Shown here: piece after piece, positions 1 to 64,000 of the stretch | How the letters are laid out: each line of letters opens with the position of its first letter | Numbering within the stretch: the first letter of the stretch is position 1 | Source: Henriciella sp. | Lineage (GTDB): Bacteria; Pseudomonadota; Alphaproteobacteria; Caulobacterales; Hyphomonadaceae | Length of the DNA: 64,000 bases | Reading direction: 5' to 3' | NCBI GenBank assembly: GCA_021776655.1 | Contig: JAJFFK010000043.1 | Coordinates: forward strand, 1 to 64,000 | Made by a program: the position numbers and the translations under genes | Notes under the pieces: generated by a model | Database searches by the model: none | What the model saw: the letters and a program-made list of their open reading frames with translations, nothing else | What the model was told of the DNA's origin: nothing

Positions 1-105
1 CAACAGGGCCGGCGCAAGATGCAGATTGTCCCGCGACAGCACCTGCGCATACAGTCCGCCGCCTTGGCGCTGCACATGGTTGAAAAGGGCGGGCGTGAAG
101 TGCAT
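1..105 (-). CDS. N-terminal 35 codons of an unidentified protein, cut by the window edge
   Basis: Reading leftward from an ATG at 105 gives an open frame beginning MHFTPALFNHVQRQGGG that runs off the window. I do not recognise the family from 35 residues. There is no Shine-Dalgarno sequence, but a perfect TATAAT lies only five bases before the ATG, which would suit a leaderless transcript. A second minus-strand frame, from the GIY-YIG remnant upstream, also stays open across this stretch, so the reading frame is not certain. Confidence 0.35.
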   Translation of the reverse strand, partial: MHFTPALFNHVQRQGGGLYAQVLSRDNLHLAPALL

Positions 106-110
106 GGCGC

Positions 111-116
111 ATTATA
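111..116 (-). promoter_or_regulatory. TATAAT -10 box next to a start codon
   Basis: On the minus strand TATAAT is followed by GCGCC and then the ATG at 105, which puts a typical transcription start on or beside the start codon. No convincing -35 hexamer is present at 16-19 bases, so the promoter call rests on the -10 match alone. Confidence 0.3.
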
Positions 117-199
117 CGCGAAGATAGGAGGGGGAGGATTGAGGGGCAGCAAGCGGGCTTTCTTTCTGACTAAACCCCAAGGCCGCCTTGCCTGCGAAG

Positions 200-420
200 G
201 CAGGACACCCAGTGGGTAAAAATCATCGGTCAGGTCACGCCAACCGGAATTACGCGCCTCAATCAGGTTGATTTTCCATTGCCGTTTCCAGCGCTTCATT
301 TGGCGTTCGCGGTGTTTGGCGTCTTCGCGGGCTTCGAACGTGTCAAACCAGACCAGTCTTGTGCAGCCATATTTAGTACTGAAGCCCGGCGATCATTGTC
401 GCCTGCGGCACGTGTAGACT
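200..420 (-). pseudogene. Decayed GIY-YIG endonuclease-like gene
   Basis: Reverse-strand translation from about 383 leftward gives FSTKYGCTRLVWFDTFEA, then RERQMKRWKRQWKINLIE and WRDL. This is the C-terminal half of the small GIY-YIG (UPF0213-like) proteins common in alphaproteobacteria. The upstream piece (TMIAG) is in a different frame, separated by a one-base shift near 384, and the N-terminal GIY-YIG strand and catalytic Arg region are missing. The 3' part runs into a palindrome-rich stretch with no stop before the window edge. It is a remnant, not a working nuclease. Confidence 0.6.
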
Positions 421-436
421 TATACTTATTTGAGTA

Positions 437-473
437 GAAAAAAGCGGGATACAATGTTAGGTTGTATCCCGCT
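437..473 (-). terminator. Intrinsic terminator after the threonine-aldolase-like gene
   Basis: A perfect 12-bp stem (AGCGGGATACAA / TTGTATCCCGCT, loop 455-461) is followed on the minus strand by TTTTTT at 442-437. It lies about 140 bases past the stop at 611 and should end the minus-strand unit that begins near 3497. Confidence 0.8.
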
Positions 474-481
474 GCAAGTAG

Positions 482-513
482 TCACCCGAGTGGAGGGCAG
501 TTTACTCGGGTGA
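482..513. repeat. Second hairpin beside the terminator
   Basis: TCACCCGAGT (482-491) and ACTCGGGTGA (504-513) form a perfect 10-bp stem with a 12-base loop. It has no T-run. It lies between the stop at 611 and the intrinsic terminator, so it will be in the 3' untranslated RNA. The remaining bases from 514 to 610 show nothing I can name. Confidence 0.5.
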
Positions 514-610
514 ATGAGCTGCCTCTAACGGTCATGGAGAACCATCAGCGACAATACCCGTTTAGGTTGCATTTACTAACAAATAGCGAATTATTGGCCA
601 TTATTCGCGC

Positions 611-1639
611 TCAGGTTGTTTTTAAGGCGCTTGCGAAGCGCTTAATCTGTTCAGAACTGGTTTGCCAGCTGCAGACAAATCGGTGCGACCCGCCCGGCCA
701 TGGATAGAACTTCGCCCCATTATCGTCCAGGCGCTGCGCCAGACCGTCCGGCAAGACCGCAAAAACTTCATTGCCTTGAACAGGATAAGCCAGTTCGGCC
801 CCTGGATGTGCCGTCAAATGCGCCGCCAATTCAGAGGCGCGCGCATTGGCCTGCCCCGCGAGTTGCAGCCACAAATCATCCTCGAACAGGGCCTCTGCCT
901 GCGCTGCGAGGAACCGCATCTTGGCCGGCATATGTCCAGATCGTTTGGCGCGCGCTTGCAACTCGGCATATTTTCGGCGCATCTCACCGAACAGAATAAT
1001 CATCTCACAGCCGATCGCCCCGGTCTTGGTCAGGCCGAGCGTGAGAACATCGACGCCGGCTTTCCAGCTCATCTCGGCAAGGCTCGCGCCGGTAGAAACC
1101 AGCGCATTGGCCAGACGCGCCCCGTCCAGATGCACAGTCAATCCGGCTTGCTGGGCACGCGCTGCGTATTCAGCAATTTGCGCGGCGGAATATGCCGTCC
1201 CGCTCTCGGTCAGATTGGTCAGTGACAAGACGTCGGCGGGCGTCTCATGCACAAAGCTGCGGTCAATCCCGGCCAGCGCACTGCGCAAAGCTTGTGCCTC
1301 AATCTTTGCGTCGTCACCCGGCAGCAAGCGCAGTTTCCCGCCGCCGGTAAAAAATTCCGGTGCGCCGCGTTCATCGCGTTCGATATGGGCTTCTGCGTGG
1401 CACAGGATCGCGCCCGTCGGCGGGCACATCACTGACAGGGCCAAGGCATTTGAAGCGGTTCCACTGGAACAAAGCCAGACATCAAAATCGTCGGTTGCGA
1501 GGGCGTCTGTCAGCAGCTTGCGCACACGCAGATGAATGGCATCGCCGCCATAACTTGGCGCGTTACCGATGTTCGCCGCCGCGATAGCCTCAATCACTAG
1601 CGGATGGGCGGGCGCAGATGTGTCAGACGAAAAATCCAT
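611..1639 (-). CDS. Low-specificity L-threonine aldolase-like PLP enzyme
   Basis: Predicted 342-residue cytosolic fold-type I PLP enzyme of the threonine aldolase / beta-eliminating lyase family, which splits L-threonine or similar beta-hydroxy amino acids into glycine and an aldehyde. Visible landmarks are the N-terminal MDFSSDT, the PLP-ring Asp region HLDGARLANA (about 170-179) and the Schiff-base lysine in LGLTKTGAIG (K205). The ATG at 1639 shares one base with the stop of the dehydrogenase gene before it (TAATG), so translation is probably coupled. A longer frame extends upstream to 2077, but that part is the antisense-frame shadow of the dehydrogenase gene. The exact substrate cannot be read from sequence. 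Confidence 0.85.
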   Translation of the reverse strand: MDFSSDTSAPAHPLVIEAIAAANIGNAPSYGGDAIHLRVRKLLTDALATDDFDVWLCSSGTASNALALSVMCPPTGAILCHAEAHIERDERGAPEFFTGGGKLRLLPGDDAKIEAQALRSALAGIDRSFVHETPADVLSLTNLTESGTAYSAAQIAEYAARAQQAGLTVHLDGARLANALVSTGASLAEMSWKAGVDVLTLGLTKTGAIGCEMIILFGEMRRKYAELQARAKRSGHMPAKMRFLAAQAEALFEDDLWLQLAGQANARASELAAHLTAHPGAELAYPVQGNEVFAVLPDGLAQRLDDNGAKFYPWPGGSHRFVCSWQTSSEQIKRFASALKTT

Positions 1640-2412
1640 TACAGCACCACATCCGGGGTTTGCCACATCAGGTGTTGGCCGCCATCGCTGGCAATCATCT
1701 GGCCGGTGACACTGTCGGCGTCGATGAGATAGCGCAGGGTTTTGACGATCTCGCCGGGATTGGAGCCTTGTTGTGTCAGGGTTGCGGCGGCCTCTGCGGC
1801 AAACTCGCCAGATTTCTGATGCACGTTTTCCAGCGTTGGGCCGGGGCCAATACCATTGACGCGAATGTTTGGCGCAAAGGCCTGCGCCAGGGTACGGGTC
1901 GCGGTCCAGAGGGCCGATTTCGACAATGTATAGCTGAAGAAAAGCGGATTGAGCTTGCGCACCCGCATGTCGATCATGTTGACGATCAGGCCTGCTTCGT
2001 CCTGCGGCAAAGCGCGGGCAAAATGCTGCGCCAAGACAATCGGCGCGCGCAGATTCGGGCCCATGTGAAAGTCCCAATTCGCGCGCGTATGCTCGATCGC
2101 GGTGTCATCTGTGAACGTCGAGGCTGAATTCACCAACAAGGTCAATGGCCCGCCAAGCGCCTCGTGGGCCGCACGCTCCAGAGTTGCAACTTCTTCCTCT
2201 ATCGACAGATCCGCTTGCACCAGTTCTGCAAGACCGCCCGACGCACGAATGGTTTCGGCCGTGTGCTCAGCCCCAGCTTTTGAGCCGCGATAATGGACCG
2301 CCACCGACCAGCCATCCACGCCCAGAGCCTCAGCCATGGCTTTGCCTAGCCGCGCACCGGCACCTGTCACCAGCGCTCGCTTAGGCCCATCTGCTACACG
2401 CTTAGCCAACAA
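1639..2412 (-). CDS. Short-chain dehydrogenase/reductase (pteridine-reductase-like)
   Basis: 257-residue classical SDR. It has the nucleotide-binding TGAGARLG motif (16-23), an NSAS in place of the usual NNAG, and the catalytic pair in YTLSK (Y161, K165). The Arg-containing TGxxxRLG and the NSAS variant resemble FabG-like enzymes annotated as pteridine reductases, but the substrate is unknown. Initiation is from TTG: GGAGGTG lies eight bases before TTG at 2412, and no ATG or GTG is available. The start lies inside the last codons of the antiporter gene, and the stop overlaps the next ATG, so this is the middle gene of a tight three-gene run. Confidence 0.85.
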   Translation of the reverse strand: MLAKRVADGPKRALVTGAGARLGKAMAEALGVDGWSVAVHYRGSKAGAEHTAETIRASGGLAELVQADLSIEEEVATLERAAHEALGGPLTLLVNSASTFTDDTAIEHTRANWDFHMGPNLRAPIVLAQHFARALPQDEAGLIVNMIDMRVRKLNPLFFSYTLSKSALWTATRTLAQAFAPNIRVNGIGPGPTLENVHQKSGEFAAEAAATLTQQGSNPGEIVKTLRYLIDADSVTGQMIASDGGQHLMWQTPDVVL

Positions 2413-3394
2413 GTGCTTTCACCTCCGCCAAAACATTCCAACCCTGAATAAGGCCATATAGATAGATCGCATAGACCAGCATCATTGTCGCCGCAGCGAG
2501 ACGGCTAATCGTGGCTTTTGGAATGATGAACAAGGCGAGCGTCAGCGCTGCGGCGGCCAGCGCCCAATGGTCATAACTGGCAAAACTCGGCGCAATCGGG
2601 ACAGGCCCGAACAGGCTGACCAGACCGCCAGCACCCAACAAGTTGAACACGTTCGAGCCAAGCACATTCCCGATCACAATATCCGACTTTCGGCGCAACG
2701 CGGCGGCAATCCCGGCACCGAGCTCTGGCAGGGATGTGCCAATCGCCAATAGAGTGAGACCAATGATTTCCTCTGAAAGCGCAAACTTGCGGGCGATCCC
2801 GACCCCGCCCTCAACGATCAAATGCGCCCCGATGGGCAGGCCAATAATCCCGATCGCCAGAAACACCCAGAGCTTGACCCCGGACAGGGTCGGGCTGTCA
2901 TCATCTGCGTTCCCACCAATGTTGATGCCGCGCCGCGCCGCCGCCAGGGTGTGGGTCAGGGTCATGAACGCATAGACGCCAAGTGCGCCAAGAAACACGC
3001 CTCCAATTAGCGGCGACAATGGCCACAGCGCCGTCACACCAATCCATGCTGCCGTGGTCAACAAGACAAATAGGAGGGCGCGCGATTGTCCAAACCCGCC
3101 GGTTGCAATCGGCGCAATCAAGGCGGGAACCGCAAGTACCAGCCAGACATTGGCAATATTCGACCCGACAACATTGCCGAGCGCCAGACCGGGTTGACCT
3201 TGCATGGCCGCACCAAGGGTCACCACCATTTCGGGAGCAGACGTACCAAACCCAACGATCAAGATACCTGCAACCAGCGGAGATACGCCGAGTTTGCGTG
3301 CCAGTGAAACGGCACCATTTACAAGGAAATCACCCGCGACGGCGAGTATGATCAAACCACCAATCAGCGCCGCATAGAGACCAATATCAGCCAT
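2402..3394 (-). CDS. Calcium/sodium antiporter of the YrbG/CaCA family
   Basis: 330-residue inner-membrane protein with about ten hydrophobic segments. It carries the two inverted alpha-repeats typical of cation/Ca2+ exchangers: GTSAPE at 50-55 followed by GNVVGSNI, and a second GTSLPE (about 218) followed by GNVLGSNVFN. The acidic residue in each repeat is the ion ligand in this family, so exchange of Ca2+ for Na+ or H+ is expected. ATG at 3394. It is preceded by a 27-codon membrane-peptide gene 19 bases upstream and overlaps the dehydrogenase gene downstream. Confidence 0.88.
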   Translation of the reverse strand: MADIGLYAALIGGLIILAVAGDFLVNGAVSLARKLGVSPLVAGILIVGFGTSAPEMVVTLGAAMQGQPGLALGNVVGSNIANVWLVLAVPALIAPIATGGFGQSRALLFVLLTTAAWIGVTALWPLSPLIGGVFLGALGVYAFMTLTHTLAAARRGINIGGNADDDSPTLSGVKLWVFLAIGIIGLPIGAHLIVEGGVGIARKFALSEEIIGLTLLAIGTSLPELGAGIAAALRRKSDIVIGNVLGSNVFNLLGAGGLVSLFGPVPIAPSFASYDHWALAAAALTLALFIIPKATISRLAAATMMLVYAIYLYGLIQGWNVLAEVKALVG

Positions 3395-3413
3395 CGCGCG
3401 TTGGCCCTAACGC

Positions 3414-3497
3414 TTAGTCGAAACGCTTGAAGTCAATGAAATTCAGGATGCCAAAAATCGCGACCGTGATAAGAATTGCCCAAACTGATGCGTGCAT
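3414..3497 (-). CDS. 27-residue single-span membrane peptide
   Basis: A minus-strand frame of 27 codons begins MHASVWAILITVAIFGILN and ends IDFKRFD, with TAA at 3416-3414. Nearly the whole chain is one hydrophobic helix with a short charged tail. GAGG stands nine bases before the ATG (TTTGAGGTTTAAACC), and the stop lies 19 bases before the antiporter start, so the two are probably co-transcribed. I know no named family for it. It may be a small subunit or regulator of the antiporter; that is inference from position. Confidence 0.55.
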   Translation of the reverse strand: MHASVWAILITVAIFGILNFIDFKRFD

Positions 3498-3586
3498 GGT
3501 TTAAACCTCAAATATACGTTTGGACGTTCTGTTAAACTCTGTTCGCCAGTTTGGCGAGACCTATTTGCCAGATGAGGACCATCGCA

Positions 3587-4045
3587 ATGCCCAATCTACG
3601 CACTCATGTGTTCCAATCCTGGTTCCGCTTCAGCCGCTCTCTAACCATTGGCGTGCGCGCAGCTGTTGAGAATGAGGACGGTAAGGTCATGATGGTGCGC
3701 CACACCTACACAACTGGCTGGTTTTTGCCCGGCGGCGGTCTTGAGAAAAACGAACCCGCGATCGAAGCAATCCGGCGGGAACTTGTCGAAGAAGCCGGTA
3801 TTCTTCTGGAAGCGACCCCGCTGCTCTTCGGGGTCTATTCCAACCATCCGAATTTTCGCAATGATCATGTCATCCTGTACCGTGTGCCGCTCGGGTTCTG
3901 GCAAGCCGGAACCGCGACCAGCCGTGGGGAAATCGCTGAAACCGCCTGGGTTGATCCAATGAACCCGCCTGAAGGGACAACTCCCGGCAATGCCCGGCGC
4001 TTGAAAGAACTATATGGCGGCACGCCAATCGAGGCGTTCTGGTAG
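3587..4045 (+). CDS. Nudix hydrolase
   Basis: 152-residue protein with a complete Nudix box: GGGLEKNEPAIEAIRRELVE followed by EAGI fits GX5EX7REUXEEXGU, with the metal-binding Glu residues intact. Such enzymes cleave nucleoside diphosphates linked to another group; the substrate cannot be told here. The ATG at 3587 is preceded by GAGGA eight bases upstream, so it is preferred over the earlier ATG at 3572 and a TTG at 3551. It stands alone, divergent from the antiporter unit and convergent with pgsA. Confidence 0.85.
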   Translation: MPNLRTHVFQSWFRFSRSLTIGVRAAVENEDGKVMMVRHTYTTGWFLPGGGLEKNEPAIEAIRRELVEEAGILLEATPLLFGVYSNHPNFRNDHVILYRVPLGFWQAGTATSRGEIAETAWVDPMNPPEGTTPGNARRLKELYGGTPIEAFW

Positions 4046-4046
4046 G

Positions 4047-4151
4047 CTATCGCAAAATGAAGGCGATCAGCGCTGGCAATAGCACGCAGATCAACGAAGA
4101 CACTATCAAGGCTGCCGGGTTTGCCCGAGCGAATGTATCATACCGTCTCAT
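4047..4151 (-). CDS. Possible 34-residue membrane peptide downstream of pgsA
   Basis: A minus-strand frame from ATG at 4151 to TAG at 4049-4047 encodes MRRYDTFARANPAALIVSS followed by a hydrophobic stretch and LR. It shows a positively charged N-terminus and one clear membrane span. It lies 80 bases past the pgsA stop on the same strand. The Shine-Dalgarno match is poor (AAGC), so expression is uncertain. Chance hydrophobic frames of this length do occur. Confidence 0.35.
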   Translation of the reverse strand: MRRYDTFARANPAALIVSSLICVLLPALIAFILR

Positions 4152-4231
4152 GCTTGCTAATATTGTCCCGAATCAAGGCGTGATTGCGGACGACAATCGG
4201 GCTGAATCTGGGCGAAAGCAGTGGGACTGGA

Positions 4232-4795
4232 TCAAGGTCGCGGCGGCGCACTCGAGGCGCGCAAATAAAGCAAGCCGGTATAGAGCGACAATCCTGCAGC
4301 CAGGTAGATCAAGGTGATTGACGCGGTTTCAAGCAAAGCCAATGGCAATGGGAAGCCGAGCAGGTAACCGCCAACACCGATCATCTCGAACGCCGTTTTC
4401 CATTTCGCCAACCGGGTCACCGGCAGGCTTACAGTCGGCCGCAGCCGGATCATCGTCACATACACATCGCGTATGACAATTGCCAATGTCGGCCCAAGCA
4501 ATAGCCAGCTCCATCCGGCCAGAGAACTGATCGCCAACAGACAGACGGCAATCAGAAGCTTGTCGGCAAGCGGATCGAGAAATGCCCCGAACGCACTGGC
4601 CGCATCAAGCTTACGAGCCGCATAGCCATCGAGAAAATCAGTTGCCGCGACAAGAACGAACACGCCAAATGGCAACCATGCATTATTCAATACGAGCTGA
4701 TCGGTGCGGCCAAATTCAAGAATGAACCAGCCAACGACAACCGCTAGTCCGCAGCGCGCTATCGTCAATGCATTCGGCAGCCATTTCAGCGACAT
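4232..4795 (-). CDS. pgsA: CDP-alcohol phosphatidyltransferase, probable phosphatidylglycerophosphate synthase
   Basis: 187-residue inner-membrane enzyme with several hydrophobic segments. It has the full CDP-alcohol phosphotransferase signature: D53, D56-G57, A60-R61, G70, D74, D78. The length and N-terminus (LPNALTIAR) fit PgsA, which makes phosphatidylglycerophosphate from CDP-diacylglycerol and glycerol 3-phosphate, the first committed step to phosphatidylglycerol and cardiolipin. Related family members use other alcohols, so substrate is a family-level inference. Start is ATG at 4795. It stands alone on the minus strand between the Nudix gene and etfB. Confidence 0.8.
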   Translation of the reverse strand: MSLKWLPNALTIARCGLAVVVGWFILEFGRTDQLVLNNAWLPFGVFVLVAATDFLDGYAARKLDAASAFGAFLDPLADKLLIAVCLLAISSLAGWSWLLLGPTLAIVIRDVYVTMIRLRPTVSLPVTRLAKWKTAFEMIGVGGYLLGFPLPLALLETASITLIYLAAGLSLYTGLLYLRASSAPPRP

Positions 4796-4884
4796 TTGCC
4801 AATCCCTTTTTGCAAGACACTCAATACATCGATAGAGCCTGCACCGGGCGGGGCGTCAATCCAAACCCTTCACAGCAATACGCG

Positions 4885-4908
4885 CGATACCGTGGCCCGA
4901 TACCGTGG
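4885..4908. repeat. Tandem 11-base repeat upstream of etfB
   Basis: CGATACCGTGG occurs at 4885-4895 and again at 4898-4908, about 120 bases before the etfB start. It may be a paired regulator site, but no matching known operator is recognised. The rest of 4796-5024 shows no gene. Confidence 0.3.
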
Positions 4909-5024
4909 AATGGCCAGACAGCCGCGCCAAATTGCCCTTCGCATCAATGCCAGCCTTGCGCTTTTCAGTCCGGCCCGCTACCTGCGAGCAAACAGAAACC
5001 ATCTCAAACTCTCAGGAGCCGTCT

Positions 5025-5771
5025 ATGAAGGTGCTTGTACCTGTCAAACGGGTCATCGATTACAATGTGAAAGTCCGGGTAAAATCAGACCAAAGCGGCG
5101 TCGATCTGGCCAATGTCAAAATGTCGATGAACCCGTTCGATGAAATCTCTGTCGAAGAAGCTGTTCGGATGAAAGAAGCTGGCACAGTAACTGAAATTGT
5201 TGTCGTCTCTATAGGCCCACAACAGGCACAGGAAACCATCCGTACATCGCTCGCCATGGGCGCTGATCGCGGTATTCTGATCAAGACTGACGACGCTGTA
5301 GAGCCGCTGGCTGTTGCAAAATTGCTGGCAAAAGTCGTCGCAGACGAAAGCCCGCAGCTGGTTATTCTCGGCAAGCAATCCATCGATGATGATTGCAACC
5401 AAACCGGGCAAATGCTCGGCGCGCTGCTTGACTGGCCACAAGGCACGTTCGCGTCTGAGGTTAAAATCGACGGCGACACAGTCAGTGTTACCCGCGAAGT
5501 TGATGGTGGCCTGCAAACGGTTGCGCTTGAAGGCCCGGCAATTGTCACGGTTGATCTGCGCCTGAACGAGCCGCGTTATGCGTCTCTGCCAAACATCATG
5601 AAGGCCAAGAAAAAGCCGATTGATATGAAGGAACCCAGCGATTACGGCGTCGATATTTCGCCGCGTCTGGACATTTTGAAAGTCACTGAGCCACCTGTGC
5701 GTGAAGCCGGTGAAAAGGTCGAAGATGTTGCAGCCCTGGTTGCCAAACTCAAAGCGGCGGGAGCGATATAA
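5025..5771 (+). CDS. etfB: Electron transfer flavoprotein subunit beta
   Basis: 248 residues, the usual EtfB length, opening [20 protein letters not shown]. It holds the AMP-binding adenine nucleotide alpha-hydrolase-like fold ([14 protein letters not shown], then [19 protein letters not shown]) and the family's recognition-loop region. With EtfA it passes electrons from acyl-CoA and other dehydrogenases to ETF:ubiquinone oxidoreductase. The ATG at 5025 follows AGGAG; an in-frame extension to 4905 is not needed. Its stop overlaps the etfA start by one base (TAATG). Confidence 0.95.
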
Positions 5772-6700
5772 TGGCTGTTCTAGTTCTAGCAGATCACGAT
5801 AATGCAGCGCTGTCTGATGCGACCGCGAAAACCGTAACCGCAGCCATCGCCTTTGGTGGTGACGTGGATATCCTGGTGGCTGGCGAAGGCGCAGGCGATG
5901 TGGCCACTGAAGCCGCCAAGCTGGCGGGCGTACGCAAAGTTCTGCACGCTGAAGGCGAGGCTTACAAAAAGCAAGTCGCAGAAGCGATGCAAGCGCTGAT
6001 CGTCCCTTTGATGGATGGTTATGACGCTCTGTTCGCAGGGGCCACAACGATGGGCAAAAACGTCACGCCGCGAATTGCCGCCAAGCTCGACGTGATGCAA
6101 CTGTCTGACATTATCGGCATCGAAGGACAGGACACATTCGTGCGTCCAATCTATGCCGGTAACGCAATCATGACCGTCAAATCATCCGACGCCAAGAAAG
6201 TCGTCACGGTTCGCGGGACAGCGTTTGATCCGGCGGGTGATGGCGGCTCTGCTGCGATTGAAAGTGTGGACGCGCCTGCTGGCCCGTTCAAGGCGAAATT
6301 CGTCTCTGAAGAAGTCGTCAAATCGGATCGCCCAGAATTGACCGCTGCGAAAACGGTTGTCTCGGGTGGCCGCGCACTTGGTTCGGAAGAAGAGTTCCAA
6401 CGCCTCATCGTACCCCTGGCGAACAAGCTTGGCGCTGCGGTTGGCGCCTCGCGTGCTGCTGTCGATGCCGGCTATGCGCCAAATGATTACCAAGTCGGTC
6501 AAACCGGCAAGATCGTCGCGCCAGAGCTCTACATCGCCATCGGTATTTCAGGTGCGATCCAGCATCTGGCCGGGATGAAGGACAGCAAGATCATCGTCGC
6601 CATCAATAAAGACGAGGAAGCGCCGATCTTTCAGGTTGCCGATTATGGACTGGTTGCTGACCTGTTCAACGCCATACCGGACCTGACCGACGCGCTTTAA
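5771..6700 (+). CDS. etfA: Electron transfer flavoprotein subunit alpha
   Basis: 309 residues with the C-terminal FAD-binding domain clearly present: [39 protein letters not shown] and [20 protein letters not shown]. The start overlaps the etfB stop, so equal synthesis of the two subunits is likely. There is no T-rich intrinsic terminator after the stop; instead a series of short palindromes follows. Confidence 0.95.
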
Positions 6701-6754
6701 AGTCTGGGCATCGCACTGATCATCAAGCTAGTGCCACCAAAACTGGACTTGCTG

Positions 6755-6935
6755 CAGGAGATCCCGGGTCAAGCCCGGGACGGTCGGCGCTGGAGAAAAC
6801 AGCCCTGAGCCCGGTTCATGCGCCGTAGGCGCGGAACCTGCTTCGCCTCGCGTGACGCGAAAGCGTCTTAGCGCGGGGCAGAATCAGAGCCTCTCCCGTT
6901 CCTCCCCATCTGGGGAAGGTCGGGAGAGGCTTGAT
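6755..6935. repeat. String of palindromes between etfA and the scaffold gene
   Basis: Four inverted repeats are packed together: TCCCGGG/CCCGGGA (6762-6780), an imperfect GGTTC...GAACC arm pair near 6815-6840, TCGCG/CGCGA near 6848-6860, and a long stem AGCCTCTCCCG (6888-6898) with CGGGAGAGGCT (6921-6931) that also contains CTCCCCA/TGGGGA. They resemble scattered REP-type palindromes of alphaproteobacteria. The last one sits where a transcript end for etfBA could be. Confidence 0.5.
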
Positions 6936-6965
6936 TTTATCGAGCTGAAGCGCGACATGAGGGCT

Positions 6966-7412
6966 ATGGCAGATCTGTATCATAATCGCGTGCTGGAGCT
7001 GGCGGCTGACATTCCGAATGTTGGCGCGTTGAGCGATGCGCATGGGTCGGCAACCAAGCTGGCGCGGATTTGCGGGTCGACTGTGCGGGTTGATGTGAAA
7101 CTGTCCGAGGATGGTGACACGGTGACTGCGATTGCGGTTGATCCGAAAGCTTGCGCTCTGGGCCAAGCGGCAACGGCAATCCTGTCCGAACATGCGGTCG
7201 GGGCGAGCTATGCAGAACTGATTGCGGCGCGCGATGCGATGCGGGCAATGCTGAAAGAGGACGGTGAGCCGCCGCGTGGGCGGTTCTGGGAGTTGCGTCA
7301 TCTCGAAGGTGTGCGCGATTATCCGCCGCGCCATGCCTCTACGATGCTGCCTTTCGAGGCGATCCTGGCGGCGATTGAAACGGCCCGAACCAGCCGGGCG
7401 ACAGCGGCGTAA
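6966..7412 (+). CDS. IscU/NifU-like iron-sulfur scaffold protein, third cysteine missing
   Basis: 148-residue protein with a SufU/IscU-like fold. The first two cluster-ligand cysteines can be placed (KLARICGSTV and PKACALGQAA), but where family members have a third Cys (LHC) this one reads PPRHAST. That form is widespread as 'iron-sulfur cluster assembly scaffold protein' beside yidD in alphaproteobacteria, as I recall. Its role as a true scaffold is therefore doubtful. Start may be ATG 6966 or 6957; both have weak ribosome sites. It heads a plus-strand run with yidD and thrS. Confidence 0.7.
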   Translation: MADLYHNRVLELAADIPNVGALSDAHGSATKLARICGSTVRVDVKLSEDGDTVTAIAVDPKACALGQAATAILSEHAVGASYAELIAARDAMRAMLKEDGEPPRGRFWELRHLEGVRDYPPRHASTMLPFEAILAAIETARTSRATAA

Positions 7413-7522
7413 GGACAGCCGGTGTTGCCATAGATGTGAGCCCCAACAGCCCTGCCGGGTTGCCGCCTCCCATCACAAGCGTCTAAACCGTGTTTCTAAA
7501 GACAAGCATTTGGGGTTTGCCC

Positions 7523-7849
7523 ATGTCCGGCCTGCGCCGACATTTCGCCTATGGCCTGCTCAAGGTCTACAAGCTGACGCTCTCGCCGCTATTTATGGTG
7601 TTCGGGACGCGGTGCCGGCATGTCCCGACCTGTAGTGAGTACGGCGCTGAATGCGTTTCGCTGCATGGGTTATGGCCGGGCGGGTGGATGACATTGGCGC
7701 GCGTGACGCGCTGTCGTCCCGGCGGCTCATCGGGTTATGATCCGGCCCCTTTGGAAACGAAACCTGCACCTTTTTGGGCGCCTTGGAGATATGGTGACTG
7801 GGCTTTGGCCGAGCGACCGTTTCCAGATCAAGGGCCCGCATCGAAATGA
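7523..7849 (+). CDS. yidD: Membrane protein insertion efficiency factor YidD
   Basis: 108-residue membrane-associated protein with the family core: [14 protein letters not shown], then [11 protein letters not shown] (equivalent to the usual CRFxPTCSxY) and [17 protein letters not shown]. YidD helps YidC insert inner-membrane proteins. The ATG at 7523 follows GGGG at a good distance; an in-frame ATG at 7490 would add 11 residues without a better site. The C-terminus is longer than in E. coli. The next gene, thrS, begins 13 bases after the stop. Confidence 0.88.
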
Positions 7850-7862
7850 AAAGACGACTGAC

Positions 7863-9836
7863 ATGATAAATGTAACTCTGCCGGATGGTTCCGTGCGTGA
7901 CTATCAAGATGGCGCAAGTCCGTATGATGTGGCGCTGAGTATCTCCAACTCACTGGCCAAGAAAGCCCTTGCGGCGCGTGTTGACGGCGAGCTGCGTGAT
8001 CTGACGCGGCCGCTCGACGGCGACGCGAATGTGGCGATTATTACCGCGAAAGACCCCGAAGGACTGGAGCTGATCCGCCACGACGCGGCGCACGTTCTGG
8101 CGCAAGCGGTACAGGCGCTATTCCCGGATACACAGGTCACAATTGGCCCGGTAATCGAGGATGGTTTCTTCTACGATTTTGCCCGCGAGGAAGCGTTCTC
8201 CTCGGATGATTTCGACAAGATAGAAGCCAAGATGCGCGCCATCGTTGATGCTGACTATCCGATTGAACGTGAGGTCTGGGACAAGGACGAGGCGATCGCG
8301 ATGTTCAAGCAGATCGGCGAGGACTACAAAGCGCAGATCATTGATGACATCATTCCGCCCGGCGAAGCGATCACGATCTATCGCCAAGGCGACTGGTTTG
8401 ATCTGTGCCGTGGACCGCACCTGCCATCGACGGGCAAACTGCCCAAGGCGTTCAAGCTGATGAAGCTGGCCGGCGCGTATTGGCGCGGCGATAGCAAGAA
8501 CGAGATGCTGCAACGCATTTACGGCACCGCTTGGGGGCATGACAAAGAGCTCAAGGCGCATCTGATACGGATTGAAGAGGCTGAGAAACGCGACCACCGC
8601 AAATTGGCGACACAGCTTGATCTCTTCCATCTTGATCCGCTGGCGATGGGGTCAGTGTTCTGGCATCCGAAAGGGTTTCAGGTCTGGCTGCAGATCGAGA
8701 CTTATATACGCCGCCGCGTGAGCGCTAAGGGCTATGACGAGATCAAGACGCCGCAAATGATGGATAGCGCGCAGTGGGAAAAATCTGGCCATTGGGGCAA
8801 GTTCCGCGAGAACATGTTCGTGGTGCCGGACTTTGTTCCTGATGGCGAGGGCGAGGTGACGATCCCGGCTGAGAGCAAGCTGATGGCGCTGAAACCGATG
8901 AATTGCCCGGCGCATGTCGAAGTGTTCAAGTCGGGGCAGAAATCCTATCGCGATCTGCCGCTGCGCTTTGCCGAGTTTGGGTGTTGCCATCGCAACGAGC
9001 CGCATGGCGCGCTGCACGGGATTATGCGGGTGCGCCAGTTTACGCAGGATGATGGCCACATTTTCTGCCGTGAAGATCAGATTATGGACGAGACCAAGAG
9101 CTTCTGCGATCTGTTGCAAAGCGTTTACAGCGATTTCGGGTTCGATGATCTGGAGGTCAAGCTGGCGACGCGCCCGGACGTGCGGGTCGGGTCAGACGAA
9201 AGTTGGGACCGGGCCGAGAAAAGCCTGGAAGATGCGCTCAAGGCGACCGGCTTACCGTATGAATTATTGCCCGGCGAAGGCGCGTTCTATGGGCCAAAGC
9301 TTGAGTTCCATCTGACCGACGCGATCGGGCGGACCTGGCAGTGTGGGACCCTGCAGCTTGACCCGCAAATGCCGGAGCGATTGGGCGCGACTTATATCGC
9401 CGAAGATGGCTCCAAACAGTATCCGGTGATGCTGCACCGCGCCGTGCTTGGCACGCTGGAACGGTTCATGGGCATTCTGATCGAGGAGTTTGCCGGGGCA
9501 TTTCCATTGTGGTTGGCGCCGGTTCAGGTTGTGGTCGCGACGATCACCTCTGAGGCGGATGGCTATGCTGAGGCGGCGGCAGCGGCACTTCGGGCGGCGG
9601 GTTTGCGGGTTGAAGTCGATACGCGCAACGAGAAAATCAATTACAAGGTGCGCGAGCATTCGCTGCAGAAAGTCCCGGTCATCGCGGTGGTTGGTGCACG
9701 TGAAGCCGAAGACAAGAAACTGGCGCTACGCCGGTTTGGCTCAAAAGCGCAGGAAATTATCACGCTGGATGAGGGCGTCGTAATGTTGGCGCACGAGGCG
9801 CTGGCCCCCGACCTGAAACGCGCTGCGACAGCATAG
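7863..9836 (+). CDS. thrS: Threonyl-tRNA synthetase
   Basis: 657-residue class II synthetase. Order: TGS domain (1-62), editing domain with [10 protein letters not shown] (about 76-85), catalytic core, C-terminal anticodon-binding domain ([17 protein letters not shown] to the end). Zinc ligands are visible as Cys in MNCPAH, His in DDGHIF and His in MLHRAV. The motif-2 Arg lies in [13 protein letters not shown]. The ATG at 7863 is chosen because the TGS domain starts there; the frame upstream runs through yidD in another phase. The stop abuts the ATG of the O-antigen ligase-like gene. Confidence 0.96.
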
Positions 9837-11207
9837 ATGGTCGGGCCGGAACAGATCTTCACTGTCTGCCTCATCCTATTGGTGATCGGCGGCGGCGTTG
9901 GTCTGCTCTGGTGGCGCGGCCGGGCCGTCGGCTATGCCCCGTTTTTTGCCGGTTGGTTTCTAACCTGGCCAATCATTGGATATATGGGCGCACAAGGCTT
10001 CACTGGCCTGGTGGCGGTTCTGGCGCTGCCAGTCTTGTTATTTGTTCGCCCCAAGACTGTGCCGCTCTACGCCGCTGTGTTCGTTGGTTTCATCGGCTGG
10101 GTCCTTGTCGTGGCGTGGCGGACACAAGACCCTGATGGGGTGATTACAGGTAGCCTGAAAGAGGGGTCACTCACCATGGATGCTGCCGGGCTACGCATCG
10201 CGCTGACGGCATTGGCGGCCACCGCGATGATTCTGGCGATCCGGCATGTCGATGTCGGACGAGCCGAAAAGAGCCTGGCATTCATTCGAACAATTGGCTT
10301 TGTGCAAGGGGCAGGCGTGATGATTACGGCCCTTTTGATGCAGCCCATTATCGCACTGATTGTTGAACACGGCTTGAGCGAAAATGCCCCGGGCATGACG
10401 CAAAACCTGCTGCGCAATGCCAATACTTTCTTGCTGTTACTGCCGCTATTGCTGGCCTGGTTGTGGCAAAGGCGTGGCCGAATTGACGGACGATTGATGG
10501 CCTCCGGCGGCGGGCTACTTGCCTTCGTCGCTTTCGCATTGACCGGGACGCAAGTTGCGCTTGCCGGGTGCATAATCATGGTGATTTGTGTCGGGCTGAT
10601 TCACAGGTTCCCGCAGCGTGGCTTTCGCATTCTGATAAGCACGTTGGCCGTCTATATTCTGGCCGCGCCCTTGCTGGTCAAGGCCTTGGCTCACCTCGTC
10701 CAAATTGTCGGTGTGCCGATCCCGCAATCCTTCACGTCGCGCATATATAGCTGGGAACTGGTCAACCAGAAGATTGCACAAAGTCCGCTTTTTGGACACG
10801 GGCTCGAGGCCTCGCACGCTTGGAGCGACACTTATGGCGAACATCCTGAATGGTTGGCAGAGGTTGTCGCTGCGGGCGCTGATGAGCGGGCCTGGAGCGT
10901 CTATCGCGTGATGCCGACCCATCCCCACAATATGGCTTTACAGATCTGGGCTGAAACCGGCTTATTAGGTGCTGGGCTGATGGCGGGAACGCTGGCTCTG
11001 CTGGGCTGGCGCTTGCGGCCACCGCGTGAATGGACGCCGATTGTGCGCTATGGCGCAGCGGGCCTGATTGGCGTCACCGCAACATTGTTTAGCTTCAGCT
11101 ATAGCATGTGGAACGAAGCGTTCTGGGCAAGTGTGGCTGTGGCGGGCGCTGTGGTCTTGTTGCAGGCACGTCAGGACGGGACTGAATACCAAGCTGGTGC
11201 GGTATGA
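9837..11207 (+). CDS. O-antigen ligase/polymerase family membrane protein
   Basis: 456 residues with about eleven hydrophobic segments and a large periplasmic loop between about 320 and 365. The motif HPHNMALQIWAETGLLG matches the Wzy_C/WaaL signature, so it probably joins or polymerises O-antigen or another surface glycan. ATG lies immediately after the thrS stop. It overlaps the following glycosyltransferase by four bases (ATGA), which supports a shared role in surface polysaccharide. Ligase and polymerase cannot be told apart from sequence. Confidence 0.8.
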   Translation: MVGPEQIFTVCLILLVIGGGVGLLWWRGRAVGYAPFFAGWFLTWPIIGYMGAQGFTGLVAVLALPVLLFVRPKTVPLYAAVFVGFIGWVLVVAWRTQDPDGVITGSLKEGSLTMDAAGLRIALTALAATAMILAIRHVDVGRAEKSLAFIRTIGFVQGAGVMITALLMQPIIALIVEHGLSENAPGMTQNLLRNANTFLLLLPLLLAWLWQRRGRIDGRLMASGGGLLAFVAFALTGTQVALAGCIIMVICVGLIHRFPQRGFRILISTLAVYILAAPLLVKALAHLVQIVGVPIPQSFTSRIYSWELVNQKIAQSPLFGHGLEASHAWSDTYGEHPEWLAEVVAAGADERAWSVYRVMPTHPHNMALQIWAETGLLGAGLMAGTLALLGWRLRPPREWTPIVRYGAAGLIGVTATLFSFSYSMWNEAFWASVAVAGAVVLLQARQDGTEYQAGAV

Positions 11208-12028
11208 ACGCAGCCGCCGTAACCGCCATCATTGTCACGTATAATACCGGGGTCCGGCTGAAAGAATGCCTATATGCCCTCGCTGCAGATCCTGAAGTGT
11301 CGGCCAGCGTGATTGTCGATAATGGCAATCCAGCGGCCATGCGCACATGGCTAGATGCTTTTGTGGCCGAGCGTGGCGATTTTCAACTCCTCAGACCAAG
11401 CGAAAACCTCGGCTTCGGCCGGGCGGTGAATGTCGGCGTGCAACAGGTTCAAACCGAGCATATTCTGGTGCTCAATCCGGACGCGGTGCTGCGCTGGAAT
11501 TCGGTTTGCCAGATGCAGGCAACAGCCGAACCATTGGCTCGGCCATGGATTGTGGGCGGGCGTATCTTCAATTTACAGGGGCATGAAGAGCGCGGCGCGC
11601 GGCGAAAGCAGTTGACCTTATGGCGCGCCCTGACGCGAGTGGTCGGCTGGAATACCTGGACCCTGGAATCTCAAGCCCCGCCGACAGAGCCGGTTGCCAT
11701 GCCGGTCATTTCCGGGGCCTTTTTCCTGACATCGAAAGCCAGTTTCGACTTGCTTGGCGGATTTGACGAACGCTATTTTCTACATGTCGAGGATATTGAT
11801 CTCTGCCGCCGCTGCCGTCAGATGGGTGGACAGGTGATGTACGATCCACGCGCCGGGGCGCTGCACTATGGCGCGACATCAGATGCCCCCAGCCAAGTCG
11901 TGGCAAGGTATAAAGCCGACAGTTTGGCGCTATATTTCCGCACCTATGCGAAAGGCCCTTTCGGCAAGCTGTTCGTCGCCTTGGCAATCCCATTGATCCA
12001 ATTGGCCACGCGGATCAGGGGGCGATAG
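11204..12028 (+). CDS. Family 2 glycosyltransferase, rhamnosyltransferase-like
   Basis: 274-residue GT-A enzyme. Landmarks: TAIIVTYNTG at the N-terminus, ENLGFGRAVNVG, the metal-binding LNPDAVL (DxD-like), SGAFFLTSKASFDLLGGFDE and the ED motif in HVEDIDLCRR. The arrangement is like WbbL-type rhamnosyltransferases of O-antigen assembly; sugar donor is not known. It is the last plus-strand gene of the run and overlaps the 3' end of the convergent DUF4340 gene by 14 bases. Confidence 0.85.
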   Translation: MNAAAVTAIIVTYNTGVRLKECLYALAADPEVSASVIVDNGNPAAMRTWLDAFVAERGDFQLLRPSENLGFGRAVNVGVQQVQTEHILVLNPDAVLRWNSVCQMQATAEPLARPWIVGGRIFNLQGHEERGARRKQLTLWRALTRVVGWNTWTLESQAPPTEPVAMPVISGAFFLTSKASFDLLGGFDERYFLHVEDIDLCRRCRQMGGQVMYDPRAGALHYGATSDAPSQVVARYKADSLALYFRTYAKGPFGKLFVALAIPLIQLATRIRGR

Positions 12029-13043
12029 GCGTGCGCGCGACCAGGCTGGTGACAGATGGCGTAAAATCCTGAAAATCGTACTCGGACAGGCGAAACGCCC
12101 ACCCTTCTGTTTTACCATTAATCGCTTCGGCCCGGCGCGCGCCCTCTCCGGCCTCAACCGCGCGCAAAGTCACCCAGAGCCCGTCTGTCTCGCGATAGGC
12201 TCGCAGATCAACTTCGAGCCCGTCAAATGTCTCGCTGATATGGCGTGCAATCGGAACCGTGCTCAACTCTCCCGCCGGTTTGACATCAAGTGCTGACAGT
12301 CGCGTAATCGCCAGGGCCGTCGTCGAGACGCCGAGACGGCTGATCAGTCGATCGGTTTGATGAGGCGGCGCGGGCCGAAAACTGCGCACATCACTGCCCG
12401 GCGCGCGGCGCAGATAAAGCGATCGACCCCGCCGATCGGTTATTCGCAGCGAGCGGATCGCCGATGGATCAATATCGATAATCTCGAAATCAAGCCAGGC
12501 CCGGCGATTATAGAAAGGCGGTAAATCACCTGATGCGCGATATGTCTGCGGGTTATCCGAAGCCCGGACATAAATTGCGTCAGCCTTGCGCCCGATCAAC
12601 AAGGACGCGCTGATCTCGCCATCTGAACCCGTGACCTCAACCAGAACACCATTGCCATCTTCAGTTGGGTCGCCCAGCCCAATCCGGTCGAGTTTGTAAG
12701 GATCTTTGGTTCGTTTCTGCTCAAAGGTCAGCGCCTCCAACCCCTTGATCAGTGCGGCGAACCGATCAGTGCGGATTGGATAGCGCCCGGATTCTTCCAT
12801 CACCCAGCCCTGCGCGGTGCGGCTGAGTGTGTAAGTATCGTCGGCCATCGTGAACCGAATGGTTTTGGCATCGGCGCGAATCTCGGCAAATTCAGCCAAC
12901 ACAGGCTTGCCAATGTCTGGGTGCAGGTCATCTACGGACGGCGCAATCAGCACAGACAGACCGATCAAGCCCCACAAAATCACGCCAGTCACAGCCAATG
13001 TCAGCACCTGTTTGCGGCGCACTTCTGCACGAACCTTGCTCAT
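12015..13043 (-). CDS. DUF4340 domain protein of a Gld-type ABC operon
   Basis: 342 residues: a short cytoplasmic start, one membrane span (VLTLAVTGVILWGLIGLSVLI, about 13-33), then a periplasmic region rich in beta structure with the DUF4340 pattern (FTMADDTYTLSRTAQGWVM, then LLIGRKADAIYVR). DUF4340 proteins follow gldG-like genes in many bacteria and may sense or bind the exporter's substrate; that function is not established. Start overlaps the GldG-like stop by four bases. Confidence 0.75.
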   Translation of the reverse strand: MSKVRAEVRRKQVLTLAVTGVILWGLIGLSVLIAPSVDDLHPDIGKPVLAEFAEIRADAKTIRFTMADDTYTLSRTAQGWVMEESGRYPIRTDRFAALIKGLEALTFEQKRTKDPYKLDRIGLGDPTEDGNGVLVEVTGSDGEISASLLIGRKADAIYVRASDNPQTYRASGDLPPFYNRRAWLDFEIIDIDPSAIRSLRITDRRGRSLYLRRAPGSDVRSFRPAPPHQTDRLISRLGVSTTALAITRLSALDVKPAGELSTVPIARHISETFDGLEVDLRAYRETDGLWVTLRAVEAGEGARRAEAINGKTEGWAFRLSEYDFQDFTPSVTSLVARTPIAP

Positions 13044-14932
13044 GCGCGCGGCCTCCTACGGGTCTGCCACCACAGGAACAAGCCCATCAGGCCAACGCCA
13101 AGCGGACCGGCAAGAATCGTGAACGCTTTAAGACGCGCTTCCAGACCATCAATTTCGCGGCGAAAGTCACGCTCAATCTGGCGCAGACGATTACGGGTTG
13201 AGACAATATCTTCGCGCAGGCGGGCCAGTTCAATCCGCTCGGCATCGCTCAACTCAGCGGTCACATCACCAGCGAAGAAATCCCCCGCCGCGCCAACCGA
13301 TTGCAGTTCAGCCAATCGTTGCTGGGTCCGGGTCAAGCGAGCCTCAAGCCGCGCCTGTTCATCAAAGAATTTGTCCTGCGCGACCAACCGCATGCGCTCG
13401 ACACGAACCATTGGCCGTAGCCCCGGCGCACGGGTGCGAAGTGACATCAGTTCAGAGCCACCAGACAAACTGTCCAGCGCGTTCAAAATAAATGCCGCAT
13501 TATCTGCATATGGCGTGCCCGACTGTGCATCAAAATGCAGGCTGTCTTCAAGCAGGTCGACATCTGCGATTATCACTATTTCCGCGTCGATGGCGCTGGT
13601 TGCAGTATGCGGCAGGGCCTCCTCAGCGGCGGCACGCGCAAGCTCTCCATAGATCGGATCATCGCTGATAGGCGGCACTGGCGCACCATCGGGAAAGGCC
13701 GAGACCAGCGGGCCCGTCAATCGAACGGCAAGCACAGCCGGGCCACCTTCGCGCGGCTCGTACGCGTCCAGAGTATCACTTGGTGACAGATCGTGGGCGG
13801 CAGATTCAGCTGGGATAGCGCTCGGCGCAGGCCCGGTCTCGAGCAACACCTCGCGCGAACCCGGCGCGTCATCGGACAGGATCAATCGTCCCGGCGCCCC
13901 GAAATTGATCGATCGCGTAATATCGGCGGTGATCAAGCTATCGCTGGACATCAGGCCGGGCGGAATGGACAGGAACAGAGGATGGCGCAAAATAGTTGTG
14001 CGCCCATCTCCGGCATCTGCTTCTATCGATAAGGCGGTTTCAGTATCGGCAATGGCATCGTCAGAAAGACGGACCCCCCACGCTTCGGAAAAGCGGTTGA
14101 GGTCAGAGCGAATCTGGCGATTTGTCAGGCCGAATGGGCCTGATCCCGGCGCGGTCTTTGCCGCCGGGTCGAGCAAAATCAAGGCCCGTCCCTTGCGCAA
14201 AATGAACTGGTCAATTTGCCATAACTGCCAGTCTGTCAACTCAGGAGGGTGAGCGAGCATCAGCACATCAATCTCAGGCGGCAGCGCCATGAAATTATCT
14301 TCAATCCGCGTAACGGTGAAGGTTTTGTGCAAGTCGCGCAGGATCACATACCCCGCCTCGTCGGTCACTGCCGCCATTCCGGGAAGCGTCGACAACAGTC
14401 CGATATTGGCCGGTTCGGGCTGGTCCAAACGCGCAATCAGGCGCGTCAGGTCGTATTCAAACCGGGTTTCCTGCTCGGGTGCCAGGAAAGGCAGGACCCG
14501 CTCATCATCAACACTGTTGCGGCCAATAATTCCAAAATAGAGCGGATCGCCGCCACTCGTGTCGACCGCAATCAAACCTGCGGCCAGGGCTTCATCTTCA
14601 GCTTCGGAAAAGGGTGCCGGGTCAATCTCACGCAAGCGAATATTCACCCCGCCAATCGCGGCATATGTCGCAACCAGTTCACGCACGCGCACGGCATAGG
14701 CCTGTACGGCTGGATAGGCCTGCCCGACGCTGCGTGTGTAAACAAATGTCACTTCAACCGGCTCCGACAGGTCCCTCAAAGTCGCCCGCGTGCCATCCGA
14801 TAGCGTGTAAAGCTTGTGACCCGTAAAATCGACGCGGGCACCCCTCAAGTGCCCCTGGACCAACAGGTTCGCCCCGGCAAACACGATGACCAAAAGCAAA
14901 CTCGCCGCAAGCAAGAAAATGCGCGCCGTCAT
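13040..14932 (-). CDS. GldG-like ABC transporter accessory protein
   Basis: 630-residue membrane-anchored periplasmic protein. An N-terminal span (about 5-25), the GldG/ABC_transp_aux domain (KLYTLSDGTRATLRDLSEPV, DVLMLAHPPELTDWQLWQID, GRALILLDP), a coiled-coil stretch rich in Arg/Glu/Leu (about 520-600) and a C-terminal span before RRRPRA are visible. In Bacteroidetes GldG acts with GldA and GldF in gliding; in proteobacteria the homologous set is of unknown substrate. Sits between the permease and DUF4340 genes with four-base overlaps on both sides. Confidence 0.82.
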   Translation of the reverse strand: MTARIFLLAASLLLVIVFAGANLLVQGHLRGARVDFTGHKLYTLSDGTRATLRDLSEPVEVTFVYTRSVGQAYPAVQAYAVRVRELVATYAAIGGVNIRLREIDPAPFSEAEDEALAAGLIAVDTSGGDPLYFGIIGRNSVDDERVLPFLAPEQETRFEYDLTRLIARLDQPEPANIGLLSTLPGMAAVTDEAGYVILRDLHKTFTVTRIEDNFMALPPEIDVLMLAHPPELTDWQLWQIDQFILRKGRALILLDPAAKTAPGSGPFGLTNRQIRSDLNRFSEAWGVRLSDDAIADTETALSIEADAGDGRTTILRHPLFLSIPPGLMSSDSLITADITRSINFGAPGRLILSDDAPGSREVLLETGPAPSAIPAESAAHDLSPSDTLDAYEPREGGPAVLAVRLTGPLVSAFPDGAPVPPISDDPIYGELARAAAEEALPHTATSAIDAEIVIIADVDLLEDSLHFDAQSGTPYADNAAFILNALDSLSGGSELMSLRTRAPGLRPMVRVERMRLVAQDKFFDEQARLEARLTRTQQRLAELQSVGAAGDFFAGDVTAELSDAERIELARLREDIVSTRNRLRQIERDFRREIDGLEARLKAFTILAGPLGVGLMGLFLWWQTRRRPRA

Positions 14933-15693
14933 TGGACACCGCTCCGTCTATGCTCGACGAACAGCGTGTTGAGGATCAAGCAAAGTGTCAGAAACCCAGC
15001 GAAGAATAGCAGGCCCCGCAACTCAAGCACGCCCCTTTGCGCCGTTTCGAAATGGGTCAGGAACGAAAATTGCGCAATCGCGTCCCCTGCGCCTGACCCA
15101 AGCAGGCTGGACACAGCGCCCGTGACCAATGGCCAACCCGCTGCGGTCAGCAAGAACGCAACGACCACGCCGGTCACAAATGCCAGAACAGATGACCTTG
15201 TAAGGGCAGACATCGCAGCCCCGACGCCAAGATAAGCGCCAGCCATGATCAGGCTCATAAAATAAGATAGCGCAATTGCGGTATTGTCGGCTGGCCCGAG
15301 AATGTTGACACTTATCCACCACGGAAAGGTTAGCGCCAATGCCAGCGCGGCAACGCTCCAGGCTGCCAGTAATTTACCGATCACAACACCTGGCAAACTG
15401 ATCGGCAGCGATAGCAGAAGCTCTGAGGTTCCGGCGTTCGTCTCATCTGCCCATAACCGCATCGCAAGCGCCGGCATGAACAGCATAAAGAGCCAGGGAT
15501 GCCAGTAAAAGAACGGGCCAAGATCAGCCGCACCCGTCTCGAAAAAATTTGAAAGCTCCCAGGTGAAAACACCCAGGACAAGCAGGAAAATTGCGATGAA
15601 GACATACGCAACAGGGGTTGCAAAATACGCCGACAGTTCGCGGCGCCACACAGCCTTTATGCCATTCAACGTGCCTTCGAACCGGCCCCTCAT
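14929..15693 (-). CDS. ABC transporter permease, GldF-like
   Basis: 254 residues with six predicted spans, belonging to the ABC-2 permease type. The conserved loop MRLWADETNAGTSELLLSLP after the second span is typical of GldF/NosY-like permeases. It pairs with the ATPase encoded just upstream (four-base overlap) and with the GldG-like and DUF4340 proteins downstream. The substrate of the exporter cannot be deduced. Confidence 0.85.
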   Translation of the reverse strand: MRGRFEGTLNGIKAVWRRELSAYFATPVAYVFIAIFLLVLGVFTWELSNFFETGAADLGPFFYWHPWLFMLFMPALAMRLWADETNAGTSELLLSLPISLPGVVIGKLLAAWSVAALALALTFPWWISVNILGPADNTAIALSYFMSLIMAGAYLGVGAAMSALTRSSVLAFVTGVVVAFLLTAAGWPLVTGAVSSLLGSGAGDAIAQFSFLTHFETAQRGVLELRGLLFFAGFLTLCLILNTLFVEHRRSGVQ

Positions 15694-16418
15694 GCGCCAC
15701 CTCCACGGGCTTCTGAGACGAGCGTGATAAATGCCTCCTCCAATCCGCCAGACGCACTTGCCGCCAGATCATCCGGGCTTTTATCGGCGACCATCCGTCC
15801 GTGGTCTATGACAATCACGCGCGAACACATCGCCGGAACCTCCTCTAACGTATGGGTTGAGATAATAATCGCCTTGTTGTGCGCCATACGGGCGATCAGG
15901 GCACGCACTGCCCGTTTTTGAATGGGATCAAGACCATCAGTCGGCTCATCCAACAACAGAACCGGCGGGTCATGCAAGATGGCCCCGGCCAACCCAACCC
16001 GTCGCCGAAACCCTTTTGACAAGGTTGAAATTGGTTGCCCGGTCACGCTGGCAATGCGGGCATCGGCAATCACCCGGTCTACCGCAGTCTTGCGAGCGAT
16101 ACGGTCCATGCCATGGGCGTCAGCCAGAAAGCGCAGGAAGGTCAAAGGTGTCATATCGCGGTAAAGCGGTGCCCCTTCTGGCAAATATCCGATCAGTCGT
16201 TGCGCCTCGCGACGGTTCGAAACGATAGACTGTCCGAGAACGCGTGCATCACCGATATCGGGCTCCAGCACGCCTGCAACCATTTTCATCGTGGTTGATT
16301 TACCTGCGCCGTTTTGGCCAAGAAATCCAAGGACTTCGCCTTTATCCAATTCGAAGGACAGATCCGTGACAGCGCGATAGCCATCAAAGGATTTTGAAAG
16401 TGCATCGAGGTCGAGCAT
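15690..16418 (-). CDS. ABC transporter ATP-binding protein, GldA-like
   Basis: 242-residue cytosolic ATPase. Walker A GQNGAGKST (34-42), signature LSKGFRRRVGLA, Walker B VLLLDEPTDGLD and the switch His in IISTHTLEE are all present. The LSKGxRRRVGLA signature is the form seen in GldA/CcmA-type exporters. First gene of a four-gene minus-strand operon (ATPase, permease, GldG-like, DUF4340) in which every junction overlaps. Confidence 0.88.
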   Translation of the reverse strand: MLDLDALSKSFDGYRAVTDLSFELDKGEVLGFLGQNGAGKSTTMKMVAGVLEPDIGDARVLGQSIVSNRREAQRLIGYLPEGAPLYRDMTPLTFLRFLADAHGMDRIARKTAVDRVIADARIASVTGQPISTLSKGFRRRVGLAGAILHDPPVLLLDEPTDGLDPIQKRAVRALIARMAHNKAIIISTHTLEEVPAMCSRVIVIDHGRMVADKSPDDLAASASGGLEEAFITLVSEARGGGA

Positions 16419-16760
16419 GAAGGATCAATCTGTGGGTCGGTCTACAAGGCCAGATTGTTAGCGGCGTTTGAATGACCTGGCCAGTAAGCTTGCAGATTTG
16501 CGGTCGTCTGAATCAAAAGCGCGCGCCACAGAAAGCGCGCGTTACAAGACCGGCAAAAGAAAATGTGTCAGACAGCGAAGGCAGTCGCCCCGGGGGGCTG
16601 GGGGGGCTGATGGGTCCAGGAAGACTGTAGACTTCACTGTCCGACACGTACAAACTGAATTGAAACTGTGGCGTTCACAAGGCGTTGATCGTGCAAAACT
16701 GCGATGAAATGCATTAATAATACGTCATATGTGGGGAAACCTGGAGATATCACTCGCCTA
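16419..16760. other. Gene-free interval with G-tracts and inverted repeats
   Basis: No convincing coding frame. It holds a GC hairpin (GCGCGC arms, about 16519-16541), an imperfect 11-bp inverted repeat GTGTCAGACAG (16565-16575) / CTGTCCGACAC (16637-16647) and, inside that, a run of six then seven G residues (16592-16606) followed by GGG. It separates the divergent ABC operon and DUF2794 gene, so it must hold both promoters. A structured RNA is possible but I match it to no known family. Confidence 0.4.
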
Positions 16761-17099
16761 ATGGGAACAATTGCGACCTTTGCCAGACCGGCCCAACCAA
16801 TGAAAATTGCGTTCCAGCGCCGCGAGATGAATCTGATTCTGGATATATATGGCCGCTTGGTGATGTCAGGACAGGCCAAGGACTACGCGATCGGCATGCA
16901 CAAGGATCAAGCCGTGTTCGCAATCTTTCATCGCCATGCTGAACATCCGACCTGGAGGATCATCAAGACACCCGCGCTTGCTGGCGCACAAGGCGCGTAC
17001 GCTGTGTTTGGGGCGCAGGGTCAAATCCTTCGGCGCGGCAGAGAGTTGCGGCAGGTCTTGCGAGTCTTCGCCGCCCGCCGCTTTGAGGTCGTGAGCTAA
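16761..17099 (+). CDS. DUF2794 family protein
   Basis: 112-residue soluble protein of a family found across alphaproteobacteria with no known function. The conserved core is seen: FQRREMNLILDIYGRLVMSG, DYAIGMHKDQAVFAIFHRH, then the basic segment IIKTPALAGAQGAYAVFGAQ and LRQVLRVFAARRF. The ATG at 16761 matches the usual family start; an in-frame ATG at 16704 would add 19 unrelated residues. Neither start has a strong ribosome site. Transcribed alone from the G-rich intergenic region. Confidence 0.8.
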   Translation: MGTIATFARPAQPMKIAFQRREMNLILDIYGRLVMSGQAKDYAIGMHKDQAVFAIFHRHAEHPTWRIIKTPALAGAQGAYAVFGAQGQILRRGRELRQVLRVFAARRFEVVS

Positions 17100-17127
17100 G
17101 CGCGTGGTCCGGTTAATCTCGATAGTC

Positions 17128-17142
17128 TTATTTCAGCCTTAA
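17128..17142 (+). promoter_or_regulatory. Near-consensus CtrA box before the IalB-family gene
   Basis: TTAT-N7-TTAA, one base off the TTAA-N7-TTAA consensus of the alphaproteobacterial cell-cycle regulator CtrA, lies 58 bases before the start at 17200. Weak alone; it gains weight from the perfect site at 17721. Confidence 0.35.
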
Positions 17143-17199
17143 CCCTGTTTATGAATAATCCGGGTAGATCATAGTTGATTGCTAAGGCTGGAGAAACAT

Positions 17200-17700
17200 A
17201 TGCTATTCAGGATCGCCGCCATATCCCTTGTCACAATGGGGCTCGGTGCGACGAGCGCCATTGCTTCACCAATCGCGGTCGGAAAATATAAGGACTGGAC
17301 GGTTTTTACCGACACGATCAACGGCGATGCGATATGCTATGCAGCGACCGAGGCGACGGACAAAGCACCCAAGACCGCTGACCATGGCGATGTCTGGTTC
17401 TATGTCTCAAACTGGCGCTCAGGCCAGGCCCGCAATCAGCCAAGCCTGAAAGTTGGTTACGAGTTACGCGGTGACTTACCCGGCAAAGCCAAAATTGGCC
17501 GCAGTCACTGGAGCCTGTTCAGTGTAGGCCGCGAAGCCTTTGCGCAAGACAGCGATGACGCAAAACTGGTCAAGCAACTCAAACGTGGCCGGGAACTCAG
17601 GGTCGAGGCCACATCCGAGCGCAATACCCGCGTCACTTATCATTTTTCTCTGTCTGGATCATCAGCTGCGATTAGCCGCGCCGCGTCCGCATGTCGCTAG
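17200..17700 (+). CDS. Invasion-associated locus B (IalB) family exported protein
   Basis: 166 residues with a signal peptide (MLFRIAAISLVTMGLGATSA, cut probably after AIA). The body has the IalB pattern: GKYKDWTVFTDTINGDAICY, a WFYVSNWRSG strand, and a single C-terminal Cys (ASACR) that can pair with the early Cys. It is likely periplasmic. IalB proteins are named from Bartonella, but the family is broad and mostly of unknown role. GGAG precedes ATG 17200 at six bases. Confidence 0.8.
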   Translation: MLFRIAAISLVTMGLGATSAIASPIAVGKYKDWTVFTDTINGDAICYAATEATDKAPKTADHGDVWFYVSNWRSGQARNQPSLKVGYELRGDLPGKAKIGRSHWSLFSVGREAFAQDSDDAKLVKQLKRGRELRVEATSERNTRVTYHFSLSGSSAAISRAASACR

Positions 17701-17720
17701 TTGCGCTGTTAACACTGCGC

Positions 17721-17735
17721 TTAACGAGACGTTAA
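17721..17735 (+). promoter_or_regulatory. CtrA-type binding site
   Basis: TTAA (17721-17724), seven bases, TTAA (17732-17735), an exact match to the CtrA spacing rule. It lies 46 bases before the first DUF11-type gene, a normal place for an activator site. A further TTAA at 17709 is spaced eight bases from this one. Confidence 0.5.
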
Positions 17736-17781
17736 TCGAACCGAGTGAAATTTACGGTCAAATCACTTCGGAGATGACACG

Positions 17782-18261
17782 ATGTTTCGACCCCGCCTTG
17801 CCGCCCTCGCCGCGTTCGCCCTGATGACCGTTCCTGCTTATGGTCAGAGCCTGACAGCCAGTCAGAGTGTGGAAGTTGCCATCATAACGGTCGATGAAAC
17901 CGGCGCCGAGGCCGTGACCTATCAAACTGCTGACGAGATCGCCCCAGGCAACGAACTTCGCTACGTTCTCAATTTCGAGAATGCCAGCGAAGAGGCTGCC
18001 AGCAATGTCCGTCTGGACATGCCAATACCAGCGGAGATCAATTTGATCGAAGGATCAATTGAGAGTGCTGGAGCTGTGATAACCTATTCCGCCGATCGCG
18101 GCGAAACCTTTGCCTCGCGCGCGAACCTCAGCGTATCTGCAAGTGATGGGCTCACCCGAACAGCCACGATAGAAGATATCACACATGTGCGCTGGACCTT
18201 CACCGAGGCAATTGCCCCGGGACAAACCGGCAGCGTTAGCTATCGCGGAATATTGCAGTAA
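17782..18261 (+). CDS. Small exported DUF11-type protein
   Basis: 159 residues with a signal peptide (MFRPRLAALAAFALMTVPAY, cut near AYG). The rest is one immunoglobulin-like DUF11 module: TADEIAPGNELRYVLNFENA, NVRLDMPIPAEINLIEG, ITYSADRGETF, VRWTFTEAIAPGQTGSVSYR. Such modules are stalk or scaffold units in surface proteins. Probably periplasmic or surface-bound. First of three consecutive genes with related domains; a CtrA-type box lies just upstream. Confidence 0.75.
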   Translation: MFRPRLAALAAFALMTVPAYGQSLTASQSVEVAIITVDETGAEAVTYQTADEIAPGNELRYVLNFENASEEAASNVRLDMPIPAEINLIEGSIESAGAVITYSADRGETFASRANLSVSASDGLTRTATIEDITHVRWTFTEAIAPGQTGSVSYRGILQ

Positions 18262-18344
18262 GCGCTTCAAAAACCCCAAATTTTTGGTCTGCTGTTAACC
18301 TTCATATGCCTAAATGCCTGAAAAACCAGAGCATGGAGCGGGCT

Positions 18345-19583
18345 ATGAGACATGGAAATACGCAGACGGCGCTAGCGCGCTTGCTACTGGCAAGCGTGGT
18401 ATCCACCGTATTGGCAGGTGCCGCGTATGCGGGCAACTCGCTAACCGAAGCGGGTACGTCTGTCAGCAATACGTTTACCCTCGATTATGACGTCGGGGCG
18501 ATTAACCAGCCAACAATCACCAACGACAATGTCAGTCCGCCACCCGGCGCGACCGTGCAGGGCACACCTACCCTGTTCACCGTTGACCGTAAGGTCGATC
18601 ATGTGATCACGGCCACTAACAGCACGCTAAACAGTCCTCCGGGAACCAATGCAACGCTGACTTATGAATTGCTCAACGAGGGCAATGACACGCAGGCCTA
18701 TTCATTCTCGCTGGCCGATCTCGACAATGGCGCAGGCAGTTTCGATGCAACCGCACTGGCCATCGTCTATTTTGTCGACACCAATGATAACGGCCTGTTT
18801 ACTGACGAAACCGGCGTCGCCATTGCCCAAACCGCGATTAGTACAGCCGCGGGCGGAGCGTTCGTAACCCCTGATGTTCCAAAGGGTGTCAGGGTTTTGC
18901 TTGAAATCACAGGCGCTATTCCATCCGGTTCAGCCGATGCTGATACCGATGATATTACACTGGTTGCCGAAACCCGCGATCCAACTGCGTTCCTGAATGA
19001 AGCCTCAGCCACTCCGGCTGCGGTGACATTGGGCACATCGGGCAGTGCAAATACAATCACCGGCGCGGCTCAGAATGTTCTCGCCGATGGCACCGGTGTG
19101 GCCGCAGCCGAAACATCTGGTGACAGTGACGGAATATTCGCTGTGACAGGGATTATCCAGGTTCAATCGCCGGATCTGAGCGCAACCAAGACTGTTACGG
19201 CGATCAGCGAACCAGGCGTTACGCTTCCGTCTGTCACAGACTGTGCATCGGCAACCGCTTTTGCCAATGCCAAAGCCGTCCCTGGGGCCTGTATCGAATA
19301 TTTGATCGAGGTTGAAAACACCGGCGCGACAGCCTCGGCGACCAATCTCAGCATCAATGATATTCTACCCGCTGAAGTGACGTTCGTTAGCGCGACTTTG
19401 GACACGCCGACAACCGGGTTTATTGATGATCCCGCTGTTGCTGGAGTTGGCCCGACGCTAACGGCTCCGGCCGCCAACACCAATTGTGATGGCACCGCTG
19501 GCACCTGTGATATCACGCTGGATGACGCCATTCTGGCCGCCGGGAATATCGGCCAGATCCGGATTAGGGCATTGGTCGACTAA
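18345..19583 (+). CDS. Exported repeat-domain surface protein with DUF11 module
   Basis: 412 residues from the ATG at 18345, which follows GGAG; earlier in-frame codons (18333, 18306) are less well placed. Signal peptide ends near AAYA (28). The chain is low in Lys and Arg and rich in Thr, Ala, Asp, Asn and Gly. It holds at least two beta-sandwich units, the last being a clear DUF11 module (CIEYLIEVENTGATASATNL, INDILPAEVTFVSATLDTP), plus a calcium-loop-like FVDTNDNGLFTDETG. A strong terminator follows. Presumably a surface or periplasmic structural protein; no enzyme motif. Confidence 0.72.
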   Translation: MRHGNTQTALARLLLASVVSTVLAGAAYAGNSLTEAGTSVSNTFTLDYDVGAINQPTITNDNVSPPPGATVQGTPTLFTVDRKVDHVITATNSTLNSPPGTNATLTYELLNEGNDTQAYSFSLADLDNGAGSFDATALAIVYFVDTNDNGLFTDETGVAIAQTAISTAAGGAFVTPDVPKGVRVLLEITGAIPSGSADADTDDITLVAETRDPTAFLNEASATPAAVTLGTSGSANTITGAAQNVLADGTGVAAAETSGDSDGIFAVTGIIQVQSPDLSATKTVTAISEPGVTLPSVTDCASATAFANAKAVPGACIEYLIEVENTGATASATNLSINDILPAEVTFVSATLDTPTTGFIDDPAVAGVGPTLTAPAANTNCDGTAGTCDITLDDAILAAGNIGQIRIRALVD

Positions 19584-19608
19584 ACCACCCAAGTTCCCAA
19601 CACAATCC

Positions 19609-19650
19609 AAAGACCTCCGGTCATATGACCGGGGGTCTTTTGCATTTTTC
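19609..19650 (+). terminator. Intrinsic terminator after the second DUF11-type gene
   Basis: AAAGACCTCCGGTCA pairs with TGACCGGGGGTCTTT (19609-19640, one G-U pair), followed by TTTGCATTTTT. The stem is flanked by A and T runs and could stop transcription from either side. Confidence 0.85.
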
Positions 19651-19822
19651 CAAGCAATTACCTGTGCTTGGGATCGAGATAGATCAAATTTCACTTATTT
19701 CCCAAGGCTGATCCTAACCATAACTCAGTAAGCCTCTCAACCTGAGGGCGGCATCCGATCGCCCCAATGAGCTTGTGTGGATGAACCCAAAGAGGTCACC
19801 GCACTTTGGTGGAGAGTGGGCG

Positions 19823-22800
19823 ATGACTTCCTTCTGGAAGCACATCTATAAAGGTATTGCGACGTTTGCACTTGCAAGCGGCCTCGCGAGTATGAGCGCC
19901 CCAAGCGCACATGCGGCGCTCGGCGATGATGTCAGCAATATTGCCACGATTTCGCAGGATACGGCGAGCGGCCAGCTGGTTCTCAATACCAATTCCGCTG
20001 TATTCACGATTGAAGCGCGCCAAACCCCGTCGCGCGTTGATTTCTTCCGAATTGCTCCAGCAGCGCCAGATGCGCAAATCATTAGCCTGAATGGAACCGA
20101 TTTCAGCCCGTCTGGTGATCTGGTCGGACCTTTCTTGCCAATTGGGGCTGTCACCGGCTTTGGCAAAACGGCACCGGTCGCCGTCGGTCCAACGGCGCTG
20201 GTCCCGGCGGAAACATACATTTCCGGCGAAGTTATGGTCGTCAGGGTCATAGATGCGGGTCAGAATGGTGACCCAAGCGTTATCGAAACGGTGAATTTGC
20301 GTATTTCGACGGATAATGGCGATGAAATCGTACTGCGCCTGTATGAAAGCAGCGCTGATAGCGGTGAGTTCTTTGCATTTTTTGCCAGCTCAGCTGATCC
20401 AAGCGCTCAAAATGACACGATCATCACTGCGCCGCAGGATACTGTCCTGACCGCCACCTATATTGATGTCTTTGACTCGTCTGAAGTGTCAGTCGATACC
20501 GCCTTGATTGATCCATATGGGCGAGTTTTTGACAGCTTCTCAGGACAGCTTCTTGACGGTGTATCTGTAACTGTCATCGATGATTCGACAGGATTACCTG
20601 CAGCCGTGACGGGCATCGATGGTAGCGCAGTTTACCCGTCGACCGTGCGCACTGGCGAAGCGGTCACGGACTCGAATGGCACGACTTATCCAGCCCAGCC
20701 AGGTATCTTCTTCTATCCTATCTTGCCGCCAGGAGCGTATCGCCTCGACGTACAGGCACCAGAAGGATATTTATACCCGTCTGAGCGCCAGGAAAGCGAT
20801 TTTCTCGGTCTGCCTAATGCACCATTCGCGATTGATCTTTCTGGATCATATGGTCAGACGATCACGCTTTCGACGACGGGCCCGATAAATCTCGACGTCC
20901 CACTTGATCCAAATGGTGACCTGATCGCCCGTAAGGAAGCTTCTGAATCAACCGCCTCAGTTGGCGATTTCATCAGTTACACCGTCGAGCTTGAAAATGC
21001 CGGCCTCGTTTCAACTCCGTTCACGCTGCAGGACACACTGCCACTTGGATTGCGTTATATTAGCGGCTCAGCCCGCCTCGACGGCGTGCAAATCGGTGAT
21101 CCGAAAATCTCAGGCGATGGGCGGACACTCACCTTCCCTGAAAGCGGCGTCCTCGCGGGTGAAACCGTACAGATCCGCTATGTCGTATCCGTCGGTCCGG
21201 GTGCCTCGGAAGGCCAGATTGTAAACACGGCCCTGGCCCTCAACCGAAGCGGTGCAGCCCTGTCCAATATCGCTGAAGCTGCAATCATCATTGAGGAAGA
21301 TCTGTTGAAATCACGCCTGACAATTATTGGTCGGGTGGCTGAATCGGCCTGCCAGCCAGATCAGGAATGGGCGCGATCTCTGGCCGATGGCAAAGGCGTC
21401 TCAGGGGTGCGTTTATATATGGAAACCGGACGCTACGTGGTGACCGATGCGGACGGCTTGTTTCATTTCGAGGGCGTGCGTCCCGGAACACATGTCGTTC
21501 AAGTCGACAAAGCCACCTTACCGGCAGGTTATGACCCGGTCGTTTGCGAAGAAAACACGCGTTACGCTGGCAGCGCTCTGTCAAAATTCGTTGATGCGCG
21601 CGGCGGCACGGTTTGGCGAGCAAATTTCTACCTGAAGCGCAACGGATCTGCCCTGGACGCACAGGACGAACCCAATTTACCGGATGAAAGTGATCAGGTA
21701 TTTGATCATAACTGGCTGAATAATCAACAAGATACGGAGCCACACTGGGCCTACCCGCTAATCGGGAGTACGCCCGCGGGCCGTTCGGTTAATCTTGGTT
21801 TTGTACATGGCGCAGACCAGAATATCAGGCTGACTCTGAACGATCATCCGGTGTCTGGCGTGAACTATGCGGGTACAGAGTTCTCCGACAATCGCAATAC
21901 TGCCCTGTCACGCTGGACCGGCGTCGATATTCAGCGCGGCAAGAATACTTTTATTGCCGATGTCAGGGACCGATCTGGCAACTTGCTGACAAAGGTTGAG
22001 AAAACTGTCTGGTTTGTTGACGAAGTTCATCGCGCACGTCTGGTCGCTGACCGCTCGATCCTGGTTGCAGATGGGCGAACCCGGCCGGTTCTGGCCTTGC
22101 GCCTGGAAGACGGTGCCGCGCATCCGATCCATCAGGGCCGCCTGGTAGAGATCAATGTCGCCGACCCTTACCGGTTGGCGCAAGCCGCTGAGCTTGAGTT
22201 CGAAAACCCGGCGGCGACCGCCTTCAGCAATGTTATTGGTACGCGGGTGAGCGCCGAGGGCATCGCCTATGTCGAGCTCGAGCCGACCTTGCAGTCAGGC
22301 CGGGTGCGACTGAGCGTCAAACTGCACGATGGGCGCATCGAAGACGTAGATGTTTGGCTTCAACCCGAGAAACGGGAATGGGTCCTGGTTGGCCTGGCCG
22401 AGGCAGAAGGCCTCCTCTCACATGTGGAAGGCAATAATAGCCGCGACCTGGACGAGGTCATGGGCGATGGACGCCTCGCCTTCTTCGCCAAAGGTGTCAT
22501 TCGCGGCGATTGGTTGCTGACAATTGCCGTCGATACCGCCAAGCGTCGCGGCAATGCAGATGGCGAGCTGTTCGATGAGATTGATCCGAACGCCTATTAC
22601 ACATTGTACGGTGACCGGACGTGGCAGAATAATGACGCTGAAAGCCGCTACCCGGTCTATATCAAGCTCGAAAGGGATACGTTCCAGGCCCTGTTCGGCG
22701 ACTTTGAGACCGACCTCACTGATACCGAGCTTGGGCGCTATTCACGCCGCCTGTCAGGCCTGAAAGTCGACTATGAGAGCGAGATCCTGTCAGTGACAGC

Positions 22801-24886
22801 CTTCGCCTCGGAAACCAATCAGAGCTTCGCCAAGGATGAGATCGCGTCGGATGGCACATCCGGGCCTTACGCCCTGCGCCAGGCACCGTTGATCCGGTCG
22901 TCTGAAGTGATCACGATCGAAACGCGCGATCGCTTCCGCCCGGATACACTGGTTGGGGTCCAAACTTTGACCCGCTATACCGACTACGAGATTGATTATG
23001 TCACCGGCGAACTGTTCTTCCGTCACCCAGTGGCGGCGGCAGATGCGCAATTCAATCCGAATGTAATTGTGGTTGACTATGAAACCGCGAGCGCTGGCGA
23101 CCGCAGCATAACGGCCGGTGGCCGCGCGGCAGTGCGCATGGCTGACGGCGCAGTTGAAACCGGGATCACTGCGATCCGCGAAGATGGCCGCTCTGGCGCA
23201 CAAGGCGCGTCAACGCTGATCGCCAGCGATATTACCATCCGTCTCGGCGAGCAGACAGAAATACGTGCCGAAGCCGCGGCCAGTAGCGCCAAGACCGATC
23301 TCGGCAAACAAAGCGGCAATGCCTGGCTGGTAGAAGCCACACGCCGTAGCGAGAATCTCAGCCTGACCGGCTATTATCGCGAGGAAACCGAGGGCTATGG
23401 TCTCGGCCAACAATCTTCGGCAAGCTCTGCGATCCGCCGCGTTGGTGCGCAATTGAGCGCCGAGCTTGGAGCGACAGATGTCGCGGGCGGCAATGACCGC
23501 TCCGTGCGCCGCATTGAAGCGCAGACTTACCGTGAGGAGAACCTGAGCGTAGGCACCCGGCGCGACGTGGTTGATCTGGCCCTGCGCCAGGACTCTCAAA
23601 CCTTTGGGGCGAGCGTCGGATTACGCGCTGCGGCTGAGGATTTCAACACGCTGGCCGCACCGCGCCAGTCAGTGTTGCTGACCGCCAGCCTCCGCAAGAC
23701 CTTCCTTGATCAAGGCCTGACCATCAGCGCAGCACACGAAGAACCGATCTATTCGGGCGGCGCAAACGACGACGATGTGACGCTGTTTCCGGGCCGAACG
23801 GTGCTTGGTGTCGACAAGACGCTAGGTCGGCGCGCAACCCTGAGCCTGCGCCACGAAGTAACCAATGGCGGCGATGCTTCGGGTGACAATACGGTGGCCG
23901 GCATCACCTGGACCCCGCGCAGCGGCACGGATGTTCGCGTATCAGCCGATATGATTACCCGCGACGATGCGCGCCGGATTGGGGCAACCGTTGGGGTCGA
24001 CCAGACTTGGCAGATCGACGATCGCTGGAGCGTCGGTGTTGGGCTCGCCCGCCGCGCAAATGTCGACGGATCCGATATACCGCTCGATGTCACACCGGAT
24101 GCCGCCATTGGACCACTCGAAGATGGCCTGCGCAGCCCACTGGTCGGTGATGAAGACTATACGTCTGGCTATTTCGGCGCGGGTTATCGCGGCGAGCACA
24201 CTGCTGCCTCGGGCCGTATCGAAATCCGCGATAGCGCCAGCGGGAACCGGGTTGTCACCAGCCTCGGCGGGGCGCGTGAAATTAGCGAAAAACTGTCCTT
24301 CTCCGCAGCGCTACGCTATCAGGACGAACACAATGACCAGACAGCCGATCGCGAAACGCTCGACGTACGCATTGGGACCGCCTGGCGCCCACGCGGCGAA
24401 GGGATCGTCGTCTTCAACCGCTTTGACATCGGCCATGACAAGGTCGAAGGGCAATCGCAGCGAACCAAAGTCGTCAATAATCTCGTCCTCAACACGATGC
24501 TGACGGAACGCACACAAGTGTCCTTCTATCACGGTATCAAATATGTCGAAGCCGAGTTTGAGGGTTTCAAGACCAGCGGCTTCACCCATCTGGCCGGGAC
24601 CGAAATTCGCCATGATATCACGCCGAAATTCGATATCGGCCTGGCGGCGACATGGACATCGGGCGAAGCGACTCACACGTCAGAATGGGCGTTTGGGCCA
24701 AGCCTTGGCTTTACACCGAGGGACAATTTCTGGGTCAGTTTCGGCTGGAATGTCAGCGGTTTCGAAGATCGCGATTTCAAGGCGGCGGAATATACAAGGT
24801 CTGGCCCCTACATCAAATTGCGGGCGAAATTTGATCAAGACTCGATCAAGGGTCTGATCCACAGCCTCGGATTGGGCGGGCCTTAA
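19823..24886 (+). CDS. Giant outer-membrane protein: DUF11 and SdrD-B-like modules with C-terminal beta-barrel
   Basis: 1687 residues from the ATG at 19823 (GGAGAG upstream). Signal peptide ends near AHA (about 32). Approximate order: an N-terminal Ig-like region with an 'Asp-Ser-Gly-Glu-Phe' loop (about 130-200); SdrD-B-like modules (about 240-345); a DUF11 module (about 360-490); a Cna/carboxypeptidase-regulatory-like module with two Cys (about 500-605); an Ig-like stretch (about 735-850); then about 830 residues of alternating amphipathic strands rich in Arg, Asp and aromatic residues, read as an outer-membrane beta-barrel, with late strands such as DNFWVSFGWNVSGFEDRDF and GPYIKLRAKF. No TonB box is evident. 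It probably displays or anchors the DUF11 modules at the surface. Confidence 0.75.
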   Translation: MTSFWKHIYKGIATFALASGLASMSAPSAHAALGDDVSNIATISQDTASGQLVLNTNSAVFTIEARQTPSRVDFFRIAPAAPDAQIISLNGTDFSPSGDLVGPFLPIGAVTGFGKTAPVAVGPTALVPAETYISGEVMVVRVIDAGQNGDPSVIETVNLRISTDNGDEIVLRLYESSADSGEFFAFFASSADPSAQNDTIITAPQDTVLTATYIDVFDSSEVSVDTALIDPYGRVFDSFSGQLLDGVSVTVIDDSTGLPAAVTGIDGSAVYPSTVRTGEAVTDSNGTTYPAQPGIFFYPILPPGAYRLDVQAPEGYLYPSERQESDFLGLPNAPFAIDLSGSYGQTITLSTTGPINLDVPLDPNGDLIARKEASESTASVGDFISYTVELENAGLVSTPFTLQDTLPLGLRYISGSARLDGVQIGDPKISGDGRTLTFPESGVLAGETVQIRYVVSVGPGASEGQIVNTALALNRSGAALSNIAEAAIIIEEDLLKSRLTIIGRVAESACQPDQEWARSLADGKGVSGVRLYMETGRYVVTDADGLFHFEGVRPGTHVVQVDKATLPAGYDPVVCEENTRYAGSALSKFVDARGGTVWRANFYLKRNGSALDAQDEPNLPDESDQVFDHNWLNNQQDTEPHWAYPLIGSTPAGRSVNLGFVHGADQNIRLTLNDHPVSGVNYAGTEFSDNRNTALSRWTGVDIQRGKNTFIADVRDRSGNLLTKVEKTVWFVDEVHRARLVADRSILVADGRTRPVLALRLEDGAAHPIHQGRLVEINVADPYRLAQAAELEFENPAATAFSNVIGTRVSAEGIAYVELEPTLQSGRVRLSVKLHDGRIEDVDVWLQPEKREWVLVGLAEAEGLLSHVEGNNSRDLDEVMGDGRLAFFAKGVIRGDWLLTIAVDTAKRRGNADGELFDEIDPNAYYTLYGDRTWQNNDAESRYPVYIKLERDTFQALFGDFETDLTDTELGRYSRRLSGLKVDYESEILSVTAFASETNQSFAKDEIASDGTSGPYALRQAPLIRSSEVITIETRDRFRPDTLVGVQTLTRYTDYEIDYVTGELFFRHPVAAADAQFNPNVIVVDYETASAGDRSITAGGRAAVRMADGAVETGITAIREDGRSGAQGASTLIASDITIRLGEQTEIRAEAAASSAKTDLGKQSGNAWLVEATRRSENLSLTGYYREETEGYGLGQQSSASSAIRRVGAQLSAELGATDVAGGNDRSVRRIEAQTYREENLSVGTRRDVVDLALRQDSQTFGASVGLRAAAEDFNTLAAPRQSVLLTASLRKTFLDQGLTISAAHEEPIYSGGANDDDVTLFPGRTVLGVDKTLGRRATLSLRHEVTNGGDASGDNTVAGITWTPRSGTDVRVSADMITRDDARRIGATVGVDQTWQIDDRWSVGVGLARRANVDGSDIPLDVTPDAAIGPLEDGLRSPLVGDEDYTSGYFGAGYRGEHTAASGRIEIRDSASGNRVVTSLGGAREISEKLSFSAALRYQDEHNDQTADRETLDVRIGTAWRPRGEGIVVFNRFDIGHDKVEGQSQRTKVVNNLVLNTMLTERTQVSFYHGIKYVEAEFEGFKTSGFTHLAGTEIRHDITPKFDIGLAATWTSGEATHTSEWAFGPSLGFTPRDNFWVSFGWNVSGFEDRDFKAAEYTRSGPYIKLRAKFDQDSIKGLIHSLGLGGP

Positions 24887-24904
24887 GCGGTTTCAGTCGC
24901 GCCG

Positions 24905-24927
24905 GTGCTTGACTAAGCCGCAAGCAC
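24905..24927 (+). repeat. Hairpin between the outer-membrane protein gene and trpF
   Basis: GTGCTTG (24905-24911) and CAAGCAC (24921-24927) form a 7-bp stem with a 9-base loop. There is no T-run, so it is a weak terminator at best. It occupies much of the 57-base gap before trpF. Confidence 0.4.
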
Positions 24928-24943
24928 AGCGCACCTGCCCACT

Positions 24944-25603
24944 ATGGCGAATGTGAAGATATGTGGATTGACCGATTCCAGCATGGTGCGAGTGGCCGCA
25001 GAAGCTGGCGCAGACTGGGTGGGCTTTGTTTTGTATCCCAAAAGCCCGCGAAACCTGCTGGGTGAGGGCCGCGATGCTTTGCAACAGCTTGAAGACCTGT
25101 CACGGTTTGCCCAAGAGCTTGGCGTGCTCAGCGTCGCGCTGATGGTCGATCCCAGCGAAGACTTATTCGAGCGCGTGCTGCACGATGTTGGCCCGAATGC
25201 GATCCAATTACAGGGCCACGAGACCCCCGATCAAGTGCAGCGCTTCTGGCGCGATGGCGACGGTATTTGTGAGATATGGAAAGCGGTTGGCGTGTCCGAT
25301 GCTGAAGATCTGGAGACCCTGGATCAATGGCGGGTTGACCGCCTGCTGATTGACGCAAAACCGCGCACAAGTGCCGACTTGCCGGGGGGCAATGGCGAAG
25401 CGATCGACTGGGTCATCCTTGCAGGGTTTGACGCGCCGGTTCCGTGGTTGCTGGCGGGCGGACTGACGCCGGAAAATGTGACCACTGCAATTGCCACTTC
25501 TGGCGCATATGCGGTTGATGTCTCCTCTGGTGTGGAGCGCGTGCGCGGGGTAAAGGACGAGGATCTGATCCGCGCTTTTATTGACGCGGCAAAAATGGCT
25601 TAG
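24944..25603 (+). CDS. trpF: Phosphoribosylanthranilate isomerase
   Basis: 219-residue TIM-barrel enzyme of tryptophan synthesis. The catalytic Cys is in VKICGLT (C7) and the catalytic Asp in LMVDPS (about 67); the phosphate loop is [11 protein letters not shown] and [10 protein letters not shown]. It converts phosphoribosylanthranilate to CdRP. It begins the order trpF-trpB-trpA-accD-folC typical of alphaproteobacteria. trpC, trpD and trpE are not in this window. The trpB start is ten bases after its stop. Confidence 0.95.
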
Positions 25604-25613
25604 GAAAAGGGCG

Positions 25614-26825
25614 ATGGATTTGCGCAATACTTGGAACCAATGGCCCGACGAGAATGGCCGTTTTGGCGAGTTTGGCGGGCGCTATGTCGCCGAAACCCTG
25701 ATGCCGCTGATCCTGCAACTTGAGGACGAATATCGCGCCGCCAAGAAAGACCCGGCTTTTGCGGCGCAAATGAACGATATGTGGGCCCATTATGTTGGCC
25801 GCCCGAGCCCGTTATATTTTGCCGAACGCCTGACGACACATTTTGGCGGAGCAAATATCTATCTCAAACGCGACGAGCTTAATCATACTGGCGCGCACAA
25901 GATCAATAATTGCCTCGGGCAGGTCTTGTTGGCGATGCGGATGGGCAAGACACGCATCATTGCCGAAACCGGCGCGGGCCAGCACGGCGTAGCGACAGCG
26001 ACAATTTGCGCGCGCTATGGCCTGCAATGCGTCGTGTTCATGGGGCAAACAGATGTTGAGCGCCAGAAGCCGAACGTGTTTCGAATGAAGCTGCTTGGCG
26101 CAGAAATTATCCCCGTAACCGCCGGAACCGGGACGCTGAAAGACGCGATGAATGAAGCCTTGCGTGATTGGGTCACCAATGTCGATGACACGTTCTACTG
26201 TATTGGCACAGCGGCCGGGCCAGCGCCTTATCCTGAAATGGTCCGCGATTTCCAAAGCGTCATCGGGATTGAAGCGCGGGCGCAAATCCTGGAACGCGAA
26301 GGCCGCCTGCCCGACGCTGTGATGGCCTGTATTGGCGGCGGCTCGAACGCGATCGGCCTGTTCCATCCGTTCATTGAAGACGAGAGCGTTCGCCTGATCG
26401 GCGTCGAAGCTTCTGGGCACGGCGTCGATACGGATAAACATGCGGCGGCGCTAAACGGCGGCAAGCCGGGCATATTGCATGGCAACCGGACCTATCTGTT
26501 GCAGGATGATGATGGCCAGATCATTGATGCGCACTCAATCTCTGCGGGTCTCGACTATCCCGGCATTGGCCCGGAACATGCTTTCCTGCGCGATAGCGGG
26601 CGGGCGGAATATCTGACCTGTACAGACAGTGAAGCGCTCGACGCGTTCCAGCTGTGTACACGTCTCGAAGGCATCATCCCGGCGCTGGAACCTAGCCATG
26701 CGCTCGCCCGTGTCGGCGAGGTGGTCACCGAAATGGGCAAGGATGGCTTGTTAATCCTCAACCTGTGTGGACGCGGCGATAAGGACGTGTTCAGCGTTGC
26801 CGAAGCGTTGGGGGTGGAGATTTAA
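25614..26825 (+). CDS. trpB: Tryptophan synthase beta chain
   Basis: 403 residues, family length. Schiff-base lysine in HTGAHKINN (K96), phosphate-binding [15 protein letters not shown], and the GFEGRR-type opening [20 protein letters not shown] are intact. It condenses indole with serine as an alpha2beta2 complex with TrpA. The ATG at 25614 follows AGGAAAAGGG; the longer frame to 25581 overlaps trpF and is not needed. Two bases separate its stop from trpA. Confidence 0.97.
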
Positions 26826-26826
26826 C

Positions 26827-27666
26827 ATGACCACAGCCCGCATCACTGCCCGCTTTGACAAGCTGAAAGCCGAGGGCCGCGCGGCGCTTGTGACCTATAT
26901 CATGGCAGGCGATCCTGACCTTGAGGCGAGCTTTCAGGCGATGTGCGCGCTGCGTGACAACGGCGCTGATGTGATTGAGTTAGGCGCGCCGTTTACCGAC
27001 CCGATGGCGGATGGTCCGGCGATCCAGAAAGCGGCGCTGCGGGCGCTGGCGAACAAGACCAATCTGCGCGACGTGCTGGCAATGACCGCGCGGTTTCGTG
27101 AAACCGATCAGGAGACGCCTGTGATCATCATGGGTTATGCCAATCCGGTTCATTCGATGGGCTATGCGGAGTTTGCAATGTCAGCCACAAAAGCCGGGGT
27201 CGATGGCACGATCATTGTCGATCTGCCGCCTGAGGAAGACCACGCGCTGCGGGCCGAATATGCCAAGCATGATCTGTCGGTTATTCGCCTCGCAACGCCA
27301 ACCACGCATGAAGCGCGCATGGCCAAAGTGGCCGAGGGCGCGAGCGGTTTTCTGTACTATGTCGCTGTTGCAGGTGTGACTGGCACAGGCTCTGCTGATC
27401 CAGCAGATATTCGCGTCGGGGTCGAGATGGCGCAGCGCGTCTCTGGTCTGCCCGTCTGCGTTGGGTTTGGCATCCGAACCGGCGAGCAAGCGGCAAAAAT
27501 GGCGAAAATTGCCGATGGGGTTGTCGTTGGCTCCTCTTTCGTAGAACATGCAAGGCTTGCAAGTGAGCGCGCGACGCCGCATCTTACGGGCAAGCATATG
27601 GGCGCATTGGCCCACGAGTTAAGTATGGCGCTTAAGGGGACAGCGCCGTCCCAGATGGCTGAATAG
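26827..27666 (+). CDS. trpA: Tryptophan synthase alpha chain
   Basis: 279-residue TIM barrel. The catalytic Glu and Asp lie in VIELGAPFTDPMADGPAIQ, and the phosphate-binding loop is in VCVGFGIRTGEQA and VVVGSSFVE. It cleaves indole-3-glycerol phosphate and passes indole to TrpB. ATG at 26827 directly follows the trpB stop. AccD begins 14 bases after its end. Confidence 0.97.
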   Translation: MTTARITARFDKLKAEGRAALVTYIMAGDPDLEASFQAMCALRDNGADVIELGAPFTDPMADGPAIQKAALRALANKTNLRDVLAMTARFRETDQETPVIIMGYANPVHSMGYAEFAMSATKAGVDGTIIVDLPPEEDHALRAEYAKHDLSVIRLATPTTHEARMAKVAEGASGFLYYVAVAGVTGTGSADPADIRVGVEMAQRVSGLPVCVGFGIRTGEQAAKMAKIADGVVVGSSFVEHARLASERATPHLTGKHMGALAHELSMALKGTAPSQMAE

Positions 27667-27680
27667 GGAAACGCATTGCG

Positions 27681-28661
27681 ATGAACTGGCTGACCAACTT
27701 CCGCACCCCCGGCCTGAAGGGCCTGCTTGGCAACAAAAAAGATACGCCGGATAATTTATGGCTGAAATGCCCGACCTCTGGCGAACTGGTCTATCGCTCC
27801 GATCTGGAAGAAACTCACTATGTCACGCCAGCGGGCGCGCATTTGCGGATCTCGCCGCGCCGCCGCTTCCGACTATTCTTCGATAATGAAAACTGGGAAC
27901 CCATCCCCTTGCCGCCCGTCGCGGCGGACCCGCTGAAGTTCAAGGATGACAAGACTTATCCATCCCGGATCAAGGCGGCAAAAAGTAAAATTGCCAAGCG
28001 CGAAAAAGAAGAGGCGCCCGATCCCAGCGCCGCTGCTCCAATTGCTCAAGACGACTGTATGGCTGCAGCTTTTGGCCGGATTGATGGCATTCCGACAGTC
28101 CTCTTGGCTCAAGACTTTGCCTTCATGGGCGGATCGCTTGGCATGGCGGCGGGTGAAGCGTTCATCACCGCAGCGCAAATGGCAGTCGCGCGCAAAGCGG
28201 CATTCGTGATCTGTACCGCGTCTGGCGGCGCGCGCATGCAGGAAGGCACGCTGTCATTGATGCAGATGCCGCGCACCACGCTGGCCATTCAGGAAGTCAA
28301 GGAAGCGGGCCTGCCTTATATCGTGGTTTTATGTGACCCGACATCTGGCGGCGTTTCGGCCTCCTACGCCATGCTGGGCGATGTCCATATTGCAGAGCCC
28401 GGCGCGATGATCGCATTTTCCGGGCCACGGGTGATTGAACAAACCATTCGCGAAAAACTGCCCGAAGGCTTCCAGCGCGCTGAATTTCTGCGCGAAAAGG
28501 GTGCCGTCGATATTGTTGCCGACCGGCGCGAGCTGAAAACAACGCTGGCGCGTGTGTTGGGTCATTTGATGCCGAAACGCGCCGCTGCTGAGAAAGATGT
28601 TACAGATCTGCCGGTGCTTGCGCCGTCAGCGGATGCGCCCGCACCAAAATCCAAGAGATAG
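27681..28661 (+). CDS. accD: Acetyl-CoA carboxylase carboxyltransferase subunit beta, zinc ribbon decayed
   Basis: 326 residues. The carboxyltransferase core is intact: FMGGSLGMAAGEAF, TASGGARMQEGTLSLMQM, DPTSGGVSASYAMLGD and GPRVIEQTIREKLPEGFQ. The N-terminal zinc ribbon, normally CxxC then CxxC, reads KCPTSGE and VTPAGAH, so three of four Cys ligands are gone. I recall similar forms in Caulobacter relatives. With AccA it transfers carboxyl from biotin to acetyl-CoA for malonyl-CoA. Stop is followed almost at once by folC. Confidence 0.93.
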   Translation: MNWLTNFRTPGLKGLLGNKKDTPDNLWLKCPTSGELVYRSDLEETHYVTPAGAHLRISPRRRFRLFFDNENWEPIPLPPVAADPLKFKDDKTYPSRIKAAKSKIAKREKEEAPDPSAAAPIAQDDCMAAAFGRIDGIPTVLLAQDFAFMGGSLGMAAGEAFITAAQMAVARKAAFVICTASGGARMQEGTLSLMQMPRTTLAIQEVKEAGLPYIVVLCDPTSGGVSASYAMLGDVHIAEPGAMIAFSGPRVIEQTIREKLPEGFQRAEFLREKGAVDIVADRRELKTTLARVLGHLMPKRAAAEKDVTDLPVLAPSADAPAPKSKR

Positions 28662-28663
28662 TT

Positions 28664-29914
28664 TTGGCTAATAGCAACCCGCTCGTTGATGCAGCGCTAA
28701 ACCGTTTCGAGGGGCTGTATCCTGAAACCATAGAACTATCCCTGGGCCGCATTGAAACGGTGCTCGCGGCGCTTGGCCGCCCACAAGATAAGCTCCCTTC
28801 GGTCATTCATGTCGCAGGAACCAATGGCAAAGGTTCAACTTGCGCCTATTTGCGCGCTATGGCCGAGGCAGACGGTCTGAAGGCCCACGTGTTTACCTCG
28901 CCGCACCTGGTGCGCTTCAATGAGCGGATCAGGCTGGCCGGGAAGCTGGTCGATGATGACCGACTGATCGCGTGGCTCGACCGGACTTATGAGGCGCTGG
29001 ATGGGCAAGAAATTACATCGTTTGAGGCGACCACGGCGGCGGCCTTGCTGGCCTTTAGCGAAGTGTCTGCCGATCTCCTAATCCTGGAAGTTGGCCTTGG
29101 CGGGCGGTTCGACGCAACCAATATTATTGCCTCGCCGGGCGTTAGCATCATCACGCCAGTGGATTTTGATCATAAACAATTTCTCGGCACCGACCTCGCC
29201 ATCATCGCAGGCGAGAAAGCCGGGATTATCAAACCGGGTCGCCCCGCCGTATCCGCGATCCAGAAACGGGTCTGCGGCGATGTGATTGCGAAAGTCGCAG
29301 CAGATCAGAAAGCGCCGCTCCGGGTTCTCAGTATTGAGGACATTGAGCGAGTGCCAGAGGCCGTCGCCCTGCCCGGCACGCACCAACGCTATAATGCCGC
29401 TCTGGCAGGGCTGGCCCTGCGCACCCTGGATCACCCACGCGTCAGCGATCAGGCGATCTGGCAAGGCGCGATGAGTGCAGACTGGCCGGCCCGGATGCAG
29501 CGCTTGAAGCCCGGTCCGATGTCAACGTTCGGCACGGTGCAGGAGGTCTGGCTCGATGGCGGGCACAATCCTCATGCCGCACACGCCATCGCTGAATTGT
29601 TGCGCCAGATGAAGGGGCGCACGGTTATGGTTTGCGCGATGATGGCCGCAAAAGATCATGAGAGTTTCTTCTGGGCATTTGAACCTCTGGTAGACGAGGT
29701 TCACACTGTCCCCAATTCACGCGGGCATGCTGGCGCAGACCCACAAGTTCTCGCCGATGCGGCGCGCACATTTATCCCGAATGCAACCGCGCATCAAACA
29801 CTTGAGAAAGCCATGCAAGCGGCGGCGCAAAGTGAGCCGGACCGCATTCTGATCTGCGGATCGCTCTATCTCGCTGGCGATGTACTTGAATTAAACGGAG
29901 AAATTCCGAAGTAG
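28664..29914 (+). CDS. folC: Folylpolyglutamate synthase/dihydrofolate synthase
   Basis: 416-residue Mur-ligase-type enzyme that adds glutamate to dihydropteroate and folates. Visible: P-loop VAGTNGKGSTCAYL, TSPHLVRFNERIR, the SFEATTAAALLAF region, LEVGLGGRFDATN with VDFDHKQFLG, and the C-terminal LDGGHNPHAAHA. Translation begins at TTG 28664, two bases past the accD stop, with AAGAGA as a modest ribosome site; no suitable ATG exists nearby. No clear terminator follows. Confidence 0.92.
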   Translation: MANSNPLVDAALNRFEGLYPETIELSLGRIETVLAALGRPQDKLPSVIHVAGTNGKGSTCAYLRAMAEADGLKAHVFTSPHLVRFNERIRLAGKLVDDDRLIAWLDRTYEALDGQEITSFEATTAAALLAFSEVSADLLILEVGLGGRFDATNIIASPGVSIITPVDFDHKQFLGTDLAIIAGEKAGIIKPGRPAVSAIQKRVCGDVIAKVAADQKAPLRVLSIEDIERVPEAVALPGTHQRYNAALAGLALRTLDHPRVSDQAIWQGAMSADWPARMQRLKPGPMSTFGTVQEVWLDGGHNPHAAHAIAELLRQMKGRTVMVCAMMAAKDHESFFWAFEPLVDEVHTVPNSRGHAGADPQVLADAARTFIPNATAHQTLEKAMQAAAQSEPDRILICGSLYLAGDVLELNGEIPK

Positions 29915-30263
29915 GGTTAGGCCCATTAGTCTCGCTAATTTGGTCATCTCATCTGGTTCTCTGACAAAGCGGAGAGCCTTGAAAGTTTACCCAATTCAAG
30001 AGCGTTGATGCTGTCCTCACGGCAAAAACGCCCGCCCTTTGGGTGCGCTTGTGGTGACAAGCCAAGACTTTATACGCTTTAGTTCCGTTTGCCTGCGGCA
30101 GCAGGCATCCATGGCGGCTGGGCCCACACTCAACCGCCATAGACCCCTGCCGTCGCAGGGGAAACGGGGAAAGAGGATATGCTTGGGTTTGGAACCTAAT
30201 CAGCGCCAAGTCTGCACAGCGCCAAAGTGACGAGATTAATCAGCCTGATCCTAGGGTCAGGCC
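29915..30263. repeat. 349-base gene-free interval with clustered hairpins
   Basis: No credible gene on either strand. Short perfect stems lie close together: GCCTGC/GCAGGC (30091-30106), ATGGCGG/CCGCCAT (30111-30140), CCCCTGC/GCAGGGG (30144-30161) and CTAGGG/CCCTAG (30251-30267), the last overlapping the stop of the convergent hydrolase gene. This looks like a REP-type palindromic mosaic at a convergent gene end. Confidence 0.45.
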
Positions 30264-30815
30264 CTAGTTCAGCATCGCTTGTATCTCAGCGTTCGAATGC
30301 AGCACCGCAATCTTGTCCTTCATATAGGCCAAGGAAACCCGCGCGTGCTCTTCATCGTGAGAGTCGATGCAGTCGGTCGCAAGTATCACTCGATAGTCGC
30401 GTTGATAGGCATCAATCGCCGCCATACGGATACAGGCATGCGTGTTCACACCAGCAAGAACCAAACTTTCAGGCTCAATCTTCGCCAGTACATCGTCAAG
30501 ATTAGTTCTGAAAAAGGCGCTGTAGCGCTTCTTCAGAATGATCGCATCATCTGGTTCGCAATCCAAATCGCGGTGGATATCAGCACCAGACGTATTTTCA
30601 ATTGTCACCGCAGTCTGCTTATCTCGCATTTCGAGGAAGGCGTCGCTGAGATCAACTCGGAAGGCTTGGCGAACCCAAATAATTGGACCACCGGACCGCC
30701 GTATAGTTGCGATCAATGTATTTGTATTCTGGATCAGTTTCTGGCACGCCTGCTCATCCCAGCGATCAAGAAAGTCGTTGAGCATATCGACGACAAGCAG
30801 ACAGGTCCTCGTCAT
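30264..30815 (-). CDS. Isochorismatase-family cysteine hydrolase
   Basis: 183-residue hydrolase with the family's catalytic triad: Asp in LLVVDMLNDF (D10), Lys in AIILKKRYSAFF and Cys in AGVNTHACIRMAAIDAY. The Ala/Val-Asn-Thr-His-Ala-Cys form is found in nicotinamidase-like and biuret- or ureido-type amidases, so the substrate is open. Its start lies six bases after the stop of the dehydrogenase gene upstream, suggesting a two-gene unit. Confidence 0.82.
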   Translation of the reverse strand: MTRTCLLVVDMLNDFLDRWDEQACQKLIQNTNTLIATIRRSGGPIIWVRQAFRVDLSDAFLEMRDKQTAVTIENTSGADIHRDLDCEPDDAIILKKRYSAFFRTNLDDVLAKIEPESLVLAGVNTHACIRMAAIDAYQRDYRVILATDCIDSHDEEHARVSLAYMKDKIAVLHSNAEIQAMLN

Positions 30816-30821
30816 CTCACT

Positions 30822-31607
30822 TTAAGCGTTCTTGATGCTCATCCCGCCATCGACCGGGATGATCGCGCCGGTCAGATAAGAAGCGGCAGGCAAGCAAAGC
30901 GACAGCGTAATATTGGCGACCTCTTCGGGAATACCATAGCGACGCAGCGGCACCCGGCGCTTGGCATATATCGTCTTATGCTCGTCGGAAATCGCGTCGG
31001 TAATACCCGTGATGATCGGACCAGGACAGATGCAGTTACAGGTGATGCCATCACGGCCAAGGTCAACAGCCATCGCGCGGGTCAGCCCGATCACACCATG
31101 CTTGGCGGCGACATAAGGCCCGTTCAGCGGGGTGGCCCCAAGGCCCTCTGTCGAGGCGATATTCACAATCCGGCCGCCTTCCGAAGAAGCCATCAGGTGC
31201 GGCAGCGCCGCCCGGATCAGGCGCTGATGGGCGCTTAGCATGACATCGATACTGGCGCGCCAAATATCCTCATATGCGTCTTCACTGGGATGGGCCTGGC
31301 GCGCAAACCCGGCATTATTGATCAATATGTCGAGCCCGCCAAAGGCTTCCACCGTTGCCGCAACCGCTGTTTTCAGAGCGTCCTGATCGCTGACATCCAG
31401 CGCCATCGCGCGAACCGTCTCGAACCCGGCCTCGCGGATCTCGGCGGCAACCGCCTCAACCCCCTCGCCATTCAGGTCAGTTGCCATGACGTTTGCACCT
31501 TCGCGGGCGAACAGATGCGCCGTCGCGCGGCCCATACCACTGGCTGCACCAGTGACGAAAAGCGTTTTTCCAGCAACGGATCGGTTAAGCGGTTGATATG
31601 GCAGCAT
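30822..31607 (-). CDS. Short-chain dehydrogenase/reductase, 3-hydroxybutyrate-dehydrogenase-like
   Basis: 261-residue classical SDR. TGAASGMG (NAD(P) loop, about 19-26), a D in ATDLNGEG that favours NAD over NADP, NNAG in ILINNAGFA, catalytic Ser in NIASTEGLG and Y/K in YVAAKHG. The C-terminal VDGGMSIKNA is standard. Substrate unknown; the overall pattern is near 3-hydroxybutyrate dehydrogenases. ATG 31607 follows GGAG and lies just beyond the trxA terminator, so it has its own promoter. Confidence 0.83.
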   Translation of the reverse strand: MLPYQPLNRSVAGKTLFVTGAASGMGRATAHLFAREGANVMATDLNGEGVEAVAAEIREAGFETVRAMALDVSDQDALKTAVAATVEAFGGLDILINNAGFARQAHPSEDAYEDIWRASIDVMLSAHQRLIRAALPHLMASSEGGRIVNIASTEGLGATPLNGPYVAAKHGVIGLTRAMAVDLGRDGITCNCICPGPIITGITDAISDEHKTIYAKRRVPLRRYGIPEEVANITLSLCLPAASYLTGAIIPVDGGMSIKNA

Positions 31608-31651
31608 GTTTAGTCTCCAATTTTGCGCACTCTACTTGTATCTTGAAACAG

Positions 31652-31675
31652 AAAAAACCCCGCCATAGGGCGAGG
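31652..31675 (-). terminator. Intrinsic terminator after trxA
   Basis: On the minus strand CCTCGCC (31675-31669) pairs with GGCGGGG (31664-31658) over a CTAT loop, followed by TTTTTT (31657-31652). It ends the long minus-strand operon that begins near 42015. Confidence 0.85.
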
Positions 31676-31701
31676 CCTTAAAAAACTGAAGCCTGCAGCT
31701 C

Positions 31702-32019
31702 TCAAGTGTTTTCTTTGATCCACTCGGTGATGCGTTGTTTGGACATCGCCCCAGTTTGGGTCTGGACGATTTTGCCGTCCTTGAACAACATTAGCGTCGG
31801 CAAGCCACGTACGCCATATTTCGATGCCGCCATGGGATGATCGTCAACATTGATCTTGGCCACCTTTACCTCGCCCGACAGTTCGTCAGACACGGCATCC
31901 AGATGCGGGGCCATCTGCTTACATGGGCCACACCATTCAGCCCAAAAATCAACTATAACAGGCGTGTCGCCCGCAATCACCTCGTCAAAATTATCATCCG
32001 TGATGTGTTCAGCAGCCAT
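31702..32019 (-). CDS. trxA: Thioredoxin
   Basis: 105-residue thioredoxin with the redox motif WCGPC (29-33) and cis-Pro in RGLPTLMLF. A general cytosolic disulfide reductant. AGGAGG lies just before the ATG at 32019, so this start is preferred to one nine codons upstream. It is the last gene of the operon and lies 66 bases after addA. Confidence 0.95.
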   Translation of the reverse strand: MAAEHITDDNFDEVIAGDTPVIVDFWAEWCGPCKQMAPHLDAVSDELSGEVKVAKINVDDHPMAASKYGVRGLPTLMLFKDGKIVQTQTGAMSKQRITEWIKENT

Positions 32020-32085
32020 GATGGCCTCCTTGGATAGTCTCAGCATACGCCTTTGGTAGACATAGATAGGGACTCTTTGCGCAGG

Positions 32086-35000
32086 TCAAACAGCACTCCG
32101 CACAGAGTTTAGAGAATCTGACATCAAATCTGGCTCAAGGCGGATCAGGCGAGGCCCGTCTGTGTACAGCAGGGCGCAATGGACGGGTCTCACGTGATCA
32201 GCATAGATCTGCTGCAAGACAGCGCGATAAGCGGCCATTTGGGCGACATAGGCTGTGCCAATACCGGCAGAGCTTTTGGGCGCAGGGCGATCCGTCTTAT
32301 AATCAATGATATAGATCTCGGTTTCGGTGATGATCAGCCGGTCGACCCGGCCATTGACCAATTGTCCACCCGGCAATGTACCGACAATCGCGACCTCGTT
32401 ACGTCCGCCAGGAGCAAAGACCTGCGCAAAGGCCTTGTGGTCCAGTGTCGCCAATGTGACCGCCCGGATCTCTTCTCGCTCATCTTCATTCAAGTCCGGA
32501 TCACGGGCCAGGAACCGTTTCGCAGCTTCGACGCGTGCGTCCGCTTGCAGGCCTGGCAGGCTCTGTAGTAGCGCATGGATCAGGGTCCCACGGCGCAGCG
32601 CCTTGCTGCGCGCGCGGCCAAATGGAGCCGCGACGGGCGCGTTATCCTCAAGCAAACGACTGGGCGCGGCCAAGCGCATTGGCGGCGCGGGGTCGCCAGC
32701 CGGTCTACCAAGCCATGCCGGGGCCTCGATTGGCGCATTGGCGGCAATCTGAAAAGCTTCCATGCGCGGCGCAGGCGCGCCAAATGTCAGCTTGCCCTCG
32801 AGCACTTGCAGCGCGTCATCTGGCGCTGGCGGATCGCCGGTCAGTGCCAACATCGCGGTCAGGCACCAGCGATACCACGAGGTCTTGGCATATCCGGTCT
32901 TGCTGTTACCGAGCCCTGCTCCGGCAATGATCAAGCGATCAGAAGCGCGGGTCAGCGCGACATAAAGCAACCGCCGGGACTCGCGCTCATTGGCGATGTT
33001 TTTCAGCGCCCGCAACTCGGCTGTAACCGGGCAGTCAAATTGTTTCGATGGCGCATAAAGCGGGGTGGCGTCACGACCCAGGAAAATCGGGTCATCGGTG
33101 GATTTGGTCGCGCCAACCGTATCGGGCAGAAACACGATCGGCGACTGTAAGCCTTTGGCGCCGTGCACGGTCATGATCCGGATCGCGCCATCCGGCTGGC
33201 CAAGCTCGCGTTTTAGCTCGACATTATCGGCCTCGATCTCAGCCAGAAACGCCTGCAAGCTGGCAGCTTCGCGCATATCGAAGCCGAGCGCCCGCGAGAC
33301 CAGCGCGCGGACCGGGTCACGCACCGGCTCTCCAAGTCGCTGAACCAGGCGGTCCCAACCCGTCAGACCCTCGCCGTCAGAGGCCGTCAGGTGCAGGGTC
33401 AAAAAATCGAAGGGCGGCAAATGTTTGGCTGCCAGCAATTGCAAGCAAGCCTGCCGCGCCGCTGCGAAACAAGGGTCTGTCGCCGCCTCAAGCCGCTGCC
33501 ACAGAGTGACACCGCGCTTGCGATCATGCGCCAGTTGAAACAGATGCTGATCATCATCAGTCAGGCCACAAAATGGCCCGCGCAAAATCTCGGCAAGCGT
33601 TAGATCATCGCCCGGCTGGAGCGCGAACCGGATCAGGTTGAGGCAATCTTGAACCCCGATATGATTAAGCAATTTGAGGCGGTCCGCGCCCGCAACTGGC
33701 AGGCTCTGCTGTTTCAGACTTTCAATCAGGGCCTCGAACAAGTCATTGCGACTGCGCACCAGGATCAGGATATCTTGCGGCTGGATGGCGCGGCGCTGCC
33801 AGCTTCGATCTGGCTGTTCGATCCAAACGGTTTCGCCATCATCAATCATCTGACGAATATGACGCGCGATATCAGCGGCCAGCCTACGGCGCGGGGCGTC
33901 CTGTCGCACATGGTCAACCGGCGGGGTCCAGCTTGTATCAGGTGTCACCGCTGGATCGGGCATATGTAGCGGCCACAGTTCAACCTGGCCGGGTTGATTG
34001 GCCCGGCGCACCTGATGGCGCTTTAGGTCAGCATCAGGCGGCGGCAATGGATCGGTCGCGGCATCGGTGAGTGGAACCCGCGCGCGCACGTCATCGACAA
34101 AGGTCAATATTTCCGGACTGGACCGGAAGGACATCAGCATTTCCGGACGGTTGACGGCGCGGCCCTCCGCCTCAGCAATCGGTTCTTCTCGGCGCAGGAA
34201 CGCTTCGCTTTCTGCCAAGAAGTGCTGCTGATCTGCGCCTTGGAAGGAATAGATCGATTGCTTTGGGTCGCCGACCACAAATTGCGTGCGCGGTTCATTG
34301 ATTCGGTCACGCCCAAGACCTGACTGGAACTCCTCAACCAGCGCATTGATGAGCGCCCATTGCGGCGGGCTGGTATCTTGCGCTTCATCCAGGAGCAGAT
34401 GGGTCAGTCCGCCATCCAGCTTGTACAAGATCCATTCCGCTGCGCCCGACCGGGTCAGCAATTGCCGCGTCCGCTCGATCAGGTCGTCAAAATCCAGCGC
34501 CGCGCGCAGCGCCTTCTCGCGGTGATAGTCAGCAACAATAGGCAGCCCGAGGGTCAATAGCGCCAGACTGCGCTCTGCCGCTTGCGCCGCTGCCAGCTGA
34601 GCCTGAACCGCCTTCATCCGGGTAATTTCAGACCCTTCACTCTCGCCTTGCTTGCGCCAGAACAGGTCCACGACCTGACCACTCGCAGGCAGCGCAGCGG
34701 TAAATGGATTGCTCTTCGGCGGCCAGTCATGTTTGCGGCCTGCAAGCGCGTCGAGATAGGCGCTATACTGTGTTTGTGGATCGCTCGCCTCAAGCATTGC
34801 GGACAGACCGTCCAGCAATTTGTCATCAGTCGCTTTGCGGCTGGCCGCGCGCAATTCTTCGCAGGCCGCAATAACCTGCGCGCGCGGAAAATCACGCGAC
34901 ATCGCTGCCTCGATAATCGCCCCTGAGCTTGCCTCGGGCGCGTCCAAGGCCGCCTTCACCAACGCCGCCATGTCGGCATCAGGCGCCGCAGCCAGACGGC

Positions 35001-35676
35001 GCGCAAACGCACTCATCTCGCCGCGCTTGAACTTTAACAGGTTGAGCGCCGCCTTGACGCCAAGCCCGCCAGCGGTGCGCGACAGCACCAGCAACGCTTC
35101 GGGCGCACCCGTCGCGGCCGCCTCAACCCCGGCGTCGAGCACCGCCTGCCAGAGCTGGTCAGCCTCGCGATCTTCAATCTCGGTAAAGCCCGGCGAAACC
35201 CCGGCCTCGAGTGGGAACCGGCGCAGGATACGCGCACAGAAGGCGTGGATCGTCTCAATCCGCAAGCCGCCCGGCGTTTCCAGCGCCCGGGCAAATAGCG
35301 AGCGCGCCTGCTTCAGTGCATCGCGATCATAGGAGCGAGGATCACGCCCTTCAAGCATTGCCAGTTTGCCACGCAGAGCCTCATCATCGGCAATCGACCA
35401 GTCGCCAAGCCGGCTGAACAGGCGCGACAGCATCTCGTTCGCTGCCGCTTTAGTATAGGTCACACACAGGATTGAGTCCGGGTGCGCGCCCGGGCGGCCA
35501 TCCGGGCGTCGCAAGAGCAGTCGCGCCACCCGGTCAATCAGCACTTTGGTCTTGCCTGATCCGGCATTTGCCTCAACCCAGGCTGATCGCGCCGGATCCG
35601 CCGCCTGTGCTTGCGCGCCTTGGGCCTGTGCAAATTCCGGACTGTCCGGTGAGAAGATCGCACCCGGCTTAGTCAT
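32086..35676 (-). CDS. addA: AddA helicase-nuclease of double-strand break repair
   Basis: 1196-residue UvrD-type superfamily 1 helicase with a C-terminal nuclease. Walker A NAGSGKTKVLIDRVARLLL, helicase motif II LLLDEAQDTSP, motif III QFVVGDPKQSIYSFQGAD, motif V MTVHGAKGLQSPIVFLPD and the PD-(D/E)XK nuclease motif IYIIDYKTDRP are present. AddAB resects broken ends up to a Chi-like site and loads RecA. The ATG at 35676 overlaps the addB stop by eight bases; TTG 35685 and ATG 35682 are alternatives. Confidence 0.93.
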   Translation of the reverse strand: MTKPGAIFSPDSPEFAQAQGAQAQAADPARSAWVEANAGSGKTKVLIDRVARLLLRRPDGRPGAHPDSILCVTYTKAAANEMLSRLFSRLGDWSIADDEALRGKLAMLEGRDPRSYDRDALKQARSLFARALETPGGLRIETIHAFCARILRRFPLEAGVSPGFTEIEDREADQLWQAVLDAGVEAAATGAPEALLVLSRTAGGLGVKAALNLLKFKRGEMSAFARRLAAAPDADMAALVKAALDAPEASSGAIIEAAMSRDFPRAQVIAACEELRAASRKATDDKLLDGLSAMLEASDPQTQYSAYLDALAGRKHDWPPKSNPFTAALPASGQVVDLFWRKQGESEGSEITRMKAVQAQLAAAQAAERSLALLTLGLPIVADYHREKALRAALDFDDLIERTRQLLTRSGAAEWILYKLDGGLTHLLLDEAQDTSPPQWALINALVEEFQSGLGRDRINEPRTQFVVGDPKQSIYSFQGADQQHFLAESEAFLRREEPIAEAEGRAVNRPEMLMSFRSSPEILTFVDDVRARVPLTDAATDPLPPPDADLKRHQVRRANQPGQVELWPLHMPDPAVTPDTSWTPPVDHVRQDAPRRRLAADIARHIRQMIDDGETVWIEQPDRSWQRRAIQPQDILILVRSRNDLFEALIESLKQQSLPVAGADRLKLLNHIGVQDCLNLIRFALQPGDDLTLAEILRGPFCGLTDDDQHLFQLAHDRKRGVTLWQRLEAATDPCFAAARQACLQLLAAKHLPPFDFLTLHLTASDGEGLTGWDRLVQRLGEPVRDPVRALVSRALGFDMREAASLQAFLAEIEADNVELKRELGQPDGAIRIMTVHGAKGLQSPIVFLPDTVGATKSTDDPIFLGRDATPLYAPSKQFDCPVTAELRALKNIANERESRRLLYVALTRASDRLIIAGAGLGNSKTGYAKTSWYRWCLTAMLALTGDPPAPDDALQVLEGKLTFGAPAPRMEAFQIAANAPIEAPAWLGRPAGDPAPPMRLAAPSRLLEDNAPVAAPFGRARSKALRRGTLIHALLQSLPGLQADARVEAAKRFLARDPDLNEDEREEIRAVTLATLDHKAFAQVFAPGGRNEVAIVGTLPGGQLVNGRVDRLIITETEIYIIDYKTDRPAPKSSAGIGTAYVAQMAAYRAVLQQIYADHVRPVHCALLYTDGPRLIRLEPDLMSDSLNSVRSAV

Positions 35677-38600
35677 AAGCATCAAGCCCCGCCCATTCTG
35701 GTCGCCGGGCCAGCCGGGTATAGTCGGACCAAAACGTCACCCGCTCTGGTTGCGGCGCGCTGAGATAGACTTTGGCAGGGTCGGCGAAAGCTGTCAGCAG
35801 CCGAATCAGACCTTGTTCGGCCTCATCAATAATCTCTGCGATGGGTTTGGGATCGAGCTCATTTTTGCCCGTGCCTGCTTTCTGGCCAATCTCATCAACC
35901 TTAAATTGCGCGCCGAACCGGATATAAGTGAGCGCTTCAACGCTGACGCTACCAGCCAGTTTTCCATAGCCGCCGCGCTGCGCGATCAGGCCTTGCAGCG
36001 ACATTTGCGGGCTGAGCCCGGACCGCACTTGCCGTTCACTTGGCGGTTTGCCGGTCTTGAAATCAAGGATCGCAATGGCCTGACCGCCGCGCCGCTCAAT
36101 TCTGTCGGCGGTTCCGGTTAGCCGGAACGTCGCGCCACCTATATCCATCTCAATCTTTCCGGTTTCTTCGGTAAGGATTTCCCCACTGACGCGATGGGCA
36201 TTGTCGCCGCGCCAGGCGAGGTATTCAGCCGCGACCTGGCGACGGCTTTCACGCAGGGCAATCAGATCGGCTTCGCTCTCTCCGCCGCGCCGCAGCTCAG
36301 CCTCCAGCAGGCTGAGGAGGTCTTCGACGCCTTGATCCGGCGGGCCTGTCTCAAACACTTCCAGTGCCTTGTGCACGGCGGTTCCGCGCGCGCGCGCATC
36401 GCCCGGCAAGTTCAGCGGGTCAAGGCTTTGCAAGCCAAGCACGTACTGGCAATAGATCGCATACGGGTCACGCACCAGAGTCTCAATCCGGGTGACTGAA
36501 AGCTTGCGCGGACGGGCAGCTATGGGCGGACAGGGCCTCGGCTCGGCGCGAAACCCGGCAGGCAAAGGCTTGATCTGCTCCATTGCCTGCACCCAAGCCA
36601 GGGGGTTCGCGCCCGCAGGCGGAGCAAGCGCGCTGTCAGCAGCACCTGCACCCAAAGCGCCGCGCGCCAATGTCCGCAACCGCCAAATCCAGCGCGAAGC
36701 CACCGCTGGTTTGTCAGCGCGCCGCCGCGCCGCCAGTAAGGTGACATTTGGCGCCGCTGCAAGCTGGGCAAAATCATGCGCCGACAGACCGATACGCTCA
36801 TCCGGGTCGGACAGGCCAATCTCGCGGCGAAACACCCGTGGCAAGAATGCATCTGCGGCGGGCTGCGCGGGCCAGACCCCTTCATTCAAGCCCGCCAGAA
36901 TAAGTCGGTCGGCGGTTTGCAATCGAGCTTCGAGTGGGCCCCATATGGCCAATCTGGGATGCGGATAACCGCTGGCAATCCGGGCCTCTGCCGCCTCTGT
37001 CTTGAACAGATCATTGAACACGATTGGGGCTTGCAGTCCAAGCGGCGCGGACATCTCCGCAAGATCACGGTACAGGCGCGACAAGCTAGCCCCATCCGAA
37101 CCAGCCCAGGGTGCGGGGGCTTGAGACACAGCATCAATGAGAGCAGTAGCGCGCCCATACCAATCGGGCCCAGCGATCGGCTCACCATTGCAATCGTCAC
37201 CTCCAGCCTTTGCCATAGCCGCTTCAAGCTGGTCCAGAAGATCAAGCGCAGCGGCAATATCGCGATCCGTGTAAGACGTATATTTCTGCCGCTCTGGATC
37301 GACGCCAGCTTCGATATGCTGGCGCAGACCGGCCAGCGTGTCCCAAGCCCGAATCCCGCGCAGGAAGTGGCGATCAAGCGTGTCAATTTGCGCCGCTGAG
37401 AACCGCCCCGAGGCGTGGCGCAGAACCGCCAGGAGCTTCACCGGGTGCGACAGGTCGGTGAGCCAGTCCATGACCAGAAAGGCCAGACTACCGGCGCGGC
37501 TTTGCAGAAGGGACATGCCCGCTGAGGCTGGAACCTCGACCTGCCACTGCTTCAGGAGCGCGCTGACCCGCCGGGCCAAGCCTGCGTCCGGGGTCACCAG
37601 AGCCGCTGTCTCGCCCTCGGTTTCCAATGTCTCGCGCAGCAGGAGAGCGGCGGCCATGGCCTCATCTGTCTCATCACTGGTCTCAAGCAGGCTAAGCCCA
37701 GACAGGGCGTCTTTGACAAACCCCGCCGCATCTCCGTCTGGAGCCATCTGGATCAGGCGGTCTGTCCAATCGGCGGTATTGTCCGCCGGTGCGAGCGCTT
37801 CATGGATCAGGCGGCGGCGTGCCAGAGCATTACCTATTTGCGCAACCTGTGGCCAGACGGCGACATTGGAGGGACGAACCTGCAAGTGATCAAGTGTGCG
37901 CGCCAGCGTGAATTGCGGATGGCTAGGGGTTTCAGAGATATGCGCCCAAGCGGTCTCTGGCGCCTCGCGGTCCAGGCCCGGCAAAACGACGAGCCCCATG
38001 GGCAAGGCCATCGCAGCACGCATCAGCACTCGGCTGGCTGGCGTCGCGCCGGTTGATCCGGCAATTACAACCGGCGTTTGCGGCGGATGTCTGGCCCATT
38101 CCTCTGCCAATGCTTCAGCCGCCGCAAACCGGCGCGCATATGGGTCCATCGCAGCAGCGTCTTCGAGCCGGACCGGCCATTGCTGGGTGATGATCTTGAG
38201 GAATTCCAGCGATTGCTGCCAATGACGCGCCAGCTGTTTGTCGGGAACAATCTCCTCAAGCCGCGCCCAATCGACCTCGCCGGACAGAGCGGCTTGGTCG
38301 AGCAGGCGCGCCAGTTCGCGCGCGGCGGCAAGCGCAGATGTCGGCGGGATGGCCAGGTTCTGGGTCTGATAATAGGCCATCACCAGGCGGGTCAGCTCAC
38401 CGATCCGCTGCGCATTTGGCAAGGCTGGCGGCAGATCGGCGAAAGCGACCTCTGCGCTCGGCGGTGGCTCTTCGGTTTCCAGATCACCGAGCGCACGGAT
38501 ATCCGGTAGCAAGCAAGCCTCGCGCCCACTGGCCTGATACAGCGCGAATGCCAGCGCCCGCTCGGAGCGGTGGTTAGGAACGTAAATCAATGCATCTGCC

Positions 38601-38725
38601 AGCGCTTCTGGATCGCTCTCAAGACCGGTTGCGGCGACCAGTGCACTGGCCAGTTCATCAAGAAAGTTTGCGCCCGGCGGGATCGAATAGAGACGCGGGC
38701 CCTCAGAAGAGAACAGATCGCTCAT
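35669..38725 (-). CDS. addB: AddB subunit of the AddAB helicase-nuclease
   Basis: 1018 residues. An inactivated helicase-like N-terminal half (VVIAGSTGATPASRVLMRAA near the P-loop position) is followed by the C-terminal nuclease with AIAILDFKTGKPPSERQV and its upstream Arg/His residues (RARGTAVHKALEVFE). The four-Cys iron-sulfur ligands of Bacillus AddB are not evident, in line with other alphaproteobacterial forms. ATG 38725 forms an ATGA overlap with the murU stop; the frame extends to 38746 but this start is better supported. Confidence 0.9.
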   Translation of the reverse strand: MSDLFSSEGPRLYSIPPGANFLDELASALVAATGLESDPEALADALIYVPNHRSERALAFALYQASGREACLLPDIRALGDLETEEPPPSAEVAFADLPPALPNAQRIGELTRLVMAYYQTQNLAIPPTSALAAARELARLLDQAALSGEVDWARLEEIVPDKQLARHWQQSLEFLKIITQQWPVRLEDAAAMDPYARRFAAAEALAEEWARHPPQTPVVIAGSTGATPASRVLMRAAMALPMGLVVLPGLDREAPETAWAHISETPSHPQFTLARTLDHLQVRPSNVAVWPQVAQIGNALARRRLIHEALAPADNTADWTDRLIQMAPDGDAAGFVKDALSGLSLLETSDETDEAMAAALLLRETLETEGETAALVTPDAGLARRVSALLKQWQVEVPASAGMSLLQSRAGSLAFLVMDWLTDLSHPVKLLAVLRHASGRFSAAQIDTLDRHFLRGIRAWDTLAGLRQHIEAGVDPERQKYTSYTDRDIAAALDLLDQLEAAMAKAGGDDCNGEPIAGPDWYGRATALIDAVSQAPAPWAGSDGASLSRLYRDLAEMSAPLGLQAPIVFNDLFKTEAAEARIASGYPHPRLAIWGPLEARLQTADRLILAGLNEGVWPAQPAADAFLPRVFRREIGLSDPDERIGLSAHDFAQLAAAPNVTLLAARRRADKPAVASRWIWRLRTLARGALGAGAADSALAPPAGANPLAWVQAMEQIKPLPAGFRAEPRPCPPIAARPRKLSVTRIETLVRDPYAIYCQYVLGLQSLDPLNLPGDARARGTAVHKALEVFETGPPDQGVEDLLSLLEAELRRGGESEADLIALRESRRQVAAEYLAWRGDNAHRVSGEILTEETGKIEMDIGGATFRLTGTADRIERRGGQAIAILDFKTGKPPSERQVRSGLSPQMSLQGLIAQRGGYGKLAGSVSVEALTYIRFGAQFKVDEIGQKAGTGKNELDPKPIAEIIDEAEQGLIRLLTAFADPAKVYLSAPQPERVTFWSDYTRLARRPEWAGLDAYD

Positions 38726-39444
38726 GCCCCGTGGCATCGCAGCCACATCTCTGCATCTTCAAGCGCCTGCGGGTCGCCGACATGCAGCCAGAACCGGTCC
38801 AGCCTGAGGCCGTGTGCCCGCTGCGCCGGGATAAGCTGATCCCAGATACGATTGGCTGAGAAGGGTTCTACCGGGTGAGCGCGGTACAGTTGCGGCTTGG
38901 CAATCCGTATACCAGCATACGCCCAGGGCGCTGTTTCCGCCTGACCGCGCCGCTGCAAGACCCCCTCTGCATCACAGAAAAAATCGCCAGCGCCATGATA
39001 GCCAAGGCTGCGCTTGGTATCGGCCAGCAACAGTATCTCGTCCATTATTTCGGGGTCATAATTTTGCGCCAGCCGGGCGATAGGGTCTGGTCCCGCAGGC
39101 CCCCAAAACGCATCAGTATTGACCACAAGCATCGGATCATCACCGAGCAATTGCCCTGCCTTGGCCAGGCCGCCGCCGGTTTCAAGCACCTGCGCGCGTT
39201 CATCCGATATCACTATTTCAAGATCACTGCGGGCGTTGAGGTGATCTTCAACAAGCTCGGCGCACCAGTGCACATTGACCACGGCGCGGGTCACCCCGGC
39301 CGCAGCAAGATTATCCAGTAAATGATCGATCAGCGCTTTACCGCCGACCTGCAAGAGCGGCTTGGCGGTGGCATCGGTCAAAGGCTGCATCCTTGTGCCA
39401 AACCCGGCCGCAAGCACCATTGCCGTCTTCGGCACCTCAATCAT
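38722..39444 (-). CDS. murU: N-acetylmuramate alpha-1-phosphate uridylyltransferase-like nucleotidyltransferase
   Basis: 240-residue sugar-phosphate nucleotidyltransferase: LAAGFGTRMQPLTDATAKPL signature, VVNTDAFWG metal site. Beside an AmgK homologue this fits MurU of the cell-wall recycling route, where AmgK phosphorylates MurNAc and MurU makes UDP-MurNAc, bypassing part of de novo synthesis. ATG 39444 overlaps the amgK stop by eight bases. A related mannose-1-phosphate guanylyltransferase role cannot be excluded. Confidence 0.82.
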   Translation of the reverse strand: MIEVPKTAMVLAAGFGTRMQPLTDATAKPLLQVGGKALIDHLLDNLAAAGVTRAVVNVHWCAELVEDHLNARSDLEIVISDERAQVLETGGGLAKAGQLLGDDPMLVVNTDAFWGPAGPDPIARLAQNYDPEIMDEILLLADTKRSLGYHGAGDFFCDAEGVLQRRGQAETAPWAYAGIRIAKPQLYRAHPVEPFSANRIWDQLIPAQRAHGLRLDRFWLHVGDPQALEDAEMWLRCHGA

Positions 39445-40528
39445 ACGTCGTCTCCAGAATGAACGGCGCAACGGTTTTGACGAAAGCGGCCATGTCCTGC
39501 ACAGCTGGATGGTTTAGATTATCGGCCAATATCGCCTGTTGACGCGCCATGAACTGCTTGTAGCGCGGCTTGCCATCGCGCACGATCAAGCGCGCAAATA
39601 GGCCGGTGATGCGCAGCGCGTTCAACGTACCGATCACCGCCAACCGCTCCATGAAAGCGGTCTTGGCGCGGCCTGTCGCATCGAGATAGGCATGGATCGC
39701 AGCGCGCCGGGCGGCCTCTGAGACCTTGCGCCGGGCATCCTGTGTCAGCATCGCCATGTCCCAGGCATCCCAGCCGAGCACAGCGTCTTGAAAGTCCAGT
39801 AACCCGACTTGGCCGCCCTCCAGCCAAAGCAGGTTTTCGGCATGAAAATCGCGCAGGGTCAGGGCACGCGGGAAACCCTCTGCCTGTTGGATCAGCGCAT
39901 CACTGGCTTGCTCCCAGCGCGCCCGATCCGCATCGGTCATTCGTGCCCGCTTATCGAACTTGTGCAGCCAGTCGGCAAACAGATCCGCATTTGCACGCAG
40001 CGCGACATCATCAAACGGCAGAAGCGGCCAACGCTCATTGCCGGCTTCGATGAAAGTCGGCGCTTCCTGGCGATGAATATGGGCCAGCGTTTCTGCGGCT
40101 TTGGTATAAAGTACAGTCTCGTCGGCTTGGCCGCGCTCGATCAGCCGGGCGAATTCGTAGCCCTCACCGAAATCTTCGATCAGTGCAAAACCATTGGCAC
40201 TGTCATGGGCATAGATTTCCGGCGCACGAACACCGATGCTTTTGAGATAACCGGCGATCAGGACAAATGCCTCAACGCGAGAGGCGGCTAGGCGCGTCAT
40301 CGCATTCCATCCCGACAACTCACGTTCGGCTGGCGTCATCTCCGGTGTGCAAGGATCGTCCTCTATGCGCGGCGCATCCATAAGCAGGACAGTTTGGTCG
40401 CCATGGCGTAGCCGCCCATAGCGCCGGGTCGAGGCGTCTTGATGGAGCCAAGTGAGCGACGCCCGGCTCCAGCCGCTGTCAGCCCGGAACTGGTCAATCT
40501 GCAATTGCCGCTGCGCATCAAAACTCAT
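39437..40528 (-). CDS. amgK: N-acetylmuramate/N-acetylglucosamine kinase-like phosphotransferase
   Basis: 363-residue aminoglycoside-phosphotransferase-fold kinase. Catalytic LTLRDFHAENLLWLEG (H-x-D-x-x-x-x-N type loop, here R-D-F-H-A-E-N) and metal site GLLDFQDAVLGWDAWDM are clear. Next to murU and tsaE this is the standard placement of AmgK, the anomeric MurNAc/GlcNAc kinase of peptidoglycan recycling. Its start overlaps the tsaE 3' end by 11 bases. Confidence 0.85.
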   Translation of the reverse strand: MSFDAQRQLQIDQFRADSGWSRASLTWLHQDASTRRYGRLRHGDQTVLLMDAPRIEDDPCTPEMTPAERELSGWNAMTRLAASRVEAFVLIAGYLKSIGVRAPEIYAHDSANGFALIEDFGEGYEFARLIERGQADETVLYTKAAETLAHIHRQEAPTFIEAGNERWPLLPFDDVALRANADLFADWLHKFDKRARMTDADRARWEQASDALIQQAEGFPRALTLRDFHAENLLWLEGGQVGLLDFQDAVLGWDAWDMAMLTQDARRKVSEAARRAAIHAYLDATGRAKTAFMERLAVIGTLNALRITGLFARLIVRDGKPRYKQFMARQQAILADNLNHPAVQDMAAFVKTVAPFILETTYD

Positions 40529-40964
40529 GCAGTCTGTCCTGCCAGTCTTCGCCGTGTGGTTCTAGTGTCGCGGTGCGCGTTTCCACAGAGATATCGAGGA
40601 TCAGGTCAAGCCGCCATTTGGGTAGGTACCTGCCAGCCCGCACGGGCCATTCGATCAGGGTCAGTCCATCCTGAGTATCCTGCCAGCCCAGCTCCAGCAC
40701 CTCAGCCGGATCATCAAGGCGGTAGAGATCAAAATGATAGATCGGAAAGTCCGGCCCGGCATAGGTCTGCACAATCGTGTAAGTCGGGCTTGGCACCTCG
40801 GTCTCACGGGGCATTAACGCGTTAATCAGCGCGCGGACAAAAGTCGTTTTCCCAGCCCCTAGGTCACCATATAGCGCGATGACATCACCAACGCGCAAAA
40901 GCGGCGCGAGACGGCGCGCAAGGGCGGTTGTCGCGGCCAGATCAGTGAGCGCTTCAGAAGTCAT
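40518..40964 (-). CDS. tsaE: tRNA threonylcarbamoyladenosine biosynthesis ATPase TsaE
   Basis: 148-residue P-loop protein: GDLGAGKTTFVRALINAL, SPTYTIVQTY, IYHFDLYRL and LIEWPVRAG are the family marks. It supports TsaBD in making t6A at position 37 of ANN-decoding tRNAs. Overlaps the PLP enzyme gene upstream by 11 bases and amgK downstream by 11. Confidence 0.94.
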   Translation of the reverse strand: MTSEALTDLAATTALARRLAPLLRVGDVIALYGDLGAGKTTFVRALINALMPRETEVPSPTYTIVQTYAGPDFPIYHFDLYRLDDPAEVLELGWQDTQDGLTLIEWPVRAGRYLPKWRLDLILDISVETRTATLEPHGEDWQDRLHEF

Positions 40965-42015
40965 TCAGGGTCGCACCGATGCTATGTAACAATTCCGCCT
41001 CGGGCTCACACCCAACCGATAGCCGGACATAAGCTTCACTGACATTATCACCCCAGCGGGCGCGGCGTTCAGCACTGGTATGGATACCGCCAAAACTGGT
41101 TGCTGGAAAAATGGCCGAGCAATCATTGATGAACGCTTCGGCTTTGTCCTGTGAGCTGAAGGTCAGGCCGATGACAAATCCGATATCCGGATACGTCATG
41201 GCTTCAATTGCCGTATGACGGCCAAACAGGCCGGTCAGTGCCCGTGCGTTGCTGCACATCCGCGCCATGCGCAATTCAAGCGTCATCATCCCGCGATGCA
41301 CCAGAAAAGCCTCCCACGGCCCAGCTACCGAGCCGCACAGCTTGCGCCAGCGCCGGGCCTTGTCGAACAGCACGATATCGCGCGTCGCGATATGTCCGAA
41401 CAGGACATCTGAATGCCCGGACATCGCCTTGGTGTCCGACGCCACAACCAGATCAGCACCAAGGTCAAGCGGGCGCTGCAAGAGCGGGGTCAGTGTGGTA
41501 TTATCAACCACAAGCAAAGTCTCAGTGCCCTTCAGCTTGGCCGCCACCGCGCCAATATCGCAGAGGTCGAGCCCCGGATTGGACGGGGTTTCAAGCCATA
41601 CCACGTCATACTGGGACAAGTCCGCTGTTTCGAACTGTGTCGTCGCCAGGGTCTCAACGTGCAGCGCCAACCCGATCGGCGTTTCCTCAAGCAGCGCGCG
41701 GGTGACGAAATAGCCATCCGAAGGCACGACAATCCGGTCACCGGATTTCACCGTACTCATCAGCGCCGCTGTAATTGCCGCCATGCCGGTTGGAAATGCC
41801 ACTGTGCGGGCCTGCTCAAGCGCACCCAGCGCCGCTTCGGTAATTTCGACCGTTGGATTGATATCGCGGCCATAGACATAAGGCGTATCCGGCGCACCGG
41901 GCAGAAAATATTTTGCGGTTGAGACAATCGGTGCGCTGATCGGGTCACCCTTTTCGAGTCCCTTTGTATGGGCGTGCAACATCGCCATGATGTGTGGATC
42001 ATTCTCAATCGTCAT
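40954..42015 (-). CDS. Cys/Met-metabolism PLP enzyme, cystathionine beta-lyase-like
   Basis: 353-residue trans-sulfuration-family PLP enzyme. Motifs: FPTGMAAITAAL, WLETPSNPGLDLCDI, VVDNTTLTPLLQRPLDLGAD and the lysine in SDTKAMSGHSDVLFG. The YGR tether residue of the neighbouring subunit appears as YVYGRDINPT. Beta-lyase on cystathionine is most likely, gamma-lyase or synthase is possible. It heads a minus-strand operon of seven genes ending in trxA. A terminator-like hairpin lies in its leader. Confidence 0.82.
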   Translation of the reverse strand: MTIENDPHIMAMLHAHTKGLEKGDPISAPIVSTAKYFLPGAPDTPYVYGRDINPTVEITEAALGALEQARTVAFPTGMAAITAALMSTVKSGDRIVVPSDGYFVTRALLEETPIGLALHVETLATTQFETADLSQYDVVWLETPSNPGLDLCDIGAVAAKLKGTETLLVVDNTTLTPLLQRPLDLGADLVVASDTKAMSGHSDVLFGHIATRDIVLFDKARRWRKLCGSVAGPWEAFLVHRGMMTLELRMARMCSNARALTGLFGRHTAIEAMTYPDIGFVIGLTFSSQDKAEAFINDCSAIFPATSFGGIHTSAERRARWGDNVSEAYVRLSVGCEPEAELLHSIGATLNDF

Positions 42016-42084
42016 TTAGGTCTTGTGGCACACCCGGCTTCAGGCGAAAAGTAATGGTTGCGATTGCCGCAGCTTCGGTGCTTG

Positions 42085-42106
42085 AAAAAAGGTGACGCTT
42101 GCGTCA
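42085..42106 (-). promoter_or_regulatory. Terminator-like hairpin in the leader of the PLP-enzyme operon
   Basis: On the minus strand TGACGC-AA-GCGTCA (42106-42093) is followed by CC and TTTTTT (42090-42085), 70 bases before the ATG at 42015. No minus-strand gene lies upstream to be terminated, so it could act as an attenuator or block antisense transcription. The stem is short. Confidence 0.4.
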
Positions 42107-42122
42107 TGTATCCCCCGGAAGA

Positions 42123-43376
42123 ATGGGAGAACGGGTATTGGACCTGTCTGATGCAGAGAAAATCGTCATTATTGGCGGCGGTCAGGCGGCGGCGCAGGCC
42201 TGCGCATCTTTGCGTCTGTTTGGATTTGAGGGGGCGATAACTCTGGTTGCTGACGAACCTGCGCTTCCCTATCAGCGCCCACCTTTGTCGAAAGCCTATA
42301 TGAAAGGCGACATGAGCGAGGAGCGGCTGTATTTCAGACCGGCTGCCTGGTACCAAGACAATAATATCGAAACCATGCTGTCGACCCGCGCTGTCAGTGT
42401 CGACCGCGCGGCACAGACTGTTTTCCTGCAGGATGATAGAGCCCTTCCCTATGACGCACTGATCCTGTCGACCGGATCGCGTCCCCGTGCTTTGCCGCTG
42501 CCGGGCGCTGATCTGAAGAATGTCTTTGCCCTGCGTGATCTGGCAGATGTCGAGCAAATTCGTCCAAACATGGTCGCGGGCAAGCGCTTGGTGATCGTCG
42601 GCGCGGGCTATATCGGGCTTGAGGCGGCAGCAGTGGCGCGCCAGCTTGGGCTGGACGTGACGGTTCTGGAAATGGAGGCACGTGTGCTGGCCCGCGTAAC
42701 CAGCCCGGTGATGAGCACGTTCTTTGAACGCGAGCACCGCGCCCAAGGCGTCAACATTCGCACCAATACGCGCCTCGCTTCTTTGACAGGCAACGGCAAA
42801 GTCACTGCAGCGGTGCTTTCAGATGGCACAGAGATCGCGGCGGATATTGTCTTGGTTGGCATCGGTATCTTACCAAATGAAGACTTGGCCAGCGCCGCCG
42901 GAATTGCTTGTGCCAATGGGATATTGGCTGACCGCGACGCGCGCACCAGTGATCCGCTTGTGTTTGCAGCAGGTGACTGCGCCCGCCGGCCGCTGGTCCA
43001 TTATGGTCGCCAGGGGCGGCTGGAAAGCGTCCATAATGCAATCGAGCAAGGCAAGCTGGCCGCTGCTGCTATTATGGGCAAACCGCGCCCGAATGAGGAC
43101 TGCCCGTGGTTCTGGTCAGATCAGTACGACCTGAAGCTGCAAATCGCTGGCCTGTCAGAAAGCTATGATGAATCGGTGGTGCGCGGCGACCCTGACACGC
43201 GCAAATTTGCCGTCTTCTATCTGCGCGGCGGAAAACTGATCGCGGTTGATGCAATTAACAGCGCGCCGGAATTCCTGGCCTCGAAAAAGCTAATAATCGC
43301 AGGTACGTCGCTTGCCCCCGAACAATTAAAAGATACATCCCTATCCATGAAAGAGATTGCGGCTGCGGCCGCTTGA
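42123..43376 (+). CDS. FAD-dependent ferredoxin reductase
   Basis: 417 residues from the ATG at 42123. Two Rossmann motifs, [20 protein letters not shown] (FAD) and [20 protein letters not shown] (NAD(P)H), and the FAD-contacting [11 protein letters not shown] are plain, as in putidaredoxin-reductase-type enzymes. It should pass electrons from NADH to the ferredoxin encoded 13 bases downstream. A TTG at 42138 has the better ribosome site (GGGAGA seven bases before) and would drop five residues. No cytochrome P450 or oxygenase partner is in the window. Confidence 0.88.
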
Positions 43377-43389
43377 GGAGAAATACAAA

Positions 43390-43710
43390 ATGGCAACAAT
43401 TATCTATATCGACAATGAAGGCACAGAACGCTCGATCGAGGCAAAGAATGGCGAAACCGTCATGGAGACGGCGATCAAGAATTCCATTCCGGGAATTGAT
43501 GCCGATTGCGGCGGTGCCTGCGCGTGCGCCACTTGCCATGTCTATGTCGATGCGGCGTTTCAGGACAAGGTTGGCAAGCCAGAAGACATGGAACAGTCGA
43601 TGCTGGATTTTGCTGAAAACGTGCAGGACAACTCGCGCCTGTCATGCCAGATCACGATCTCTGATGAGCTTGATGGCCTGACGGTGACGACGCCGGAAAG
43701 CCAGCATTAG
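43390..43710 (+). CDS. Adrenodoxin-type 2Fe-2S ferredoxin
   Basis: 106 residues with the ligand pattern C40-x5-C46-x2-C49 and C86 in RLSCQITI, as in putidaredoxin/FdxB-like ferredoxins. GAGGAG precedes the ATG. Pairs with the reductase encoded just upstream. Its stop codon sits in a hairpin shared with the convergent atpC stop. Confidence 0.92.
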
Positions 43711-43724
43711 ACTAACAGTCTAAT
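43706..43724. terminator. Hairpin spanning both convergent stop codons
   Basis: ATTAGACT / AGTCTAAT with an AAC loop forms a perfect 8-bp stem that contains the TAG of the ferredoxin gene and the TAG of atpC. It may serve as a two-way terminator or 3' end stabiliser; there is no long T-run. Confidence 0.45.
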
Positions 43725-44127
43725 TCACCAGAGCCGCGCGCAAACTTTCGAGATAGCTGTACTGCTCTTCAAGAGCCTGATGTTGGCCGCTGTCTTTGTC
43801 GAGCGCAAGAATGTCCTGACGCAAAGCATCCATGTCTTTGCCAACCTGTTCAGCCGAGACAGAAGCCATGTTCACAGCCTCTTCGGCCAGAATAGTCAGG
43901 CCAGCAGGCGTCACGTCAGCAAAACCGCCGCGCACAAACAGGCGCATGGTGACCGTGTCGCCTTCGAGCACCCGCACAACGCCGTTTTTCAGCGTCGTCA
44001 TGAACGGCGCATGGTTGACCAGCACGCCGAACTCACCGTCCGTACCGGGCGCGATGACATGGTCAACCTCGCCAGAGAACAGTTCTCGGGCGGGCGATAC
44101 GAGAGAGAATTGAAGTTTGTCAGCCAT
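43720..44127 (-). CDS. atpC: ATP synthase F1 epsilon subunit
   Basis: 135-residue epsilon subunit: the N-terminal beta-sandwich (LQFSLVSPARELFSGEVDHV, PGTDGEFGVLVNHAPFMTTL) and a C-terminal helix pair (about 85-135). It couples the central stalk to the c-ring and can inhibit ATPase action. ATG 44127 is picked by homology; ATGs at 44136 and 44139 would add a few residues. It lies past a REP-type inverted repeat from atpD, as the last gene of atpHAGDC. Confidence 0.92.
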   Translation of the reverse strand: MADKLQFSLVSPARELFSGEVDHVIAPGTDGEFGVLVNHAPFMTTLKNGVVRVLEGDTVTMRLFVRGGFADVTPAGLTILAEEAVNMASVSAEQVGKDMDALRQDILALDKDSGQHQALEEQYSYLESLRAALVN

Positions 44128-44139
44128 GTCACTCATCAT

Positions 44140-44212
44140 CCTTCGACAGGCTCAGGATGAGGCAAGTTTCGCCCCGGTCCTGAAACCGTCCTCACCCTGA
44201 GCCTGTCGAAGG
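44140..44212. repeat. REP-type inverted repeat between atpD and atpC
   Basis: CCTTCGACAGGCTCAGG (44140-44156) and its exact complement CCTGAGCCTGTCGAAGG (44196-44212) face each other across 39 bases. This unit is a familiar dispersed palindrome in alphaproteobacterial genomes. In the atp transcript it would form a strong stem and could set different mRNA levels for atpC. Confidence 0.7.
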
Positions 44213-44233
44213 GTAAGGACGGAGGAGGTGTGT

Positions 44234-45976
<1,743 letters not shown>

Positions 45977-46858
45977 CTACAGCGCTTCTGCACCGGAGAT
46001 GATCTCGATCAACTCCTTGGTGATTTGCGCCTGGCGCGCACGGTTATATTTCAGTGACAGGCTGTCGATCATTTCGCCAGCATTGCGGGTCGCATTGTCC
46101 ATCGCCGCCATTGAGGCGGCTTGCTCACCGGCCGCATTTTCCATCATCGCAGACAGGATTTGCGTGTTGAGGTAGCGCGGCAACAGGGTTTCGAGGATTT
46201 CCGGCTCGGACGGCTCATAGGTATAGATCGCACCATTGAGATCAATCTGTTCAGCATCTTCCGGCGCTTTGGCCGGGATCAGTTGCGCTGCTTTTGGCGG
46301 CTGGCTGAGGACGTTCTTGAACTCGGCAAAGATCAGTGTTGCGACATCGAACTCACCCGCATCATAGCGCGTCGACAGGTCACTGCCGAGGCCGATTGCG
46401 AACGGGGTAAACTTGTCTTTGGCCTGGCTGAGGTCAACGTGATCGACCATCAGGTCACTATAGTCGCGTTTCAGGGCATCGCGGCCCTTTTTGCCAACCG
46501 TAAGTAGTTTGACCGTCTTGCCTTCGCCTTGCAGGCGCTGGATTTCAGCGCGCGTAAGCTTGGCGGTATTGGCGTTGAAACCGCCGCACAGGCCGCGCTC
46601 GGCCGTCATCATGATCAGCAAATGGATCTGGTCAGACCCGGTGCCAGCCAGCAGTTTCGGGCCGGAAGAGCCCTCGCCCATTGACGCAGTGAGATTGGCC
46701 ACAACATTCGCCATCCGGGTCGCGTAAGGCTTCGACGCCTCGGTCGCTTCCTGCGCCCGGCGCAGTTTCGCAGCGGCCACCATCTGCTTGGCCTTGGTGA
46801 TCTTCTGCGTGGACTTCACGCTTGCGATCCGGTTTTTCAGTTCCTTGAGGCTAGCCAT
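45977..46858 (-). CDS. atpG: ATP synthase F1 gamma subunit
   Basis: 293 residues. The N-terminal helix (MASLKELKNRIASVKSTQKI, TKAKQMVAAAKLRRAQ) and the C-terminal helix with DNATRNAGEMIDSLSLKYNR, ARQAQITKELIEIISGAEAL form the rotor shaft. DRGLCGG-type loop reads ERGLCGGFNANT. It turns within the alpha3beta3 ring. Third gene of atpHAGDC; nine bases before the fused atpD start. Confidence 0.96.
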   Translation of the reverse strand: MASLKELKNRIASVKSTQKITKAKQMVAAAKLRRAQEATEASKPYATRMANVVANLTASMGEGSSGPKLLAGTGSDQIHLLIMMTAERGLCGGFNANTAKLTRAEIQRLQGEGKTVKLLTVGKKGRDALKRDYSDLMVDHVDLSQAKDKFTPFAIGLGSDLSTRYDAGEFDVATLIFAEFKNVLSQPPKAAQLIPAKAPEDAEQIDLNGAIYTYEPSEPEILETLLPRYLNTQILSAMMENAAGEQAASMAAMDNATRNAGEMIDSLSLKYNRARQAQITKELIEIISGAEAL

Positions 46859-46892
46859 TGGGCAGCAGCTCCCGGTCGTGAGGGGTTAAACT

Positions 46893-49006
<2,114 letters not shown>

Positions 49007-49154
49007 CAGATAAGGGGCAATGCCCGGTCAAAACCCAAAAGCGAACAGGCGCAAGACGCACCTATCCGTCAACTTGTGGCGCAACTAGCACCTTGTTTCA
49101 GCACTGACAACACCACCTTGCGACTCTATATGTGACGGAATCGCGCACCTCGGC

Positions 49155-51320
49155 TCAAAGGAAGGAATACGGGTCTATGTCGGCGCGCACACGGGTCGCA
49201 GCTGGAAGCTTGAGCGCACCCAACCAAACCGTCATATAGGCCGACAAATCAACCTCTCGGGGCGCAGTGATTAAGAACCGCAGCCGATGCCGCCCCCGCA
49301 CCATCGCAATCGGGGCCGGGGCCGGGCCATATACAGTGACACCTTCACCATGCGGGGCAGTTTTCCCTGCCAACAGGCCTGCCTGCTTGGCCGCTTCTGC
49401 GTCCGGGGCTGACAGGATCAACGCCGCCATCCGCCCAAACGGAGGCAAGCCGAGTTCCTCGCGGACATCCCGCTCTATCTGCAAGAACCCGTCCCGGTCA
49501 CCCGCTGCCAGGGCAATCATGGCCAGATTATCCGGCTGATAGGTCTGCACCAAAGCGCGGCCCGGACGCTCCGCCCGCCCGGCCCGGCCAGCCACCTGGC
49601 TAAGCAATTGGTAGGTCCGCTCGCCCGCGCGCAGATCGCCACCTTGCAGGCCGCTATCGGCATCGACCACGCCAACCAAAGTTAGGTTCGGGAAATTGTG
49701 ACCCTTGGCGACAATCTGAGTCCCAACCATGACATCAATCTCGCCGGCTGCCATGCGGGTGACCAGATCACGGACCGCCTCGCCGCCTTTTGCTGTATCC
49801 GAGGAAAACACCTCAACCCTGGCATCTGGCAACAGCACGCGCACCTCTTCAGCCACCCGCTCAACTCCCGGACCGACGCCCATCAGGCTGTCTTTTGCAC
49901 CGCACATCGGGCATTTGTCAGGTTTCGGCATCGACCAGCCGGTCAAGTGACAGACCAGCCGTCCGGTATAGCGATGCTCGGTCAGCCAGCTTTCCGTGCC
50001 GGGGCTTTTCAAGCGCTCACCGCAGGCCTTGCAGATCACCAATGGGGCATAGCCGCGCCGATTTAGAAAGAGCAGACTCTGCTCACCCTCTGCATGCGTT
50101 GCAATCAGGGCCTTGCTCAAGACCGGCGACAGCCAATGGCCGCGCTCAGGTGTATTTGAGCGCATGTCGATCAGGCTAATCTCGGGCAATTTCGCCGTGC
50201 CGGGGCGCGCCGATAACTTCAGCCGCCTATATCGCCCGGCCTCTGCATTCACCATGGTTTCAAGCGCCGGGGTCGCCGATGCCAGAACAATCGCCGCGTT
50301 CTCTTGTTTCGCCCGCATGACAGCCATGTCGCGGGCATGATAAGTCACGCCGTCTTCTTGTTTATAGCTGGTATCATGCTCCTCATCGACGATGATCAGC
50401 GCCAATTTGGCAAAAGGCAGAAACAGGGCAGAGCGCGCACCCGTCACAATCCGGGCGCGGCCATGCGCGACCTCGCGCCAGGTCCGGCGGCGCTGGACAT
50501 CGGACAGACCTGAATGCCACGGCGCAGGGGCTGCGCCAAACCGCGCCTCGAACCGTTCCAGAACGGCCTGAGTGAGCGCTATTTCAGGCAAAAGCACCAG
50601 CACTTGCGCGTCCGGGTCTTGCGCCAAAGCTTCCGCAATGGCCTCAAAATAGACCTCGGTTTTGCCGGACCCGGTAATCCCGTCGAGCAAGAACGGTTGA
50701 TAGCCACCTGCTTTGACAGCCGCACGCAAGGCCTGTCCGGCTTCGGCCTGCTCCACCGTCAGATCGGGGCCGTTTCGATATGGATCGGGGCCATCAAATG
50801 GCAGGTCCGTCGGCTGGCTTTGGGCGCATAAGCTGCCTGCCGCGACCAGGCCTTTGATGACGGACGAGGACACGCCCGCCGCGCGCGCAAGCTCGGCGGC
50901 GCTCACCGGGCCGACCGCCTGCGCCGCGTCCAGAACTTTCTCTCGCGCCAGTGTCATCCGGTTGGTGCGATGCCCGGTGAGCGCGTATGCGGTCTGCATC
51001 GGCGACGCACGCAAACCCCCACGCGCGCGTAGGGCCATACCAAGAACTTTACCGGGTCCAGCGACATTATAGCGGGCGCAGAACGTAATGAACTGGCGCA
51101 TCGCGCTGGCCATTGGTGGCACAGGAAAAACCTCCAACACAGATTTCAACTCGCGGTCTGGCGCGTGCTCGATCACCTCCCAAACCACGCCGATGCGTTC
51201 ATTCGGCCCCAAAGGCGCACGCACATAGCTGCCCGGCTCAACCGAGATCCCGTCCGGCACCAGATAGTCGAACGGCTCAGGTAAAGGCAGCGGAAAAAGA
51301 ATACGGGCGATGATTGTCAT
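49155..51320 (-). CDS. priA: Primosomal replication restart helicase PriA
   Basis: 721 residues from ATG 51320, where the family begins (ARILFPLPLPEPFDYLVPDG). Walker A GITGSGKTEVYFEAIAEAL, DEEH box IIVDEEHDTSYKQEDG, and two zinc clusters (CKACGERL, CHLTG, CPMCGAKDS) are seen. It restarts stalled forks by loading DnaB. The open frame extends to 51371, but the extra 17 residues are unlike the family. Divergent from xerC. Confidence 0.93.
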   Translation of the reverse strand: MTIIARILFPLPLPEPFDYLVPDGISVEPGSYVRAPLGPNERIGVVWEVIEHAPDRELKSVLEVFPVPPMASAMRQFITFCARYNVAGPGKVLGMALRARGGLRASPMQTAYALTGHRTNRMTLAREKVLDAAQAVGPVSAAELARAAGVSSSVIKGLVAAGSLCAQSQPTDLPFDGPDPYRNGPDLTVEQAEAGQALRAAVKAGGYQPFLLDGITGSGKTEVYFEAIAEALAQDPDAQVLVLLPEIALTQAVLERFEARFGAAPAPWHSGLSDVQRRRTWREVAHGRARIVTGARSALFLPFAKLALIIVDEEHDTSYKQEDGVTYHARDMAVMRAKQENAAIVLASATPALETMVNAEAGRYRRLKLSARPGTAKLPEISLIDMRSNTPERGHWLSPVLSKALIATHAEGEQSLLFLNRRGYAPLVICKACGERLKSPGTESWLTEHRYTGRLVCHLTGWSMPKPDKCPMCGAKDSLMGVGPGVERVAEEVRVLLPDARVEVFSSDTAKGGEAVRDLVTRMAAGEIDVMVGTQIVAKGHNFPNLTLVGVVDADSGLQGGDLRAGERTYQLLSQVAGRAGRAERPGRALVQTYQPDNLAMIALAAGDRDGFLQIERDVREELGLPPFGRMAALILSAPDAEAAKQAGLLAGKTAPHGEGVTVYGPAPAPIAMVRGRHRLRFLITAPREVDLSAYMTVWLGALKLPAATRVRADIDPYSFL

Positions 51321-51382
51321 TGATGACTGATTATATTCAGCGATCTGCTCTGGAAACCCGTCATTAAGCATAATCGCGGATA

Positions 51383-52288
51383 ATGGGTCTTATGGGACTG
51401 CTAAATGGCTTCTTGGACTATGCGGAACATGAGCAACGGCTCGCAGAAAACACGACCTGCGCCTATGCCAGTGACCTGTCTGAATTCTTCAACTTTTTGC
51501 GCGGGCATCTTGGTCGGGAGCCTGGTATGCGGGCCTTCGCCAACCTGCAGGCGCGTGAGATTCGGGCTTTTCTAGCCCACCGACGCCGCGATAATCTGTC
51601 TGACGCATCAATTGCCAGAGCGCTTTCAGCGATCAAGAGTCTGTATCGCTGGCTCGATCGGGCACACGGGGTTGAAAACCCGGAAATCGCGTTCATCACG
51701 GGGCCGAAACGCCCGACCCGCCTGCCCCGCCCGATCTCGGTTGTGGCTGCCAATGACATGCTGAGCGAAGCAGAGGCTTTGCAGGAGGAGCCGTGGATTG
51801 GTGCGCGCGACGTTGCGGCTTTGACCTTGATGTACGGCGCTGGCTTGCGAATTTCCGAAACTTTGGGTCTACCCGGATCGGTGTCACCGTCACCGGCCCG
51901 CCTGCGTATCAAAGGCAAAGGCGGCAAGATAAGGCTGGTTCCGCTGATCCCGGCAGTGCGCGACGCAATGGATGAATATGCCCGCCTCTGTCCATATAGG
52001 ATGGGCAAAACAACGCCGTTTTTCTTCGGCGCACGCGGCAAGGAATTGCAACCTGCCGTGTTGCGTCGGCAGGTTCAGGTCCTGCGCGGGGCCCTCGGCC
52101 TTCCCGAAACCGCAACGCCGCACGCTTTGCGCCATAGTTTTGCGACGCATCTGCTGGCCAATGGCGCAGATTTGCGCTCGATCCAGACCTTGCTCGGCCA
52201 TGCCAGCCTATCGACGACGCAGGTCTATACCGGCGTCGAGGCTGGCCATCTGCGCAAAGTCCATGCCCGCGCTCATCCGCGCGGGTAG
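51383..52288 (+). CDS. xerC: Tyrosine recombinase XerC
   Basis: 301 residues with the N-terminal SAM-like DNA-binding domain (FLDYAEHEQRLAENTTCAYA) and the catalytic domain: Arg in YGAGLRISE, Lys in GKGGKIRLVPL, HxxR in HALRHSFATHLLANGADLRS, LLGHASLSTTQVYTGV with His and the nucleophile Tyr. With XerD it resolves chromosome dimers at dif. XerC rather than XerD is suggested by its place beside priA. A second start at 51392 is possible. Confidence 0.88.
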   Translation: MGLMGLLNGFLDYAEHEQRLAENTTCAYASDLSEFFNFLRGHLGREPGMRAFANLQAREIRAFLAHRRRDNLSDASIARALSAIKSLYRWLDRAHGVENPEIAFITGPKRPTRLPRPISVVAANDMLSEAEALQEEPWIGARDVAALTLMYGAGLRISETLGLPGSVSPSPARLRIKGKGGKIRLVPLIPAVRDAMDEYARLCPYRMGKTTPFFFGARGKELQPAVLRRQVQVLRGALGLPETATPHALRHSFATHLLANGADLRSIQTLLGHASLSTTQVYTGVEAGHLRKVHARAHPRG

Positions 52289-52291
52289 GCT

Positions 52292-52843
52292 CTATTTCGG
52301 AAATTTTGCGCCAAAGGTTTCGCCAGGCAGTCGGGCGGTGTTGGCAACAAAACTGACCGTGTGATAGGCGCCGCAAAGGGCGAGGATTTCGAGCTGTTGC
52401 TCGCACGTCCACGCGGCTTGGAATTGTGCCAGGGTTGTTTCGGTAATCACGCCTGTTTCGCAAAGTTCATCAATAGATTGCAGAAGATGGGCCTCTTCTT
52501 CTGACCACAGGGCCAGATCAATTTCTGCGCTGCGGGTCGCAGCGACTTGCTTGGGTGAAAATCTTGCTGCTTTGCTGAAGATCGTCACATGGACCCCCCA
52601 CTCATATTCGCAATTTTTATTGGCCGTGATGCGTAGGATGATGATTTCGCGGATCCGTAAGGGCAGAGGGCTGGCTTTGTCCAACAGGTTCGGCATGCCC
52701 TTTTTCAGAAACCTCAAACTGTTCGCAAAGGTGCGAAAAAGGGACAGTATGTAATCGTCTTGTTGGGGGTAACTGCTGAGGATTTCGTCGACATCTGCTG
52801 GATAGGGCGGTTCGAGTGGTTTGAGGATATTGGTCATGGGCAT
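52292..52843 (-). CDS. Carboxymuconolactone decarboxylase / AhpD-like protein
   Basis: 183 residues of the CMD family: PLPLRIREIIILRITANKNC, EYEWGVHVTIFSKAARFS, then the helical C-terminal part ending ALCGAYHTVSFVANTARLP. The AhpD CxxC redox pair is not present: the region reads NCEYEWGVH (one Cys, with His in place), so a peroxidase cycle is doubtful. Divergent from an HxlR gene with two palindromes in between, so regulation by that protein is likely. ATG at 52843 or 52837. Confidence 0.8.
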   Translation of the reverse strand: MPMTNILKPLEPPYPADVDEILSSYPQQDDYILSLFRTFANSLRFLKKGMPNLLDKASPLPLRIREIIILRITANKNCEYEWGVHVTIFSKAARFSPKQVAATRSAEIDLALWSEEEAHLLQSIDELCETGVITETTLAQFQAAWTCEQQLEILALCGAYHTVSFVANTARLPGETFGAKFPK

Positions 52844-52850
52844 TCTTTCT

Positions 52851-52894
52851 GCTACATAAAATGTAGCAACTGTATGCGCTACATTTTATGTAGC
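52851..52894. promoter_or_regulatory. Paired palindromic operator between the CMD gene and the HxlR gene
   Basis: GCTACATAAAATGTAGC (52851-52867) and GCTACATTTTATGTAGC (52878-52894) share perfect 7-base arms (GCTACAT/ATGTAGC) and differ only in the central three bases. The centres are 27 bases apart. They fill the 70-base divergent promoter region, as expected for an operator of the HxlR-type regulator. Confidence 0.75.
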
Positions 52895-52913
52895 ATCAAG
52901 ACCGAGGACGAAA

Positions 52914-53234
52914 ATGGTGAAAATACCTGGACAGTCGACACGCGGATCACGTACCGGTCGGCCAATAATGGTATTGTTGGATGTGTTAGGCCAGCGTTGG
53001 ACCCTACGTATCCTATGGGAATTGCACCAGAGCCGCGCTAGCTTCCGAACTTTGCAAGAACGTTGTGATGGTGTGTCCCCGACTTTGCTAAATAAACGGC
53101 TGAAGAATTTGCGCTCGCTGAATCTGGTTGACCTAGATAAGGACGGGTACGGACTGAGTGCGATGGGTCAATCTCTGACGGAACGGCTGGCGCCAGTGGG
53201 CGCGTGGGCCAAGGATTGGGCTGACCAGCTGTAG
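52914..53234 (+). CDS. HxlR-family transcriptional regulator
   Basis: 106-residue winged-helix protein: VLDVLGQRWTLRILWELHQS-type start (here VLLDVLGQRWTLRILWELHQ), recognition helix SPTLLNKRLKNLRSLNLVDL and wing GYGLSAMGQSLTE. No Cys, so it is not a thiol sensor like HypR. Probably represses itself and the divergent CMD-family gene through the paired palindromes. Convergent with the 160-residue hypothetical gene downstream. Confidence 0.88.
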   Translation: MVKIPGQSTRGSRTGRPIMVLLDVLGQRWTLRILWELHQSRASFRTLQERCDGVSPTLLNKRLKNLRSLNLVDLDKDGYGLSAMGQSLTERLAPVGAWAKDWADQL

Positions 53235-53238
53235 TCGC

Positions 53239-53721
53239 TCAATTGTCGTCAACTCCGCCTTTGATAACGCGAAATTTTGGGCGGGGCGGTTTGGGTTTCG
53301 CCTGCTTTGAGATTGCGACGGGCGGTTTTTCTGACGCTTTGACCAGTTTGGGCTTGCTTGGCTTTAAGGGCGGCGGTGCGGGCGTATCTTCTTCGATCTC
53401 GTCGATTTGACGCACACGGGCTTTGCTGGATCCGCCTAATGGCCTGCGCTGTTTGAAGCCGGACTTGCCCTTGCCGCGCGCTTTTTTGTCTATCTCTCGC
53501 AGCTTCAGTGATTGCAGAGCCGATAGCGGCTCATCCCGGCCACCCTTTTCGGGGTCAGCGAAGGCCGAGCCATAAGTTTCGATCCGCGCCTCAACCTCTT
53601 CGAGGAATTGCGTTTCCCAGTCTGACAGAGGCGGCCCCAGGCCTTGTTCAGCGAGCCGTGCAGCCTTGCGGAGCTTTCGCAAGGCTTTGCGCTTTTTTCG
53701 CTCGTCGATCTCGCGGGGCAT
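53239..53721 (-). CDS. Conserved hypothetical protein, basic and proline-rich
   Basis: 160 residues, not assigned to a family. The N-terminal 80 residues are helical and charged (REIDERKKRKALRKLRKAA, WETQFLEEVEARIETYGSAF); the rest is a disordered Lys/Pro/Ala region (APPPLKPSKPKLVKA, KPKPPRPKFRVIKGG). No membrane span or signal. Its start lies nine bases after the gapR stop, so it is probably translated from the same mRNA, and its charge would suit a nucleic-acid-associated partner; that is inference. Confidence 0.7.
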   Translation of the reverse strand: MPREIDERKKRKALRKLRKAARLAEQGLGPPLSDWETQFLEEVEARIETYGSAFADPEKGGRDEPLSALQSLKLREIDKKARGKGKSGFKQRRPLGGSSKARVRQIDEIEEDTPAPPPLKPSKPKLVKASEKPPVAISKQAKPKPPRPKFRVIKGGVDDN

Positions 53722-53730
53722 TCAGAAAGA

Positions 53731-53994
53731 CTAGTCGAGTTCGCCGAGCGCGTCCAAATAGACTTCCAGAACGGCCTCTTGTTCCTGGCGTTCCTGACGA
53801 TCCAGCTTGCGGATCCGAACCACTGTACGCAGGGCTTTGACGTCATAGCCGACTGCTTTGGCCTCGCCGTAAACCTCTTTGATCTGTTCAGCGACTTCCT
53901 TCTTTTCTTCTTCCAGGCGTTCAATCCGTTCGACGGTTAAACGCAATCGATCGCGGGCCGCTTCGGTTAGATTATCAGATTTTGCGTCGTCCAT
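53731..53994 (-). CDS. gapR: GapR-family DNA-binding protein (DUF2312)
   Basis: 87-residue all-helical protein matching DUF2312: [60 protein letters not shown]. In Caulobacter GapR clamps overtwisted DNA ahead of polymerases and is needed for replication and growth. Small, highly expressed and widespread in alphaproteobacteria. Upstream of the hypothetical gene and divergent from msrB. Confidence 0.92.
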
Positions 53995-54134
53995 GAGGGG
54001 TCCTTAAATGTATGATTCGGGTTGGATTGATGCGCGTTCTAAGCATGATTGGCGCTGGAAGCGAGTGGGCAGATGACGCGAATATGAGGAGATTGTGAGT
54101 CGCATTGTGAGCCAGACGTGATATTTTGCCTGTC

Positions 54135-54662
54135 ATGACACATTCTCCCCGGTTTCACTTACGCCGCCGATCCTTTCTGCTGGCTGCGCCCGCCGCGCTT
54201 TTTGCCGCTGCCTGTTCCGATGGCACAGGAACAAGCGCCCATGCCGATACCGCAGACAGTCTTTTTGCTGATGATCAGTGGCGAACCCTGACGGATGCCG
54301 ATTGGCGTACACGCCTCGACCCGGCAGCCTTTCGCGTGCTGCGCAAGGAAGCAACCGAGCGCCCATTTACGTCACCATTGAACGGTGAGAAGCGCGCGGG
54401 TACGTACCATTGTGCAGGCTGTGATCTGGCTTTGTTTGAGAGCTCAAGCAAATATGAAAGCGGCACCGGCTGGCCAAGCTTTTCCGATGTGAAAAACGGT
54501 GCGGTCGGGACCAAAGCGGACAATAAATTATGGACCCAACGGACCGAATATCACTGCGCCCGCTGCGCTGGCCATCAGGGTCATATCTTCGAGGATGGTC
54601 CGGCCCCAACTGGTTTGCGTTATTGCAATAATGGCGTCGCCCTGACCTTCAAGACCGCTTAA
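54135..54662 (+). CDS. msrB: Exported peptide-methionine (R)-S-oxide reductase
   Basis: 175 residues. The N-terminus has a twin-arginine signal (LRRRSFLLAAPAALFAAAC; R10-R12) with a possible lipobox Cys at 27. The MsrB domain holds the zinc Cys pairs (YHCAGCDLALF and YHCARCAGHQGHIF), GTGWPSF and the catalytic RYCNNG. It repairs oxidised methionine, here probably in the periplasm. The ribosome site is weak; TTG 54126 would add three residues. Confidence 0.87.
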   Translation: MTHSPRFHLRRRSFLLAAPAALFAAACSDGTGTSAHADTADSLFADDQWRTLTDADWRTRLDPAAFRVLRKEATERPFTSPLNGEKRAGTYHCAGCDLALFESSSKYESGTGWPSFSDVKNGAVGTKADNKLWTQRTEYHCARCAGHQGHIFEDGPAPTGLRYCNNGVALTFKTA

Positions 54663-55090
54663 CTGTCGTCGCCCGGTGAGCTTGGAAACATTTCGATCTG
54701 ATTAGGGTCAACGGGCTTAGGCTTGCGCCGGGATTTATTACGGCCATGGCGGAAATAGAGATCATCGGTATGGTCGTTTTGTGGATCTGGCTTGTCCAGC
54801 GCGACCGGGTCAAGCACTTCAATAGGGGCCAGCTTCCAATAGGTCACAGCCAGCACCTTATTGCCTGAGCCATCCTCATAATGTTGCAGGAACCCGTGAC
54901 CTGGCCCCTGATCGGCCTGCTCCAGCAGCTCTTCCAACTCGTCAGCCTCAAGTGTCAGCCAATCTGTTTCGAGGGACGCAAGCTCGGCGCCGCCGACTAA
55001 GTCTTCAGCTTCCTGACGCGAACCAGCCGCAAGACTGGCCCCCGACAAGGCACCGCGTGCGGTTTCAGCAAGGGGATAGGCGTGGCTCAT
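54659..55090 (-). CDS. Hypothetical acidic protein upstream-linked to MmcB gene
   Basis: 143 residues, family not recognised. It is acidic through the first 100 residues, has a beta-like SGNKVLAVTYWKLAPIEVLD segment, and ends in a basic stretch (RHGRNKSRRKPKPVDPNQIE) with MFPSSPGDDS. No signal or membrane segment. It begins seven bases after the mmcB stop and overlaps the convergent msrB by four bases. Co-transcription with mmcB is the only functional hint. Confidence 0.65.
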   Translation of the reverse strand: MSHAYPLAETARGALSGASLAAGSRQEAEDLVGGAELASLETDWLTLEADELEELLEQADQGPGHGFLQHYEDGSGNKVLAVTYWKLAPIEVLDPVALDKPDPQNDHTDDLYFRHGRNKSRRKPKPVDPNQIEMFPSSPGDDS

Positions 55091-55097
55091 AGCTCAT

Positions 55098-55559
55098 TCA
55101 AACCGTTTGTACTTGGCGCAAGCGACTAGCCGCCATACGCGCAAATCGCAGCGTCACCGCCTTGCGCCGCGCTGCGCCCAACTTGGTTTCACCAGGTTGG
55201 CGCAGGATCGCACCGCCAAACGCATCAGCGACGATCAGGCCGGCGTCCTCAGGGATCAGATCTTGCGGGAAATCGTGACCAACCGCAAAATAGAACAGGT
55301 CGCAATAGGGCCGGTATTCAGGCCATTTCTGATCGCTCTTGAAGTCGGCAATTGAGGACTTGATTTCGACAATGATGACTTTGCCATTGCTGCCAATCGC
55401 GGCAATATCGGCGCGGCGATGGTTGGCCAGTGTCATCTCGGTGATCCCGTCATAGCCAAGATGCGACAACAGGCGCAGGACACCTTGTGCGATTCGCAGC
55501 GCACCGGGGCAGAGCACCTCAAGCGCATCATCGGCTGGTTTCGGCAAAGGTTCAGGCAT
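55098..55559 (-). CDS. mmcB: MmcB-family DNA repair protein
   Basis: 153 residues of the MmcB (DUF1052) family, which has a PD-(D/E)XK-like fold: GITEMTLANHRRADIAAIGS, VIIVEIKSSIADFKSDQKWP, EYRPYCDLFYFAVGHDFPQD. The D...EIK pattern gives the possible metal site. In Caulobacter MmcB is an SOS-linked factor related to ImuABC mutagenesis and nuclease action. ATG at 55559 is chosen at the family start; the frame runs on to 55622 into the BI-1 terminator. No LexA box was seen close to it. Confidence 0.82.
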   Translation of the reverse strand: MPEPLPKPADDALEVLCPGALRIAQGVLRLLSHLGYDGITEMTLANHRRADIAAIGSNGKVIIVEIKSSIADFKSDQKWPEYRPYCDLFYFAVGHDFPQDLIPEDAGLIVADAFGGAILRQPGETKLGAARRKAVTLRFARMAASRLRQVQTV

Positions 55560-55617
55560 TCCACGATCGCTCTTGTTCCCACGATGTTCCAGTGTGGCGA
55601 CCGACCGCGACGAGGTC

Positions 55618-55650
55618 AACAAAAAAGCCCCAGACCGTGGGGTCCGGGGC
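55618..55650 (-). terminator. Intrinsic terminator of the Bax-inhibitor-1 gene
   Basis: On the minus strand GCCCCGGACC (55650-55641) pairs with GGTCTGGGGC (55636-55627), one mismatch, and is followed by a T-run from 55626 leftward. It lies 25 bases past the stop at 55675. Confidence 0.85.
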
Positions 55651-55674
55651 TGGTTCAGAAGGCTGGGCCTATCC

Positions 55675-56403
55675 TTAGTCGCTCGACATCAATGCCAGGA
55701 TGAACTGGAACATGTTGACGAAATTCAGGTACAGGCTGAGCGCGCCATAGGTGGTCGCGACAGACATCGCACGCGCATTACCGCCAATCCGAAAATACAT
55801 CTCTTTCAAGCGCTGTGTGTCATAAGCGGTCAGTCCAGCAAATATCAGCACACCGCCAACCGATATAATCATGCTGAACACGCTTGATGCGATGAACATG
55901 TTGATGACCAAAGCGATGATGATGCCGATCACGCCCATGAACAGGAACACACCCCAACCCGATAAATCTCGTTTGGTTGTGTAGCCCCACAAGGACAATG
56001 AACCGAATGCAATCGCAGTGGTCATGAAAGCCTTGGCGACGAGCAACATGCCGTCCGGTCGCCCAGCATAGACATAGACAATCGCGCCCATGCCAACCCC
56101 GATCAAGCCGACGACTGACCAGTAGATCAGATTTGCCGCAATCGGTGATGGGTTTTTCATCACGAAGCTCGACAGCAGCAAAATACCGATCGGGCCAAAC
56201 ATCACGAAATAGCTAAGTGGGGGGGTCAACAATGTGCGCACCAATTGCTCGTTAGTGCCAACGGCGAAAGCCAAAATAGCTGTCAGGGCGAGCCCCAACG
56301 CCATCTTGTTATACACGCCAAGCATGAAGCCGCGCAGACCGGCATTTACCGACGTGTCCAACTCACGACTCGATGCGCCGTATGCCTGATTATAATCGTT
56401 CAT
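55675..56403 (-). CDS. Bax inhibitor-1/YccA family membrane protein
   Basis: 242 residues with seven predicted spans. Family marks: LRGFMLGVYNKMALGLALTA, the central MTTAIAFGSLSLWGYTTKRD, LSGWGVFLFMGVIGIIIALV and the AYDTQRLKEMY followed by a final span. Bacterial BI-1 homologues conduct Ca2+ in a pH-dependent way or act with FtsH on membrane protein quality. ATG at 56403 follows AGAGGAAG. Single gene with its own terminator. Confidence 0.9.
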   Translation of the reverse strand: MNDYNQAYGASSRELDTSVNAGLRGFMLGVYNKMALGLALTAILAFAVGTNEQLVRTLLTPPLSYFVMFGPIGILLLSSFVMKNPSPIAANLIYWSVVGLIGVGMGAIVYVYAGRPDGMLLVAKAFMTTAIAFGSLSLWGYTTKRDLSGWGVFLFMGVIGIIIALVINMFIASSVFSMIISVGGVLIFAGLTAYDTQRLKEMYFRIGGNARAMSVATTYGALSLYLNFVNMFQFILALMSSD

Positions 56404-56553
56404 GATCTTCCTCTTTGAAAAGAGCCCGGCAGTAGCGCGCGGATTACCTGCAATATGAGGCAAGTTTTATTGTTTTTCAAGATCAACCGGTCTGGTCCTG
56501 ATCACTTGCAGTCCCTATCTACCGGCGAGCAGATAATTGAGAGGGCCGTTTTG

Positions 56554-57609
56554 ATGGCAATTGTGAAGCGTAAACTTGGCCGCACTGACCTGATGGTCAC
56601 GTCATGTTGTTTGGGGACAATGACTTGGGGGCAGCAGAACACCGAGGCTGAGGGCCATGACCAGATGGACTATGCGATGGATCGCGGCATCAATTTTTGG
56701 GACACAGCCGAAATGTATTCGGTGCCACCGCACCCCAAAACACAAGGGTCAACTGAACGGATCATTGGCAGCTGGCTGCAGAAAACCGGGCGACGCAATG
56801 AGATTATTCTGGCGAGCAAGATTTCCGGTCGGTCGTCAATGACCTGGACCCGCGACAGCGATGTCGCCCTGACCCGCCAAACCAGAGACCAAATAGATGA
56901 GGCCATCACCAAAAGCCTGAAGCGACTGCAAACCGACTATATAGATCTTTACCAATTGCACTGGCCTGATCGCCCGATCGGCCTATTCGGGGCCAAAATA
57001 GACGCATCAACCTATGCCCATGATTATGAGGCCTTCGAGGCTATTCTGGACCATCTGGAAAGCCACATTAAAGCTGGCCGGGTCGGGCACATCGGTGTGT
57101 CGAACGAAAATCCGTACGGCGTCATGCGGTTCATCGCCGAGAGCGAGGCGCGCGACCTGCCGCGAATAGCATCAATCCAGAATGCCTACAATCTGGTCAA
57201 TCGAACCTTTGAAGATGGCGGTCTGGAAGAGATTTGCGTGCGCGAGGATGTTGGCTTGTTGGCGTACTCGCCACTCGGTCAGGGCTATCTCAGCGGCAAA
57301 TACCGTAATGGCGCACTGCCGGAAGGGGCGCGGAAAACCCTGTTCAACCGCTTGCAGCGTTACGAATCACCCGCCGCTGATCGCGCCATCGAAAATTACC
57401 TGCTAATGGCAGAGAAATTCGAGGTCGACCCTGCTCAACTTGCGATCAAATTCTGCGATACCCGTCATTTCGTCGCATCAACAATCATCGGCGCGACAAC
57501 ACTGGCACAATTGGAAACCTGTATTGACGCTTTCGATTTGGCGTGGACGGATGACATGGAAACTGAGGCCAATCGCCTACATGGTGAGCAACCATCGCCG
57601 TGCCCATGA
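56554..57609 (+). CDS. Aldo/keto reductase, Tas-like
   Basis: 351-residue NADP-dependent reductase with a TIM-barrel. Catalytic tetrad: Asp in NFWDTAEMYSVPP with Tyr, Lys in ILASKISGR, His in LYQLHWPDRP. Cofactor segment STIIGATTLAQLE. Substrate unknown; the closest pattern is Tas/YajO. GAGAGG precedes the ATG at 56554; the longer frame to 56455 is not conserved. Stands alone, divergent from the BI-1 gene. Confidence 0.87.
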   Translation: MAIVKRKLGRTDLMVTSCCLGTMTWGQQNTEAEGHDQMDYAMDRGINFWDTAEMYSVPPHPKTQGSTERIIGSWLQKTGRRNEIILASKISGRSSMTWTRDSDVALTRQTRDQIDEAITKSLKRLQTDYIDLYQLHWPDRPIGLFGAKIDASTYAHDYEAFEAILDHLESHIKAGRVGHIGVSNENPYGVMRFIAESEARDLPRIASIQNAYNLVNRTFEDGGLEEICVREDVGLLAYSPLGQGYLSGKYRNGALPEGARKTLFNRLQRYESPAADRAIENYLLMAEKFEVDPAQLAIKFCDTRHFVASTIIGATTLAQLETCIDAFDLAWTDDMETEANRLHGEQPSPCP

Positions 57610-57715
57610 TTGGTATCCTGCGGTTAGAAATTGACTTTCAGCACAAGCGACGTCAGCATTAACCATAGCTGTGGGAGCCTTTACGGATCACAGCGAATAC
57701 ACAAAGGGGAATGAA

Positions 57716-58048
57716 ATGGCGGACGCCTCCAAATACGAAGACAACATAAAAAAATACGCAAAAGGCTACAATCAGGCTGCGGCTGAAAAGATTGTTGGGC
57801 ATCTGGGCATTGCGCTGCGCAATCGCGACAGCTCGCTAGTCTCTTGTTCGGACGATACAGAGTTGCAGCGCGTGCGTGAAAAGTGGTGCCGAGGGAAGCT
57901 TGCTTTGGCCCAAACGAACGATCAGATTGATGCAGGCATTGCCAAGATTTGTGAAACACTCAACCCCGAGGGCGGGAATAAGGGTCGCGTGACCTTCTAT
58001 TACTTGCTGGCCGAACATTTTGGTAAACTCGGTGACCTGGCTGGTTAA
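57716..58048 (+). CDS. DUF2853 family protein
   Basis: 110-residue soluble helical protein. The family core is present: LGIALRNRDSSLVSCSDDTE, LQRVREKWCRGKLALAQTND and GRVTFYYLLAEHFGKLGDLA. Function unknown. AAGGGGA precedes the ATG at 57716. A TTAACCAT half-site of the CtrA type lies at 57659-57666. Followed by a strong terminator. Confidence 0.85.
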   Translation: MADASKYEDNIKKYAKGYNQAAAEKIVGHLGIALRNRDSSLVSCSDDTELQRVREKWCRGKLALAQTNDQIDAGIAKICETLNPEGGNKGRVTFYYLLAEHFGKLGDLAG

Positions 58049-58074
58049 AACCTGTCTTTGAGATTAAATGAAAC

Positions 58075-58100
58075 GCCCGGCTGATCTGGCCGGGCTTTTC
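58075..58100 (+). terminator. Intrinsic terminator after the DUF2853 gene
   Basis: GCCCGGC (58075-58081) and GCCGGGC (58089-58095) form a perfect stem with a 7-base loop, followed by TTTTCTTTT. Confidence 0.9.
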
Positions 58101-58137
58101 TTTTGCCTGACGTCTACACGATTGCACCCAGCGCCCC

Positions 58138-58677
58138 ATGCACCGTATCTTTGCCGCCCTTCCTGTTCCCGGCGCGATTGCCGAACGACTGCTTCCTTTG
58201 CGCGCAGACTTGCCCGGCGTGCGTTGGCGCTTGCGCGAACACTTCCATATCACGCTGCAATATTATGGCGGCGTCGAGATCGAGATCGCCGAAGAGATCG
58301 CTGCGGCCCTCGAACGAGTTGATGCGCCCGCCCTCGACCTCGAATTGGCCGGTGTCGGCTGGTTTGGGCGCAAAGAGCCGCGCGCCATCTATGCTCGAAT
58401 TGGTGAGAGTAGCGCGCTGACACAACTAGCAACCGAGTGCCGCAAGATCGCCCGAACATTCGGATTGAAGGTCGATGCCAATCCTTTCAGACCGCATGTT
58501 ACGCTCGCCTATTGCAAGGATGCGCCGCTCTCTCAGGTGCGCGCGTGGAGTGAGGATTTCCAATCTCTGCGCTCTGCCCCCTTCCTGATCGATCAGTTTC
58601 ATCTGTTCGAAAGTTTTACCGGAGATCGCCGCCAGAGCCGCTATCAGGCGCAAGCTGATTATCGCCTTGGTCAATAG
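58138..58677 (+). CDS. thpR: RNA 2',3'-cyclic phosphodiesterase (2'-5' RNA ligase family)
   Basis: 179 residues with the two HxTx motifs of the 2H phosphoesterase fold: FHITLQYYG (H37, T39) and RPHVTLAYC. N-terminal RIFAALPVP and C-terminal FHLFESFTG are typical of ThpR/LigT. It opens 2',3'-cyclic phosphates at RNA ends. Its ATG has no strong ribosome site and lies right after the DUF2853 terminator. Confidence 0.9.
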   Translation: MHRIFAALPVPGAIAERLLPLRADLPGVRWRLREHFHITLQYYGGVEIEIAEEIAAALERVDAPALDLELAGVGWFGRKEPRAIYARIGESSALTQLATECRKIARTFGLKVDANPFRPHVTLAYCKDAPLSQVRAWSEDFQSLRSAPFLIDQFHLFESFTGDRRQSRYQAQADYRLGQ

Positions 58678-58750
58678 AAGTCTTCGCAACAGGGGCGACG
58701 CCGACCGAGCGATCTGATACCAACAGAAACCAATATTGGAGGATGCCGAG

Positions 58751-59734
58751 ATGACGACAACGATTACCCATAATGGGCTGACATTAGATGCGCCTGGTCG
58801 CGGGCGAATTTACGGATCCATACTGGAAACGATTGGCAGCACGCCGCTCGTGCGGGTGCCGCGACTATCCCAAGCGGAAGGCCTACAGAACGATCTGCTG
58901 CTTAAGCTCGAATTCTTCAACCCGCTGGCCAGCGTCAAGGACCGGATCGCGATCGGCATGATCACCGCGCTTGAACAGGCCGGAAAAATTGGACCTGACA
59001 CAGTTCTGGTTGAGCCAACCTCTGGTAATACCGGAATTGGCCTGGCATTTGTCGCCGCCTCTCGCGGCTATCGACTGATCTTGACCATGCCGGAATCGAT
59101 GTCTGTCGAGCGGCGCAAAATGCTCGCCATGCTCGGTGCTGAACTGGTTCTAACCCCCAAGGAAGAAGGCCTGGCCGGAACCTTGAAAAAGGCCGATGAA
59201 TTGCTCGCCAGCATCAAGGGCGCGGTGATGCCAAGCCAGTTCAGCAATCCGGCAAACCCGGCTATTCACGAAATTACGACCGCAGAGGAGATTTGGCGTG
59301 ACACCGATGGTGGCGTCGATGCCGTGATCTCTGGAGTCGGCACCGGCGGAACCTTCACCGGCTGCGCGCGCGTTCTGAAGGCGCGCAAGCCGGGTCTGAA
59401 AATGTTCGCGGTGGAACCGACTGGTAGCCCGGTCCTGTCTGGCGGCGAGCCGGGGCCGCATATGCTGCAAGGGATTGGTCCAGGCTTTGTGCCGGACAAT
59501 ATGGACACGTCACTGATGGATGAAGCGATCCAGGTCGACAATGAAGAGGCTATGGCGATGTCGCGGCGGCTTGCCAGAACCGAAGGCATTCCGGTTGGGA
59601 TATCTTCGGGCGCCGCCCTGACCGCCGCATTGCGGGTCGCCAAACGCCCGGACATGGCGGGCAAAATGATTGTCGTGATCATTCCGTCATTTGCCGAACG
59701 CTACCTGTCCACAGCTCTGTTTGACGGGGTCTAG
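58751..59734 (+). CDS. cysK: Cysteine synthase A
   Basis: 327-residue fold-type II PLP enzyme. Lysine in [17 protein letters not shown], substrate loop [19 protein letters not shown] phosphate loop [15 protein letters not shown]. It makes cysteine from O-acetylserine and sulfide. GGAGG lies before ATG 58751. Single gene; convergent with the MFS gene. Confidence 0.95.
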
Positions 59735-59741
59735 GCTCCAA

Positions 59742-60968
59742 TCAGTGCCGGGAGAATAGCCGCCCGCGTTCAGTCACCAGAATGATTGCCAGTGACACCA
59801 CACCGAGGCCGACAAAGCCAAGCATCACCGGCGTCACCGTTCCGTTGAACTGGCTAGCCACCAGATAGCCGAACCCGCTGGCAACAGTGCTGGTGGCAAA
59901 GCCATATGCCGCGCTGGCTGTCCCGGCAATCTTGCCGAGCGGCTCTAGCGCCAAAGCCGAAAAATTCGCGCCCATCATTCCGAAACAGGCAAAGGTCAGG
60001 CCGAACAAGGGATAGAAAATCGCCAGTCTCTCCCCGAACACCTGCATCGCAATAACATTGGTCAGGGACAAGGCGACAAAGGCGATCATCACGATATGGC
60101 TGATCCGGCGCATACCGATGCGCTCGACAATCCGGGCATTGGTAAAATTCGCCACCGCAAGACAGGCCGCGATACCGCCAAACCATAGAGCAAAGCTGTC
60201 ATGCTTGCCGAAAACATCAGAGAAAACCTGTTCAGACGACGCAATGAACGCAAACAAAGCCCCAAAGATCACGCCGCTGGCCGCCATATAGCCAAACGTG
60301 ACGCGAGTGGTCACAACCTGCCAATAGGCGCTGGCTGTGCTGCGCGCGCTGAGCGGTTGGCGCGCCTCGGCCGGCAAGGTTTCGGACAGGCGAAACTGGA
60401 CCCAGAGCAACATCATCATCCCAGCAATCGCCAGCAATCCAAAGGTCCACTGCCAGGAGGCAAACAACATCACGCCCGTCCCGATCGCTGGGGCGAGAAC
60501 TGGCACGATCATGAACACTGTCATCACCAGAGACATCACCCGCGCCATCGCGCGCCCAGCCATCAGGTCACGCACAATCGAGACCGCGATAACCCGGATG
60601 CCTGATGCAAACACACCATGGATGAAGCGCATCACCAAAAGCAGCGAAAAGCTATGCGTCAACATGCAGGTAGCCCCTGCGATGACATACCCGACCAGAC
60701 AGATTTGCAGCAATCCCTTACGCCCGAACCGGTCTGAGATCGGTCCGAAAATCAGTTGCGGCGCGCCAAACCCGAAAACATAAGCAAAGATCACCCATTG
60801 CTGATGGTTCTCAACCGCCAATTTATAATGTTCGGATATATCGCTGAGCGCTGGTAGCATGATATCGATGGCCAGCGCATTGAGCGCCATCAATCCCGCC
60901 ACCATAGGCACAAACTCCCATAGTGGCATAGGCAGGCGCAATGACTCTGATATCTGGGGGGTTGGCAA
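59742..60968 (-). CDS. Bcr/CflA-family drug-resistance MFS transporter
   Basis: 408-residue, twelve-span major facilitator. Start region ALAIDIMLPALSDISEHY with the Bcr/CflA D-x-x-L-P motif, motif A GPISDRFGRKGLLQICLVG, and motif C-like VLAPAIGTGVM mark a proton-driven multidrug or small-molecule exporter. The start is TTG 60968 in the longest frame; ATG 60929 is possible. Ribosome site weak at both. Confidence 0.85.
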   Translation of the reverse strand: MPTPQISESLRLPMPLWEFVPMVAGLMALNALAIDIMLPALSDISEHYKLAVENHQQWVIFAYVFGFGAPQLIFGPISDRFGRKGLLQICLVGYVIAGATCMLTHSFSLLLVMRFIHGVFASGIRVIAVSIVRDLMAGRAMARVMSLVMTVFMIVPVLAPAIGTGVMLFASWQWTFGLLAIAGMMMLLWVQFRLSETLPAEARQPLSARSTASAYWQVVTTRVTFGYMAASGVIFGALFAFIASSEQVFSDVFGKHDSFALWFGGIAACLAVANFTNARIVERIGMRRISHIVMIAFVALSLTNVIAMQVFGERLAIFYPLFGLTFACFGMMGANFSALALEPLGKIAGTASAAYGFATSTVASGFGYLVASQFNGTVTPVMLGFVGLGVVSLAIILVTERGRLFSRH

Positions 60969-61049
60969 GGTTACGTATCAATCTGGCAAGAGGCTAAGGT
61001 GCGTGTCATGAGCCTGTTGAAGCTTTTCGGCAAGCAATTAACTTGCGTG

Positions 61050-61222
61050 TCCTCAGGCTCCAAACCCACTCAAATCGCCACTTTCACGGCGCGTCTTTGA
61101 CGCAAAGCCTGCGTCAACATCGTTTTGAATTGGGGTAAACCAGTTCTGCACGACGCTTCCTAGTCTTCGCGACAAACTCACACCGTGAAAGTGGCGATTT
61201 GAGTGGGTCCTGAGCCTAGGTC
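61050..61222. repeat. Long inverted repeat, MITE-like, before trmB
   Basis: A 26-base perfect arm (61064-61089, starting ACCCACTCAAATCG) is repeated in reverse at 61183-61208, 93 bases apart. Weaker homology extends both arms outward (CCTCAGGCTC against GAGCCTAGG). Inside is a second perfect stem, TTGACGCA/TGCGTCAA (61097-61117). No coding frame spans it. Together with 60969-61049 and 61223-61295 it fills the 327-base gap between the divergent MFS and trmB genes, where nothing else is seen. Confidence 0.65.
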
Positions 61223-61295
61223 AGTCAGCCCCTTTTCAAACCCGCAGGCTTCAGCGTATTCAGCTGCCGGCGAGCCGCAAGTGGAGACCAAGCCC

Positions 61296-61982
61296 GTGCC
61301 ATCCACCCCGATCAAACCTTTGCGCACCTATGGTCGTCGTGGCGGGCGGCCCCTATCCGCCCGGCAGAGCCATCTGATTGCGACCCTGTTGCCACGCCTT
61401 CGGGTTCCGGTTGAGCCCGGAAAGCAGCTTGATCCAGGCCGCCTGTTCGAGACCGCCTCAGAGATCTGGCTGGAGATTGGCTTTGGCGGCGGCGAGCATG
61501 TCAGCGGACAAGCCAAAGCCAATCCAAGTGCCGGAATACTCGCCAGCGAAGTGTTCGTTGAGGGCATGGCCAAATGTCTCGGCCAGATCGAAGACGCCGA
61601 GCTAACCAATGTGCGGCTTTGGGAAGAGGACGCACGCGACCTGATGGCTGGGCTGGTGGATCAATGCCTCGAGCGCGCTTTCATCCTGTTTCCCGATCCG
61701 TGGCCCAAGACCAAACAACAAAAGCGCCGGATCATCCAGCCGGGCTTCCTCGATGAATTATGCCGATTGATGAAGCCGGGTGGGCACGTGCGGTTTGCCA
61801 CAGATGTCCGGTCCTATGCCGATGCAGCTTTGGAACGGTTCTTGGCGCATCCAGATTTCAAATGGCACCCTGAGCGCTCTGAAGACTGGACCTGCGCCCC
61901 GGAAGACCACATCCAGACCCGCTATCAAATGAAAAAACTGGGCGACATTGCGCCTGTCTATTATGACTTCACTGTTGGTTAG
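61296..61982 (+). CDS. trmB: tRNA (guanine-N7-)-methyltransferase
   Basis: 228 residues from GTG 61296, which has GGAGA eight bases upstream. Family marks: LRTYGRRGGRPLSARQ, LEIGFGGGEHVSGQAKANP (SAM site), FPDPWPKTKQQKRRIIQPGF and the C-terminal TRYQMKKLGDIAPVYYDF. It makes m7G46 in tRNA. The frame runs back to 61203 into the inverted repeat, and GTG 61281 is another choice. Confidence 0.92.
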   Translation: MPSTPIKPLRTYGRRGGRPLSARQSHLIATLLPRLRVPVEPGKQLDPGRLFETASEIWLEIGFGGGEHVSGQAKANPSAGILASEVFVEGMAKCLGQIEDAELTNVRLWEEDARDLMAGLVDQCLERAFILFPDPWPKTKQQKRRIIQPGFLDELCRLMKPGGHVRFATDVRSYADAALERFLAHPDFKWHPERSEDWTCAPEDHIQTRYQMKKLGDIAPVYYDFTVG

Positions 61983-62078
61983 GCTCTCTGGCCCCGTTTC
62001 CAGAACACATACATCATTGCAGCAGCCTTAATCTTGACGTCGCGTCGCTAATGTGAGCTTAGAGGGGTATCGAATACG

Positions 62079-62112
62079 GCCGGTCTGACTCTGAAGACCC
62101 CGCCAGACCGGC
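62079..62112 (+). promoter_or_regulatory. Hairpin in the cold-shock gene leader
   Basis: GCCGGTCTG (62079-62087) and CAGACCGGC (62104-62112) form a 9-bp stem about 100 bases before the start. A 15-base perfect palindrome CTCACACAGTGTGAG lies at 62158-62172. Long structured leaders are usual for cold-shock mRNAs and regulate their translation. Confidence 0.5.
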
Positions 62113-62204
62113 GGCTATGAATGTGACTACCCTCCGTAATCGAAACCCCTGCGGCCCCTCACACAGTGTGAGACGGCGTGGGTTCTATCGAAAGGGTGCC
62201 CATT

Positions 62205-62414
62205 ATGGCTACCGGAAAAGTAAAATGGTTTAACGCAACCAAAGGTTTTGGTTTCATCGTTCCTGATGAAGGCGGCAAGGACGTGTTTGTGCACATCTCT
62301 GCAGTTGAGCGTTCGGGCCTGCAAGGTCTCGCGGACGACCAGCCAGTAGAGTATGAACTCTACAATGACGAACGTCGCAACAAGACCTCGGCGGTTGACC
62401 TGAAACTTCTCTAG
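62205..62414 (+). CDS. CspA-type cold-shock protein
   Basis: 69-residue OB-fold RNA chaperone: [20 protein letters not shown] (RNP1) and [10 protein letters not shown] (RNP2). It unwinds RNA structure in the cold or in stationary phase. ATG 62205; a longer frame back to 62178 is not conserved. Followed by a terminator. Confidence 0.95.
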
Positions 62415-62462
62415 ACAGAAGACAGGTTTGCGCCTAACAGGGGCGCAAGTCGAAACATATCG

Positions 62463-62496
62463 GCGGCGGTTCCGGCAACGGGGCCGCCGCTTTTTA
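62463..62496 (+). terminator. Intrinsic terminator after the cold-shock gene
   Basis: GCGGCGG (62463-62469) pairs with CCGCCGC (62484-62490) and is followed by TTTTTATT. It lies just before rimP. Confidence 0.85.
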
Positions 62497-62516
62497 TTGC
62501 CTGAAAGGCCTGCTCC

Positions 62517-63113
62517 TTGATCACAGTCTCTGCACAGGAAGAGCGCATACTCGCCATGTCTGAGCCAATACTGGCTGAGCTTGGACTTGCGATCGTGCGC
62601 GTGCGGCTCATGGGCAGCAAGCGGCCATTGCTGCAGATCATGATTGAGAAAGCCGGCGGCGCACCAACCGATGTTGAAGATTGCGCCTCGTTCTCACGCA
62701 TGCTGTCGCCGGTGCTCGAAGCGGAAGACCCGATCGCCGATGCTTTCCGGCTCGAAGTGTCGACGCCGGGGATTGATCGACCGCTAACCCGCGAGGGTGA
62801 TTTTGGTCGCTGGATTGGTCATCTCGCCAAGCTTGAGCTGGCAATGCCGATTGACGGTCGGCGTCGCTTCCAAGGTACGATTACCCGCGAAGACGAAGCG
62901 GGCGTGGCGCTGGACCTAGATGATAATAGTGAACTGGTCGCCAAGGTCAGTGACATGACCAAGGCCCGGCTTATCCTGACTGACAAACTAATCGACATAA
63001 CTCTGGCCAGCGGCGCTGCCCCGCCGCAACCAGAGGATGGTAATTTCGATGACTTCGAGACGATCGAAGCCGAACATGATACAATTGATGATAATCAAGA
63101 GAGTGGAGCTTGA
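62517..63113 (+). CDS. rimP: Ribosome maturation factor RimP
   Basis: 198 residues. N-terminal domain with LAMSEPILAELGLAIVRVRL and LLQIMIEKAG, DCASFSRMLSPVLEAEDPI, LEVSTPGIDRPLTREGDFGR; C-terminal Sm-like domain, then an acidic tail (DFETIEAEHDTIDDNQE). It acts in 30S assembly. TTG at 62517 is the likely start, with no ATG before the conserved core. nusA begins five bases after its stop. Confidence 0.9.
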   Translation: MITVSAQEERILAMSEPILAELGLAIVRVRLMGSKRPLLQIMIEKAGGAPTDVEDCASFSRMLSPVLEAEDPIADAFRLEVSTPGIDRPLTREGDFGRWIGHLAKLELAMPIDGRRRFQGTITREDEAGVALDLDDNSELVAKVSDMTKARLILTDKLIDITLASGAAPPQPEDGNFDDFETIEAEHDTIDDNQESGA

Positions 63114-63117
63114 AGGC

Positions 63118-64000
63118 ATGAGCACTGTTGGCGTTTCCGCAAACCGGATGGAAATCATGCAAATCGCAAAAGCGGTTGCAGAGGAAAAGTCCATCGACCA
63201 ATCAATCGTGATCGAAGCGATGGAAGAGGCAATCGAAAAGGCTGCCAAGTCCCGTTACGGTCAAGAGCATGATATTCGTGCGATCATTGACCGCGAAACC
63301 GGCGAACAAACCCTGTGGCGGATTCAAACAGTTGTCGCCGACGACGAATTTGAGGATCCGGCGCAACAGCTAACTTTGGCGGATGCCAAGAAGCTGGAGG
63401 CCGACATCGAGATTGGCGGCGAGATCAAAGAAGAGCTGCCACCGTTTGATTTTGGCCGGGTTGCGGCCCAGACCGCCAAACAGGTGATCATGCAGAAAGT
63501 GCGTGACGCTGAGCGCGAGCGCCAGTTCAATGAGTATAAAGACCGTGAAGGCGAGATCATCAACGGCATCGTCAAGCGCGTCGAATATGGCCACGTCATC
63601 GTCGATCTTGGCCGCGCCGAGGGCATCATTCGCCGCAATGACGGTATTCCGCGCGAGAACTTTCAGCCCAATGACCGGGTCCGTGCTTACCTTTACAAGG
63701 TCAGCCGTGAGATCAAGGGGCCGCAAATTTTTCTCTCACGTGCCCACCCTGACTTCATGATCAAACTGTTCGCGGCCGAAGTGCCGGAAGTTTATGAAGG
63801 CGTGATCGAGATCAAATCCTGTGCCCGAGATGCCGGATCGCGCGCCAAGATTGGCGTGATCTCGAATGACAGCTCAATCGATCCGGTTGGCGCTTGCGTT
63901 GGGATGCGCGGCGCGCGGGTTCAGGCCGTCGTTGGCGAACTGTCCGGTGAGAAAATCGATATCATTCCGTGGAATTATGATGATGCGACCTTCATCGTGA
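63118..64000 (+). CDS. nusA: Transcription termination/antitermination factor NusA, 5' part
   Basis: The first 294 codons are present and run off the window. N-terminal RNA-polymerase-binding domain (ANRMEIMQIAKAVAEEKSID onward), S1 domain (GEIINGIVKRVEYGHVIVDL, GRAEGIIRRNDGIPRENFQP) and the beginning of the first KH domain (RAKIGVISNDSSIDPVGACV, GMRGARVQAVVGEL) are seen. It modulates pausing and termination. The order rimP-nusA is universal in this class. GAAGG precedes ATG 63118. Confidence 0.96.
   Translation, partial: MSTVGVSANRMEIMQIAKAVAEEKSIDQSIVIEAMEEAIEKAAKSRYGQEHDIRAIIDRETGEQTLWRIQTVVADDEFEDPAQQLTLADAKKLEADIEIGGEIKEELPPFDFGRVAAQTAKQVIMQKVRDAERERQFNEYKDREGEIINGIVKRVEYGHVIVDLGRAEGIIRRNDGIPRENFQPNDRVRAYLYKVSREIKGPQIFLSRAHPDFMIKLFAAEVPEVYEGVIEIKSCARDAGSRAKIGVISNDSSIDPVGACVGMRGARVQAVVGELSGEKIDIIPWNYDDATFIV

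Follow-up and report, generated by a model that had tools for sequence, protein, structure and literature searches.

Gene content of the locus

Three consecutive + strand ORFs are located at positions 17782-24886 of the window, i.e., of the whole 64,000-nucleotide stretch of DNA from the marine bacterium Henriciella sp. that was analyzed, and the ORF list combined with the Pfam search indicates that each encodes one DUF11 domain. The first ORF (17782..18261, +; ORF call) encodes a small exported DUF11 protein of 159 aa whose DUF11 lies at residues 50-133. The second (18345..19583, +) encodes a medium exported protein, of 412 aa if translation starts at ATG 18345, where a Shine-Dalgarno-like stretch precedes the codon (by eye), or of 425 aa if it starts at the first ATG, at 18306. 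The third (19823..24886, +) encodes a giant protein, of 1687 aa when read from ATG 19823, close to the start site of several relatives, or of 1703 aa when read from GTG 19775. PF01345 scores above the Pfam curated cut-off once in each protein, and these three genes are the only DUF11 places of the genome (2.97 Mb) at E 0.001. The proposal of three adjacent exported DUF11 proteins of 159, 412 and 1687 aa, made in a sequence-only reading of this DNA, therefore holds. The same reading described the medium protein as multi-module, whereas Pfam gives a single DUF11, in its C-terminal third.

The terminator that this reading placed between the second and third genes is present as a terminator-like hairpin (19609..19640, +; 14 pairs including 8 G-C, with a T-rich tail after it), and might make protein amounts differ, as that reading suggested. 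A hairpin was found in this gap in six of the eight Henriciella-type loci (window, L064-L066 and L069-L072); taking all loci together, 14 of 63 have one, compared to 2.0 expected from shuffles. Since hairpins are also found in the gap between the small and medium genes (13 of 30 loci, the window not being among them), a hairpin does not set the medium-giant gap apart.

DUF11 heads and tails

DUF11 is the CLIPPER domain, normally closed by a Lys-Asn isopeptide bond that an Asp assists, and for which the account given in PMC12617251 describes a Lys715-Asn806 bond with Asp748 nearby (PDB 9IFR), together with some DUF11 domains devoid of isopeptide bond. The internal DUF11/CLIPPER domain of the giant protein (20918..21301, +) appears complete, residue conservation and alignment with PDB 9IFR pointing to Lys387, Asp420 and Asn484. 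These residues are found in 56, 58 and 57 of 60 giants, respectively, and all three in 55. The profile of this domain aligns with 9IFR with an E of 8.5e-10; chain Lys-10 and Asn-101 in this alignment fit Lys715 and Asn806, and the aligned Asp is one residue away from the published 748. A carboxypeptidase-regulatory-like domain (21383..21511, +; PF13620, residues 537-579, E 5.3e-10) lies downstream.

In the C-terminal domains (heads) of the medium and small proteins, the Lys/Asp/Asn set of isopeptide CLIPPER domains is not all in one domain. That of the medium protein (19170..19580, +), a putative orphan head recognized by Lys/Asp conservation, has Lys295 and Asp352 and no Asn strand. Both residues are present in 71 of 72 medium heads, no N-x-A/F motif occurs anywhere beyond the 20 residues that follow the Asp in 70 of the 72, and the alignment of 37 medium heads (A7) has only three invariant columns (K7, Y44 and D64). 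Heads of the same kind occur in adhesin-type proteins, mostly encoded elsewhere in the genomes (Lys in 40 of 42, Asp in 41, N-tail motif in none); these counts come from 40 regions around part of the places found, and the 42 ORFs include one medium and one protein counted twice (L186/L222).

The small protein carries a C-terminal head (17929..18258, +) devoid of tail hairpin, its Pfam match ending at profile position 85/114 and 26 residues short of the C-terminus. Its family (44 rows in alignment A5) is more variable at the bond positions: the b1 position is Lys or Arg in 39 of 48 small proteins and Val in the window copy, and the catalytic-position Asp is present in three, including the window copy (Asp79), and absent from 45. 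Since Lys and Asp occur together in only two of the 48, most small proteins would be unable to form the bond by CLIPPER chemistry. Because of this, and because it is found without the giant in 12 genomes from another genus of the same family, the small protein is less firmly tied to the trio than the other two and is the worst fit to a split-domain scheme. Its AlphaFold2 model, computed alone and without alignment, was poor (pLDDT 55.9) and was set aside. A sialidase function was also considered and rejected: the sialidase matches of this family span mainly an Asp-box-like hairpin and provide no evidence of sialidase.

At their N-termini, the medium and giant proteins carry candidate orphan DUF11 tails. 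The one of the medium protein (18435..18593, +), proposed from Asn conservation and homology to the giant N-terminus, includes Asn55 (425-aa numbering), found in 68 of the 70 rows with letters at this position (72 rows in total). The one of the giant (19919..20023, +), proposed from Asn conservation and hhalign, includes Asn55 (1703-aa numbering); this Asn and Gly50 are each present in 56 of 60 giants. Twelve duplicate loci were left out of the conservation counts for the small, medium and giant proteins (four were kept for the small family), as were small ORFs of at most 140 aa. The medium set is restricted to closed ORFs of 280-520 aa, minus three that were misread or encode adhesins, and the giant set to proteins whose barrel starts within residues 740-1000, so that the long Desulfobacterota and Gammaproteobacteria giants are not part of it.

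The N-terminus of the medium protein is homologous to that of the giant (hhalign, probability 93%, P 3e-7), and hhalign found no homology of the small N-terminus to either. When 124 internal windows were compared by hhalign, the giant N-terminus matched the tail of the giant's internal DUF11 best; for the medium N-terminus, giant tail windows rank only 7th to 11th. Scores above 3 bits were obtained with the tail HMM for 25 of 71 giant N-termini (6 of 710 shuffles) and for 9 of 75 medium N-termini (17 of 750 shuffles). With the N-tail HMM, 25 of 69 giants have their highest-scoring internal match at the DUF11 tail, where about 5% would be expected by chance; the three internal matches that exceed 4 bits all lie elsewhere. 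The tail HMM is thus moderately positive for the giants and weak for the mediums, and the hhalign windows are clear for the giant only; the assignment was decided by a 6220-aa DUF11-repeat barrel protein outside the training set. Trained exclusively on N-termini, the N-tail profile gave 12 matches of at least 3 bits in this protein, all 12 in the same repeat phase, at repeat tails, with the N-tail Asn aligned on the Asn of the N-T-A of the repeat. The first local alignments had placed the giant N-terminal motif on the second tail strand; the repeat protein corrected this register to the first strand. Overall, as judged from sequence, the DUF11 domain is apparently split into a head and a tail carried by separate proteins.

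Completion of the heads in cis or in trans

The medium protein has both a tail and a head, and would therefore require no partner if its tail folded onto its own head. It would then be circularly permuted and maybe self-locked, and the giant tail would pair with an adhesin-type head, with a small head or with nothing. We consider such a closure in cis improbable, since the giant has a tail although its own DUF11 is complete, and adhesin-type heads keep Lys and Asp while lacking a tail. This spare tail and these tailless heads imply that closure in trans is needed elsewhere in the system anyway.

Closure in trans could also occur without any covalent bond, as in a chain of the donor-strand kind, where packing alone would account for the retention of Lys, Asp and Asn. 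The small proteins, most of which lack the Lys-Asp pair, would have to work in this way, and the bond-free DUF11 domains described in PMC12617251 provide a precedent. However, medium and adhesin-type heads have near-invariant Lys and Asp, and most small proteins have lost the Asp, which is the pattern expected for chemistry; a purely non-covalent chain thus seems rather unlikely to us, if less so than closure in cis.

The C-terminal barrel

The C-terminal part of the giant is predicted to be a very large outer-membrane beta-barrel (22370..24835, +; residues 124-945 of the AlphaFold2 model, about 38-40 strands according to our own count). The model of residues 743-1703 is a barrel with a mean pLDDT of 77.4 and a pTM of 0.71, and all the structural matches listed for it are outer-membrane barrels except ApoB100, at rank 45. 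This agrees with the large C-terminal barrel expected from the first reading, and the region was not predicted to adopt a non-barrel fold. We know of no outer-membrane barrel with more strands (that of SprA has 36), which makes the giant barrel worth solving.

Such a protein could be mainly an usher- or SprA-like secretion pore exporting the DUF11 proteins, whose heads would serve as export signals. The very large size of the barrel and the presence of FimD, LptD and a T9SS assembly (8gl6) among its structural matches are in line with this possibility. So is the C-terminal module common to all the cargo, which is reminiscent of the C-terminal signal carried by T9SS cargo. However, in the VIA-align list, maltoporin (Z 14.0) outscores the FimD rows (Z 12.1-12.7), and the FimD match therefore signifies a barrel only. 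Chain 8gl6_A of the T9SS assembly is at rank 24 of the fold list, with a TM of about 0.2. The Pfam search of the giant (P0003) at E 0.1 gave no match to Usher PF00577 nor to the autotransporter barrel domain (type V), and the sequence search against PDB chains gave no match, solved pores included. One relative (G009) carries an usher and a PapD-like chaperone near its cluster, and hhalign found no sequence relation between this usher and the giant alignment A4 (probability 0.3%). In the genome that includes the window (G000), no match to the PF00577 usher nor to the PF00345 PapD domain was obtained at E 0.001, an E. coli control being positive for both. Neither the sequence nor the fold comparisons thus showed the barrel to belong to the ushers or to the SprA group. 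Furthermore, a secretion pore would explain neither why N-tails exist nor why the heads carry Lys and Asp, and we give this function a limited chance only.

Gene order and distribution

The small-medium-giant order was found again from Caulobacterales to Gammaproteobacteria and Desulfobacterota. Cultured relatives with the cluster include Hellea balneolensis and Litorimonas cladophorae. Among the 80 loci, 58 have more than 3.5 kb of sequence 5′ of the giant gene, and in 55 of these 58 an ORF of the medium type (P0002) is immediately upstream of it. At the genus level, 11 of the 25 genomes carry all three genes, 13 carry none and one (G023) carries a giant remnant. On a trpB tree, from which four outgroup rows devoid of the anchor motif were dropped, two changes explain the presence or absence of the trio in the genus of the window, and a sign test is unable to reach significance. 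The correlation within the genus therefore rests on few events, and since this co-occurrence is statistically weak we prefer the gene order across phyla as evidence. The gene-neighborhood search hence revealed that the trio does co-occur in other genomes, in an order conserved across phyla, contrary to what would have refuted the sequence-only reading.

Adhesin-type heads were detected in 33 of 42 giant-bearing genomes compared to 4 of the 257 other genomes of the order, with up to six head matches within one genome. The corresponding proteins are mostly unlinked to the trio. The genome under study encodes one of them, a 513-aa protein unlinked to the cluster and beyond the window.

All these could be ordinary surface proteins. 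The giant would then lie in the outer membrane and extend an N-terminal stalk to the outside, the other DUF11 proteins would be exported separately and have nothing but a widespread domain in common with it, and the head and tail ends would be incidental. DUF11 is reported as a common stalk domain of fibrillar adhesins in PMC12617251 and PMC9210967, and individual N-tail sequences resemble internal DUF11 tails only weakly. However, this does not fit well with near-invariant Lys and Asp devoid of a same-domain Asn, with conserved orphan Asn hairpins, with a single phase for all the matches in the repeat protein, nor with adhesin heads nearly confined to giant-bearing genomes. We find this explanation about as improbable as closure in cis.

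Proposed assembly

We favor, with moderate confidence, the proposal that the cluster encodes the base and shaft of a surface fiber built from split DUF11 (CLIPPER) domains. The C-terminal barrel would anchor the giant in the outer membrane, and the N-terminus of this protein would display an orphan CLIPPER tail, the final hairpin of such a domain, with a reactive Asn. This tail would be taken up by the C-terminal orphan head of the medium protein, which would provide Lys and Asp. The N-terminus of the medium protein, a second orphan tail, would be received by the head of another medium, of an adhesin-type protein or of the small protein. Since the distal proteins carry a head but lack a tail, the chain would end with them, and the small protein is a possible cap. 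Gene order, co-occurrence, a barrel in the model, the split seen in the sequences and the conserved Lys, Asp and Asn, borne by different proteins, are what we observe. From these we infer trans binding, an isopeptide bond, the sequence of subunits along the chain and a role as an adhesive fiber: an adhesin-medium-giant chain closed in trans by split domains, probably covalently. Several medium copies per fiber and the passage of the chain through the barrel are speculative.

The single surface apparatus with a barrel anchor suggested by the sequence-only reading is thus supported by the gene order across phyla, by co-occurrence and by the predicted barrel. Its suggestion that the smaller proteins associate with the modules of the barrel protein is retained in part: contacts through split domains are likelier than contacts between whole modules, an adhesin-type component encoded beyond the window would take part, and the small protein is less tightly tied to the rest.

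A bolder proposal, which we advance tentatively and consider slightly short of even, is that a naturally split, self-ligating isopeptide domain acts as a universal coupling in a Gram-negative adhesive fiber. Interchangeable adhesins with Lys/Asp heads would be clicked onto mediums, and mediums onto the Asn hairpin of the giant. Covalent fibers would then be built at the cell surface without sortase, chaperone or usher, with one base for many adhesins. If joining in trans is true, it would constitute a conserved Gram-negative route of fiber building from Caulobacterales to Desulfobacterota, none being described in the literature searched, and many "hypothetical DUF11" proteins would thereby gain a function. 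It would also mean that split isopeptide domain coupling exists in nature and could provide new orthogonal ligation pairs for protein engineering.

Comparison with known systems

The Lys/Asp/Asn set of DUF11 is common to this system and to B9T28_05395, the CLIPPER fibrillar adhesin of Acinetobacter silvestris (PDB 9IFR), and the CshA_NR2 and GEVED adhesive parts found in some distal proteins of relatives also resemble those of CLIPPER fibrillar adhesins. However, adhesin, stalk and OmpA-like anchor are on one long chain in proteins of the B9T28_05395 type, whereas they are separate proteins here, the junction domains being apparently split between chains and the anchor being a very large barrel.

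In chaperone-usher pili, the distal adhesin has a C-terminal acceptor domain and no extension. In type 1 and P pili, an incomplete Ig-like domain is completed by the N-terminal extension of the next subunit, as summarized in PMC9715654, which is similar to the head and N-tail found here. In contrast, the fold is DUF11 here, the donor would be a two-strand hairpin, Lys and Asp are conserved, the genome of the window has no usher or PapD match, and the barrel protein at the base belongs to a separate family. The archaeal threads of Saci_0406, as presented in PMC9715654, are also chains linked by donor strands; an isopeptide bond between subunits has been proposed for them, and a protein devoid of acceptor site may act as their cap. 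They differ by their archaeal origin, without outer membrane, and by their bond, which according to the same source links an Asn to the N-terminal amino group two subunits along.

The coupling proposed here also brings to mind an engineered "molecular superglue", the SpyTag/SpyCatcher pair, which is a split CnaB domain. Its two halves are rejoined by an isopeptide bond (as described in PMC6539128). Whereas SpyTag/SpyCatcher is engineered, a CnaA-like domain would here have been split by nature between co-conserved proteins, whose parts would be rejoined by a comparable bond.

The gene cluster and its encoded proteins

The window belongs to a 2.97-Mb draft genome. Three consecutive plus-strand genes in it, with an IalB-family gene on their 5′ side and trpF, trpB-type and trpA genes on their 3′ side, encode a small (159 aa; 17782-18261), a medium (412 aa; 18345-19583) and a giant protein (1687 aa; 19823-24886). 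By eye, all three proteins begin with a signal-peptide-like hydrophobic stretch. Each has one DUF11 (CLIPPER, PF01345) domain above the Pfam cut-off, and a carboxypeptidase-regulatory-like domain is additionally present in the giant (Pfam). A search with the Pfam profile (E 0.001) detected no DUF11 elsewhere in this genome. In the small family (window 17782-18261), an Asp-box-like S-x-D-x-G hairpin is inserted within DUF11, with S103 and D105 invariant and G107 in at least 90% of the 44 aligned rows; this hairpin explains the weak sialidase matches of the family.

The C-terminal part of the giant (residues 743-1703, in the numbering of a 1703-aa protein used below) is predicted to be an outer-membrane barrel (AlphaFold2, alignment of 65 sequences, pLDDT 77.4, pTM 0.71). 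In the predicted secondary structure, the span from 124 to 945 of the model contains, by our count, some 38-40 strands at least seven residues long; this number is approximate, since confidence is low around model residues 640-720. The fold matches listed are outer-membrane barrels (including Deinococcus SlpA, TonB receptors, LptD, FimD, a T9SS complex and porins), except ApoB100 at rank 45. Query-normalised TM-scores were 0.10-0.22 among the best 50 matches listed, which therefore include no close relative. The last strand of the giant, GPYIKLRAKF, agrees with the usual outer-membrane beta-signal. Nine giants from Hellea, Litorimonas, Algimonas and other Caulobacterales (loci L106, L112, L088, L114, L085, L091, L097, L111 and L084) are extended C-terminally by about 200 residues, with C-G-N-Y-[MF]-Y-x-C at or close to the end; a Pfam scan of one of them, L106, found no match in this extension.

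Prevalence and conservation of the cluster

Relatives were collected by one scan of genome contigs with the conserved barrel start, and 80 of 175 were kept; they belong to Caulobacterales and also to Desulfosarcina, Geobacter, Desulfuromonas, gammaproteobacterial and Krumholzibacteriia records. For 58 loci, the sequence available 5′ to the giant exceeds 3.5 kb; a medium-type gene lies immediately upstream of the giant in 55 of them, and 40 contain a small-type gene. Where all are present, the usual order is small, medium(s), giant (24 loci listed). By eye, flagellin- or flagellar-cap-like genes lie near and upstream of gammaproteobacterial copies (L131, L137, L138), and several Hellea-type copies adjoin tad/Cpa pilus-like genes.

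Over 299 genomes of the order, 53 carry the small and 42 the barrel; two genome lists tallied by hand gave 38 genomes with both, four with the barrel without the small and 15 with the small without the barrel. The four barrel-only genomes have open frames of 790-2797 aa, and the only one inspected (G137) encodes a 1213-aa barrel protein preceded by a DUF11 protein of 2862 aa. A second cluster in genome G039 (L061:3090-16994) encodes a 1368-aa barrel protein, a 2075-aa DUF11-repeat protein and a TonB-dependent-receptor-like protein; a similar pair is also present in G137 (L152). A single other genus within the family (g12) accounts for 12 of the 15 small-only genomes. Three of the 12 were inspected: the small is upstream of a trpF-like ORF in two and close to trp genes in one, and no DUF11 was detected in any of the three at E 0.001. 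At a contig end of another small-only genome, G228, a small and a medium are accompanied by the first part of an exported protein. In a genus of the family other than that of the window (L144, L145 and L146 in G041, G276 and G141), the small without medium or giant lies beside trp genes, as in Henriciella; such a lone small could be either a retained remnant or a protein with a second role.

Of the 25 genomes in the genus of the window, 11 have the complete trio and 13 have none of it, a pattern that requires only two changes on the trpB tree. Genome G023 has a vestige of the giant's 3′ end at the syntenic place (L062:5987-6274) and lacks the other parts of the cluster. Searches of five of the 14 genomes of the genus devoid of the full set, G023 included, found no DUF11.

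Complete, head and tail forms of the domain

According to a 2025 survey (PMC12617251), the DUF11 structure 9IFR consists of a four-stranded and a five-stranded sheet and contains an isopeptide bond between Lys715 and Asn806, with Asp748 as likely catalyst; the bonded Asn is near the domain end and followed by one final strand. The profile of the giants' internal DUF11 matches 9IFR (E 8.5e-10), the Lys and the Asn each aligning with their counterpart. Lys387, Asp420 and Asn484 are found in 56, 58 and 57 of 60 giants, and all three in 55.

The C-terminal DUF11 of the medium ends at its '..IRIRALVD' strand. Lys and Asp occur together in 71 of 72 of these incomplete domains (heads), and no N-x-A/F motif was found between 20 residues past the Asp and the C-terminus in 70 of 72. 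An alignment of 37 medium heads has no invariant columns other than Lys, one Tyr and Asp. Small proteins likewise terminate in a head, but the Asp is lost in most of this family (T, V or A in 37 of 48, Asp in three) and only two of the 48 have both residues; the window's small has the Asp and a Val at the Lys position.

Several relatives encode a further large protein inside the cluster, such as a 773-aa one with GEVED and CshA_NR2 domains in G009; others have GEVED, CshA_NR2, DUF6923, DUF7933 or more DUF11-type domains. By eye, the ten complete C-termini of such proteins that were inspected end in a Lys/Asp head, two further ones running off their contigs. A profile built from seven of these heads matches 37 of the 299 genomes; of these 37, 33 belong to the 42 barrel-bearing genomes and four (G032, G228, G237, G251) to the 257 that lack the barrel. 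This association (Fisher p 3e-31 on genome counts, not corrected for kinship) is also found by genus (11/16 versus 0/38), and many of these adhesin-type heads are on contigs other than that of the barrel. Among 42 such ORFs (40 regions), Lys is present in 40, Asp in 41 and the N-terminal tail motif in none, and the chain ends at most three residues from the profile match in 41. The window's genome encodes one such protein, of 513 aa, on contig 4, with a sub-threshold Reelin-like match before the head. Pfam calls no DUF11 in it, which is why the genome search missed it.

Conversely, past the signal peptide, the N-termini of medium and giant contain a G-x-x-[VI]-x-N-x-[AF]-like motif followed by a second strand, the Asn being present in 56 of 60 giants and, among the 70 mediums whose sequence covers the position, in 68. 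Homology links the N-termini of medium and giant (93%, P 3e-7); the same comparison detected none between either of them and the N-terminus of the small. Compared with 124 giant windows, the giant N-terminus has six best windows that all include part of its own DUF11 tail (P about 0.001); for the medium N-terminus, DUF11-tail windows rank only 7th-11th, and other, weaker tests agree in direction only. The strongest test concerned a single sequence, 6220 aa of a barrel protein with DUF11 repeats encoded in G114; it contains 41 repeat matches, most of them spaced by about 97-116 residues. A profile built solely from medium and giant N-termini gave 30 matches there (best i-E 6e-8). The 12 matches of at least 3 bits all lie 69-76 residues past the repeat start and all align the conserved Asn with that of the repeat's T/S-N-T-A motif. 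The N-terminal region of medium and giant therefore resembles the terminal segment of a CLIPPER domain, including its Asn.

This G114 protein (L148, contig 4, 160500-180000; open frame of 7057 aa with tandem DUF11 and a barrel of the same type) may represent the same principle realised in a single chain. Same-barrel open frames of 5045-6851 aa are also present in G097, G164, G255, G289 and G298.

Proposed assembly and comparison with known systems

Tails are carried by medium and giant, and heads by small, medium and adhesin. The conservation of the head Lys and Asp and of the tail Asn on separate proteins argues that the isopeptide bond forms between chains. From these sequence patterns, we infer head-tail binding, an inter-chain bond and a fibre. 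The giant would probably be a donor only, adhesin and small receivers only, and the medium both; these roles would give a chain running from the barrel through one or more mediums to an adhesin or a small cap. The gene order small-medium-giant is colinear with this chain. Speculatively, the terminator-like hairpin found between medium and giant (19609-19640) would fit a larger amount of medium than of giant, and so several mediums per base; comparable hairpins also occur in the small-medium gap of 13 of 30 loci.

Neither usher nor PapD matches were found in the window's genome, to which the known chaperone-usher machinery is therefore unavailable. In G009, genes for an usher and for a PapD-like chaperone, the latter a weak match, lie a few kb from the cluster (L048:1265-4485).

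Among the papers found by full-text searches on DUF11/CLIPPER, isopeptide, donor-strand and GEVED-adhesin themes, judged mainly from titles and starts of abstracts, we found no description of this gene set or of a split CLIPPER. Donor-strand pili, archaeal threads and engineered Spy pairs are mechanistic precedents.
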